A program made the position numbers and the translations under genes. This document shows, in pieces, positions 1 through 64,000 of a stretch of DNA of 64,000 nucleotides. The stretch spans positions 1,612,001 to 1,676,000 of the forward strand of contig JAVHNS010000010.1 in NCBI GenBank assembly GCA_036872755.1, given 5' to 3'. How positions within the stretch are numbered: the stretch's first letter is position 1; each line of letters starts with the position of its first letter. The DNA comes from Orbilia blumenaviensis (lineage: Eukaryota > Ascomycota > Orbiliomycetes > Orbiliales > Orbiliaceae). A model generated the notes under the pieces. That model searched no databases and was not told the DNA's origin. It saw only the letters and a program-made list of their open reading frames with translations.

Positions 1-635
1 CTTTACATATAATAATTGTTGAAACCAAGAAGCTTTGTATTATTTGGAGCCCTTTACTTCGAGTACAAAAACGATGCAGCAAATCTGCATTCCTGATTGG
101 AGGTCGCATCTTGTACACCTGGCGGTCCACTTTCATGCGTTGTGAAAGCACAACGATTTAGACGTGGCCCGGTGCCATAAGACTAGACGTGTCCGTATGT
201 CAGTGGACAACTTCGAAATTTACTCCAAATAATTAAGAGATAAGTTGAGGGGCTTGTCTTCGTAGCTAATCTTAGAATTAGTCCTCCGTTCCCATATTAA
301 TTTTATCTTTGCCTACCTAATATCGTTATTATCACAAACATGGGGGGTACAGTAAAAGAGAGGACTACGTAAATTCGATAATCAACTAGCAAAATCAACT
401 AGCCATCCTCCGAAGTCGTCCTTAAATATATAGATTGGTTATACAACTATAAGCTAGTTAGTTATTTTGTTTTATAAGATGCCTAGTTTGATTTGGGTTG
501 CCATGAAAACTGTTCTGCATGCATGCAGCGCAATAAGTAGCCTTTCCGGCATCAATGGAAACCGTAGGTTATCCCGCGCATAAGTTCTAACCATGATTGC
601 CGTGGCACTAGCTGCAACTTTTCTGCTAGTTTTCT

Positions 636-665
636 GGCGGCGGTGGCGGCGGTGGCGGCGGTGGT
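636..665 (+). repeat. GGC/GGT triplet-type tract, possible G-quadruplex
   Basis: About three copies of a 9-nt GGCGGCGGT unit. Many closely spaced GG pairs on the plus strand could form a two-layer quadruplex. It is not inside a recognisable gene. Only the sequence pattern supports it. Confidence 0.5.
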
Positions 666-1343
666 TGCATGAGTAGAGATTTCTGTCGGTCCAACATGTG
701 CTGATTGCTAACTATAGCTAGTTAAGTAATAACAATCGATGTTATTACCGAACTAAAAAGTAGCAAATTTGCAAAGATCCGGACTAGATTGAGGATACGA
801 TCAGTGTAGCCGTTACTGAATTGATAGAAACAGAGTCTTCTGTGGTTCTGACGAGGAGGATGAAAATGAATGGGAAGAGAAGTGGATATCATTTTGCGCA
901 CATCTCTAGTGTAGAGGCGTATGTATACGTAGAGTGCGGCTTAACATCGGATTAACTAATACTTCGTTCGTGTTACATTAAGTTTTTTTGGATTTGTTAC
1001 GTTACAACAACGCGATGGATTTAAAGCTGAGATCGAGTAATACCCAGATATAACTGCCTACCTATGAACCAGTCACCAGCCTCTGGACTACCTAGCTAAT
1101 AACTTGCAAACCAGCTACCGGCCTATAAGCCAGCTACCTGTAAGCCAGCTGTTTTGCCCACCTGCTAGCTTAAAATGTGACTGTCTGAAACGGGTAATCT
1201 TAACAGTGGGTTTGCATATAAAATCAGTTAGCCCAGTAGCTATATAACCTTTTTTATACATACGAATTCCTTGCTTGCAGGATTACTCTATCCCTTCTGC
1301 TCTGTAACAAAGCAGTCGGGTATTAGTCAGGGATCATTATAAA

Positions 1344-1452
1344 ACTAGCGACCTCCTTCCGAAGCTGGTAAACTTGTAAGACTAGCAACCTTCTCAAAAG
1401 CTATAAACTTTATGAAACCAACGACCTCCTCAGAAGCTGCAAAAATTACGAC
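1344..1452 (+). repeat. Degenerate 36-37 nt tandem repeat, three units
   Basis: Units start near 1344, 1381 and 1417. Each begins ACTAGC/ACCAACG, continues with a GACCTCCT-like block and an AGAAGCT-like block, and ends in an A-rich stretch. The copies are visibly diverged, so this is an old minisatellite and not a recent expansion. No coding potential is apparent. Confidence 0.6.
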
Positions 1453-2269
1453 GCCGTAGGACACCAAACTAATAGCCCGATAGAATGGAATAGAACAAGG
1501 ATAACGAACGAGCGAAGAAAGAAAAAGAAAAAAAAGAGAGAGAAACTCAAAACCTCTGACATAACAATATAAATAGGGATATGGGTAAGGGTAAGAGAGA
1601 TGTAGTTACAGCTGATCCCTAAACCAAGGTAGACTAAATTAGCGGAAGGGACGGCGCGGTTTTAATAAGTAGGTACCTAGGTAGTTACCGTAGGGGTTTT
1701 AGTGCGTTTCTGAGGGCACTGATGTGTGTCGAAGACGCCTTGAAGTCCACTTGATCAACTGATATATCTCTACCACTATGAAGACCGATTTAAGCAGTAC
1801 TGACCTGCATTTGATAAACGTTTCAAAAAATGTATTCTTCTGCCCTACGGTATGCCGGTTCAAAACTGCGTGGGCTATGGATTTTTTTTAAAAAAAATTA
1901 GGTCCATAAATTACCTAGGTAGCTTGAAGCTTTTAAAGCCATAGTCCACAGAGTTTGGATTAACAGAAGCATCAAACCGCTCCATCCCTTCGCTATGAGT
2001 CATTGAGGGTTTATAATGTTTGGAAATTTGGATTTTGCTATCTCACTTCCTGGTGGAAAAACGTTATATATGGCTTCACCTGGCTTTTCTCTAGTCTTGT
2101 AGCTTTTCTCTACCAATCCAACTCTTATGCATACATCGAGAAAAAAAAAAGGAAAATAAAAAAGATTAAAAAAAAGATCCCTCCCAAAAAAAACAAAATC
2201 ATCTCATCAAGAAACAAAAAAAAGGAAAGAAAAGAAAAGAAACAATGGTATCACGCAACTAGATACGCC

Positions 2270-5244
2270 TTAAATCCCTCCATTCCCCCCAAACAATATC
2301 TCATACAGATCCTTATCCGGCATATCCATCTCCGCGCTGGGCGCCGTATACCCCCCCGGCATACCCCTCATCCCCATCCCCATCATCCCATTATTCCACG
2401 CTGACGAAGACCCACCACCGTTTCCATTTCCACCGCCTCCACCACCAGCATTCATCCCGCCCATATCCGCCGCTCCATTGCCCCATTTCACACTAACAGC
2501 CGTAGGATCCGACATTCCCATGATACCCGGCTGCTGCTGCTGCTGTTGAGGTCCTTTATTATGGCCCCCCTTAGGTGAACGATTTGTACCCGCCCCGTTA
2601 TGATGAGGAAAGGTATTTACCCCACCAGGGGTAGCAGCAGGCGCACTACCGCTCCTCCCGCCGGATCCGCCTGGTGCCGTCGGTGTCGTAAGCGGCGGAG
2701 TCATCAGCGCCCCGTTTCCAAAAGGTTTGTTAACAGAAACCCTCATCCCATTACCGTTATTCCCCATATTATTATTATCATTATTACCCCCCCAAACGAG
2801 CCCACTGTTAGACCGTTCCCTCTCCCCCGAAGGCGGTGGTGGTGGAATAGCGCTGCTCATCTCGCACAGCATCTCCACGACCTCTTCCAGCAAACTCTTC
2901 AAAGTTCCAATGTTGACCACCGAAAAGTCAATGTCGCTGGTCGAGAACTGTGGAGGTCTGAGACCCATCTTTTCGGCTTCCAGGAACTTTTCAAATCCTC
3001 GCTTGAGGATGCGGAAGACCCCGCGGTAGCGTTTTAGGTCGTCGAATTTGCTGCCGACCGCGGTTAGGACGTCCATTGCGGAGCCGAGGTCGGATGATAC
3101 TATACATCCCACATCTATATTAGCATATTTGCCGGTTTTTTTTATATGGTTATTAGTGGGGATTTGGACTCACCCTGCTCAACAGTGCAGTACCTTCTCC
3201 TGAATGAACTCAAGATCAATACGCTTCTAAGAAACACTAGTCCAGCCTTGAACACTCTATAACCGATCAGCCAGCTTATAAAGCTGCTGAGCTCAACTCT
3301 CTTAGCCGCACTCCGTAGCACATAGATTGATGCGAATGCGATATGTGATAGCTTCCTATGCTCCTGTGAAGTTTGCATCGAATTGGCCGTCACGCTCAGG
3401 CTATGACTCGGCGTATGCGGGCTGGAATCGGCGGGTCGGTATTTCTCATTCGGTTTTATTAGAAGCAGCAGTGCGCCGTAGTACAGCCCATCAAAGTAGT
3501 CTCGAATGGTATCCCGCAGGACTTGATCGATCGATGCCGGGAACACCGGGAATGACTGTCGCCACGAGAGAAGGTTGGTCTGGTGGTACGTAAAATTCTT
3601 GGTCGGGTGGGTCATGAAATCGGTTCGGATGAGATTGTAGCGGATGAAGTGGAGCGCGAAGACGTCAAGCGGGTTTTCTTTCGATAGCGTTGGTAGTTTA
3701 GCGGTAACGTCGGTGTCTTGGATGCTGAAGGGGCGATCCAGAGCCTGGCAGATGCACCTATCGAGCACGTACGCCGTCCAGAAGACCCAACGGCGTTCCT
3801 CCTGCACACGCTCATCGACAGGACCCCCGTCCTCGCCCTGCACCATATCCATGTGGTACCCCAGACAGATGGCCTTCCTGATGGCCAAGCCGATGAAATG
3901 CCAAGTCGGTCCAGCGGACGGGCTGTACAGGCTGTAGATGGCGAGCAAGAGAAGAGCTCTGATGGTATCGATGGGGTCATCTGTGCCGACATTGGATCCC
4001 TCGGAGCCCTCGAGGACTGCCTCAAAATGGCGTATAGCGGCGAAGAGGAAGTGGTTGGAGAAGAACGCGGAATGGGAAGCGGAGTCCTCGTCGAGGGTGA
4101 TCCCGATGGCGAGGACCATGTATATTATAAAGTTCTTGATCGGAGAATCGGGATGCGAGGGGGTATCGCCCGTGACGGCTTGGGACGGACCGCCCGCCTG
4201 ACTGGTGGCTGACGAACCGGGGTTGTTATCCTCCTGAAGGGCGGAGCGAGCGCTGGAGACGCTCTCGGCGCGGGCCATCTGCTTGGACTGCCTGTTGACC
4301 CAGCCCTCGTAGTACTCCTCGATATCCTTGCGGTCGAGGACGCGATAGCGGAACTGAACCATGCGGAAGTACTTGTCCATGTGCTTCCTGCCCGTGGAGC
4401 CGGACAATTGGCTGGCCATATCCGGGAGGACGTGGGGGATGGCGTCGGCGAGGTCGGTGAAGAAGGGGTTCACGCGTGTGGAGAGGGCTGGGTTACGGCC
4501 GTCGCTCCGGATGATGCTGCTGAGGACTTTGGAGAAGGTGAAGGGGCCGGATTCGTTGGAGTCGCCGATATTGCTGAGGGACAGTATAGACATGGTGGGG
4601 AGGGTGGAGACGTCATGGTGTATGGCAGGCGCCGGGAGTTCCATCTGCGAATTGACGGAAGAGGCATGGGTCATGGAAGCGGTGGCGGACAGCATGAGGA
4701 GGTTCTCCTCGCCATCAAGTTCCATCCGGCCTTGCATGTATCGGTCCTGCCATGATACGGCGCCGTCATCGAGCTTGAGGCGTTTGGAGGGTTGGGATTC
4801 GGGCGTGCCGTGCTGCTCTCGGAGGGATGAGAGTTTCTCTTGGATGTTGCTCTCGAGGAAGCGGACCTGGGCCTCAAGCTGTTCGATGTAGCCCTTAGGG
4901 AGGCGGGCGGACTGGGCGCCAGCGGCGCGGCGGCGGTCGGTGACGTCGGGGACGTTGCACTGGTGGCCGGACTTAGAGCAGTTTGAGCAGGAGGGCAGTT
5001 TGCGATCGCACTGTCGTTTTTATATCAAAGAGAAGAGAAGCTTTCGTGTCAGAACAGCATTCAAGTCAATCAATCAACAATGATGATAGAGAGATATATA
5101 TCGAGAGTGAAGATTTTATTTTACCTTCTGCTTCCGTCGGCGACATCGCTCACAGGCGATAGGCATCTCGCCTTTCCCGTTGGAGAGGGCATCCTGCATG
5201 AGCTGGCTGGCGCCCTTCGCGGCGGCGGCCTTATCCTCGGTCAT
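2270..5244 (-). CDS. Zn2Cys6 fungal-specific transcription factor (three exons)
   Basis: Predicted nuclear DNA-binding regulator of about 933 residues. Exons are 5244-5125, 5010-3174 and 3114-2270, with GTAAAA..CAG and GTGAGT..TAG introns. Residues 31-58 form the binuclear zinc cluster C-x2-C-x6-C-x6-C-x2-C-x6-C (Cys31, 34, 41, 48, 51, 58). A short linker and a coiled-coil-like segment (YIEQLEAQVRFLES) follow, as expected for dimeric members. Residues about 330-560 match the Fungal_trans middle homology region, including WHFIGLAIRKA, a basic RRWVFWTAYVLDR block and DRPFSIQDTDV. The C-terminal third is Gly/Asn/Pro-rich with a short poly-Gln run and ends in an acidic segment that could activate transcription. 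The first intron falls exactly before the third cysteine codon. Target genes cannot be inferred. The family call is firm and the exon 2-3 junction is probable. Confidence 0.85.
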
Positions 5245-6126
5245 TTCTCTTTTCCCTCCCTCTCGCTCTCTCTTTAGTCGGGAGGCGTAGTGTATGTATA
5301 TATGTATAGATATGACTTTTTCGTTTGTATTGTATTCGTGGATGATGATATCCGTATGTATGTCTAAGAGGTATGTCTAAGAGGTGTATGGATGTCTGTC
5401 TGGCAGAAGATAGATGGAGGTAGATGGAGATGAACTTGAAGATGGATGGAGGTTGGTTGGCCAGTTGAAGGAGTAGCGTTGACCGTTTCGGGGAACGACC
5501 GAAAGAAATTTGCTATTACGAACAACAACCTGACCTGACCTGAATTGGCTTGGGAACTTGGGACTGGACCCAGGAGCTTTGGCAGTTATATGTAAAGCCC
5601 TTCTTTTGGCCTTGACAGAGAACAAACAAGGTCCCTTTTTTCTCTTTCCCCCCTTCTCCACAGCTAACTACATGTAATACTACCTATAGACTGTCATACA
5701 GAAAAAGGCAGACGCTAGTAACTACCAGCTAGCCAACCAACCAGCCAGCCAGCCAGCCAGCCAACCAACCAGCACCCCGAACTAAGGCACAGCACGAGAG
5801 AAAGCTTATCCACCCCCCGTTTCCTATATACCTACTACTAGTATACTCTGCTCTTCGTTATTCGTTGCTTAGCAGTGTTATCCCGTGACCAGCCCCGTTG
5901 CTGGCTTGGTTTGCTGACTGACTAAGCAGCCATCCGACTGCACTACACTGCACTGGCACTGGCACTGGAATCTGGACTTGGCCTGTAACTACCTAGGTAG
6001 GTAGCCTGTATCCTGGCCTGACGGGTATAACCTCAAGTGCCTCTTCTTCAACCAGCTACTTTTCTGTTAAGTTTAAGTTAAGTTTAAGTCCAAGTCAAGC
6101 TAAGGAGGTGGATTGGATTCTACACG
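5245..6126. promoter_or_regulatory. Shared divergent promoter region, zinc-cluster factor / Stn1
   Basis: About 880 bp separate the two divergent start codons. It contains TG/AT microsatellite stretches (5290-5400), a (CCAG/CCAA)n run at about 5725-5772 and a repetitive CACTGGCACTGG patch near 5945-5970. No specific binding site can be named. The open frame at 5377-5661 has no recognisable domain and I do not treat it as a gene. Confidence 0.4.
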
Positions 6127-6618
6127 ATGGACCCACCCCGCCGCCGCGATGTCAACAAGTCCCCGACCTACAGATCCTGGATGAAGCTGTACATCAGCGA
6201 CATCACCGCTTCCCTCCAGTCCCTCAGCCCGGCCTTCGCATCCGAATCCACCTTCTTCCTCAACGGCAACAGCCACCACCCCGTCCGCTGGATATACATC
6301 ATCGGGACCATCACCTGCATCGACGAACAGCATGACAAGAAGATAATATTCACCATCGACGACGGTAGCGGCCAATCCATCAACGCCGTCGCCCGTAGGG
6401 ACCGTATCACGACAAAGAACATGCCACCGCTGCATTCCACCGTCAAAGCCAAGGGCGAGCTCGAGCTCTACCACGATGCTTGGCGGTTAAACCTCAAATC
6501 CCTCGACCTCGACATCCCCTTCGAAGCCCAGGTCAAATTCTGGAACGAAGCCAATGAGAACCATGCCCACCTCCTCCTGGAAAAAACCGATGCGAGGAAA
6601 CGTCCCAAGCATGCTTGA
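6127..6618 (+). CDS. Stn1-type OB-fold telomere protein (CST complex subunit)
   Basis: Single-exon frame of 163 residues. Residues about 15-140 look like the Stn1 OB fold: an initial helix (SWMKLYISDI), an FFLN-x-HPVRWIYIIGTITCID strand pair and FTIDDGSGQSI, the conserved turn of Stn1/RPA2-like OB folds. Stn1 works with Ten1 (and Cdc13/Ctc1-like partners) at single-stranded telomere ends, capping them and regulating lagging-strand fill-in. The protein stops soon after the OB fold, so the C-terminal winged-helix region of longer Stn1 proteins is absent. No splice signals suggest a hidden downstream exon. The ATG used is the first in frame. It could instead be another small OB-fold nucleic-acid-binding protein. 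Confidence 0.7.
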   Translation: MDPPRRRDVNKSPTYRSWMKLYISDITASLQSLSPAFASESTFFLNGNSHHPVRWIYIIGTITCIDEQHDKKIIFTIDDGSGQSINAVARRDRITTKNMPPLHSTVKAKGELELYHDAWRLNLKSLDLDIPFEAQVKFWNEANENHAHLLLEKTDARKRPKHA

Positions 6619-8910
6619 GAATGTAATGTACTCGTCTGAGGAAAGCATCACCATCACACAACATGCAACATACTTTCTCTCGCCATTTCGCGAGATATGT
6701 GCATCTTCCGGATTATCGTATCCGACCACTTTTCTCTCCTCTTTTCTTTTTTTGAGGAGCTAGCTAACGACCAGTACTTAGCCACTGTACATACAGACAT
6801 ACATGTACATGTATGTCTGTATGTATGTCTGTCTCTTATGCACATATATATCTGTGCATGCATCCCGAAAATGTGCCATTCTCTAGCTTAGCCAGCCCGC
6901 CCCCGCCTGTAACCGTCGAAGAAGGGAGCGAGGGAGCGAGAGAAAGGCCTTGTGATCAAAAAATAAAATAGAGAAAAAAATCCTTTTAAACGAAGCTCGT
7001 TGGTCAATCTGCTTCCTCTCGTTTACCTCTCTCTTTTAAAAAGGCAAATTGATTAGAAAATGGGGATTGAACAGTTGACAGTGGAAATTTACCCTAGCCG
7101 CTAATGTCGCAATAGGCAATTGCAAACGCCAGTTGTGATGAGCCTTGCATCCTGGTTCTCCGACTTCAAACTATGTGCATTACTACGTGCAATCACACTA
7201 GCCAAACGGAACTTAGCTCCCAACTAACGTGAACCCGAAAAAAAGCTATTCGAGCTTCTAGAGCTTTGACTATGGGGCGGATCATGTGTCAACATGCAGT
7301 TCGATACGAAAATCCCAAGGTCCAGGGTCCATAAGCTTATATCTGAAGAAAAAACTGAATGGCTAATCCCGGCTGGGCGACAACAACGACGACAGCTTGT
7401 CCATCGACGGTTAACTTAACAACGAAATTCGAAAACTTTTTTTTTTTTTTTTGATCTGGGGATATGTATGTGCATTCTCGTTGCATCCAGAATCCCCAGA
7501 AATCCCGAGAAATTTCCCCCCAGAATTACACTGCATTGGACACGAGGACACTTCACACACGTACGCACTCCTTTGCCTTCCTTACTCACATACTCACTTG
7601 CACACGCATGGGTGGAAAGAAAGTTTGAGGTACGGAAACACGCACCCAGATGGGCTTTTTTCCCTTCCTCGATCTCCTGCATAGACGAGACGACGAGGAA
7701 CATGGAGCGTTCCATCCCCACGCTTCCCACCCCTATCCCTTTTCCGACCCTAAGGAGCTCTTTCCCCGGATTTTGCAGGAACATGGGAAATTTTTCCAAA
7801 TGGTCACGGGGCGTGTGAAAAAAAAAATATGCTGAGATGAGGGTGGAAAGGTCAGCTAACAATGGCCTAAAATTGGGGACAAAATTCGCGCCAGCTGACC
7901 CCCATACTATACTCCGACCCAAGTATGGCCCCAAACGTACGGAGCGTATGTATGTACTGTACCCAATGTTTGGTCGCAATGCCGAAGGGCGACTCCGAAC
8001 GGGTCCGCCAATTGGCTATTCCAGGCGAAGGAACGGTGGCGCATTCCCAAAGAACATTGCTTTTCTTTCGTGTGCAGCAGGGCCAGAGTTTGCACGACAT
8101 ACAAAAAGTTGGGGGGCCTCGTGCGAAGAGAAAAGAAAAGGAAGCGAGAGAGAGAGCTCAATCGTACAAACCTAACAAGAAGAGAAGAGAAGAGACGCCG
8201 GCCCTTTGACTAGGCTGGCATCATCCGCCGCCCCCTTTTGTGACGCTTCCTGTCGCCGTTATTACTACCGCTATTTTATTATTATCAGTCGTCGTCCAAT
8301 ATTAGACAATCCACCGGCCAGCTCAGGTCAATGGGATGAAGCTTAAGCCGGAACGTGGACAGCTGAAAGCTTTTCTTTCTATAACCGCCTGACTGGGTTT
8401 GCTTGCTTGATTATAGACAGACACATTACAATCCCCAGATGCTCAGGCTCATCATATCCCTCCCCCCCAAAATATCAGACAGACAGATATACATACATAC
8501 ATGCAAACTTACATACATACCCGCCATCTGAAATCTGATCTGAACAAAAGCAACCTCTTTCCCACCCCTTGATCAATCTATCTAGTTACCCATACACTCA
8601 CTAGTTAACTGACTAACTAGCTAATCATCCACCCCATCCCCGTCTAATTATCTATCTATCTGTCTATCTATCTATCTATCTATTCCTGTCAAATTAGTTG
8701 TTTTTTTTTGGTTCTGGTGACGCCCGCAATCGCACTTACTGTTTGATCGCTCATGAACTCGCTATTGAGGAGAACAACCTGCTCGTGTGCCCTTTTTGTG
8801 TTGTCGCAGAGTTTTGCCGGCACATCGCCGAAACCGCCTCCCAACTTCATCTCTCTTCCTCTCTCCTCCTCCTGATCAAGAGCCCCATCTCCAGCCTCAA
8901 TTCAAGCATC
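6619..8910. other. Intergenic region, 2.3 kb
   Basis: No supported gene. Open frames around 7416-8209 overlap on both strands, lack domain signatures and have no convincing splice partners. The region holds a perfect 38-nt palindrome (6788-6825), a T run near 7438-7453, GAGAGA tracts and TCTATC/ACATAC microsatellites at about 8470-8690 just upstream of the next transcription factor, probably in its promoter or 5' leader. Confidence 0.5.
6788..6825. repeat. Perfect 38-nt palindrome
   Basis: The sequence is its own reverse complement over 38 bases, centred between 6806 and 6807. The arms are built from ACAT/ATGT and CAGACAT motifs. It lies about 170 nt after the Stn1 stop codon. It could form a cruciform or an RNA hairpin, or be a by-product of an ACAT microsatellite turning into ATGT. 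Confidence 0.8.
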
Positions 8911-11791
8911 ATGGATGAGCATTTTGAACGTCCGGCCAAACGCCAGAAGCAGGACGGCCTGTCACAGTCCCCTGAGGCTCCAAACTCCGCCAAGTTCCCG
9001 CCTGTCGCCAGATCTCAGTCCTCCCGCCCCGTCTCCGAAGAACCCCAACGAGCTAGCTCCAAGTCCGAAGCGGGCTCCGACTCTCCTGCCGCTCCTCTCC
9101 TCTACAAGCAACCCGCCTGTCAGAGATGCAGGAGCAAGAAGATCAAGGTACCGTACCGTCTATAACCGTTTTAACCGTGACCGCTGCAGCGGCGGCGACG
9201 ACGTCGTTTTGGAACCAAAGTCCGTGCTGATGCCGATTGCTGTTTCTTTTCCCTATATAGTGTGACGCTCTCTCGCCACAATGTACTGCCTGTAAGAAGG
9301 CCAACGAAGCGTGCACAATCGCCAACCCCACCAGCCATCAGGAGTACCATAGAGGGTATGCATTATTATTACACACTCTACCGATTTAAATGGTTTCTTA
9401 TCGGTCCGCTAATCTTACATTTTACCCTATTGCAGGTACGTTGAGTCTCTGGAGGATCGTATCAGCCAGTTGCAGTCGTACATGCAAAGCATATCTCGTA
9501 TCACCAGTCTTGACGAGGCCGCTCTCCACGACGACTCCATTATCAACAGTTCCCCGAAGGCTGGGATCACTCGCCCTGATGCCATTCTCGCCCATGGACC
9601 CGGGATCCAGCGAATCAACCAAAAGGACAAGGATGCCAACGATCGCGAGGCTAGGTTTATTGGCGAGGGAAGCGGCATTAAGTATGGTTCCCCCCTTCAC
9701 GTTACGTCACATCGGGTTGTACCATTTTACTGACAAGAAACACACAGCTTCATCAACTCCATCCTAGCAGCTATCCGAACCCGTCATAGCGATATAAATC
9801 TTCTCCGTTCATTACTTTCCTCCAAGAAAAAGTCGTCCACAAAGGCCCCGTCCGGAAAGTCGAGCTTCAGCCAACAACGCTCGACCCCGCCCAACCCACC
9901 ACCCCGTGATCTCGGTCTCCAACTCCTTCGCACCTATTTGGAGAAGGCACAGCCAAAACATCCCTTCATTGCCCGCTCTGAGATCGTTCGTGTGTGCGAA
10001 TCACTCTTGGGGATCCGCAATGCTCGTCCGTTGTCTTCCCAGGACCATTTCCGGGCTTATATGGTGTTTGCCATTGCATCGGTATGGCACTTTAGGCAAG
10101 GCGAGAAGGACACGGTTAATCCCATGAAGTTTTACGCCAACGCTATGTTCTATATCGATGGCATCCCCCGACTTCATGGTGTAGACGGTGTCACAAACTT
10201 GCTTTTCATTGCCCGTCTGGGTTTCTTCTGCACAACAGGTCTTAGCCTTTGGTATATTTCGAACCTTTGTCTTCGTATCTGTGTCGAGAATGAGATGCAT
10301 CTCAACCCCCCTCGCAGCAAATTTACTCCTTCTATGCCCGCATTCGAGGAGCAGATTCGGCGTCGGTTGTTCTGGCAATGCTACTCACTCGATCGCCACG
10401 CTTCGCAGACACTTGGGCGCCCCTTTGGTATCGCAGATGAAGATATCAAAGTTGATTTGCCAGAAGACGTCGACGACGAGAAGCTCATCGGTGTAGCTGA
10501 GGATCTTCCGACTTTCATGTCGCACTACACCCCGAAGCACACGGGCAACATCAAATCCGAGCTTGCATTCTTCATTCACAATATCAAATTAAAGAAGATT
10601 ACATCCCGGATGAACGTTGCCCTCTTCGGACGCTTCCTACATCAACCGAAGGACCACATCGCAGATGTCCTCGCACCGGGGAAAATGTACACTTTCTTCG
10701 AAGATTTTGTAATCGAACTGGAAGAATGGCGTATCACCGCACCCACCACCCCACCAGTTAGCGCGGTCCCCATGAGTAGGGCGTACGTCAGTCAAGACTG
10801 GTTTGATCTCCACTTCTACCAGGAGAAATTAACTCTCGTACGGGCAATCATCGATCTCATCCCCCGTCCCACTGGTCATCCGCCTAGCGACCTCCTTGAT
10901 ATCTGCTTCGTCACCGCTACAAGGATTATTAAACTATACCAAAAGGACTCGGCAATGGGTGATATTGAACCCGCCAGAGGGCGTTTGTACAGAGTATTCG
11001 TGGCTGGCATCAGTGTACTCTACTGTCTTCTGCTTACGCAGCAAAGAACACGGGACGAACAAAGCGACATCATCCTGCCGAGTATTCAAACAACTCGGGC
11101 GAATGACGCAGCCTTACTACAAGAGCAGAAGGAAATGTTAAGAACCTGCCAGCGAACGCTGGAGTTAATGGCAAAACCACTCATCGACGACGGCAGCGGA
11201 CTCAAATACGTAAGGACGTTCGAAGTCCTCTGCCGTGAAGTCCTCAGAAGGGTAAACAGCGACAGCAACGCAGCCGCAAGAAGTCCAACCGCTCTCAAAA
11301 GAAAAATAGCCGCAGCAACCGGCAACAACGGCGGTGGTAACCGACAAGATTCCGGCGACAAAATGGGCCGAAGGCAGAGCACCATCGAAGTCGGCGGCGC
11401 CGAAGGCGAATTCGGTGGCGCCAGCCCGCCCTCCGGATACGAAAAGATACACGTCCAAAGCGGTAACAACGGTAATAACGGAACCTACTCGGCGCCCAAC
11501 GGTACTCCGAACGGTAACTCGCCGCATAGCAGCAGTAACTCCTGGGCTGGGATGAGTGATTTTACGGTTAATGAGCTTGGAGAGTGGTTTTCTACTGACT
11601 ATGGGAACGGGCAGAATGGAGCTAATAATGCGGCTGGGAGTAGTGCGGCTGCGATGGATTGGGATTTGACTGGTGGTGGGAATGTGGCGGTTGAGAATGG
11701 GGTTACTGGCGGGTATGATTATCAGTGGGAGGGGTTGGGGGCTGAATGGGCTGGTTTCCTGGAGATTTTGATGGATGGGAAGACCGGATGA
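8911..11791 (+). CDS. Zn2Cys6 fungal-specific transcription factor (four exons)
   Basis: Predicted nuclear regulator of about 873 residues. Exons are 8911-9147, 9261-9355, 9436-9681 and 9748-11791. All donors are GTAYNG-like, acceptors end TAG/CAG, and every phase fits. The zinc cluster is Cys70, 73, 80, 87, 90 and 97, followed by a YVESLEDRISQLQSYMQ coiled coil for dimerisation. The Fungal_trans region spans roughly residues 260-480, with SLWYISNLCLRICVE, IRRRLFWQCYSLDR and GRPFGIADEDI blocks. A long Gly/Asn/Ser-rich tail ends with an aromatic-acidic segment. The N-terminal 60 residues carry a basic RPAKRQK stretch that could be a nuclear localisation signal. An open frame extends upstream of the chosen ATG into AT-rich sequence, but this ATG follows a CT-rich leader and gives a normal N-terminus. 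The regulated pathway is unknown. Confidence 0.87.
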
Positions 11792-13902
11792 TTTTTCTTT
11801 TCTGGATTTTGATTCTAAAGAGATCTCTTTTGATATAGATTTGATTGGGGACGAATAAGAAAATTGCACATAAGCGGCTCTTTTTTGGATAAATAGTACT
11901 TACTTTAATTCCCTTGGGTTTTTATATTTTCATTTTCATCTTTCATTTTCATATTTCATGTTTTAGGGGGGGGGACGGGGTTGGTTCGCGATATAAAAAA
12001 AACCTTTATTATATAGACTGGGATTTGCGATGGAAAAAAACTTGATGGTATTGGAAGTTTGGTTCTTTTTTTTCGAGTAGCTATCTATCTTTCTCTATTT
12101 TATTGTTCTTTTTTTTTTTTTTTTTTTTTTTTTCCCGGTAGCTTTATTTTTGCTTTGATTTTGACTTTGATATCGATTTTGATGAAGGTGAAGATGGTTT
12201 GGATTGGATCGGAGTCCATATATAGGATTTTTTTAGCTAGTTAGGATAACTTTTTTTTTCTTTTCAATCACGTTTTATATAGTTTATGTTTATGTTTATG
12301 CATGTGTGTGTGTGTTTGTGTGCGGGTTTGCTAGTAGTTAGTGAGTGGTATATACTTTAGTCAGTTAGTTAGGATACATGTTTATAATTGAATATAGCGC
12401 TTATACATATACATCGTTGTTTGAATCGGCGTTATTGAGATATGATATAGACTTAAGATGTGAGGAGGTGGTATGACGGTGGGGGTAACGAAAGTGTACT
12501 CAGTACTGTAATCAATATCGTTGGTTAGTGTACTCTACGGGGGGTAGAGTAGGGTAGGATATCCGATAGAAGTCAGCAGATGTTGAAGTTAAGTTAGCTA
12601 CTATCCCCGCAATTGAGGGCTTAAAGCGGGGTTTCAGTTCATGATATTAACTTGTTATTGGTACCGGTGGTTTAGTTGTGGATTTCGATTCGAGGGGGGC
12701 TGGTGATTTAGGCGGGTATATGTATACGTATTCATATATCGTACATATATATCAGTTTTGTAGCATACGATGCTTCGTTGATAAGGTGTATATATATACA
12801 GATTAAGTGAAAGGCCAAAGGGGCCTTAATCTATAGAGGCTGATTTGTAGGCATATAGCCAGAGTTGTTCTACAAACGCTATAGTAGGTTTTGAGTCTTA
12901 AAGACTTGCATTCATGGGATCATACTGTAGCCCTTCTCAAGACAAAAATATCAAATCGAGCTCTACCATAGTTATTGTTATTCAAAAGAAGAAAAAGAAG
13001 CCCCTAGATCTGGAGTCCTCCTGAAAAGATAACGTCCTGAAGCTTAGTTGAGTCAACACGTGATAGTGATCCATCCCCGGTGTGAGATCGGCACTCGCCG
13101 AAATAGTTATATATATATATTATATTAAGTAGTTAATGAGAGGGGTGATATAGAGAGAGAAGGGGTCTTCCAACAATCATGCTACGAGACAAGTTCGACT
13201 AGCTATAATGGCTGTTCTAGGTCCAATCTGGGAAGGGGCAGAGTGGTTCTGTCTAAATATGGATTGGTGGGGATGTCTTATCGGTAAGGCAGCTCAAGTT
13301 AATGCTATAGCTTGACAGCTATTTTTTTTTATTTGGGTCACAGGCCATAGTTGTCCCACCACTCTGAGATTCTCAAATCAACTTCCTTTCTGCAAATGCA
13401 AGCTTTGCTGATAGAAGGATTGGATGCGAGGAAGGATCGCAGCTCATTTGTGTGTCTTGAGGTGTTGTATTTCTGTGGCTTCAACGCGGAGAGGATTTTT
13501 CTATGAGGGGGGAGGTATATACCTATCTGTCGATAGCTCAAGGCCTAGAGAAATATACAATACTGTTCAAAGTAATAATACTGGGCTTATCGGTTTACAA
13601 GATGTACTACAGAATGGTAGTCCTATAAAATAGTATCGTTGTCTTTCATTATCATTAAGCACCATTGTTGAATATTGGTATCTAGATACGTCGATTATGT
13701 CTTGGTATATTGTACAGCTAGATTAATCTCGACTCTCTCTATAAAAGTCATACTGATGATTATCCTCCCAGGGTATCAAGTAAATATCTGTGTTGAAAAA
13801 AAAAAGAGAACGAGGAAATGACAAAGGAAATGTTTGGCATGAAGAAAAAGAAATCGCTAAACAGAATGTAGAATATAAAAAAAAAGGGTTTAAAAAAGGG
13901 TA
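11792..13902. other. Intergenic region, 2.1 kb, between convergent genes
   Basis: Lies between the 3' ends of the plus-strand transcription factor and the minus-strand GPCR. It holds a T tract of more than 20 nt near 12109-12133, TATG/TGTG microsatellites (12280-12330) and AT-rich patches. No open frame has a recognisable domain. Confidence 0.5.
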
Positions 13903-15647
13903 CTAATCCCTTCTCGACTCTGGGTCTCTTGGGGTATCGTCTGCGTCTCCGTCTTGAGAGTTGATACTCGCGGTTTGACTCCACTCCCATTTGCCATTGA
14001 CGTACATCAAATGGCCGTGATTATCGAGTGGCATCTCGTCTTCGTCTTTCTTATTCGGGCTTCTCAGCCCATCGCGGATCTCTCGTAGTCGTTCCTTGCT
14101 CCCCTTGAGCCCGACTCTGAGTCTATTTTCGAGCTCCAACTTTTGCACTGCGAGCTCTTCGACGCTCTTCTTCCTGTCGCTCCCCCACCGGTCTGCGATG
14201 TGGTCTTTGAGCTGTCTCCATACTCTTTCGTTCCAGCCGTATGTAATCGCGTTTGCCAGTCCGACAAACTGTGTGCTCGCCTGCATGATTTGCATCACCG
14301 AGCTTTTTCCACCAGAAGCTTCGATAAGACGGTTGATAATACCAGGAATCCAAAGAAGGATATACATCGCCGGATAAGCATTCAGCAACAAGATCCTTCT
14401 AACCCTTCTCGACCGTGACGCATTCTGCTGTCTGATTTTTCGTTCATTTTCCTCTTTCGCATCTGGGACGGCTGCATCGATATCGGCCATATCATTCTCA
14501 TCCAGTCGGCGGTGAGCGAATGGATTGCTGAATTTTGGTCGACGGGTGGTGCTTTCGATGGTATTCGCTGTATCAGGTCTTTGATCCTCCGCTGGTACTT
14601 CAAGCCCATTATTGTTATTAGGACTGGTAATAGTGGTAGTAACAGCATGCGCCGGAAGGTCATCTTCGTTATAATAAGTTTCCGAAATCCACACTTCAGT
14701 TCTAACGAACGCCTCTCCGGATTCCAGATCCTGCCCTCGAGCTCCAACGGGTCTGATATCACCTTCTTCCGTAATGCTAAGCGGCATCTGAGAATCCGAT
14801 CGCTGTATATATGGACCCTGCCCCATTGTTGGTGGTGGTGCCAAAGAATCATTTCTTACAGCGACAGAATCAAGCCTGATCGCCATAGAATCATTCCTAA
14901 ACTCGGTCCCCACATCACGAACTGTCGACCGTCCAGTGTGAGAACTACACCTACTCGCATCCAAAAACGCTCCAAACCTCTTGCGGATATAAAAGTGTAG
15001 GTAGGTATACATCACGATCTCACAGAATATAAACGCAAACCTCCACCCGTGCGTCATAACATAACGAAAATATGAAGGCTCGGCTTTAATCCAGCACCAA
15101 TTTCCAGAGACAGGGCCGTAGCGGTTCATACCCAATACTATGAAGGATGTGGTGATGGGTAGGAGCCATGTTGCAGCACAGATTAAGGCCGTTGTCGTCC
15201 GGGGCAGGGTTTCGCAGATTGTGGTTTTGCGGGTGAGGGACCAGACTGTTACTATTGCTATCGCTAGGATGGAAGTGTCGGTTGCTTGGACTGAGAGTTG
15301 GCCGATGAAGCCGTTGGCGACGCAGCCCGGGCTGTCTGGGATTTCGCGACGTTGTAGGAGCCGCCAGAGGCCGGATGTGGAGTTGTTTGTGCTGTTTATG
15401 AAGTCTATATAACAATTGCACAAAATAAGTAAGTTATTAAGCCATTTTTCATGATATCGATACATAGGGTATGGAATAGAAGAAACATACCAGCGATAGC
15501 CAGGTTCAAAATCAACGAATGTCGAAAATGCCGTTTGATCGGTAATAACAGATACGTTACTACGATAAATCCAGATCCGAAGAAAGACGAAAGACTACCG
15601 ATCAGGTTTAAGACGGCGATTGTGAACGAAAGTGTGGTGAACGCCAT
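13903..15647 (-). CDS. cAMP-receptor-like G-protein-coupled receptor
   Basis: Seven-transmembrane receptor of about 552 residues. Exon 1 is 15647-15491 and exon 2 is 15404-13903. The splice restores LNLAIADFINSTNNS, the second-helix motif of fungal cAMP-receptor-like GPCRs. TM1 is at about residues 8-30, TM2 about 42-65, and TM3 contains GCVANGFIGQLSVQATD. TM4 and TM5 follow, the latter in GWRFAFIFCEIVMYTYLHFYI. An extended third cytoplasmic loop of about 155 residues (roughly 222-378) is Ser/Asp/Thr-rich and contains the near-repeat RNDSMA/RNDSLA. TM6 (LLLNAYPAMYILLWIPGIINR) and TM7 (LANAITYGWNERVW) are well conserved. A charged tail of about 110 residues ends the protein. Known relatives couple to heterotrimeric G proteins in nutrient or developmental signalling at the plasma membrane. 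The ligand is not predictable. The long loop and tail are likely phosphorylation and arrestin targets (inference). Confidence 0.82.
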
Positions 15648-18600
15648 TTTTTTGTTTTGCGTCGACAGTCGACGACGGGTATATCAGAGTAGGGTTGGGT
15701 ATAATAGTGAAATCCTCCTATGCCTCTACGGCCTCCAAAGACACAGAGGCCTGGAAGAGGCCTTGGGGAATAGGATGGAACCTTCCTATATTTCCTTCAA
15801 GGTGGATTTGTATTAGTGGGTCTTTCGGAGAGGGACGTATGGGAGCTCGACGACAGGGAGCTCTTTGGACTTCGTTGGAGTTTGGCAGTTCGGAAATGTG
15901 TTGTGCTGCTGCTGTGTAACTGTTGACGAAAGTGGTAACCGATGTTCGTGCGACACAACGAAATGTGTGGGTCGTAAAAAGATGTCGATATCGATTTTCG
16001 ATTGAAATGTTTCGACGTCGGTGTGAGGAAGAAAAATGCAAAAAGGAAAATGGTATAACGAATGACAGGAGTTAAAAAAATGGTGAGTATGAAAGAATGA
16101 AGAGAATGAATGGATGCTCCTTCGAGAAAGAGAACAAAAAAGGTAGAACGTTGGTTCCTTTCTCGGTATTATGCAAAAAATCGGAATTTAATCCCACTTG
16201 GGTAGCTGCGGTTGCCGCACGCTTTGTCGGAATTTAAAAAACGTAGTAGCTTGAAAAAGCGCAAGTTGCAGAACGAAACAGGGACTTTTGGGGATATAGA
16301 TGAGATGAGCGCCCCTTGGCCAAGCCGTTCTTGTCGTTTATAGTATACTGCGGAGAAATTGGAAGCTCGTAAGGGGAATATATAACGATAGAAAGTTAGA
16401 ATGAGTTTTAAGATTGAATCCCGGTAGATCGTTCTTTTCTTTCCGGCCTTTCGATCGATGAATAATGATATTGATGTTGCTACTAAAACAAAAAATAATT
16501 TAAGACCCTTTTTCATTCAGGTCCCCTTGAAGGGGAAGCATTCTACACATATATAGTTCATGAACTTCTTAATGTCACGGCGAAACAAGCTGTGCTAAAA
16601 CGGGTCTAGTAGATGATGTTGTTTGAAAGTAGAAAGAAACAAAAAAAAAAAAAAAAAAAGAACTACTGTAGATGTAATTCGGTTCGATTTTCTTTTCGTG
16701 CATATTTAGCTTGCAGCGACCGTGGACTACATTTTCTGATGGATATGAGGGGCCGGTGGCTTGTTTCTGCCTGCTGTCGAATTCTAACGCCTTTACCATT
16801 CAAACTAGGTCCCCACACACCTCTTTCGCACACCCACGAAATGCAATAACGAAAAGAAAAGAAAAAGCTTGAAAGGCAGCAGATCAACGGTCTGCAGATT
16901 TAAGACATCAAGTAAATGCATGTCGCACCCTTCTTTCTGGGAAAAAAAAGTCACTGAGCGAGCGGCCTGGTGCACCGGTGGGCAATACGACGAACAGGTG
17001 GAGTTTTGGTGCACCGAAGCGCAGCCTGTCAACAAGTTTTGTCTTGTCTTGAGACGCAGCAACAGCGCCGAATAAAAAGTGGAAAGGCGGCACCCTCTTG
17101 CAATGCATGGAACGTTAGAAGGACGTTGGTGCGTTTCTTGACAGGACCAGCACCCGTGCACTGCCCAAACGACGAAAAAAAAAATATAAGCGTTTGACGA
17201 ATCCGGGGTGGTCGAAGCGAGGAAGCCATTCAGTCATTGGCGTCAGCCTGGGGACCCAGAACGGGTAAAGGATCTTGGGGTGGCCCCTGTTCAAGCTTCC
17301 CGCTTGCAAGGTCTTTTACTTCGGTCTGTTGATGACGATGTTATCGCCCCATCCCACCTGCGGTTTGGATTCTTTCTTAGTGTATATAAAAAAGAAACCG
17401 CTACCAGTTCACCATGGATTTGGGTATGAGGATCGCAATATTATTTGAGCGGTTTTCCTAATACTCTAATCACTAGATCGCGGCATACATATAGACGGTC
17501 GATTATCTAGATAGCGATAAATTGTTGATAACGACCTGCTTTTAATGTAGATATCGGTGCGCTGTGCCGTCATCCGTTGTCACGCAAGCCGGTGAGTTAA
17601 CCTATTAAGATATTGGAGAACAGTCTCCGGCCTGTGCTTTTACGTACGTAGATCTTTGAACTTTCCTTTTGACAAGCGGGCCGTGTTTCTATGCATTTAG
17701 CTTAACTGAGGTAAAAGCGTTTCTTGAGATTCCCCTCCATGCAGGCAGGCGGGATAAGGAGGAACCAACCGTGTTTCGACGTTACAACTAATTGCCCTCA
17801 TAACCGATTTGCTTAAAACGTCTATAGATCAGCGACTTATAGCCTTCACCAAATCGGAACTCTAACCACGTGTGTGTACACAAAAGATGTTTGCCCGGGT
17901 GAGGTCTTCTTTTTGGTGAGGTGGGAATATCAAACACGGGCTGCAGGAGAAGGTTAGGCAGCAAAATTTTTTTTTGTCGAGGTATAGGCCAAGATTTGAA
18001 GAAACTACACTTCTTTGGGAATTCCGAGGCGCTTTCAGCGCAACCACGAGCCTCTGCTTAAGGCTCAGCTCTCCGCTGCAATTAAAATCGAGGTCCTTGG
18101 TTCATAGCCCATTGCGCAATAGTAATTTTGGGCCCTGCAGATTTACCACACCCTCGTTTTTTTGGTCGTGTGCACTATTTCGCTTCCAAAAAAACTGAGA
18201 GGGGTTTTGCAGCTCTGTGTGACGCTTTGAAGATCGAGTTGGAGGTATATGGCCGCCTGCCAGCCACCAATGCAGTATGCAGTTGGCTTGCCAATGCACA
18301 GGCACTGCAGAGCACCGTCGATGGAAGCCTGTTCTGGTTTTCTGGAATATGCAACTTGCACAAGTCTTTCGGAGTTAATAAATACTACTGATATGAAAGA
18401 TGCAGGACCCATCATATATCGATAAGAAACGTCGACGCCTGGGACATAATCATATCAGAGGGCTAGAATTTCCAAATGGAACGGCGTATGTGTGCCTATC
18501 TTCTAATCCTATCTATATCAAGAATAAAATGCGTATATCAATCGATTTTATCTCTCATCACTCGCCGAACCTAGCGTCCTGGCTATTAATCGATACGGGA

Positions 18601-21600
18601 TTCACAAATCGTTTCTGTTGCCTAGGCGTATTCCGCATTTCGATATAAACCCCATATAGTTTATCCCAGATTTTTGGATGATTCGTGGTGGCAAATTTGT
18701 GGAAGCAACAGATTTGATGTTTTTCTTTTGAAACCATATGACTTACATAAACCAGAATCACGAGGTTTCCCTCCTGCGCGTCCGATACCCAATAGATGAG
18801 CTTGAGTGGGGAGCCTAGCTACTAAGCATTTCGGCATTCAGCTTGTCAAACCCAAGTATTCGAGTTGATCCGTGCCACGACCCTCTCCACCCTCTCTTCT
18901 TCCAAACGAAATCCAACGAATCGCAAAAGTCCCCGGTTTCCAGGGTTTCCTTGGTTCAACCTCATCTGCGTAAATTTTTTAAAGCTCCCGCTGTATGGTG
19001 TGGCCCACGCAGCCTTCGGTTAGCTGTGGTTGTGTTACCCGAAGAGGAAAGTTTCTGGAGAAACAAAAACCTGTAGACCACACCTTCCCGTACCTGCTAG
19101 GTGTCGTGAGCTTGATTTTCTGTTTTATATGGGGGAGAACGCGCGGAATATGGGGGATGCGACGGTGACGGTTTTAACGTTACCATTTCTCCTCGGCGGA
19201 TGTTGGTGATGATGGTGATTAGTAACAGCATGTTATATTAGATGAAGGGGCTGACGATACTGCCGCTAAGAAACTAGAATGGGGATATCGTAACGAGCAA
19301 CGTTGCACATGCATATGAATATGGATCTGTGCCTTTTTGCGGTTCCAAAAGAAGGGGATACGGGTCCATGGATCCACTCATCTATACCGTAGAATTAACA
19401 TGTGCACCATCTCGATAGTAGCACAGCATATCTATTTGGCTGATGGGTGTATAAGAGAGAGCCGCTAGCGGGATTCAGAATGAATGTTACAACCATCTTC
19501 AAGCAGAGCTAGAGGGCGAGGAATCCAATATCTCGATGATTTAATCCATTTTAAGGGGGTTGCATTGATATATATAATACGTATATACGTATAACGTAGA
19601 GGTGTTGTCTATGCCATTGATTGGGTAGTACTAGGTGCAGCTTTCTCAGCCAGGAAAAAAAAATTGGCCTGCCGATAATTATGAGCCATGCAGGAGCTGG
19701 GACGGCTCCCTAGGGAAATTTTCGAAATTACTGTTAGACTGATATATCTGTGAGAGAGCCTAACTTTCACCCGCGCTCATGCAGGAGACACCGGATGTTA
19801 GCCCACTTTGTTATAGTCTAGGAAGGGCAAAACAAGCTGGTCCTCCAAGGGAATTGGTACTCAAATATGGCTACCGGATTTTGAAACATTTCAGATAGCT
19901 TGATATCAAGCTAATTCGGCTGATTCATACATAAGAATTGACATGTGCTTCAAAGCTTTACTGCGACAACAATATAAGCGGGAACCATATTCTAACGAGC
20001 TCCTTGTGAGCTCACCATCCTAGATTAAAGAAGAACCTAGAGCTTCATCGAAGTTTATGTATATCTTTAAACGGCTAGCTGGTCAACACTCAAAATGCAG
20101 TAGAAAGGAGTTCTACATTGGGGGCTTCCTCTGCGAATTCGTTGCCATGTGAGAGATTCCTTGTGGTTTCAGGGAGTATGAAATGTTTCAAAGGCGCGAT
20201 CTACCGATGGCAGCAAAACTAGATCCACTTTCTCCCAGAAAATTTTAACACCTAACCGTTTAACAATTGTAATAGCGAAGAATATGTGAACGAGCTCGCC
20301 CTCACTACATAGGTTCAACCATAAAGAACCTTGAGAGCTGATATTTTCGGTAAGGTCAATGTGAGGCCTAGTGAGAACTGTAGGCCTTCAGATGGAGACT
20401 CGTGCCAAGATTGAGAAGAGCCATATAAATTTCCGCATGCCATTATAATTATCATTAAATGAGAGCTCGAGAAGCTGTCTTGCGTTGATGATAGGATGGG
20501 ATACCGAAAGCCGGGGCTACCCGGAATAAAGCTCCTGATGGAGGCATCCCTCCGTGCTGATCTGTTTTAGCGGAAATGAAGCTTCGATATGTCGTTTTAA
20601 TGTTCCAAGTTAACCGTGCATACTTAGCTGGCCCTGTATCTTGAGCAACACGAGTACCAAGGTTCTGGTGTTGCTGACCCTGGATCTGACAGAATTATTG
20701 GGGTTTATTCCCAGTTGATGAAGTGGACAAACCAACACGATTCCAGCGATTAAGGAGCTGGCGAAAAATATATGCTCGGTTCTAGAATTCCGATGGTCAG
20801 AGCCTTGGGATTGCGAGGTAAAGTTCAACTGATGTAGACAGGAGCTCAAAGAGAGCTAACGTAGATAATCTCCATACATATCTCGTAAATATCCTCGGCC
20901 TAATGAAGTATTGTGACAAAGCATAGACTAAGATCAGAACTCTGACTATGGGATGTCTTGCCGGCATCACTCGCTTTGATTGTCCGATTCTATATAGCTA
21001 TTTAATTGATTTTGACGGCGCATTTTTAAGCGAGGTATAAGTTATGTGGGTGTAAGGAAACACAATAGTCGTGATTGCACAGGTAGGCCAGCTTGCTTAT
21101 CAGAGCACCATGATTTCTGTCTTCATGGTGGCTTTCTAAGAGTTCTAGTTCTCTTCCAATAATACTAAATCTTCTAATATTGTGGTAATTATCGCATTCT
21201 TGCCAAATGTCCGCTACCGAAAAGGCAATATCAACAGCTAGTAGGGAGTAGTCAGGAACTCGTCCCCTTATCAAAGAAATGGCTACAACAACAAATTAAG
21301 GGGTGTTTTTTAGTCCGGTGTTTCCTGTGAATGTGGGTGTATCACTTTCCCCCAGAAAATCAGTTCAATGTATGAAGGGTGGGAAGTCGAGTATTCTTAA
21401 ACTCACAGCCGTCGGTCCCTAGTCCTTTTCTCTTTCCGGTCCCTTGCGTAATAATCAAGGTAATTCGACCGTCGCGACTGGCATTTTTAATTTCATGTCA
21501 TTGTCGGCTTTCTGCCTCCCTTCTTTCTATATCTCTTCTTTTTATTTCCTTTCTCTCTGCTTCCGCTCTTCCTGTATTCCTTAGGAATTCGGTGGAAATA

Positions 21601-22313
21601 CAATCAAAGAGCTAATTTTGATATTTTTCGTCGAAAGCAAGGTGTCATTAATTCTCGAGGAAATCCCAGAGACCGCTTGCTGAGTATTGATAATTTGTGT
21701 GAATACATCGTGCGTTTCCTCTGTGGCGTTGTTTTGTTGTATAAAGCGTTTAATACCTTACCGTAGATGCGGCTATGCCTTTTGTATGACAGGCTCGCAG
21801 CAATCCTAGTAGAGGTAGGCAATTTCTTAACTTAGTCATTAGGGGGCATGAAGCTTGTTTTTGAGGTACCATCTCGTTCCGGCACTAGATTATTGGTTGT
21901 CTTTTGAGTTATGTAAACTGAGGCTCTGGAGATCAATTTAACAATTGTGTTGTCGATGTTGTCTTTTTCGCCACCAATAGTGCCAAGGCTGCCTGGTCTC
22001 GTTGAGGCTGCCCTACGAAACCGGACTATGCGGAGTAGTAGGAAATATCTAACATGCTTTTGGCTAATATGCTTCTGTGGGAAAAGAGTATTTAATACAT
22101 TTTTTGTAAATATAAAAGTGAAAAGGATATAGTGGATAGAAGTGGATTTAGGAAAGCCAAGTTTAGAAACGAAAAATGAATAAAAGATTCTACTTCAATA
22201 TTAAGGTATGTATCTACTTAATTATCGCCTTAGTTATCACTTAGTTCATTGGTATACCTTGGAAACAGTTACTGATTCCAAGAACGAATAATACATAAGC
22301 GTGTCCCCTGCTT
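15648..22313. other. Gene-poor stretch, 6.7 kb
   Basis: I find no supportable gene here. Open frames are all under about 120 codons, overlap on both strands, and show no domain signature or consistent splice chain. The sequence is AT-leaning with an A run at 16640-16658, short microsatellites and promoter-like sequence next to the GPCR start. Possible contents are regulatory DNA, long non-coding RNA or decayed repeats. No terminal repeats or transposase motifs are visible by eye. Confidence 0.5.
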
Positions 22314-24260
22314 TTACACTCGTAGCGGCAATGAACTGGAAGAAGTATCGGAACTCGTGTTGGGTTTATCGCCTAACTTCAAACTTGTGTTATCAACCGC
22401 TGTAATCTTGAGTTTCCCAACTTCCCTATCATTTGAATCCCCTTTCCAATTTACTATGGCTGCCGCACTGTACCCAGCACCCTTTGCGACTCCCACAATT
22501 GCCGATTTGTAGTCCAAAAAGTCGTGATCACCCAACATATTCCATGAGATCGAGTACCGCCCCCATAGGTAGCTCAGTCCTAAAATCGTTCCAGCACAAA
22601 CCAAGCCAACCAAGCCCAATAACGCAGTCGCTAAAAATGTGTTACCAAGCTGCACGGCTTCTAGTGTCACCACTTTCCCAGTTGCTAACTTTGTGTCGTT
22701 CGCAATCATCAGCTGCGCTGCACTAACGCTTCCGAGAAAACTATCCAGCAATAACTCTAATCCCTGTTCAATCGCTTCGAGAGTATCATCAAGGACCGCC
22801 GTTTCTCGACCGTGGCTCTTGCGAACATTGTCGATGTTGCGATAAAACGCATCTCCTAAGACAGATGTGTATAGGGTCGTGGACACCTGAGAGAGGTAAG
22901 AAACTCCATAAAAAGAATTATTAACTACATTCCGAGAAGGATTGATGTCAATATCTGCTGGTAGTATCTTGTTCTGCAGAGGTAGCGGAGCGACGGTAAC
23001 CTCTTTAATGCCCACATCGACAGAAATATTAAACCTCGTCGGTGTAAAAGTAACTTCACACTGCGCCTCATCTAATTCCCAGTATTTCCTTCCAGCTAGA
23101 AAGCCATAGATATATCGATCTTGATCCTTCACTGCTGCCAGTGCAGTTATATACTCGTAACCTAGTCTCGGTCCTTCGTAAGCAGAAGATTCTGAATCGT
23201 TTTTCGAAATCCCCCAGGTTGGAAAGCCTTTCCATTTCCCGTTCGGGAGTGATCCACTCGCCCAGTAAGCCTGAAGGTCATTATCCTCGCTGGCTATCCT
23301 GGCGGTGTCTAATTTGGAGAAGTAAAGCTGACGAGAATCATTCTTTTGACAATGTACGCTTGCCTTATACCCATCTTCATAATAGAAGTAAGAACGAATA
23401 AGGTCGATGGAAATATTCGTTTCATCATCTACTCCGTTGACAACCTGAAGATTTGCAAGCCCGACGGAAGCGCCGACGCCGTATGATCGGCCACGATAGG
23501 CGTACCCAGTATTATCGAGTTTTTGATTTCTAGGACTGGATGAATCTTGTGATGAGGCTTGTGAGATGGCGTTGAGGAGTAAACCTGTTTTAGCTGTGGA
23601 GTTCCAGGGTTAATGAGTCAGTAAAATATCATATATTGACGTAAAGTTTGGGCTACACATACTCCTCCATGGAACATATGAAAAGGTCCCCTCGTCAAAA
23701 GAACCCCCTAGAAGCTTCGCGACCGAATCCTTGTCACAGAGCGCTTCAGGGGGGCAATCCGTAGCCCACAAGCCGAAAGATGTCGATGAGTAATTTGCAA
23801 CTGGTACCGCGATTTGAATACCTGAGTTTTCGACCAATCTAACAACAGGCGTAATAGAACCAACCCATAAAACCGCCGGAATTTGCCAGAACAGGAGCCA
23901 AAGCATAGAAATAAGCGATTTTAACCAGTTATTCCTCGGCTCAAAAATCAGAGATCTCTCTCTCATTGCTTTGCGAAGTTTCAATTTATCGAGGCTTATC
24001 GGACTCTTGGTACGGGAATCCGATAGTAGGCGGGAAGTTGTGGCAAATATGATGATACTTTCGGCGACGTAAGTTTGGCCGTTCGCTAGGATACCTGAGA
24101 GCATCCTGGCGAAGATGGAGACCCACGTACCATTGTCCCGCACCCAATAGATGTTGTTGACGTCGTAAAATCGGAGTTTTGAGAACATTAACACCCCGAT
24201 AGAAAGTCCCAAGGACAAAATAATCCAGAGGACAGATACAGAAAACCTCCAGTGCGCCAT
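22314..24260 (-). CDS. Multi-pass membrane protein with large exposed domain, function unknown
   Basis: Two exons, 24260-23663 and 23593-22314, joined GTATGT..CAG to read WRTKTGLLLNAISQA, giving about 625 residues. Residues 8-30 (VSVLWIILSLGLSIGVLMF) and about 113-133 (ISMLWLLFWQIPAVLWVGS) are hydrophobic helices. Between about residues 135 and 515 lies a large probably extracytoplasmic region with scattered Cys and N-x-S/T sites. A final helix (about 521-545, ATALLGLVGLVCAGTILGLSYLW) precedes a short hydrophilic tail. This resembles a widespread ascomycete family of uncharacterised plasma-membrane proteins, but I cannot name it. No catalytic motif is apparent. The gene stands alone, with long non-coding flanks. 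Confidence 0.7.
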
Positions 24261-27200
24261 TCCGTAAAGATATGTTCCCGGAGTGAGAATACAAGAATTG
24301 GAACAGGTTAATATGATAGACTTAAAGATGTTAATTCCCTAAAACTCTTTGGAAAGATTAAAAATCCAATTGGTTTGCTGGATCTATTTTTTTTTTCAAC
24401 ATGTGGCGAATATCAGGAACTTCTTATATGCTTATATCTCAAGGCTGCGAATAACTTCAGCTAAGCTCCAGGATAGACTACATCTTGAACTAAAGATGCT
24501 CAGGTGCCCTAGTACCCTGAGAGCCATGTTTGCCGTGAAGCGGAGTCCTCAGTTTGCTTAACGACTTGAACCAATCATATTCCGCATGTATGGAACTATA
24601 TTTGAGTATCGAAGACATGAACCCAATAGGATGGCTATTATTCTCCTATAGCCGAGCCGTTCTGATGGAAAGCGCTAGACCAGACTCCAGTCTTGCTTAA
24701 AGTCCACATAAGAGTGGCAGCGGCATGCGCATGTAGAGTCTAGGCTGGTATTATGGAGACAAGTCTGGGTCAGATGGTGTAGCCAGCTGCCAGCCAGGGC
24801 GAGCTAATAAACATTCAGTTTGCAGGCTATGCATGCATATATGCATGATGCTCAAAGTAAATTACGTAGCTTCCGACGAACTAGATAATGGCAGGCACGC
24901 AAGGCAGGCTGTGTAGCTGTGGATACCTCGCGAACCGCTAGGATATCTATGGCATCAAAACTGGGGAATAAAATAATAGTGCCACCATCCTTAACTTCGG
25001 CGTACATTTGTACAAGCCAGTCGGCCGATGCACTTTATTATATCCGGGCTTCTTGCAATCGCACGAGCACTTGCACACGCAGCCAAGGAAACTCGGGTAC
25101 ATGTAGATTCAGGGATATATGTGTAGTCGGGAGAAGTATACTCGTACTATAGATAGATAAAATTAAACAACAGGGAAGAACAGGCTAACCACACTTTTAT
25201 GTACCGTCATATGATTCTCAGTTTGCAAACTTTTGAAAGGTTTTATCTTCTATCAATTTCAGCCGACAGTAAATACCACTCGCGCCAGGGCTTTAAAATT
25301 TCGATTCCATGTTTCCTTGAAATTTGGTAGCGAGGCTAGCGATAAAGCAAAGTTCCGGTGTATGCGCATGATAGTTTAGACGCCGGTGGGAACTTACCTG
25401 ACAGCATGATTCGCGAACTTGGCGAGGCTGTCGAAAACTGATCAAGGTTAACAGTGGCCAACTCTTTGGCTAGAAAAATAAAATAAAGCTGAATAAAACT
25501 GTTACGCCTGGCTCCGGTTTATAACCAACAGATACAACCGAATGTCAGTAAGCTTTATGGTTTCTATCTCCCAATCCTAGCTACCTAGTTCTCAGGCCAG
25601 GAAAGTATGTAATGTTGAAAGGTAAACAAAATTGTCTATAGAGAGTGTAATAACGATAAGGTAGATGGAAAACTAAGTACTACAGTGAATTGGCAAGTTG
25701 ACCAACGAGGTTCAGAACCAGAACCGTCATTTGTCAAGAGTAACGACCGTCTTAAATACATGTTGATGTTTCATATGCATGGGTGCTTGACGTGGTGCAA
25801 GCTACGCTTTTATCACGTGATATCTAGTTTTGGCTGAGGACATTATACGCAACCTAAACGCACTGCTAAATAGAAACACATTTCCAGGTGGAAACACCCT
25901 TCAAAATAGAAACATAGTCCCTACTGAAAACATACTTCCAACTAAAGATATTTAGAATATAGTACTGCTTAGAAGATAGAGCGGTTTAGAGCAGTTTAAT
26001 CATTTGCCAGTCAGTCCACACTGCGTTGGTGCGCAAAATTCAACGAGTTTGACACTTTCGAGTTTAAATTTCCAACGAGACCAGTTTAAATTGTGTTGTT
26101 TAGTTACCAACCAGACCAGTTAACTAACACCTTTCTGAACCTCACCCGGTCTGATTCTCAGATTAAAGATTATTAATTTGACAAATTAAAAAATGTAGTT
26201 TGGTGCTATATTATATACGCTTTCAATACAAATATAAAAATAATAATTACATGCTAATATTATATCGACTCGGAAAATATGTTGGCAAGGCCTATACAAA
26301 GTTAGCACGAGATTACAGCATAGCCAATTGTCGGGACGCTGAGGTCAATGAATATGCTTCGTTATGGCTAAGGTGCTAGCCGACGAAAAGAACCACAAGA
26401 GCAACAAGTCTACCTGTGTACAAACTAGGCGAGTCCTGGGAAGTGGCACGACGCAAATAAGGGTATTATTGCGATAGCCACTGAAGAAATCCTGCTCCCC
26501 GAGCTGGGCACTCCTCATACTTCTAGACTGGGGCTGAGGTGTGGAATAGATAATTCTTGGAAGATCCTGTCAACAAGATTCATCAACCCAAGGATGAAAT
26601 TTATAGTCTTAGGACCATTACTGGGCTTTCCTACGATTTAAGTTACCCTCTACCTATACTCGATAACCATCTAGCACATACTACGGTGCAGGAATAAGGT
26701 TCGTTGTGATTACCGTAGTAGTGATATCATGATAAGCTTAGGCGCCTCCCGCTCTGTTCAAACTCGGTTTGTTTCTCCTATGTGGCTGCAATCCTTCTAG
26801 TACCAATGGGCGTTTCACCCACCAATATAAGCTGGGTTAGCGTAAGTCCCCTTAAACATCTTTTTCGTTTGCCGCTTATATGTCGAAATTGTTTGATTCC
26901 CGCATTGGCTGTTGGCTGCTCTTCAACATATTTTAATGGCTCGTGTTTGCACGCTTGCAGTCTTAATTTAGGAAACTAAATAAAATGGAATCTAGGTTGA
27001 GGTATCAGTTGGATGCGAACAACTCGTTCATGCTGACCTTCTAGTGGTTTAACATTTCTCTTGTATTATTCATAATTTCTAGGCTTGTTTACTATTCCGA
27101 CGTTATAACTTTTATCATTTTTGCGCAAAGGGTATTCGCGTGTAAAAGTACATATGACTGGCAAAATAGATAATTGTATGACTAAAATGCCTATGCAATT

Positions 27201-27414
27201 AATTACGAGTAGCGACAGACCGCCCCACGAGATCCGACAGATCCAGCTGTTGTGCGTAAAGGTATCATCTAAATCAACAAAAAAAAAAATCCAAACCCAA
27301 CTCCGGTCGTAAATAGTTAAACATAGTGAGCGACCAATCTGCCCTCACGCGGAAGAGATTGGTTGACTCTACGGGGTATAAAGATGGTAGTCAAAGGTGT
27401 GTGGTGTCGACATA
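24261..27414. other. Intergenic region, 3.2 kb
   Basis: No supported gene. Open frames are short and domain-free. Notable only for AT-rich stretches (26160-26290, 27050-27130) and a patch of short similar phrases (GAAACA/CCAGTTTAAA around 25870-26110) that looks repetitive. Decayed repeat sequence is possible but not provable by eye. Confidence 0.45.
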
Positions 27415-28598
27415 TCACTGCAACTCGTGAATATTGACGTGATGTCTCGGGATTGGCGGTGGCTGTGTGTGGTAGGGTCCTGAAGCCGGAGGGTAAAGAT
27501 TATTTACGATCTGGCTGGTGCCAATCTCAACCGGACCGATAGTGTTCTTTTCGTAGACTTGGGGTAAGTTCTCCCTGGCTGACCGCTTTAGAAGCCATCG
27601 GACAAAGAGTACGGCCGAAACAATAACTACTACAGCTACGGGAACACCAACACCAATTGCAATTTTGGCGGTATTAGACATTCCTATCGAGTCTAAGGCC
27701 TGGTTTTCTGAAGCTGCGCTTGAGGTGGTGGCACCAGATATCTTATTTTCTGGAACAGAGCTAGCGCTGGGGGTGCTGGTAGGATCTGGCTTCGGTGGAG
27801 AGTTTACGAAGGTTGTGACGGTCGTATACGTAGTAGCTGTCTCAGTAGATGTTGAACGAGAAGAAGTTGATGTCAGAGTCGGCTCGGTATCCCGTAGCAA
27901 TGTCGCGGCGATTTCTACGCCCCTTCCTTCGTTACAACAACTACGGCAATTTTATAGGATGTTAGTATTTTATCTCTAGGTAGTTCGATAAGAATCGGTG
28001 GCGTTTAGGCTATGAGCATCATAGACATCTAGCCCTGGAGCATATGCGCAAAAGATTACATGATCGGGGCCTTACATTCCACCCAGATCTTCCTTATTAC
28101 CACAACAGATCTTTCCATCCCGACAAACTGTTATCGGAGCGTCCCACTTAACCCAATCTATATATTTAAGTTAGAATCGCTGTGTTTGCCTTTGCTAGGG
28201 AACTGTGGTTTTACTAGATGTGAAATCAAAAAAAAAAGATTGTGATTCTTACTATAACCTTTGCCTTTCGCAAAACAAATCTTAAGACACGCCGGACTTT
28301 CCCATGTAGGGTCAGTGCAACTCTCTCTCCATAGGGCTGTCTGTGAGCCGTCGGCAGTAAAAGCTGCACAAAGCCCATTGGGTAAACAAAGGTCGGCACC
28401 AGATCCTCGATTTGCAAGAGCGCAGCACATCGAGTGCTGTCCGACGACGTTGTGGCAAGGCTGGTAATCTGTGGAGTTTCGTAGCCGTCCATCTGGGTAA
28501 TAACATCTGGGCGCGTCGAAGGCTTCGACTTGGGCACTTGTGTAACGGGGCAAACAAATTAAAAATGAAAATAAAACGAAATAAAGAGACCGATTCAT
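27415..28598 (-). CDS. Secreted-type Cys-rich single-pass membrane protein (three exons)
   Basis: About 317 residues. Exons are 28598-28253, 28157-28076 and 27940-27415. The small middle exon was missed by simple open-frame reading, but it restores a Cys-rich stretch (TVCRDGKICCGN then ICCNEGRG) and keeps phase. Residues 1-22 are a signal peptide (LYFVLFSFLICLPRYTSA). Residues about 28-165 form a Cys-rich ectodomain with CYYPDG, CCALANRGSGADLCLPNGLC and CTDPTW motifs. A Ser/Thr-rich stalk follows. The single transmembrane helix (IAIGVGVPVAVVVIVSAVLFV) is followed by a basic stop-transfer KRSAR and a cytoplasmic tail rich in Pro. The layout matches a common ascomycete cell-surface family that resembles sensors or wall-associated proteins. 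The function is unknown. Confidence 0.72.
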
Positions 28599-30111
28599 CG
28601 TAAAGATGGCACGGGATGATAGTGAATCGAAATTTGAATCCTAAAGTGAAATTGGGGATAGCGGGGGCTTAAAATAAAATGGTCGACAATCGAAGGATAA
28701 TAGAATTATGTCGTGTAAAATAACAATAATGAACAAATAAATATAAATAATAATAATAATCAAATAAGGAAAAAATTAGCTAAATTAATGAAGAAAAAAT
28801 GGGATAGTGGGACCGCTATTTGATATATTCATAAGTGTTGAAGATAGATGATCTTGAGGACTCGAGATCGCGATAGTCATGTATATAGATCAGGTGAATT
28901 ATAAAGGGCGTTATTTGAAGGTGGAGCGATGCCATGCAGTAGGGTGCCCATACCATCTATTAAGAAGACACAAATCCGGGTATTGGGCTCCATGGGGTAA
29001 TGCTCAAAAATGAGAGGCCGGTTGACCCCGTCGTAAGACCCCATGGCCCAAACTGCCAGTGATAGCAAATATGTACGTCAAGGGCGCCTCTATCAGTCTA
29101 CGGGGTTATTCCTTGTCGTTTAGTCTGCCATGCGCCTATTGAAAATTAATTGTGCAAAACCTGTTGCCTTTCAGTTGACCGGAATCACGGATTGGATGGT
29201 CACCATAAGGTCCCAGGCCAAAAGCACGAGCAGCAAACCCGTAACTTCTGCACGATATTGTTAAGTCGCCACCTGAATACCCTGTAAAATGCCAGCTTTA
29301 AATTGAAGCAAGTCCGACGTACCCAGTGCCATTTGGCCCATGACTTTATTAAGTAAATGAGTGAATAAATTATAGCCAAGTAATCTGTGTACTGGAAAAC
29401 AATCGATCTATACTCCTTGGGGCTTTAAATTTACCGTTTTAGGACTTAAGCATACAAATTTGGGGGTGGAAATCCGTGCCCTGCGCCTGCGTACGAAACA
29501 TTGGCAGGGGTTTTGGACGAACCCGAATTCAAGTTTTCCCAAAGAGCCTGGTGGGTCCCAAGGTTGTTGTTTTCAGATTCCGGGTCCCTGTGAGATTTTT
29601 CTGGACTTCTAGCTCTTCAATTGGACGAAAATGGTGCCGACAAACGCGGGTCTGTGGCACAGCACCAGGCCCTATAGGCGGTTACATATGCTGGCATACT
29701 TATTACTTCATTCTATCTGGCCGGTTTGTTTGAGTCGGCGGGACCGGAAAGCCCAAGAATAGAGTCTCGGGACACCAGCGTGGTTCAGCCAAAAGTCTCA
29801 TAATTATTAAATTATTGGATACGTGCTTCTCCCCTTTCGTCTTTCGTATTTACCATTCATGTGTAACATCATAGACCCTAAACGGTGCGGAAGATATACA
29901 GCGACTATTACTCGAAAATCGCTCCTTCATACTTCAGCCCCGCCATGCGCCTCACGAGCAGGATCTTTTAATCATTGTTCACCTTATACATCTTCTCTTC
30001 TTGATCTTTCTTTTATTCTTGTTCTTTTCGTTCTTTCAACTTTTTTTCTTTGGAAAGAAGACACCTTTCGAGTAGTTAGGTCAACCACCATAGATATAGG
30101 TACGATAATAT
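28599..30111. other. Intergenic region, 1.5 kb, divergent promoters
   Basis: Separates the divergent Cys-rich membrane protein and the DUF3405 gene. AT-rich from 28690 to 28800. The open frame 29823-30278 lies in another frame across the next gene's start and is CT-rich leader sequence. It is probably regulatory, and no specific element can be named. Confidence 0.4.
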
Positions 30112-31510
30112 ATGTCTTCAAGGCTCGCTTTTATCTCACATCAGACCTCCATGCGGCGGCACATACGCTCATTAATACTCGTCACCGGCTTCCTAACCCT
30201 TACATTTTATGTTATCCGACTATACAAACCGCCTGCTCCCGACCCAACTTCAAATATACGACTGCCCAACGCCGATAAATCAAATAATGACGATAAAGGA
30301 TTTTTACAGTTCAAGCCTCCTGAGGCATCAATTCAGCATAGTGTTATCCGCGGCGACAGCGTAGTGTGGACTATGGATAAAAATACAACATGGCGTCTGT
30401 TGGGTCGGCCTCCGAACCGTCCCGAATGTTGGACTTACAAGGATCGATTTAGCGTCTACGAAAGGCCATCCCCTGGGATGTCCGATATAATAGCCAAAAA
30501 CAATAAAAATAAGATCAAGAAAGCGATAATTCTAAGACTTGGGGAAGGTCAGGTATGGAGATCAGCATTTGTATCATATGTGAGATCTCTTGTCATGGAG
30601 GCTGGGTATATCTCTGGCTATGACATAGTCATCTACATCCACCTCGATCTCTCAGGGGTACAGAAAGCGGCTTGGTTAGAAAAAATACCACAAGAGTTCA
30701 GGGCTCTCACCCAGACTTTCTCCACTCAGGACTTGCGAAAGTGGATACCGGAAAAGGCTGTATTCAAGAACGTGTATGAGCAAAATCACACGCCCATACA
30801 AATGTTCATGGCGAAAAATCCACAGTATGATTTCGTCTACTCGCTCGAACATGACGTTCGCTTGATTGGAAGGTGGGACACTTTGCTCGCTGATGTTGAC
30901 ACGGAGTACGCTTTTCACCGCAAGCACAAGGCCGAAGATCAGGAAATGCCCGAGGTCCCTGATTTGATTTCTTTCCAAACCATCCGCCGCCCCAGAGTCC
31001 AATGGCCGTGGTTCCAGAAAGAACATGCCTGTATCAAGCGCTTCGGCGGGAAGGCTAACACTAGATCTTCCCTCGGCGTTGTTTGGGGTTGGTCGCGACG
31101 GCTAACTGACGCTATGACCCAATACAATGCGGAAGGGATCAATTGCTATTTTGAGTACTTCGCTCCTTCGGTCGCGTACCAGCAGAACCTCACCACGTTT
31201 TTCTACCAACACCCGCTATATTGCCCCAATGGGGCCAAGCCGGATAGACACTCTTTGAATCTTACCGATTTTGGTAAAAACGACCCACGGCGAGCACAGC
31301 CTGACAAAGTGCCGGTCGGGTGTTCTGTAAGTTTGTGAAATTTGTCCCGCTGGATACCTATGGCTAACTGATTTATTTTTTTGGGGATTAATACAGTACT
31401 TCTTTGTGGACTCCTACTCCAAGCCATTTTGGGAAGACTGGTATCAACATCCTGAGATATGCCGGCCGCCAGCATTGGTCCACCCAGTGAAAAACCCAAA
31501 ATTCAACTGA
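30112..31510 (+). CDS. DUF3405 family type II membrane protein (glycosyltransferase-like)
   Basis: Two exons, 30112-31326 and 31397-31510, encode 442 residues. A short basic N-terminus precedes a signal-anchor helix at about residues 17-37 (HIRSLILVTGFLTLTFYVIRL). A Pro/Asn-rich stem follows, then a lumenal domain of the DUF3405 type. Diagnostic stretches are RSAFVSYVRSLVMEAG, YDFVYSLEHDVRLIGRWD (acidic E-x-D reminiscent of a nucleotide-sugar metal site), DLISFQTIRRP, VVWGWSRRL and the final FVDSYSKPFWEDWY. Such proteins are found across filamentous ascomycetes and are thought to be Golgi-localised. The enzymatic activity is unproven. The first exon ends at a clean GTAAGT. The downstream ATG at residue 14 is an alternative start but would shorten the cytoplasmic tail. 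Confidence 0.82.
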
Positions 31511-32274
31511 TTCGTGGTTGAAGTGTTCCATAATAACTAAATGACTAACGTCAGTGTAAGCACATTTTATCATTTTAGCGAGCTGTTGAATGGTTCCACG
31601 GATCCGCAATAGAAACGATTTATTGCACTGACTACTGTAGATAACAGTATCTATTAGGGTTATATAGGAGATAGTCGGGATCGTTATTGGCATTGTATAT
31701 AATTAGAGCTTTTAGCTGGGTATCGGGTATACCCATCGTTATTTCAATCAGGCACAGGATTCGGTAGGAGACGCTGTCTGCCATGCCCATTCCAATAATT
31801 TAGATCTCGGTTGCTGAGGTCAAAACCAAGCTTAGCTAGATATCTTTTACAGCAAAAGACAGAAATACTGAGCTGATCAACAACAACCCCGACTGCCCCT
31901 GGGGCTCTTTTTTCATTGCCATCCCCATCGTGTGATCGTAAAAAAAAAAAAAAAAAAAAAAAAAAGGAAAGCCCATTCTATCTATATAGATCCAAACAAA
32001 TAAAATGATGAAAAAGAAATGCATAAAGCCCGAGAAAGGCATCAGAAAATCACTTTTCCACCCGCCTACACATCCGTTCCGATCCCACCCCGATCCGCAA
32101 ACCCTATACAGTAACTAGTAATAAGGAAGGCGCGGGTACGAAGTAGCGCAAAGAAAATCTCCCATAGACAGGAAGAAGATAAAGCAAGATTAAATATGTA
32201 GAAAAGATATACTGGATACAGAGCAATAAAGAAAAGGAAAAAGAAATAGAACGTGATAAACAAAACGGAGAGCT
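31511..32274. other. Intergenic region between convergent genes, with 26-nt A tract
   Basis: Contains the 3' flanks of the DUF3405 gene and ARB1. A run of 26 A residues lies at 31940-31965. No coding frame or domain is seen. Confidence 0.5.
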
Positions 32275-34318
32275 TTAGACAGCGCCGCTTGCAATCATCT
32301 TCTTCCTTAGGTAGTTCTTGTATGCTGAGATCGATCCATCCCACCTCCTGACAGTCTTGTTCTCGCACACCAAAATATCCTTGGCAATCTTGTCGAGAAG
32401 TCTACAAACCACAATTATTAGTAACCAAATAACTTTAGGATGAACGTTTTGCGATCCGAGGGGACTAACCTGAAATCGTGGCTGACGACGACGACACCAC
32501 CCTGGAACTCATTGATAGCATCCGCCAAACTGTCAATAGTCGGGATATCCAATCCGTTGGTCGGTTCGTCGAGCAATAACATATTTGGCCCCTCAATCGC
32601 TAGCAGCGCAAACACAACTCTGCTTCGCTGACCTTCACTCAATGTTCCCATCAACGCTGTCTGAGCATCTCCGGTCAACCCATATCGTCCTAGCTGCTGG
32701 CGCCAGTATTGATAATCTTGACTCTTCTCCCTGAATTTATCTCTGCAGAAGTCGAGCGCAGATTTTGTAAGATCCAGCTGTTCGGCTGAGTGCTGTGAAT
32801 ACAAACCAAGCTTGAGATGGGTGTGACGGGAGACTCGGCCACCCTGAGGGTTTAGCTTTCCTGTCATAATACGAAGAAGGGTAGATTTTCCGACACCGTT
32901 GGGGCCCACGAGGGCGACACGGGAGTCCATGTCAACACCCAGATCGAGGCTTTCGTACAGGTTATCCTTGGCCTCACCGCTATAGCTGAATGTGATATCG
33001 TCGAAGCTCAAAACTGGAGGAGGTAGCTTTTCAACCTCGGCAAAACGGAAAGTGAAGACCTTGTCTGGTGCGACTTTCTCGATGAGACCATCGGCTTCCA
33101 TCTTGTCAAGGATTTTTTGGCGGGACTTGGCCTGTCGGACGAGATTGGCGTAGGTACCGGCGGATGCAATGAACTTCTTGATGTGGGCGATTTCTTCCTG
33201 CTGCTTGTGGTATTGCTTCATCTGATTTGTCTCGTTTTCGGCACGGGTCTTGACATAAGAATCGTAGTTACCACCATAGTAGATGAGCCTGTTCTGACGC
33301 ATATCAATCATGTTTGTGCAGACACCGTTCAAGAAATCCTGGGAATGAGAAACGAGGACGAGAGTTCGATCCCATTTCTTCAAGTATTCTTCAAGCCACA
33401 CACAAGCCTCCAGATCCAAATGGGCGGTGGGGTCATCGAGGAGCAACAGGGATGGTTTGACGAACAGGGCTTTGGCGAGAGCGACACGCATACGCCAACC
33501 TCCGGACATGTCTTTGGTCAGCTTGTTCATGGTTTTGGGGTTGAAACCGAGACCGGTAAGAATGAGGGAGGCACGAGTCTCGAAGGTGGAAGGGTCCATT
33601 TGTTCCATTCTCTGCGGGAATGTTAATAAATATTCCAATATTTGGTAGAAATATCGAGGGGATTGCTGCTTACCTCGTACAGATCTTCGAGGATGGGGGA
33701 CTCGGGTCCGTCCTTCTCTAAGATTTCCTCTGCTAGGGCGTCTAGACGCTTCATCTCGTTCTCGGCCTCTCTAACGACGTACTCCAAAGCGCCAAAGGTA
33801 GTTGGATCGGCAGGCTCGTTGAGTAGATAGATATCGATGTGCTCTGGGACCGGGAATTCTCTCTTGGCAATACTCTTCAGCAATGTACTCTTACCGCAAC
33901 CATTTTCACCCAATAGACCATATCTTCGGCCGAAATTGAGTTCAATAGTGGTATCACCGAGCAGAACCTTTCCGTGGAACACGAGGGAGACAGAATCGAT
34001 TTTGCAATCCCTGGAGCTGACGAGTGATGCCAGAACACCGGTTGTGACGCGGTCCGACAGACCATGCTTATCTTCCTGGAGGGTGAGCTTCGCAACATCA
34101 GCAAGAGCTGATGCGGAAGTTGCAGCGTCCTCTGAAACCTCGATTTCGGGAGGCGTGCTATCGCCAGCCACGGATGAAGCTTTGGAACCGGCTTTGGACC
34201 CAGCCTTGGAGGCGGCTCGGGAGGCGGCTGTCTTCTTCGGCTTGTCATCATCACCACCGGCAGCTTTGGCGGCTTTTTTGGCCTCCCTCTTGGCCTTGGA
34301 TGCAGAAACTGGTGGCAT
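32275..34318 (-). CDS. ARB1: ABC-F ATPase Arb1 (ABCF2 orthologue)
   Basis: Soluble twin-ATPase of 637 residues that acts in 40S/60S ribosome biogenesis and export and associates with ribosomes. Exons are 34318-33674, 33611-32470 and 32401-32275. The last short exon supplies the conserved C-terminus ([23 protein letters not shown]). The start is fixed by the family-typical [18 protein letters not shown]1 has Walker [10 protein letters not shown] near residues 137-144, signature DMSGGW and Walker [16 protein letters not shown]2 has Walker [10 protein letters not shown] near 455, signature LSEGQRSR and Walker [12 protein letters not shown]. No transmembrane segments are present, as expected for ABC-F. 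The Ala/Ser/Lys-rich N-terminal insertion (residues 20-60) is longer than in yeast. It overlaps nothing and is transcribed convergently with the DUF3405 gene. Confidence 0.96.
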
Positions 34319-35827
34319 TGTGATGGGTTTTAAAGGAAGAAGTCGAAGAGTTTGGTGAGGTGGGGTTGTTGAGCGGGCTGTAACTAGCTCTCTCTGGAGG
34401 GAAAGTGGGGGATAGTGCTTCCTGCGTTTAGCTCGTCGAGAATCTATCCGACGAATAAGCGGGTCAATGTAAATGTCACCCACGCAGCCGAAGTCGAAGC
34501 TGGCAGATCCCGAGTCTCTCTATCTCTGGACGGCAGATAGAAAGATGGTTGTTGGTGTTGGTTAAGATAAGCTACTGAAGGTTGAAAGAAGAGGAAGAAA
34601 GGTCTGCCTTGTGTGTGTGTTGGAGTTGAGGTCGAAAAGAAAAACTGTTTGCTGTCAAACAGTTTTTTTTTTTTAGAACCAAAACCGAAGGAAAAAAAAA
34701 AAAAAAAAAACGTCTACCTCAGACAAATTGCTTGACTTCTCTCTTCGAGCTACAGCTTTTTTTTTCGTTTTAGTGCTAGCATTTCGTCATCTTTTCTTCT
34801 TTGGGCAAAGCTAATGCACGATTTCTTCAATTCATGCGGCAGCGATTGGCCGAGCTCGTCGATACCTCGACTACGACTGGATCCTGCTGAAACCCAGCCA
34901 GGATTCTTGGTCGCTCACTTGTACACATCCCTTACATTGCTGACCAGCAGCCCCGTTTGTTCTATATGTGCTATGATACAGAATGATTAATTTGCCCTGC
35001 TCCGAGGCCAAGGTCAGAAAAAAACAGCCAAGCCAAGATCCGAAGTCAGGATTTGCCTCTTTGGGAAGTAGCCAGAAATAACACATATACAACACCAAAA
35101 TGTCCGATTACAAGCCTGCACACAACACTCTCTTATGAGACTGGCAACACTCCTTTTAGTCTTTACATATTAGTTCTCAACATGTTGGCAAACTGGAGAA
35201 CATGTATGTTAAGGTCTCTTGGTATCTCTTTTTCCTCATACTGGTGTACCGTCCTATCATTACTTTTTATTCCAGATAGGGGTCCTTGGTTTTCACCCAA
35301 TGTCACCGCCCGAGCCACATAATGCTATCTTGTCAGCTACAAAAATCAACCTTGCAAACGCATTCAGATGGAAAACTCCGAATTCGAATACTAAGATCTT
35401 TTAAGTATTTTTCTACGGCGGTAGCATAGTGCCACAGCGCACGAGGGCCCGGAGCGCTGAGATATTTGCCAAACCGTGGTACCATTGACACTAGGATCAA
35501 CACCGCCACGATACGATCCCCATGAGCGCGTGCTATATATGTATCCACAACTCACAGATCTCTTAAGACTAGCTCTAACGTTGTCTTCTTTTGTCTTCAT
35601 GCACTGGATAACCAACCTGTAACCTATGTAAAGGGTATTAATGACTTCGTTCTTCATTTGATGTATAGTTTGTAATCGCACATACGTATCACTGCTCACA
35701 GTCATTATTCATCACCGTCATTATCACTGTCGTTAACAAAGACCCCCTAAAAGCATATCATATACGGCCTGGGACCGAGACTATATACAGCATATACGCA
35801 TATATACATACTCCAAAATTGAATAGG
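34319..35827. other. Intergenic region, 1.5 kb, divergent promoters
   Basis: Lies between ARB1 (minus) and the KP4-like gene (plus). It has CT/GA-rich sequence near ARB1, an 11-bp stem-loop followed by T residues at 34641-34672 and an A run at 34693-34710. The rest shows nothing recognisable. The open frame continues upstream of the ARB1 ATG, but family conservation begins at 34318. Confidence 0.45.
34641..34672 (+). repeat. Inverted repeat (11-bp stem, 4-nt loop) followed by a T tract
   Basis: Arms are at 34641-34651 and 34656-34666 around a CTGT loop, running into about 12 T. It looks like a bacterial intrinsic terminator or a Pol III stop. Here it lies about 320 bp upstream of the ARB1 start, and its role is unknown. 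Confidence 0.6.
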
Positions 35828-37066
35828 ATGCACCGGCACAACTTTTACCCCTTCTTCCTGCTCCCATTCGGGTCCGCGAACCCACTTCCAGAGCCAAAGC
35901 CCCCCTCTTCCCTGGCTCTACTCGACATAATCACCCCGAGTCCGACAACCACAATACAGCTGACCAGCCTAGCTACTTATCTAAACCTCACTACAATCAG
36001 CACGACCACAACCAGCACTTCGGTATTAACACTACTCGCAAATAGTACGACTGTGTTAATTTTTCCTGCTGAATCATTGGATTCCGAACTCAATCTTCCG
36101 GCTTTGGATATAGAGACAGTGCTGCCAGAGCCGCAGGTGTATACTTATATTGAAACAACCACCCTCGTTGACGAATATGGGGGAGCAGGAGGTTTGACAA
36201 ATCCGAGTACGACTTATATTCCCGAAGCACCTGGGATACTACCACCTCCAGCTCCACCACCAATACCCCAAGAACAACAGCAACAACCAGAAGCGCCAAA
36301 GGAGGACTTCTCGACCCCCTACCATGATGCCGCCGGCAACCCTCTAAACCCAAACACTCAAACTCCTCCCCACGTTCCCCACAAACTCAAGTCCTTCACT
36401 TCTAGACTTCTTTCCAGGATCCCCAACCCCATCGCCGCAATCTCCAAGATCACTTCCGCAATACCCCCGGCCTTTCCCGACGCAAAACCTGACACCTCGA
36501 CGTCAACAGACCCAAACTCCCCCTCTTTCCACTCATCCCCACCCCCCGCTAACGTCAACAATAAGCTCCTAAAAAAACCATTAGGTATAAATTGCCGTGG
36601 TAGACAATGCTGCGGCTCCACAAAATCAAAGAACGCACCTGGTTACCGCGGTTCTTTGTCATTAGCGCATTTAATCAATCAAATTCCTGATAATAGAACC
36701 TTCGCGCATCTGGAGAAAATAGCGTGTATTGGTACAGTACCTTTAGCGGACACTCACAATTTTATATGCGCTTGGCTCAACTACGGTAGAAGATGGGGCA
36801 CACCTTACTATCTTCCCGGAGGCAAAGGGGAGGCTCTCAGAACAGCGAAGAATATAAAACGCCTGGTTAATGAGTTATTGGACCATGGGTGTAAGAGGTG
36901 TGGTAGTGTGCCTATGGACTACCCGGAGAATAATGATGGTTCGCTTGGGTATTTGACCTTCAATGCGCGAAAGCATTCGTGCCCTGGAGAGAATTTTGGG
37001 ATTGATACTGTTTGTCCACCACAGTATCCAATTGAAGAAGCTAAAACTGGTGGGGATGTGGTCTAG
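35828..37066 (+). CDS. KP4-like (killer-toxin-fold) domain protein with long Pro/Ser-rich N-terminus
   Basis: Single-exon frame of 412 residues from the first ATG. A short hydrophobic start (FYPFFLLPFGSA) may be a weak signal peptide. Residues about 20-250 are low-complexity Pro/Ser/Thr-rich with a P/Q-rich section. Residues about 252-400 match the KP4-like family: an initial GINCRG, a following Cys-rich stretch, LINQIPDNRTF, a central Cys, NIKRLVNELLDHGCKRCGSVP and a late Cys near SCPG. KP4 was first described as a viral killer protein of a smut fungus that affects calcium channels. Many ascomycete genomes encode relatives whose roles include fungus-fungus antagonism or wall interactions. 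Most relatives are small secreted proteins, so the long N-terminal extension is unusual. I cannot say whether this one is active. An upstream exon supplying a stronger signal peptide is possible. Confidence 0.75.
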   Translation: MHRHNFYPFFLLPFGSANPLPEPKPPSSLALLDIITPSPTTTIQLTSLATYLNLTTISTTTTSTSVLTLLANSTTVLIFPAESLDSELNLPALDIETVLPEPQVYTYIETTTLVDEYGGAGGLTNPSTTYIPEAPGILPPPAPPPIPQEQQQQPEAPKEDFSTPYHDAAGNPLNPNTQTPPHVPHKLKSFTSRLLSRIPNPIAAISKITSAIPPAFPDAKPDTSTSTDPNSPSFHSSPPPANVNNKLLKKPLGINCRGRQCCGSTKSKNAPGYRGSLSLAHLINQIPDNRTFAHLEKIACIGTVPLADTHNFICAWLNYGRRWGTPYYLPGGKGEALRTAKNIKRLVNELLDHGCKRCGSVPMDYPENNDGSLGYLTFNARKHSCPGENFGIDTVCPPQYPIEEAKTGGDVV

Positions 37067-37584
37067 TTAGTTCTGCCTCAGACGCCATTGACAGTCAACC
37101 ACAAGGGTACGCATTGTGGTCGAAGTCTAGCGAACTACAGAGTCGACGGTCTCACATAATTGACTAGTTATATATCACCATGTATCATCTTCTTGTTCCT
37201 TTGTTATTTTTGTTTGTGTTTTGACCAGATAGTACCCAGCAATTAAGACCATATGCATCGATTCATTTTACGCCTTAGTTTAACTCTTCGTTAAGGCTGG
37301 TTTACGAGACCAATTCAACTTGTCTGTATAAATTTAGAAGACATACCTACAAATTTAACTCTAATTCAGGGTATAAGTAAACGATATGTTATTTTGTTTA
37401 TGCTTTTCTGTCCCATCTTTTCCTCTTTTCTCGAAAACTATCAACATACGGAGTGAAAAATAGTGTTTATTACCTGCTGACTTGTTTACCTACCTAAATT
37501 ATGTTTTTGTAAATACTAGAAAAGCTGAAGCTATTAAAGAAAGAAAGAGTGGAAGCGGGGAAAGATAAAGGAAAAGTAATGAGA
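37067..37584. other. Short intergenic region between convergent genes
   Basis: About 520 bp between the stop codons of the KP4-like gene and YPP1. AT-rich, T-rich near 37190-37230 and 37390-37440. It probably holds both polyadenylation regions. Nothing else is seen. Confidence 0.4.
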
Positions 37585-40500
37585 TTAAAGTACCGTAGGG
37601 ATAACGCTACCCCATGCCCTAACCCCGCGCGTATCCTCCAACTTGACAACCCACCAATAAACCTCCTTCGCCTTCTCAACCCCGCCACTCATCTCATACT
37701 CTCTCGCCAGCTCAAACCATGCCTCGCTCATGTCCCATCCATGTCCAAGCTTTGTCAGCGTCTGCAACAGTCCACTCGCTCTGTCCCTTGCTGCCGTTGA
37801 CTCTCTGTCGCTGTTATAACTATTTCCGTTGTTGCTACTTTCGCTGTTATTCTCAGAAAAAGAGAGCAGGACCCGAGAAAGCCCAACTATACCCAGCGCA
37901 TGGTCCGGAGAGTAAGAGAGCGCCGTCTCAAAGTACTTCTGCGCGTCCAACAACTGTTTCTGTGAGAATGACAGGAACCCTCTCTATATATATACCATTG
38001 CCAGTCAGCCCCTACCCTCAAAACACTACAAGGAAAGCAAAGAAGAAGAAAGAAGAGGAAATAAACATACCTCGGCCCACACATCCGGATCACTCCCTCC
38101 CTCAACCCTACCCCCCTCCGCAACTCCAGCTGCCTCCTCAACCGCTACTTTTGCATCTTCGAACATCTCTGCCCTCCTGTATAGTCCTGAAACAACAAGC
38201 CATATCTTCTTCAAAATTGCTTCTACCCTCTTTTTCTCATCCAACTCTGGTAAAACTGGCTCTCTAAGATACGCCGGCCGATTCATCATCGGCCTGTCGT
38301 CCATGTATTGTTTAATCGGACTTGGAACCCCGCTAATAGGCAGATTATGCACACCGTTCCCATTGTTAATATTCTTATCCGATAGAACAGATGACGGAGC
38401 CCCACTGAGCGGTCGATTAACTTGTATAGCCTGCGCGGCCACATTATCTGCCGCTACGGATGGAGAAATCGATTTCTCAGCGGAGGTATGATGCGACTTA
38501 TGACTCTTCGCACCAACACTTTTCGAGGACTTCGTACTCTTCGTTGACTTTTGAGACGGTGTTCGATGGAGCTTATTTGGGCCCCCTTCTCTTCCAGACG
38601 ATTTCTCATCGTCTGTGAGTGGGTCAGCAATCATACTCCTTCTCTTCTTCTTTTTCAAGCTATTCTTTCCTACGGAACTACCACGAGTTGTAGGCCTCGT
38701 CCCAGGCCGTTTGGATAGCGCCGGATCACTAGCCGAGGCGCCCTTAGCGTCCGTGACCTGAATTGCGGGCATGCCACCCGTAGTCCCCGCCCGCCCCCTA
38801 GTAGCCGGTCTATCAACCTCCATAACACTGTCCCTCATACTCCCACTACCAACAACGGCAGAAGACGGGAGAACACCCGGGAACAGCCGGGTATAAAGTC
38901 CCAACAGCTCATCAGCAAGGTTCACCGCGCTCTCAGGTCCTTCTAGCATCTCAATGATGGCTAGTTGTGTGATTTTGATCTCAACAAGTCCATCACGATT
39001 ACCCAATCCGAGACTTAGTTGTTCGTTCTCATCGATCAGCGAGAATATAGCCTCGCTGACCGTCAACGCTGTCTCCCAGTCTCCCTTGCTGGTAAGTAGT
39101 AGCGTGAGAAGATGCCATGCGGGTATGCACTTTTCTTCCATCTCCGCCACTCCTCGGACCGCATCAATTGCGGAATCGATATCCCGAGTCTCTGCATACA
39201 TCATCCCCAAGTCAAAGAGGGCCTCGAATCCATCCGGTTGGTACTCAAGGCTCTTCTTAAAAGCCGCGATAGCCCGGTCCTGGATTTCGCCTCGTTGGGT
39301 ACTTTCAACGGTTTGATGGGACCATGATGCGTTGGCAAGGCCAATACCTCGCCAGACCAGCGCCAGAATAGTGGTGTCCTCGGTCTTCCACTCAAATATC
39401 CATGTCTTTATGGTAGAAGCTATCTCCATAGCCTTTGTGGATTGGTCGGGGAAGTATTTCACTAGGAACCGAATCCCCTGGACACAGGTAGTGAGGATCT
39501 CGGAGTCGGTGTCAAAGTCTTCTTCGGAGGTAGCATGGGTTCCAGATTTTTCTTTTTCAATACGGGCCTTTCCGCGCTTGATGAGAGTGATGTAGGTGTC
39601 AAGCGACAGCTGGGCGTCGTGGAAGTTTCCGACGGCAGTGAGGGTTACAAAGAGGTGTCGGAGAATCCGTGGGGAGTGGAAGGTCTTCCCGGCAGCTCGA
39701 TAGAGAATCTCGACAATACGGCCGGCGTCCGAGCCACGGGATCCAAGGATTGTCCAATTGGCAACAACAGTGTCAACCCATGTCAAAACATCCTGATTAA
39801 CCTTTGAAGCGTGCGGAAACTTTGTGACCTTGAGGAGAAGCCCCTCGTAGATTTCTTCAATCGACGCAATTTCGGCTCTGAGGTCCTCGGAAATCTCCTC
39901 GTCACGATCAATCTGTGTTTTTAGGTATTTAGAGACGACTTTGAGGTAAGTTTCGTAAATTGTTTTACGGGAGGCGTCGTCCTCGGCGCTCGATTTGTCG
40001 GTTTTCATGAGAGTACTAGCCGCCCCCGTTAAGGAAGCAGTGCTGGTGACAGGGCGGATTTTAGTGAGCGACATCGAAAAGGCGTGGTAAGCTCTGAAGG
40101 CGCCGATAAGTCCAGATTCGGTCAGGACCCGCTTGAGTTCCGGCCGGTCTTCGGGGACCACTTCGACTTCCTCCTCTTTAACGGGGTTCAGCCCAGCATG
40201 GGCAGCATCGAGCTCGTCAAGGCCATCTTCCTCGTCGTATTCGTCTTCGGCATGGGCCTCATGCGGGGTGTCCGGCGATTCGACGCCTTCGAATAGCTCC
40301 CAACTGGCGATGGCGAACCTGGAGAGGGTCTTTCTGATCCACCAGATGGCTTCTGAGCCGGACGAGCCAACGCCGCTGCTGAAGTCTGGAATTGGTAACC
40401 CTTTATAAGTTTGAATGGCTTCCTCTTTCATTTTGAGAGCTTCCTGGGCCATGCCTTTTAGGCAGAGGGCCTTTATGGCACAAACTTTGGTCCATTCCTG

Positions 40501-41639
40501 GGTGATCTGGTCTCGGGGTGGGGGCTGCGGGGGTAGTATCATGAGGACGACGCGGTGGGATCGGAGCAGGTGGTGGAGGTATGCCAGTGTAACTTCTGCT
40601 TGCTATATGTAAGAGTCAATCCAGTCTCTCTCTGTCTTCTTTTTTCTCCCATTTAAACTATTATATCGGCATGACAATATAATAAACGCACTACCGTGCA
40701 GATGTACTAGTACACCGATGAACTGACATACTAGGGTTTACCGGAGTATGCGTATATTTTTAAGGAGCATATAGAGGGTTGGGAAGAAGTGAACAAAGAA
40801 CGTACGTATATTTCTTCAGCGCTAGTTACGATGTGCTCGGCGTACTTTTTCGATTTCCGTTTTGCTGTAGCAGTATCGCCTTCCGCGGCGGCTGCTGCTG
40901 CTGCAGCTTCTTCGGCCTGAGAGGCTGCATTTTCGGATTTGAATCGGGCGATCTCGTCTTCATAGGTCTGAGCTAGAGCGGCAATGCTGACAAGCATAGA
41001 TGCTGTGCCTGTTGCAGTTGACGAAGCGGAAGGTTGACCAGTAGCGCTTGTAGAGTAGGAGGAGGATGCTTTGGTTAAGGCAGAGGAAGTGACGACGATG
41101 GCGTGGTTCTTGTGGAGGGAGCGACGTTGTGGGGAGGTGTCGTGGTCGAGCAGGGCAGTTTCCGTGATGCCTTTCTCATCCGATATAATCAGCATATGTA
41201 CTATACATCAAAATCGCTACCGCTATCTCTCATATTCCGCATATCGAGCATTGCCATCGCCAGCATGGTCACCAGACTAATCCCACTAGATCCACTGATC
41301 TACCATCTATAATCGAATTGCGAGTAAAAGGCTATAAAGAAAGAGAGGGCGTACACTTCTTGGCGGCCCCGGCGTGTTTTGTGAGCTTTCTAGCGAGCTC
41401 GGGAACTTGAGACCAGTCGCCGGAGCATCGAGCTGTGTCTAGCAGGTGCAGGTACGTCGCAGCCTTGGACTATCATTTGGTCACCCGAATGTTAATACAT
41501 TTCTTTATATCGTCAACTAATAGTGTATCCACACCCTCGTCTATTGCATAGGATGGTGTAGGATAGTGTAGTATAGTGCATCATAGTATCGATGATGTAA
41601 ACAGAATAGGAGATGGAGGGAAATACGCACGGCGGACAT
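37585..41639 (-). CDS. YPP1: Ypp1/TTC7-like TPR protein of the plasma-membrane PI4-kinase complex
   Basis: Five exons give about 1149 residues: 41639-41631 (start codon plus two codons), 41469-41355, 41200-40806, 40602-38071 and 37983-37585. Ypp1 (TTC7 in animals) tethers the PI 4-kinase Stt4 to the plasma membrane with Efr3. The N-terminus reads MSASKAATYLHLLDTARCSGDW followed by VPELARKLTKH, typical of the family. Joined exons 3-4 read AEEIYQAEVTLAYLHHLL. TPR-like helices recur through the protein, for example KSLEYQPDGFEALFDLGMMYAETRDIDSAI and, in the last exon, AQKYFETALSYSPDHALGIVGLSRVLL. A Lys/Ser-rich disordered insertion lies around residues 800-980. The exon 4-5 join (WAERGFLSFSQKQ) is clear. 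The exon 2-3 junction is the least certain. Confidence 0.85.
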
Positions 41640-42308
41640 GTTTGCAAGACGTAGTCAATTGGCTGGTACTGGTAATTGGTTTGGTGGTGATGTGAGGTTC
41701 GTCGATGAAACCAATCGAGCAGGCCCCAAGCTCGATGGAAATTTAAGGTAAAGGTGAAGATGACGAGGATGATGATTGGAAGTCGAAAAAGGCAGGTTTC
41801 GGGTTCAGGAGGTTGGACTGGCCCCCAGTAGCTACGTCAATCAAGGTGTTATTTCGGCCAAGTTGGGTTTCACCGCAAAATCGGGTATGAATAAGCAGTA
41901 GCCGGGTCAACTCAACCCAGTCCCTTTTGGTTCATTGCTTGGCAACCAGCCAGCCCACACCTCCACGCGTGTTGCAGGGTCGGCGCCAAACACCAACCCG
42001 CCGCCATCAATCAGCCTTTGTTGGTTCCTCGTCTAATCAAGTATCAAAAAAAAAAAAGAGTGTATAAAATTCAGAACTGATCTTCAACCCCGGACAACCC
42101 GGTGATCGACGATACATACCGACAGCAACAGACAACATCACACCAACCAGACGTCGACCAAATCCATTCGATGCCTTTATAAGATAACCCTACACAAAGT
42201 TAGTTTAAAATATCGATATTACAACGAGGGGAGGGCTGGGACTACACGACATACCAAAGATAAATAGACGATAGAGAGAAAGTATAACAAGAGAAGGGAA
42301 GAGAAGAG
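41640..42308. promoter_or_regulatory. Divergent promoter region, YPP1 / RIX1
   Basis: About 670 bp separate the two start codons. It contains CCAGCCAGCC-type and GA-rich stretches and a run of A at 42047-42057. The purine-rich GAGAAGGGAAGAGAAGAG leader just before RIX1 (42289-42308) suggests its 5' UTR. A coregulated bidirectional promoter is possible. Confidence 0.4.
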
Positions 42309-45106
42309 ATGGATCGGACGGCGGCGCTGCTGTCCACCATCGCCGCCATCGTCTGTCAGGACGATATCAGTACCATTCATGATGATAAAATATTCGCCTG
42401 CCTAGACGTTCTCTACTCCACTCCCGTCCTTGAAGATGCTCATTCCCATATATCTTCCTCCACTGCACCGGTAGCAGTATTAGGCGGAGGGAATGGCAGA
42501 GTATCGATTGAGCAGCTGTCGTCACTGCTTCACCGCTTCAAGACCCGCATATCAGCCCTCCTTCAGAGCAAGTCCCCGCGCACCCGCTGGTTGGCCATTT
42601 GCCTCGTTAAGGCTGCCGTTGAGACCTCACCGTCGTTTCTCCAGTCGGCTGCTGGCCCGTGGATTCCGTTCCTTCTTCAGGCTGTAGTTAGTACACCCTT
42701 CGCCTCCACCGTACTCCATACTTTACATAATACAATATATTCGTGTCCATATGTAATGAGAAGTGTATATGGCAGAATATATATAGTATAAGTACCTAGG
42801 TATAATAAGATATGATGCTAACAGGTGATATGAAAATGTAGAGAGTGGACGGTCCCGTCGGCGAGCGGGCGATTGCTACCTTAACTCGCATCTTCGTCCT
42901 GACAGTCGGAAAGCCCGCTCTCACCCGCGACTTGACTTCCCCCCACTTGCCCTCCTTCGCCCAGCACCTCCTGTCTAATATCACCAACAATACCGCTGCT
43001 CCTGGTAGTAGTAGCTGTGTGCTGAAGGCATCTGAGGACCGGCTGTTGGCGACGCTAGAAGCGATTGCGCAGATACTGCGAACTCACCCAACCCCGTTCC
43101 GTCCTCACCAATCCAAAGCCCTCGCCCTCATCAAGAACATCCTCTTTCCTCCTTCTCAATGCTACTACTCCGATAATGTAGTGAAGGCAGCGACTACTGT
43201 ATATGTACTGCTCGTCAGGTGCGCCCAGCCCAAAGCCCAGGCTGCAGAGTGGCTGGCCCTCTTCAACGACACTATCTCCCAGACTCACAACGTCTGCGAC
43301 ACACTCTTCCGTTGCGTAATCGAGGAGAATGATAGCAGCAACAGGGATAATAATGGTGGGAACAAAGAAAACATGGAAGGTGGAGAAGGGGAAGGAGGAA
43401 CACGACGGGTGTGTGTTCTACTGGGCGTTATCGACAGCCTGCTGAGCCACCCAATAACAACAGTGTCTAACCCGGCGCCCTCGATCCCCCTGGCGCCCCT
43501 AGTTGCCCTGCTCGACCGTCTCTTCGCCATCCACCCCGGCCTCAAGCCCTCTCACCTATCGCCCTCTTCTTCTACGTCGTCCTCTTCTCCAGTAGTGCAG
43601 CCGCACCTGCTACTGCTGGGGTGTTATCCTGTAGTGTTGCTGTCAGCGATCCCTTTGATCACCACTATTGCCACTCGGACATCCGACTTCTGTCCCCAGC
43701 TGGCCCTTCAACTTCTACATCCACTCGCATTCTCGTTCACAACGGGCTGTTCTAAAACCCACTCCACCCTACGACCCCGTATCTATGCCGCCGTCTCCCA
43801 CTTGCTGTCCCTCGTTGGGACTACGCTCTCCGCCAAAGATACCCTCCCGCTTCTTGAGATATTCTCATCTGCCGCGGACGATATCATACCCCCGAGACCC
43901 CCTGTCATCATCACAAAGGAGCCTGTCCCATCTTCGTCGGACTCAATGCTGCTGACCCAGCCGACGTCCACTTATAAGAAGAGGAAGGCCCCAGCCCCGC
44001 AAAACAAGGCTAATACGCCAGCCGCTAGCACCCTTCACCCAGATCACTTCCTCAGTCCCTCTTCCGCTTCATCATCTCCTTCCTCTGTATTGTTTCCGTC
44101 GTCAGAGAAGACGCCAGCGGTCGCAGCGGCCAAGGCTCTTTTAACCACTGCTCTCTTTAAGCTCCCCTCCACATCTATTCCCTCCGAGCTACGCGCGAAG
44201 CTCGACCGGACGATGGTACTATCATCTCACGTCCCGGGCCTGCTCGCCGCCGTTCTCTACCCACCTGTTAAGAAACTCGGCGCCAGTCTACTCCCCCACC
44301 TGATAGCAGCCCACTCCAGCGACCTTCAAAGACATCACAACAAAGGAGAAGAACAAGTTTTACTTAATATGGCTATCGAAGCCACTATTCACCCGCGCAT
44401 GCAAGTCGTCAAGCCCACTTCAGCAGCCCTATCAACCGATGCCAATAGCGTCCTAGGCTCCCCGGTCGAAGGTCGTTTCTGGATTGCTGCCTCACCGGTA
44501 CCAACTGCATCAATAGATGAGTTCGTGTCCGTGCCTCCACCACAGGCAGTCACATCTCTGGAAACAGATATCGCCATGTCGCTTTCTAACAATGGTAACA
44601 CAAATGATGCCCCAGCTGAAGATGAGGGAAGCTACTATCCCCCGCCTCCACCGGCACCTGTCCCGCAGCATGCAACCCTCCCGGCCTCTTCCTCAAATAA
44701 ACCGAACCCGGCCGCCCAAACAACATCGATAGCGATGTCTCCGCCGTCCACCGTTCCTCGTAATGGTAGCAGTGGTGTAAATGGAACCGGTCAATCCTCA
44801 GAAAATAATAGCAACGGAGCAGGAGGGAGGAGTATGTACATGCCAATGCCATCTCCTGGCCGAGGAGTCCATGCTGCATTGCCACCAAGTCCGTTAAGAC
44901 AAAGCATGAGCATCTTTGAAGCTGGTGGAGATGAGAAGGAGAGAGGCAGCAAGAGGCTAAAAGTTGATGACGGGCGGAGTCCGCTGAGTATGGTCGAAGT
45001 TATGAGTCCTGTGGATAAGAGGATCGTTGGTAGTGATGACGAGGAAGATGATGACGACGAGATCCCAGAGATTGTAATGGGTGATGGGAGTGATGAGGAG
45101 GAGTAG
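42309..45106 (+). CDS. RIX1: Rix1/PELP1-type pre-60S assembly factor
   Basis: Nuclear protein of 880 residues, a scaffold of the Rix1 (Rix1-Ipi1-Ipi3) complex that recruits the Rea1/Midasin remodeller to pre-60S particles for ITS2 processing. Two exons, 42309-42686 and 42842-45106. The intron has a TGCTAAC branch site near 42817 and ends in TAG. The N-terminal RIX1 helical domain includes LLQSKSPRTRWLAICLVKAAVE and, across the junction, WIPFLLQAV then GERAIATLTRIFVL. The central part consists of HEAT-like helices. The C-terminal third is Pro/Ser-rich disordered, with a KRLKVD nuclear-localisation-like motif and a strongly acidic end (DDEEDDDDEIPE), as in other fungal Rix1 proteins. It is followed by RPF1 in the same direction. 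Confidence 0.88.
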
Positions 45107-45721
45107 ATTACAATTTCTCGTATCTGTTTGAATTTCCTACTACCTTTATTTTTATCTTTATTTTGGCCCAAGGATCTTGGAGAAATGTATGATATGGATG
45201 TGTCTTGCCTTGTACTTTTATATCTCTTTGTATGATGTCGGAAGGGTTGGGATTGATGATTTTTCTTCTTCTTCTTTCCTATATTTTTATTTATTGCCAG
45301 AGTTGGGCGCCCCCCTGCTCGGCGGAAGCCTGAAGCCTTATCGAACAATGATGTCGAGCCTTTTTACTTAGAATTCTATCGCTCGTTCTTCCAAGGTTTC
45401 TATGTAATAACATAGTGATAAAACCAGGAATCATTTTTCAAACAATATATTTTTCCTATCTAAAACTATTTGGGATTTCCAGCAGGTCAAGGTAGGGGGT
45501 GTAGCCCGCTGTATGTTCTGTTTTCTCTACCCACGATTCTTAGCTCTAATAATTGTGTTGCCCACGTGGTATTTTGACCCTGGCCAAAATTTCGCGGCAG
45601 CGCAAAAAATCGAGTTTCGCGACAAAAAAAAAAAAATTATTGAGGGAGCAAAGCTTCCAACCTTCAAACCTCCAGCTATAGACATCACCACCACCACTAT
45701 CGCCAATCAACCATAATCACA
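45107..45721. other. Intergenic region between RIX1 and RPF1
   Basis: About 615 bp containing the RIX1 3' flank and the RPF1 promoter. An A run lies at 45624-45636 shortly upstream of RPF1. No gene is seen. Confidence 0.4.
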
Positions 45722-47092
45722 ATGCCAGTCAAACGCCGCCGCCTGCCTCCCGCCTCCTCTTCCTCCTCAACAAAAAATGCCTCCTTCACAATCAAAAACA
45801 AGATGAAACGCTCCTCCCATAACGTCTCCGTCCGCCGTTCCGCCTCTGCTGCAAAGCTCGCACAGCGCATGGAGCGCAGAAAGATCGAGGCCAAAGATCC
45901 TTCTTTAAAAAGACAGAGGTTGCTGGAAAATATTCCTCAGACTTTAGATTCGAAGAGGGTGCCTGTTGGGCTCGAGGAGCAGTATGTTCCTAGCACGGAG
46001 ATTATGGAGATGGCTAAGAAGAGGAAGGAGGAATTGGAGGACAGGGATGGTTCAGCTGGAAAGATGGACGACGATGATGAGGACAGCGATGAGGATATGG
46101 AGGACGGTATTAGGAAAGCTATCAATGATGATACTGTTGCGATAAATATCGAAGGCGGTGAAGACGACGGTGAAGATGAAGACGAGAAAGAAGAAGACAG
46201 TGCGGAGGAAGACGACGACCTGGGCTCCCTCTATGATTCTGATTCTGACGACTCAGACGCTGGACCCCTCAAGAAGAAGCGCATCGCACAGAAGCCAACT
46301 ACTACTCCATCAGCATCATCAAAACAATCACAAACACTCCCCGAAGAAACCCTCAAAACCATTCTCTCCCTCATCCCCCACCCCACCACCCCGCCAAAAC
46401 TCCTCCTCACAACGACCCGCCGCGCCCGCCGCCACGACCTCTACCAATCCCTTTCCCTCATCTTCCCAAACACCACCTACGTCCCCCGCGGCACCAAATT
46501 CACAATCCCTCAAATCGCCTCGTTTGCCACAAACCGTCAATACACCCACCTGCTAGTTGCTCTCGAAGATTCAAAAACTCTACATGGCCTAATAATCCTT
46601 CTCCTTCCCGCAGGTCCCACATTCCATTTTTCACTCACAAACTTCGCAGATGGCAAAGCAATTCAAGGCCGTGGTGTGAACACAAACCATATCCCGGAGC
46701 TGATCCTAAACAACTTCACGACTGCAATCGGTCGGCTCACCGCTGCATTATTCCAGTCATTGTATCCACCACAACCCCAATTCATGGGCAGACAAGTAGT
46801 AACCCTCCACAACCAACGAGACTACATCTTCTTCCGTTTCCATCGCTATATCTTCCGAGAGATCCCGGATGAGAAAAAGGGTATCAGTCGAAGAGATCGG
46901 ACCACCGGCGCTGAGGCTGTTGGGCTGGGAGGGAACAGAGCTGGTGAAGATTTAGGGATTAAAGTCGGCTTGCAGGAGTTAGGACCACAATTTACACTGA
47001 AGCTGAGGAGGGTAGAGAGGGGAGTTTGTGAGGGCATCGAGTGGGAGTGGAAGGGGAGAATGGAAAAGGACAGGAAAATGTTCCATCTTTAA
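45722..47092 (+). CDS. RPF1: Ribosome production factor 1, Brix-domain protein
   Basis: Intronless frame of 456 residues. Rpf1 is a nucleolar Brix-family protein needed for 60S subunit maturation (27S pre-rRNA processing). The N-terminus is basic (PVKRRRLPP, then KLAQRMERRKIEAKDP). Residues about 115-190 are a long Glu/Asp-rich acidic tract. The Brix domain spans about residues 225-432, with KLLLTTTRRARR, FATNRQYTHLLV, GPTFHFSL, PELILNNFTTAIG, LYPPQPQF.GRQVVTLHNQRDYIFFR and the closing VGLQELGPQFTLKLRRVERG. These are near-invariant in Rpf1. The start ATG has A at -3. It lies head-to-tail with RIX1, another 60S factor. Confidence 0.95.
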   Translation: MPVKRRRLPPASSSSSTKNASFTIKNKMKRSSHNVSVRRSASAAKLAQRMERRKIEAKDPSLKRQRLLENIPQTLDSKRVPVGLEEQYVPSTEIMEMAKKRKEELEDRDGSAGKMDDDDEDSDEDMEDGIRKAINDDTVAINIEGGEDDGEDEDEKEEDSAEEDDDLGSLYDSDSDDSDAGPLKKKRIAQKPTTTPSASSKQSQTLPEETLKTILSLIPHPTTPPKLLLTTTRRARRHDLYQSLSLIFPNTTYVPRGTKFTIPQIASFATNRQYTHLLVALEDSKTLHGLIILLLPAGPTFHFSLTNFADGKAIQGRGVNTNHIPELILNNFTTAIGRLTAALFQSLYPPQPQFMGRQVVTLHNQRDYIFFRFHRYIFREIPDEKKGISRRDRTTGAEAVGLGGNRAGEDLGIKVGLQELGPQFTLKLRRVERGVCEGIEWEWKGRMEKDRKMFHL

Positions 47093-49517
47093 TTTTCCCG
47101 TTCCTTTCCTTTCCAATTGGCTGCTTTTGACGGGTGTACCAACGAGGCCAGGTGTACTATATATCTGCTATATTATAGGTGTTTTGGAGTTCTATATCCT
47201 TTTTAGCGGATGTATTCTCGATATATTTAGAGTCTGTGTCACTTTTAAAATTCTTACTAGGATACAAAAAGCTGGATAATTGAAATTTTGAGAAAATATA
47301 TGTATCAACCACACTTGGCGGGAATTTAAAACGTCAAGCCTTTATATATGCCATAAATTCTCTTTAAAGCAAATGTACCTTAGATAAAAATCAATCTCTA
47401 TATTATTGCTTTTGGCGAGAAAGCTACCGCTGAGTTTAGACTTAGCGAATGATTGTATTTCATTATTCTATACTAGTACCCCGTATAGTCTCGTATACCC
47501 GGTAACACAAGATCCACAAATGTACATCTAACTAGAATCATTATTATCTCCAGAATACGGCTGACTGAGATTCATTACTTCGGCAAATTACTAGAGATAC
47601 GTGTATGGCTGTTCGCTTTAGAATATGTCTTACAACCGCAGAGCATCTGGCTTTCGGTTGAAACCTAGAATGGCTCAATCGATCGATCGATAGTCTAGAC
47701 AGATATCCGTTAACCGACACCACCATAGAGATAACTTCCTGATAGACAATTCGGCGTTGCGTCATGTTGCATTTCCCATTCCAGACAATGTCTTCAGCCC
47801 TCAAGCCAAAAGCCAAAAGCAGACCCGGTTCTAGAGCTATAGAGGAGACTCCATGCATACATTCATTGATCATTTGCCCCTCTTCCTGTTTTTCATTTGT
47901 CTTTTAACTAGCAGAAATCTAAATTCTTCCGTCTCTCCATGTCAGGTCAAGAACGCCACGAGGATCCCACTGCAGTGCCGGGATCCGCGCGTTTTGCCCC
48001 ACAGGCCACGATTTGACGGTGGAATTCATCACCAAGATCAAATCTGCAACAATCCTAGCTGAACTTGGATATATAATAATACATCTTTAAAAGAAACAGG
48101 GAGGGAATATCGCGGCTCGGCAGGATAATTCACCCCACTAGCGTCGATGTGATCTCAATCGTTTTTATCAAACCCAAAATCGAACTTTCGGACCATAGGT
48201 ATAGCGTCTTATGGTCCTCGGCCTAGTTTTGGGCACATGTACTATGGTCGCGGGCGAAAAGAAAACACCCTTGTCAGGTACCTCTCCAAGCCCAATCGTT
48301 AGCATCATTGTCCCAAACAACGCATCGTGGATGGCCTTCAGCAAAACCAATACTTGTGCGGCAGAGTGGTACGTGAGTTGGGTGTTTTTTTCAACCTGGA
48401 AACCATAGTATGCACACGATGTTTCCCATTAACGCCCCGCGCGGGTCGAATATCTGTTATCGGGAGTGTATACGCAAGTTTCTAATCGTTTCTATCGTAC
48501 CGAGTGTTTCCCAGTTCCTGAACTGCACTTGGCGCATCTCTTGTGACTGGTCCTGGTAGCTCCTCCGACAGGCTGGTCCTGCGCTGCTGATCTCAGTCTG
48601 CCCAGGTCCCGCACATCCCTCAGCCATATTGGCACTGGATTTAGAGGATCGATTTGACTTTTAATTTCTCGGCTCCCTTTTTTGGGGTTTCTTGCGGCGT
48701 ATTCCTCTGCCGTGTCTGGAGATTGGGATAGGAGTTAGTCAAACTGAAAAGGTTTCTCGGGTAGCCACTAGAATATGTAAGCTGTAGCAGAGGACACCGA
48801 GTGCGACATCATGGGCCAAATAGCCGACATCGATTCGGATAAGCTGTTCTAGGTTTCAATGCTCCAAAATACCTATGTATGCTATAACATGATACTAATA
48901 TATACAAACAAAATAAATGTCCCTGCCTCCAAGTCTCTGGGCAGCTGGCGACCGCTGAACATGCCGAGGCGAATCTATCACGACGAATACATCTCAGGCA
49001 CCACGAACCAAAACCATCTAACCCACCACCGGCTTCAAACGTACAGATACAGTCGAAGTGGAGAGGAAGGGCGCTATTGAGTGCGGTTCATTATCATGCG
49101 ATTTAGGTGCCACCTGCGTAGAAGAATCCTCTCAGCGAGGACCGAAACGGAGATTATCCCGTTGATATAAACCTGCGTGGTTTATCGGAGTCTTTGCGCA
49201 CTTGTCGCAATCAAAATGTCCCACCTTATGAAACTTTTGGTTCCGATTGGGGTCTTATAGTCTTGGCTTTTGGTATAAATTTTTTCTTTTGGTTAAGGAT
49301 ACAAAGCTAGTTATAGGTGTTATACTATATTATACTACCGCCAGTTAAATGAAATGAAGTGGTTGGAGGACTTTGTTTGTAGTTTAAATACAGACTGGGG
49401 CCTATCTATGTTTCAATCTTTTTTGATTTTTGTAACCGTATTTTTTGGTTTTCCGCCACTCAGGTTAACCGGTTTATCAATTAACGAAAGTGGATTGAAT
49501 TCGTCGGCCGGAAGAAG
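47093..49517. other. Intergenic region, 2.4 kb
   Basis: No supported gene. Small frames around 47544-48408 occur on both strands without domains. The sequence from about 49150 to 49517 is AT-rich and includes the likely promoter of the following secreted-protein gene. Confidence 0.45.
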
Positions 49518-50696
49518 ATGCTTTTAATAAAGACAGTTGCTTTGGGTTTGGGCCTGGTGGGAACTGCGACAGGGGTTGCAATAGAGCCTCGAGCTGTTTG
49601 CCATGCCGACTATTGCTTGCGAGGTGGGGATCAAATATCCAAGTCCCATGATCGAGAAGATATACTATTAGGATATCAGTTTGCTAATGAAACTTTCTAT
49701 GTGTAGCGCTGCGTGCATCGCAGATTCCGACCCGTCTACCCCAAGCATCCGTCGACTGTTCTCAATATATGGGCTTAATTGGCCAGCAGCAGCATGTAAC
49801 GTGAGTCGCTCGTACCTGCTAGTGCCTCTTGGATGCTATTATAGTATCGGGTAGACATATATTTAACTAAAGTAACCTTAACGACTTCTAGATCTACTAT
49901 CACTGAGAGGACAACAATAACTTCAAGCGCAACGATCACAATCGATGTCACCACTACCAGGAACCTCACAATCACAAGAACGTTCACAGCCCCAGAAAAT
50001 GTGAGAACTGAGATTGTTCCTCTGCCCGGGGCCGGAACCGTCAAGAAGAGACAGCCCGTGGCCACAATCCCCGAGTATGCATCTTGGTGCTCCGGTGCTT
50101 CCCGCTTTACCAGCGCTTGCTCCTGTATTGGTGTCACAGGCACACCAGTAGCCACAGGAACGGTTTCTCACACTACAATAATTTCTTCAACCATTACCAT
50201 TCCGGAAACAGAAACCGTCTATTCAACAGAGACAAGAACCAACACATCACCCGTAACCACCACCAGTACACCACCGGAGATCGTCAGGTCCGTTTACCGT
50301 TTCAAAGTTCGTGGCGTTAGTGGCGGAGACACGATATACCTATCTAGCAATGGGCCAGGACCTGTCGATGTCGTCGAACAAAATACCGAAGCCACTTACT
50401 TCACGGTCCCAATTACTGGAGGAGCTTTAATGCTCGACATAGATCCCACAACGAAAGCCATGGCCGCAGGGGATGGCAGTAGCGCAGCATCTGTTCAATT
50501 TTCTGACGGTGATGCAGGTGGCTCACTTCACCAACTTCAATGCTCCCTTGGAGCAGGGAATGCACTACAATGCAGCCATTCCGGAACCGCCATGTTTTGG
50601 GGAGAAAATTTCGGATATTTGCTCATTTCTCCCAATGTTGGGGACCCTGATTTCGATCGCGACTTGACACTTACGGCTTATGACTGGAGCTTGTAA
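49518..50696 (+). CDS. Thr/Ser-rich secreted protein of unknown function (three exons)
   Basis: Exons are 49518-49623, 49707-49800 and 49892-50696, with phases consistent, giving 334 residues. Residues 1-20 are a signal peptide (LIKTVALGLGLVGTATGVA). Joining exons 1 and 2 restores CHADYCLRALRASQ, a small N-terminal motif common to a group of ascomycete secreted proteins. A Thr-rich stretch follows (TITERTTITSSATITID), then ASWCSGASRFTSACSC, another Thr-rich linker and a C-terminal domain from about residue 200 (VYRFKVRGVSGGDTIYL to the end) that has beta-rich character and two further Cys. This looks like a secreted, probably O-glycosylated extracellular or wall-associated protein. No catalytic motif is recognised. 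The middle exon is short, and the frames at 49518-49706 and 50001-50696 are parts of this one gene. Confidence 0.72.
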
Positions 50697-52010
50697 CACG
50701 CTTTTTTTTTAGACCTTAAATTGGTTGAGAGTTTGTACATGGGAATACATTGCATTCCGCGCCGTTATATTATGAATATGCATGGATTTATAAATCTAGC
50801 ATCCTAGAAATAACGGTCATAATGATAATTTCTTTATGTTATAGCAATAAACAATCTTTTCTAGTAGGCGGGACGGAAATCTGCAGGAGTGGTGCGTTGT
50901 GGGGTCGCTTGACCAGATCTGTTTAGACTACAAATGCATTAGAAGGTATTCCGATGCTAGGTTGACTAAGGTAGAACAAAGATGCCAACATCCTAAGAGC
51001 TAGGCATCATTATCGTATGACACCGCTCTTATTTGAATCGGGTTAACCTTTTGCGATATATGCATACTTGACTTTGGGAACTAGATTAGGAAAGATATCA
51101 CACTATTTGCAAGCACAGCCGTGACTAAGATAAATTCTAGAAAACAACACAGGAATATGTTGGAAATCTGTACTCGGATTTAAGCTTGCAACGATGCCCT
51201 GGCTATGTATATGAAGCCTCGTCGACGTCGCATTGGAGAGTCTGTATATTCTAGAAGAATGTACCCCCTCAAATCCATATAAAAGCACATACCGCCAATG
51301 CCTTCTTGCCGTTGAAGTCTACTCGCGATTGTAGAGTGGTATGATCCTTCCATGATAGTCACTTATCTATAGGGAAGGCGAGGAGATTAGCTTGTACCAA
51401 CTATCCGACGGATACCTGTCAAAATTAAGTTATTCTGATACAGCGCTACTTAAAACGTCCCGTGGACAGTGCCAGGGAGCTCAAAATATAGGTGCCTGCG
51501 TAAATCTACTACCGAACTATGATCGCGAATCTAAGACAAAAAAGATAACTCCGGTACCCTTGTCCCATTCGCCCGCTAACTATCTAGTCTGGACATTTGC
51601 GCTGGTTCTTATCGATATATCGGGTACATTTCGGGCAGGCCAAGAACATATTTGCTGTAGGACCGCCCATACTATTGATTACGAGAATAAGCGTTACCAC
51701 GTTTCCCGCCCTTTCTCTTTGAGCGTGCCCTGGCTGACTCGAGGGGTTTGTGGGGCGAAAACTTTATATAAATGTCTTGTCAGGACCCACGATGAATTTG
51801 AAAAAAAAAAAAAAAATGTCCTCCCTTCTGGAGGACCTCTAGCCCTCACGAGCATTCGCGAGCAGATTCTCAATAGCCTTTGGCTTTTCGCTAGGCTGGT
51901 ACCTTCGTTCTCTTTTCTTCTATTCCTGTATACCGGGTTATACTTCAACGCCAATTTCGATACCCATTCATTTTACTGCAAAAGTCTGTGCAAAGTTTTC
52001 GGCAAACAAA
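50697..52010. other. Intergenic region, 1.3 kb
   Basis: No supported gene. The open frame 51392-52033 contains a poly-Lys stretch from an A run and overlaps the next gene's signal peptide in another frame, so I reject it. The right end is the probable promoter and leader of the SurE-type gene. Confidence 0.45.
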
Positions 52011-53268
52011 ATGAAGTTTTTTGGTATCATTAATTTGCTTTCGTTAGCTCTGACTTGTGGTTTGGCAAACTCTTTGAATATCATTATCAATAATGATGAC
52101 GGCTGGGCTACCGCCAATATCAGGTAACTCCAAGATCATATATATGTGGGTTTAAATTTTGCTGATATTTAAATTTATAGAGAGTTCTATAAAGCTCTAA
52201 GGGCTGACGGACACGATGCGTACATCGTCGCGCCGGTCGAGCAGCAGTCAGGGCAAGGAGGCAGGACTGTTTTTTCCGCTGAGGCTACTCTTTCCAGGCC
52301 AGGTCAATTTGATACCGTCCCTGCCGGTGCACCATCTGTAAGATTCTAGACTGAATTATCAGGCCTCCGTGAAATTTCCTAATAGCATGAGTTACCAGTT
52401 TGGCTCTGATCCCATGGACTCTCATATCTGGTACTACAATGGCACCCCAGCTGCCGTCACCTTCTTCGCACTCGACTTCCTCGTAAAACGCAAGGGTATC
52501 TTCAACGGCTCAGAGCCCGATCTTATTGTCACCGGTCCTAACGAGGGATCCAATGCCGGTCCCTTCGTTTTCACCCTCTCAGGGACCGTCGGTGCCGCAT
52601 ACGCAGCTGTTAGCAGAGGCATTCCCGCCATTGCCTTCTCTGCTACCGACATCCTGAATAGGAAGTATACTACCGTCAACAGCACTAATGACCCAGCAAC
52701 CATTCTCGGAAAACTGGCCACAAAAGTCGTCAACCAACTTGAAGCGAAGGGTAATGGTCACAACTCACGCCTTTTGCCATATGGATATGGCCTTAACGTC
52801 AACTTCCCGTATATATCTGCCAAGGCCACCGCGCTTTCTACAGTTAAATGCGTGAACCCTCCTTTTGTTAATACAAGGCTCACTGGTGGCGCTGCAACAA
52901 ACATCGCGGCATTCAACGAGGAAACGGGGATCTTTAATTGGGCCAGTAATTTCACTTCGCCGGGTGTTAACGCCTGCATTAACGGAGACTGTGACCTCCC
53001 CGGCGAAACAGATGTAATCAAGAAATGTAAATCTGCTATCTCTATATTTACTATTGATTACGATGCACCGACTTGTGGTGGTGCTGCAATGGTTAGAGAG
53101 TTGTTGGTAGGGTTAGTGGAGAATGACGGGAAGGAAAGTCAAGCTAGCAATGTGACTTCTACCGCTTTTCCACGGCCGACTGAGACTGGCGCTGGGGTGA
53201 GAATTGGTGTTAATGGTATGATGGCTGGGTTGATGGGTCTTGTTGCTATCGGTATGTCTATGCTGTAG
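52011..53268 (+). CDS. SurE-type (5'/3'-nucleotidase, acid phosphatase) secreted or GPI-anchored protein
   Basis: Three exons, 52011-52123, 52181-52337 and 52399-53268, give 379 residues. Residues 1-19 are a signal peptide. SurE hydrolases use a metal site whose Asp pair sits at the first strand, here IINNDDGWA with Asp29 and Asp30. Exon 2 carries APVEQQSGQGGRTVF, the second conserved block. Exon 3 starts FGSDPMDSHIWYYNGTPAA and contains TGPNEGSNAG and SGTVGAAYAAVSRGIPAIAFS, the remaining metal- and substrate-binding motifs. The second intron is 61 nt: the earlier AG at 52362 would leave only 25 nt, so I used the AG at 52398, which also restores the conserved GAPSFGSD. The hydrophobic C-terminus (GLMGLVAIGMSML) after a Ser/Thr-rich stretch suggests a GPI-attachment signal. 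It is probably extracellular. Substrate specificity is unknown. Confidence 0.85.
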
Positions 53269-53725
53269 ACAAGTCTTTCGGAATCTAGATAGCAACTTCG
53301 CAATGCGTTAGTATAGAGAGCCTAAAATATGCATGAAGCTCAAGTCCCCAAACTTCAAGTCATATAGTTGTAATTAATAGTCATCCCCAAGAAAGCGCAC
53401 GGATACAATGTCTTCAAAGTTTCTAAAAACGATTTGTATATTGTTTCTACGAATAAAATAACTTGACATGGGCTTCAGAAACCAAATCTGCAGAATAAAA
53501 TCTAAAGTACACTCCCAACATAAGCAGATGTTATATATACATTTTCTAAATTATAGGCGCCACCAAGCAAGATGGTTGCTATTCAACACCAGTAACTCCA
53601 AATCTATGCCCATGCCACCATCCCGTACAAATAAATATTTCAACGAGTAAATAAAAAAGTAAACCTTCTATACCAATTTTTTTGTAAAAAAGACCAAGAT
53701 ATCTAATCTGCCTATTTTTGGTAAA
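53269..53725. other. Short intergenic region between convergent genes
   Basis: About 460 bp of AT-rich sequence between the stop codons of the SurE-type gene and the AA9-CBM1 gene. It probably holds both polyadenylation regions. Nothing else is seen. Confidence 0.4.
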
Positions 53726-56700
53726 CTAATTGACCATCCAGCTGGGCCAGCACTGTGAATACCAGTCTGACATAGTATAGCATGAGTAACCACTGGTACA
53801 GACCGTTCCGCCAGTATATCCGATACCGCCACACTGGGCCCACGCCCCAACGACGGCAGTATTAGCAGGCGCTGCTGTTGACGTTGTACTTGTGCTCGTA
53901 CTGAGAGGCTTCGACGTTGCTGCTGGAAGACACTGGGAGTAGTAGTCGTTGCTGCGAACACATTCCCATCCATACGGGCAGTTGGTACCGCCTGTGTACC
54001 CGATACCACCGCACTGAGCATAGCCAGCGACCGTAATAGTATTTACGGAGGATGTAGAAGTCTTGGCGCTACTAGTGCTCGTGCTCGTACTAGTAATCTT
54101 CATCGAGGTTGAAGAACCGGAACTTGAAGTTGTTCTTACCGAAGAAGAAGAAGAAGAGCTAGAGCTAGGGGAACTGGTGGTGGAACTTGTGCTAGAACTG
54201 GAAGTGGATGTTCTTGTCGAGGATGTTGCAGATGTTGAAGAAACGGTAGTGGAGCTTGAGGAGCTCGATGTAGTAACCTTGCTTGAACTCGAGGATGTCG
54301 ATGGGGAGGAGGAGGAGGAGGAAGAGGAAGAGGAAGAGGAAGAGGAAGAGGAAGAGGAAGAGGAAGAGGAAGAGGAAGAGGAAGACACCATTTTAGTAGC
54401 AGTGGTTGGAACAGAAGTCGAAGCAGGCCTACACTGGGAGTACCAGTCATCTGAGCGGACACACTCCCAGCCATACTCACAACGCGTACCACCGGTATAA
54501 CCAATCCCACCACATTGAGCATACGCCCCAACAGTCGCTGTATTAACGGCGGATGTGCTAGAAGCTGCCGAGGTGGAGGTTGATAATGGTTTCGATGTCG
54601 AGGCGGGTTTGCATTGGGAGTAATAATCGTCTGAACGTACGCATTCCCAGCCATACTCACAACGAGTACCTCCGCTGTAACCAATTCCACCGCACTGTGC
54701 GTATGAACCTACGGTCGCGGTATTGACAATGGTAGTGCTGGTACTTGTAGGAGTGGACGTAGTCGTCGCCTTTGATGTTGACGCCGGCTTGCACTGTGAG
54801 TAGTAATCATCCTGTCTTATACACTCCCAACCATATTCACAGCGCGTACCGCCAAAATAATTGATACCACCACATTGGGCATATGCACCCACGGTGGCAG
54901 TATTAATTGATGTAGTACTTGAGGGCTTTGATGTCGAAGTTGATAACGGTTGGGACGTCGAGGCTGGCCTACACTGTGAATAGTAATCATCTTGCCGTAC
55001 GCACTCCCAACCATATGGACAGGATGTACCCCCACTATAGTTTATCCCTCCACACTGCTCATAATTTCCGACCATGGCTGTGTTAACGCTCTTTGTGGTC
55101 AATGGCGTGGATGTTGCTGCTGGCTTGCATTGCGAATACCAGTCGTCTTGACGGACACACTCCCAACCATATTCGCAAACCGTACCTCCCGTATAGTTAA
55201 TGCCACCGCACTGTGAATAGCCTGATACAACGTTAAGATTAACTAAAGTCTTAGCAGAAGTTGGTGAACTAGTTGGAGATGTTAGGGAGGTCGATCGTGT
55301 CGTAGACATGGCAACAGCAGTCGAAAACTGAGTTGATGAGCTAGCTATGGAAGCGGAGCGTGTAGAAGCGGTGGAAGCTGCCTGAGCAGCTACAGAGGAT
55401 GTTACAGACGTAGAAGTCGCCGCAGGTCTGCATTGGGAATACCAGTCGTCCTGTCGAACGCACTCCCATCCAGACTGACAAACCGTGCCTCCTACATAGC
55501 CGATACCTCCGCACTGCGAATAACCAGCAACAAGGTTAAGGTTGATTGACAGGCTGGTCAAACCTGCTGAACTGGAACTTGACCGCGTAGAGGTGGCAGA
55601 AGTGGTGGCGGGGGTGGTGAGAGCCGGGGTAGAGGATGGAGTGGATGTCGCAGCCGGTTTGCACTGCGAATAGTAATCATCCTGTTTAACACACTCCCAA
55701 CCATAAGGACATGAAGTACCTCCCGTATAATTGATACCTCCACATTGTGCATATCCCGCAACCGTAGCAGTATTAATTGATACAGTTGTAGACCGAGGTG
55801 TGGAAGTAGCCGCAGGCTTACATTGAGAGTAGTAATCGTCTTGCCGTACACACTCCCAACCATACTCGCACTTTGTTCCGCCGCTGTAGTTGATGCCCCC
55901 ACATTGCGCGTAGGCACCTACTGTTGCGGAGTTGATCGCAATGGAACTCGATAGTGGAATTGACGTTGCTGCTGGTTTGCACTGAGAATAGTAATCATCC
56001 TGACGAACACATTCCCATCCGTACTCACAACGAGTACCTCCACTGTAGTTAATCCCACCGCATTGAGCGTAAGCTCCAACTGTAGCTGTGTTTACCGAAG
56101 CCGACAAACTTGAAGTTGTTGCTGATGTGGTTGCCCGGGCCGAAGTTGTAGATGCTGTCGATGTCGATGAGGATAACAACGAGACAAGATTATCTTTCAA
56201 GGCTACCGGTATTGTGGATGCCACCGAACTTGTAGAACGAGAAGATGTCGTTGCCGTAGCTGTTGTGGTGGAACGGGATGATCCCGACGTCGCAGATGCC
56301 GTGGAAGGCACAGAAGTTGCCGCCGGTCTACATTGAGAATACCAATCATCCTGACGAACGCACTCCCACCCATACTCGCAACGAGTACCGCCAGCGTATC
56401 CTGTTCCACCACATTGTGCGTAAGCGCCAACCGTAGCTGTGTTTACTGAAGCGGTAGAAGTAGATGTCGAGCGAGGTGTCGAAGTTGCAGCAGGCTTGCA
56501 TTGAGAATAATAGTCATCTGAACGCACGCACTCCCACCCATACTCGCACTGGGTTCCACCAGTGTACCCGATCCCACCGCACTGCGAATACCCTGAAACG
56601 ATGGCAGTATTAACAGAAAGCGAAGAAAGGGAAATGCTTGCGCTTGATATTGAAGTTGCGGAGGATGTCTTGGTTGTGGCACTCGAAACCGAGACCGAGA

Positions 56701-59700
56701 CCGAGGAAGACGATTTGACGCTTGTGCTTGATGTCGAAGCTGGGACTGATGTAGATGCTGGTTTACATTGAGAATAATAATCATCTTGACGAACGCATTC
56801 CCAACCGTACTCGCAACGGGTGCCTCCACTATAGTTGATACCTCCACACTGAGCGTAGGCACCAACAGTGGCAGTATTCACAGAAACTGAAGAACTTGAT
56901 GTTGAAAGTGGAACTGATGTCGCCGCTGGCTTGCATTGGGAGTAATAATCATCCTGACGAACACATTCCCATCCGTATGGGCAGCGAGTTCCTCCAGCAT
57001 ACCCAATACCACCACATTGGCTATATCCAGCTACGATAGCGGTATTCGCGGAAAGCGAGGAGAGCCCCGTGTTAGAATTAGAGGGTGTAGAAGACGAAGT
57101 CTTACCAGCAGCAGTCGAAGTGGTGAGTGGAATAGAGGTAGTAGCCGGTTTACATTGAGAGTAATAATCGTCTTGACGGACGCATCCCCAGCCGTACTCG
57201 CAACGAGTTCCGCCACTATAGTTGACGCCTCCACATTGGGCATAGGCACCGACAGTAGCCGTGTTGATAGATACCGAAGAACTTGATAAGGTAGATGATA
57301 GTGGGGCCGAAGTAGCGGCAGGGTTACACTGGGAGTAGTAATCGTTTTGGCGGACGCACTCCCAACCATATGGACAACTAGTACCTCCGACATATCCAAT
57401 ACCACCACATTGAGCATATCCAGCAACAATCGCAACGTTAACGGAAAGCGATGATAGTCCAGTACTTGAACCCGTTTTCGAGGAAGTTGTACTAGTTGAA
57501 CTCGACGTTGTGGGTGAAGAAACTTTAACAGTTGAACTCGATGCGCTTGTGGTTGTGGGGGAGCTAGAGGCTTTAGCAGTTGAACTGGAACTACTCGAAG
57601 TAAGTGGCACCGATGTTGCTGCAGGTTTACACTGCGAGTAATAATCATCTTGGCGAACACACTCCCATCCATATTCACAGCGAGTACCTCCACTGTAATT
57701 GATGCCTCCACATTGAGCATACGCGCCCACAGTCGCCGTATTAACAGAGGTTGTGGAGAGGGGAACGGATGTTGAGGCAGGTTTGCATTGTGAATAGTAG
57801 TCATCCTGGCGAATACATTCCCAGCCGTATTCACAGCGAGTTCCACCAGTGTAGTCTTTACCTCCACATTGGGCGTATGCAGCAACCGTGGCAGTATTAA
57901 CTGAGGCTGTAGATAGTGGGACCGAGGTCGCAGCAGGTTTACACTGAGAATAGTAGTCGTCCTGGCGGACGCATTCCCAGCCATAAGCACATTGCGTTCC
58001 CCCAGTGTACCCAATACCACCACATTGTGCGTATCCACCGACAACTGAGGTGTTGATGGTTACCGTGCTCGAAGAGCTACTAGAAGTGGTGGTAGAAGCT
58101 TTACTTGTTGTAGAAGTTGTGGCGGTTGAAGACTTCGAGGTAGTGCTCACAATGCCAGTCACTGCAGTAGGAATGACGAGAGATGTGCCCGCTGAGGTTG
58201 TTGAGCTACTAGAGCTGCCTGAGCTGGTGGTTCCCTTCGAAGTTGATATGGAGGAAGATGCTGAAGTAGTGGTCGAAGCGTTTGGATCTGTCCCAGGTAT
58301 GCACTGGGAATAATAATCGTTCGATTTAGAGCACCAGTATCCAGTAACACAAGTAGTAGCGCCAGTCCATAACAACCCACCGCATTGAGCATAGGCGGCA
58401 GCAGCGGGTGTACTGGCCGCTGAAGAGGTTGATGTTGATGTTGATGAAGTGGGCGTAATACTGAAAGTAGATGTTTTGGTAGAGGTTAGTGAAGTGGATG
58501 CAACGCTGGAGGTAGAAGCCTTCGTAGTGGTCGATGTATTAGGATCCGTCCCAGGAATACATTGTGAATAATAGTCACTCGATTTTGAACACCAGTAGCC
58601 AGCAACACATGTAGTAGCACCAGTCCACAGCAATCCTCCACATTGGGCGTAAGCAGCTGCTGCTGGCGTACTTGCTGTTGACGAAGTTGAATATGTTGCC
58701 GAAGTACTAGAAGTCGACGCCTTTGAAGTAGTACTTGAAGAATTAGGATCTGTTCCCGGAATGCACTGAGAGTAATAGTCCCCGGACTTTGAGCACCAAT
58801 ACCCAGTGACACAGGTAGTCGGCCCACTATACCCAATTCCACCACATTGCGCATATGCTGCGACAGGAGTAGAGGTAGAAGATGCAGACGAAGACGAAAT
58901 TGTTGTAGAGTCCGTAGATGAAATGCTCGAAGTCAAAGTTTTCCCAGCTAAGGTTGATGTCCCACTAGACCCAGATCCGCTGGAAGATTGACTAGTTGAC
59001 GTAGAAGACGTGACCACGGCTGCAGTATTAGGGTCTAGTACGCACTGCGAATAAAATTCGTTGGACTTCGAGCATATATAGCCCGAAACGCATTTTGTGG
59101 GCCCAACATATGTGAGACCGCCACACTGCGCGTATGCAGAAGCCAGTGCTGTTGAAGAGGTGGCAGTTGTAGATGCTGTGACTGCGGAGCTTGCAGATAG
59201 TGTTGTAGAAAAGGATGTGGTAGTGGAGAACGTCGATACAGAAGTAGTCGGGAAGGTAGAAACAGAGCTGCTTCCAGTATCAGGTATACACTGCGAGTAG
59301 AATGTATTCGACTTGGAGCAAATATATCCCGCCACACATTCTGTCGCCCCTAAATACGCTAAAACCTGTGTTAATAGGATCATATGGACAGAATCTTTCC
59401 TTGGTGAAACTTACCTATACCACCACACTGCCCGTACGCTGGAACTAGCGCCTTCGTCGATGTTGCTGCTGTTGATGAGCTCGTTGTAGACGTGCTTGAT
59501 ATTGATGCAGTAGACCCCAAAGAGTTACCAGTTTCAAAGCTGGAAGCAGAAGTTGTAGTTCTCGCCTTTGAAGTGGTAGACGTTCTCGAGACCGCACCAG
59601 ATATAGCTGCGTCGCCGCACCAAATTAGTGTTTTCTCAAGAGAAAGTTATTAAAGAGAACAGTGTAAGTCCACTCACGATCAGGCCCTGGAAATATATAG

Positions 59701-60627
59701 GAGGATGACCCAAGCAAATTGCTTATTGTGACGAGGATTCCAGGATCAATCGCAGCATATCCTCCAGGGAATCGTACGGTATTTGACGGTCTGGTGGTTC
59801 CTCCATTCGTTACTTTGATATTAGCACATATCGGATAGAACTATTTTTTACTGTTAGCACCACCTCTGTCAGATATATAGTTTGATAATATTTATATGCA
59901 CCTGTGCCCCGTTGAGAAGGCTCGCCCCGTTGAGATTTACGAATTCATGTCTCATGAGATAGCTTCCGGAAGCGATATTAGACGGGATGTTGATGGTGTA
60001 TGCGCTTCCCGCGGCGATAGAGTCTGATGCCCAAGACCCGTCATCGTGGAGGCCGTCTTCATCAATCTTGAAAAAGTCGAGAAGATTGGGATTTTGATTT
60101 GTACAATCGTCATTACTACAGTAAGCGAGATATGTCATGCTGGGACCTTTGTAGCCTGAAGGCCAACCTGGCCAATTGAAACTGATAGACCCGCCTGCTT
60201 TGACCGTGGCCACTACGGGCCAAGAACTTCCGTCTGGTTGATTGCAGGCGATTGAGTTGCTCATAATATTACTGACAGGGCCTCTGTCTATTGATTGGAA
60301 AATTAATAAGTTATCAATAACAAAATAGAATACACGTTTAAGTATTTTATTCGCCGATAGTCTGAACGGTAATTGGTTGGTCTTACCTAACATCTGCCAG
60401 ACGCGGCTCGTTAACAAACTATCGGTTCCCACGATCCTGAAGCAGACCATAGGTATCAGTAGTATTCTACACAAAGGGAGATAAAGACGTAGAGTATTTG
60501 CAGAATGAGGCACCTACGAATCGAGGATTCCAGCAGCCGAAGACGTCGCAATGATATTATCGAGGAGGCCTGCTTGAGCAAGGCTCGCCCAGCTCAGAGC
60601 GAGCCCTACTTCTAGATAGGGCTTCAT
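53726..60627 (-). CDS. Giant secreted AA9-like domain fused to 25 CBM1 cellulose-binding modules
   Basis: Six exons: 60627-60518, 60436-60387, 60287-59902, 59840-59678, 59606-59415 and 59358-53726. All phases agree, giving about 2177 residues. Residues 1-19 are a signal peptide. About 20-230 is an AA9 (formerly GH61) domain: GPVSN, IACN (Cys68), [37 protein letters not shown] and AQ-FYPICA (Cys187, likely paired with Cys68). AA9 lytic polysaccharide monooxygenases oxidise cellulose with copper held by the N-terminal His, a second His in HxGP and a Tyr. Here the mature N-terminus would be Gly20, no His occurs before residue 134, and HxGP is Y99-KGP. Tyr184, His167 and Gln182 remain. From about residue 293 to the end run 25 CBM1 modules, each with four Cys and the cellulose-binding aromatics, on Ser/Thr linkers. 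The exon-1 model needs transcript support. The CBM1 part is unambiguous. Confidence 0.88.
53735..59455 (-). repeat. Array of 25 CBM1 modules within the AA9-like gene
   Basis: Approximate module centres from N- to C-terminus (kb): 59.4 (split by an intron), 59.09, 58.81, 58.61, 58.35, 57.99, 57.82, 57.68, 57.38, 57.20, 56.98, 56.81, 56.55, 56.37, 56.03, 55.86, 55.71, 55.47, 55.17, 55.02, 54.84, 54.65, 54.47, 53.98 and 53.79. Modules 1-5 are of one type (YxCSKS..YYSQC). Modules 6-24 are a second type with GGTxC, GWECVRxDDYYSQC and a preceding NTATV-like segment. Module 25 is distinct ([16 protein letters not shown]). Each keeps QCGG, four Cys and the paired aromatics. Spacing is irregular because linker lengths vary. 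Confidence 0.95.
54305..54385 (-). repeat. In-frame simple repeat encoding 27 consecutive serines
   Basis: On the plus strand this is (GGA)n followed by a GAGGAA hexamer repeat. In the gene's frame it encodes an unbroken run of 27 Ser in the linker between CBM1 modules 23 and 24. Slippage would change linker length without breaking the frame for multiples of three. Confidence 0.9.
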
Positions 60628-63600
60628 TTCGTGATATAGCCCCTATGCTGTTTAACGTGTAAAGAACCAAACCATGCATTTGTTAAATTGGGATAAGATG
60701 TGAGTATGACGAAAGGAGGTAGGGAGAAAGCAAACCATGCTTTTACTGTCAGATACTTACATTTATACAGATTGTTCTTTCCAGTCGTGTTGGGGGAGCT
60801 GATTTTGAGTTTGCATTATTCGGGCCCTGGAATTATAAACCTTAATATATGAAGTATTATCATGATGACTTCTAGGCCCTCAATTGTAGGAATGCATCAG
60901 CTATCTAACCGAACAATACAAGGCCAATCTTTGTACCTGGAGCTTGCTACCAAACCGTTCGATGAGACTCGTGTCTGCTTTCTATTCTTAATGAACCTAA
61001 TGTAGAGTTTTTCTAGTATTCCTAATTCCGGTAATTTCTATGAACTTTAATGCATTCTCGAAACTTTGGGGACTGGCACCCTCTCAACGCATAATTCTGA
61101 CTTTCCTCGATCCGGAAATTTTCTTAATATTTTTCTACACATGCTTTTTTACGATGTAGAAGTTTTTGCCCATAATTATATAGAATTCAAGACTGTTGCA
61201 TTGCGGAAATGGTTATGTGCTGACGCAAATATGCACATGCACAATCCCGATCAACCAAAGGCCATCACGTATTTCGTCTAAACTCCTGAGTTATTGACCA
61301 CATATCTTACGATCCGAGTCGAGTAAACTTGCGCTGGAATGCTAAGCTTGCAAACCAGCGTTAACTAGTTAGGTGGATATATATAATGCCTAACTAAATA
61401 GAGGTCCAAAGTTCTAGTTCCACCCAAGTCTTACCAATGGAGCCAACCCTATGGCCAATCAATCCGGAACACGATTTCAGCCGGTATGACCAATACCAAT
61501 GAACTACATACACATGGCCAGTATGTCCTTAAAGCAAGTGCTATGTTAGGCCTTATGAAAAGTTCAAGTTGAAGTTGCCAGCCCAGTAGGTAGTCCCTTG
61601 CGCTTCAAGGGGCTCGTTCGCCCTTAGGCCCGATATACACCAGTGTGGTGGGATAACCATAGGTTATCATCATTAGAGCGGCGTGCACAACGATGCGAAC
61701 GAGTACGGAACATGCCCCAAGTTGAGACATACGACGAAACACATATGCACACCGAACAACCACCACCTCTTGACCTTGAGAATAAACTTTTGAGCGATCT
61801 AGACCCATAACTCAACCCCTAGCCCAAGCCACAACCAACTGTATTATAGCGTATAAGTCTGATTCCTCTGATGTCCACACAGCGCCGAGTACCACTTGAA
61901 GTAGCTTGAGTCAATCATTGAGATTAAATACATAGGTGGGTAAGTACTCCATATGGTTTATGATAGTCTCGTAGTAGTATCGTTGGCAAGGTTTATGAGA
62001 GAATCCAGAACAACCCAACGAGATAAAACGAGACCAAGAACAACGCAAAATTTGCTAAAAAGAACACAAAAGGCAACAACACATGACCGAATTTGAAGTG
62101 TTACGAACTAGATTCGGCTAGCGATTCGAGAGGCCAAGGGTTAACAAAGATATCTATTCCCAGGAATGGAGATGGAATTCTGGTTTAATACTTCCTGCTG
62201 ACAGCTTCTAGGATATTTTATCTAAGACCCGTATTTAAATGTTCACTTTTGGGCTTGACATTTCGATGTCAAAATTAATAGGGGCGGATATCATTATATG
62301 TATGCATACCAATGTCGACTCTCGCGCGATATGCCCTCTTGATTTCTAAGCCCCTGAACCAAGATCCCTGGCCTGCAATGTTACACAAATAACGTCTTCG
62401 CTTGTGTACTGAAGGTTTTATTACAGTATGTAGCTTTGTAGTGAAGGGGTTGGTACCTTATTCCGTTGCAAGACGTCGAGCACTGGGCGAATGGGTATCC
62501 TGGGCTGAATTAACGTCGCACTCGCATCAATACGTAGAGATCGTGCGGGATAACTACCAGAGAAATACGAATTTTAGAGCATCACCAAGCCCCAACCCTT
62601 AGACAAAACATCAAGCTGCTCGGCTTAGCATTGGAAATATTCTGGATGGGCTCAAGTTCTCGGACCTCCAGGCCCTTGTAGGGAGTAGTCACAACACATA
62701 GTTGGGAGATACATTTGCAGCCCCAGACACCCCAGAATTAATACCGATCTAAATGTATACCAAACGCTAAACGTTGGGCTGGAATACATATTTTGCAATT
62801 TGATGGCCAGGTGGCAAACTGGGATACTAGTAAAGCAACGGGAAAAAGTCTCCTTCGTCTACCGCGACACACGAATCACATACGTGGGTCAGTTGCACAA
62901 AATTAAGATTTCAGGGCGGCCCGAGAAGCATGGCGGCGGCTGTCGTCGTGCAGTGTCTCCTTATCTTGAGCGACGTAAAAATAAACAGGAGGCGGATTTA
63001 TGCAGCTTTCTGTGTGCTCCCCGATTATCTATTCCACCAGACTTTGCTTGCTTCTAATCGATATTCACGAGTTTCTTTAATTTAATTTGCATCAGTGGAA
63101 GAGATTTAGTGTCGCAAGGTCTCAAGGGCGAGGTGCACTAGATGTGCGCTTCCATGGTAGCCCTGCGGGGACCGGCAACCACATATGAGCAGACAGAAAG
63201 ACACAAATTTAAAAAGATATTTCAATTCGTGCATGTTAAGAGGTGGTAAAATATAATCCGTAAATTAAAGATTAAGGGCTCGAAGTGGTGGCTTTCGTAC
63301 CTTGGCCACGGATAGGCGGGTAGGCCCAACGCCAAATCTGGCATTCTAGGTATTAAGAGAATCCCGGAAATTCGCGGAATGATACCCGAACAAGTCAAGC
63401 GCGCCCGGTACCCGGCTTGACGGCTTTATGGGGTGTTGGTCCCAAGCTTGATCCTGGAGTTCTTCCGCAAATAGATTTCTCCGGGGCGTCACGGCCTACG
63501 GTTATCCTAGAGGGGTCGAGGAGTATGCAAATCTTCTCAATTTCTCCTGACTTTTTTGTGGAATTGGGCCTTGAAGTGGGAACATTCCACAGTATTAAAA

Positions 63601-63736
63601 TTATATTAAAATATTACCGTGGTCCGGTTTTTGAAGGTTTAAAATGTATTAGCAATCCCCACACCCACTGTCAACCTGAAAGATTGTTCTTACCCAGGTT
63701 TAAACACTGGATGTAGGGTTGTATCCATTGGCGAAG
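60628..63736. other. Intergenic region, 3.1 kb, divergent promoters of two secretory genes
   Basis: Separates the AA9-CBM1 gene (minus) from the gene at the right edge (plus). Short open frames (61066-61281, 61605-61815, 62402-63057, 63417-63716) have no recognisable domain or splice partners. No terminal repeats were noticed. Regulatory content is likely near both ends, but I can name no element with confidence. Confidence 0.45.
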
Positions 63737-64000
63737 ATGCGTTTCAACGTCCTGGTATCGACTGTATTACTTTCTCTATTCGTGGGAATCTCACAAACTG
63801 CAGCCCCGACGGATGAATACCAAGATGCAGATCCATCACAGTCTGGTAAGTTGAACCTATATGCTGAGCTATTGATATATATAGATTATCCAAATTATTA
63901 CTGACTGAATTGACCTTTGATTACAACAGGCTATCTCCCAAACCATAATATCCATCCAAATGTAGTGAATAGTGCCAACTTCGGGGAACTATGGCGTCTA
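63737..64000 (+). CDS. Secreted protein, N-terminal part only (possible quinoprotein-like beta-propeller)
   Basis: Runs off the right edge. Exon 1 is 63737-63845 and exon 2 starts at 63930. The splice (GTAAGT..CAG, phase 1) joins a signal peptide (RFNVLVSTVLLSLFVGISQTA) and a short acidic spacer to SGYLPNHNIHPNVVNSANFGELWRL. That stretch resembles the start of fungal secreted PQQ/quinoprotein-like beta-propeller proteins, which begin with a comparable G-Y-x-x-N-H-N motif. Only about 60 residues are visible, so the family assignment is tentative. The gene model up to the edge is good. Confidence 0.5.

Follow-up and report, generated by a model that had tools for sequence, protein, structure and literature searches.

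The question raised by this locus of Orbilia blumenaviensis is whether one gene joins an AA9 domain to 25 cellulose-binding modules of family CBM1 and, if it does, whether the product is still an enzyme or has become something else. In the 64,000-nucleotide stretch of DNA analysed (hereafter the window), rebuilding the exons from the sequence gave one minus-strand gene (60627-53726) with six exons, a frame open throughout and 2177 predicted amino acids, interrupted by five GT-AG introns of 81, 99, 61, 71 and 56 nt (Table 1). An earlier sequence-only reading had described about 2177 residues, 25 CBM1 modules, one large and five small exons, and intact frame and splice phases between these coordinates, all of which proved exact. 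The domain search that it had proposed for the spliced product was carried out with Pfam. Residues 1-353 matched AA9 (177.2 bits) as well as CBM_1, and the exon-6 open reading frame matched CBM_1 at 714.6 bits, in 24 stretches and not 25 because intron 5 runs through module 1. A further match in the window protein, at 34 bits and with no stretch passing alone, was to PF20109, a regulator domain of bacteria. Since CBM1 number 1 straddles intron 5, the AA9 head and the array belong to one gene, as the reading had claimed; they are also joined in four deposited gene models of relatives, and two separate genes are ruled out on both grounds.

Table 1 Features of the gene in window coordinates
Feature	Position	Strand	Basis
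Exon 1: start codon; residues 1-19 (...SLAQA) as signal peptide; Gly20 next	60518..60627	-	AQA|G cut and signal peptide, by eye
Exon 2	60387..60436	-	P0002-P0005 gap-free in alignment across its junctions
Exon 3: AA9 core, end ...NGAQ	59902..60287	-	profile match and exon rebuild
Exon 4: C-terminal AA9 portion, begins FYPICAN	59678..59840	-	axial Tyr184 = Tyr175 of TaAA9A
Exon 5: linker 1 (Ser/Thr) and opening part of CBM1 number 1	59415..59606	-	
Exon 6: remainder of CBM1 number 1, CBM1 2-25 with linkers, stop codon	53726..59358	-	
AA9 head, residues 20-236 (span including introns), without histidine brace	59679..60570	-	
Ala19-Gly20 junction, place of absent His1 (one-residue deletion)	60568..60573	-	alignment to active AA9 relatives
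Tyr99 codon where copper ligand His86 expected (TaAA9A numbering)	60151..60153	-	alignment; position counted from exons
Asn173 codon where second-sphere His164 expected	59929..59931	-	alignment; position counted from exons
CBM1 number 1, residues 292-325, split by intron 5 (59414-59359)	59285..59442	-	
CBM1 numbers 2-5 and linkers, type I, GY[I/W]CSKS	58298..59140	-	
CBM1 numbers 6-24 and linkers, type II, GW[E/G]C at third Cys in all	53927..58039	-	
Last module, CBM1 number 25, set apart by W5 and W31; 6 residues before protein end	53747..53848	-	
GAGGAA hexanucleotide tract, 13.3 copies, codes poly-Ser within longest linker	54306..54385	-	

The mature chain has a mass of about 219 kDa before glycosylation and a mucin-like composition, with Ser and Thr making up 36% of the protein. 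Its 104 cysteines are distributed as four in the head and four per CBM1 module, and the gaps between the CBM1 cores range from 18 to 133 residues (1030 in total). The head belongs to the AA9 fold (PF03443), with a significant profile match and, in searches with an AlphaFold model, AA9/GH61 chains at ranks 1-39, on which Foldseek and VIA-align agree. The model has a mean pLDDT of 45.3, with residues 1-48 and most linkers below 50, and was made with the signal peptide on, so that the shape of the segment at the His1 site is not predicted by it.

Relatives of the array were sought among proteins of 1042-3315 amino acids, of which the 7960 candidates with most shared words were scored, and 12 proteins were found. 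Four are orthologs, namely P0002, P0003 and P0005 from Orbilia oligospora (EYR41_007635, TWF594_010698 and TWF191_000111 among the deposited tags) and P0004 from Arthrobotrys megalospora (TWF281_002992). These answer the call in the sequence-only reading for other AA9 proteins with ten or more CBM1 modules, having, by pattern, 26 (P0002), 26 (P0003), 11 (P0005) and 24 (P0004). They are database gene models of 1148 to 2422 amino acids, and P0005 is damaged, with a tail that looks frame-shifted. The host fungus is itself related to the nematode-trapping Orbilia/Arthrobotrys group. PF13886 (P0002-P0004) and PF00484 (P0002, P0003) appear in the precomputed Pfam lists of the orthologs and are absent from the scan of the window protein. 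Among the 114 records found via this protein, only P0002-P0005 and P0001, the window's own open reading frame, have more than four CBM1 modules by pattern. A query with the P0005 head among proteins of 631-2009 amino acids (7990 candidates scored) returned itself and two Rhodotorula CBM1 proteins only, and thus no intermediate with between 1 and 11 CBM1 modules behind the head. The search with the head of the window protein gave 99 proteins, including P0016 of Dactylella cylindrospora, a model of 253 amino acids without a true N-terminus.

The residues expected at the copper site are missing from the head. In the phmmer alignment to TaAA9A (2yet), WPSGYKGP stands opposite WPDSHHGP, which places Tyr at His86, and VNLNGA opposite IALHSA, which places Asn at His164; His164 and Gln173 of TaAA9A are taken here to be second-sphere residues. 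Counted on the same alignment, Tyr212 of 2yet, presumably a contact to the flat face of cellulose, is opposite Ser. At the N-terminus, alignment to the nearest active relatives sets A-GLLD against AHGIVQ of Morchella, His1 having been removed by a deletion of one residue, and the mature N-terminus is Gly in the window protein (assuming cleavage after AQA) and in P0002-P0005. The entire protein contains two histidines, His134 and His167. Position 86 is Tyr99 in the window protein, Tyr in P0002, P0003, P0005 and P0016, and Asn in P0004, and position 164 is Asn in the window protein, Asp in P0002-P0005 and Ala in P0016. His86 and His164 are therefore absent from all six of these rows and His1 from all five that have an N-terminus. 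The 13 comparison rows have His1 wherever there is an N-terminus (11 of 11), His86 in 11, the two remaining Xylaria rows being gapped with their His aligned one column off, and His164 in 12, P0023 having Gln. The ligands of the TaAA9A copper site are His1, His86 and Tyr175, according to the part of PMC5094447 that was available. The axial Tyr175 is kept, as Tyr184, in all six His-less rows; Gln173 is kept as Gln182 in the window protein and P0016 and is Lys in P0002-P0005.

Among the proteins compared, the loss was seen in one group. The next nearest proteins by score, from Morchella and Sphaerosporella (49-51% identity), have all three histidines, and the head search brought up no relative with this head from outside Orbiliomycetes. 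In the MAFFT alignment of the giant protein with 102 others, His86 is one column off in many basidiomycete rows (PHP-Y etc.) and P0092, P0102, P0108, P0110 and P0111 are unaligned at this position; no such row was counted as a loss. In an IQ-TREE analysis on a selection of 36 rows, made up of the 6 His-less ones, 23 other proteins and 7 paralogs from the same genome, the six His-less rows fall on one side of a branch with 100/100 support, found in 100% of 200 bootstrap trees; the root is the midpoint, and the tree does not pin down which active AA9 is sister to the group. The O. blumenaviensis genome has 48 AA9 matches, grouped by hand into 27 loci; 25 of the 27 were counted at position 86, where 22 of the 25 have His, the window gene has Tyr, and L022 and L030 are unreadable from introns.

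Judged by these residues, the head of the window protein looks like a pseudo-LPMO, keeping the AA9 fold and having lost the copper-ligand histidines. The sequence-only reading had taken the protein for an AA9 enzyme with many CBM1 modules and had missed this loss; an active AA9 enzyme of the usual kind is ruled out by the missing His ligands. An LPMO still active on its 25 CBM1 modules through an unusual metal site would agree with the retained fold and axial Tyr, and with the UniRef name of P0002 and P0005, lytic cellulose monooxygenase, but positions 1 and 86 both lack His, the only two in the protein lie elsewhere, and this reading is considered very improbable. For P0002 and P0005 the name is likewise not supported by the residues. 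AA9-like proteins with an N-terminal Arg and no brace, from Phanerochaete chrysosporium and Heterobasidion irregulare, are known and are termed unusual in the accessible part of PMC5094447, so that a brace-less AA9 has precedent. They share with the present head the family and the incomplete histidine brace. In the window protein, by contrast, the mature N-terminus is Gly20 and not Arg, His86 and His164 are also lost, and the domain is fused to a 25-module array.

All 25 window modules keep their four Cys, and in all 25 the CBM1 face, which we take to correspond to the binding face of the T. reesei Cel7A CBM1, retains its aromatic triad and Gln, so that the 25-fold valency suggested by the sequence-only reading would be available to the protein. 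The face is also intact in 26/26 modules of P0002, 25/26 of P0003, where one module has Ser within the triad, 24/24 of P0004 and 11/11 of P0005. The type II modules 6-24 (171 pairs) have a mean identity of 81% in protein and 71% in DNA; modules 8, 12 and 15 are identical in protein and 80-83% identical in DNA. Because the mean pS among modules is 0.90, and hence saturated, a codon shuffle was used in place of NG86 dN/dS. Codons agreed at 0.419 of the identical residues in modules 6-24 (41.9% of 4534 comparisons), against a mean of 0.410 when codons were shuffled within amino acids, and 36 of 500 shuffles were as high as the observed value. With the protein conserved and codon agreement near the shuffled level, the synonymous history is all but erased: the array is old and every module is under constraint.

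The order of the modules is also conserved. Reciprocal best modules between the window protein and P0004 form 15 pairs, of which 14 are collinear (shuffled mean 5.6, maximum 9), and the corresponding figures are 13/14 for P0002 and 11/11 for P0003; the 5/6 obtained with the short P0005 is a level that shuffles also reach. For the other modules no such pairing was obtained, which means that the arrays have also gained, lost or exchanged modules. The aligned linkers are fairly similar (63-67%), partly from their richness in Ser and Thr, and their contrast with the head is therefore only a rough sign of constraint. An assembly or annotation artefact, whether fused genes or an expanded repeat, comes to mind since repeats misassemble easily and the ortholog models differ so much in length. 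The longest exact match between two module cores (linkers not included) is, however, 32 nt, the module DNA is saturated, the first CBM1 spans the head-array intron and the arrays are collinear across species, leaving this explanation hardly credible. Collapse or expansion in assembly, named by the sequence-only reading as a possible refutation, is thus not what was found; the codon saturation together with the collinear arrays in separately deposited relatives rules out recent repeat expansion and artefact alike.

A profile search of the genome (42.46 Mb, 23 contigs) gave at least 106 CBM1 matches, and this array accounts for 25 of those listed. The other 81, inspected by eye in the list of matches, include no second cluster, no two being closer together than 2 kb, and the clustering of CBM1 in the array is far beyond chance.

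Compared with known systems, the protein resembles AA9 LPMOs with a C-terminal CBM1 (PF03443 and PF00734) in the order AA9-linker-CBM1, the fold, the four head Cys, the axial Tyr and the CBM1 type, and differs from them in the deleted His1, the changes of His86 to Tyr and His164 to Asn, and 25 CBM1 modules as against none or one. The oomycete multi-CBM1 proteins, of which we take CBEL to be an example, are another point of comparison. They too are non-catalytic with multiple CBM1 modules, but stand alone or occur with PAN/Apple domains and have no AA9 head, according to the part of PMC3532174 available; Pfam detected no PAN/Apple domain in the window protein. PpCel45A of Pichia pastoris, a GH45 enzyme with five CBM1 modules, likewise combines several different CBM1s and Ser/Thr linkers in one fungal protein but differs in its active C-terminal endoglucanase, its five modules and the lack of AA9; before it, the only characterised eukaryotic multi-CBM1 glycoside hydrolase carried two, to its authors' knowledge (PMC3247070, in the portion available). 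The deposited O. oligospora and A. megalospora orthologs share the head losses. For A. oligospora, 84 to 86 CBM1 genes are reported and no giant array is mentioned in the accessible text of PMC3924618, and the accessible parts of a review of CBMs in LPMOs (PMC10154629) and of a survey of LPMO C-termini (PMC8615602) contain nothing similar. The statement of the sequence-only reading that no such layout was described was not contradicted by full-text searches of open-access papers, made without ortholog locus tags, which turned up neither a description of AA9 with 25 CBM1 modules nor a study of the orthologs; on the other hand, homologues have been deposited, as hypothetical protein or lytic cellulose monooxygenase. 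The architecture is thus real and conserved, is built from two known domain families, and no description of it was found.

What the protein does is suggested by the combination of a head lacking the copper-ligand histidines with intact binding modules. The reading preferred here, held with about as much confidence as doubt, is a non-catalytic, LPMO-derived, secreted and multivalent cellulose tether or scaffold. The single gene would yield a secreted and probably heavily O-glycosylated giant, in which the AA9 head is retained as a folded domain, maybe for a new ligand or maybe as a stable N-terminal cap. With 25 CBM1 modules on flexible linkers, one molecule could grip many sites on the same or adjacent microfibrils, and the resulting avidity would make it a tether, cross-linker or coating scaffold that holds fibrils or fixes a matrix, mycelial or rich in enzymes, to cellulose, and does no cutting. 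What favours a scaffold is the absence of the copper site from the head, together with a chain end in which no anchor was seen. By eye, the C-terminus, CBM1 25 followed by PSWMVN, has no GPI-like or membrane tail, and the hyphal anchoring proposed in the sequence-only reading is without support in the sequence.

The intact faces would also suit a swelling factor comparable to a non-hydrolytic 'C1' factor: its CBM1 modules and glycosylated linkers would push into the microfibrils, and the cellulose, loosened or gelatinised in this way, would be opened to the cellulases of the same fungus. The genome is rich in both CBM1 and AA9, and Arthrobotrys sp. CX1 turns filter paper translucent and swollen, a GH5 CBM1 and its glycosylated linker being key (PMC10991334, as far as available). 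Nevertheless, the giant protein is not mentioned in that part of the source, no expansin-type domain is among the Pfam matches of the window protein, and avidity is expected to immobilise and not to pry apart, which makes swelling an unlikely function. A role in adhesion or in the matrix, on hyphae or traps, where the protein would hold a surface other than plant cellulose (nematode, chitin or other fungi) with its CBM1s as low-affinity glycan grips, appears more doubtful. It would fit the mucin-like composition, the origin of all four array-bearing relatives in a nematode-trapper lineage, and the presence of CBM_1 among the expanded families in a nematode-infection expression table (Table 2 in the part of PMC3828140 available), but the faces of the CBM1 modules are those of cellulose binders, the Dactylella cylindrospora fragment shares the loss of His86 and His164, and by eye a wall-anchoring tail was not seen.

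Objections can be raised to the tether or scaffold too. Affinity need not rise in proportion to CBM1 number, and linker glycans might stiffen or shield. The persistence of Tyr184 and, in the window protein and P0016, of Gln182 means that the old active site is not fully stripped. P0005, with its apparently frame-shifted tail, has just 11 modules, one P0003 module carries the Ser, and the CBM1s of the AlphaFold model reach block pLDDT values of only about 37-68. A fuller scenario, offered tentatively, is that copper was lost once in the Orbiliomycete lineage and that an LPMO became an approximately 25-valent extracellular scaffold, its head recruiting a partner or docking on polysaccharide, a long-kept counterpart of the cellulosome-like scaffold in a free-living fungus.

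Were the tether correct, nature would have provided a high-valency cellulose binder in which avidity could be tested against CBM1 number, and a ready-made cellulose adhesive or coating. The label lytic cellulose monooxygenase on His-less AA9 proteins is likely a database error. An AA9 LPMO domain conserved past the loss of both copper-ligand histidines bears on non-catalytic roles of LPMO folds, and the link to nematode-trapping fungi raises the question of how their saprotrophic phase grips plant litter.

Two AA9 paralogs in the O. blumenaviensis genome, L031/L038 and L032/L037 (C15:1077315 and C9:1532806), have Glu in place of Gln173 and Phe in place of the axial Tyr (TaAA9A numbering), and carry the motif HEFFGAC at the site where others have AQFYPxC. 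A further paralog, L022 (C3:133507), resembles Choiromyces P0109 in the region of His164 (LALHQAN, PQFYPEC), and its His86 region is either absent or interrupted by an intron. L022 may be a further damaged AA9.

The deposited gene models for the array locus in the O. oligospora orthologs P0002, P0003 and P0005 look unreliable. The model of P0005 ends in a tail that is not CBM1 (residues ~1064-1148), which is probably the product of a frame-shift, and a non-CBM1 tail, probably also frame-shifted, follows the last CBM1 of P0003. Long N-terminal extensions precede the signal peptide in P0002 and P0003.

The GAGGAA microsatellite within the array is likely to differ in length between strains. The SurE-like ORF is convergent with the array gene and ends ~460 bp from its stop codon. 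The KP4 ORF represents a killer-toxin-like fold on a fungal chromosome.

Features of the array linker and other ORFs in the window
Feature	Position	Strand	Score (bits)	Description
GAGGAA microsatellite	54306-54385			13.3 copies; poly-Ser coding, longest linker of the array
KP4-domain ORF	35669-37063	+	81.1	465 aa
SurE-like ORF	52342-53265	+	82.9	

By eye, the tail of P0016 (residues ~190-253), the Dactylella cylindrospora fragment with a related head, resembles Ser/Thr linker sequence together with the first part of a CBM1, translated out of frame, and is similar to what the array in the window gives in the wrong frame. In D. cylindrospora this head is probably followed by one or more CBM1 modules.
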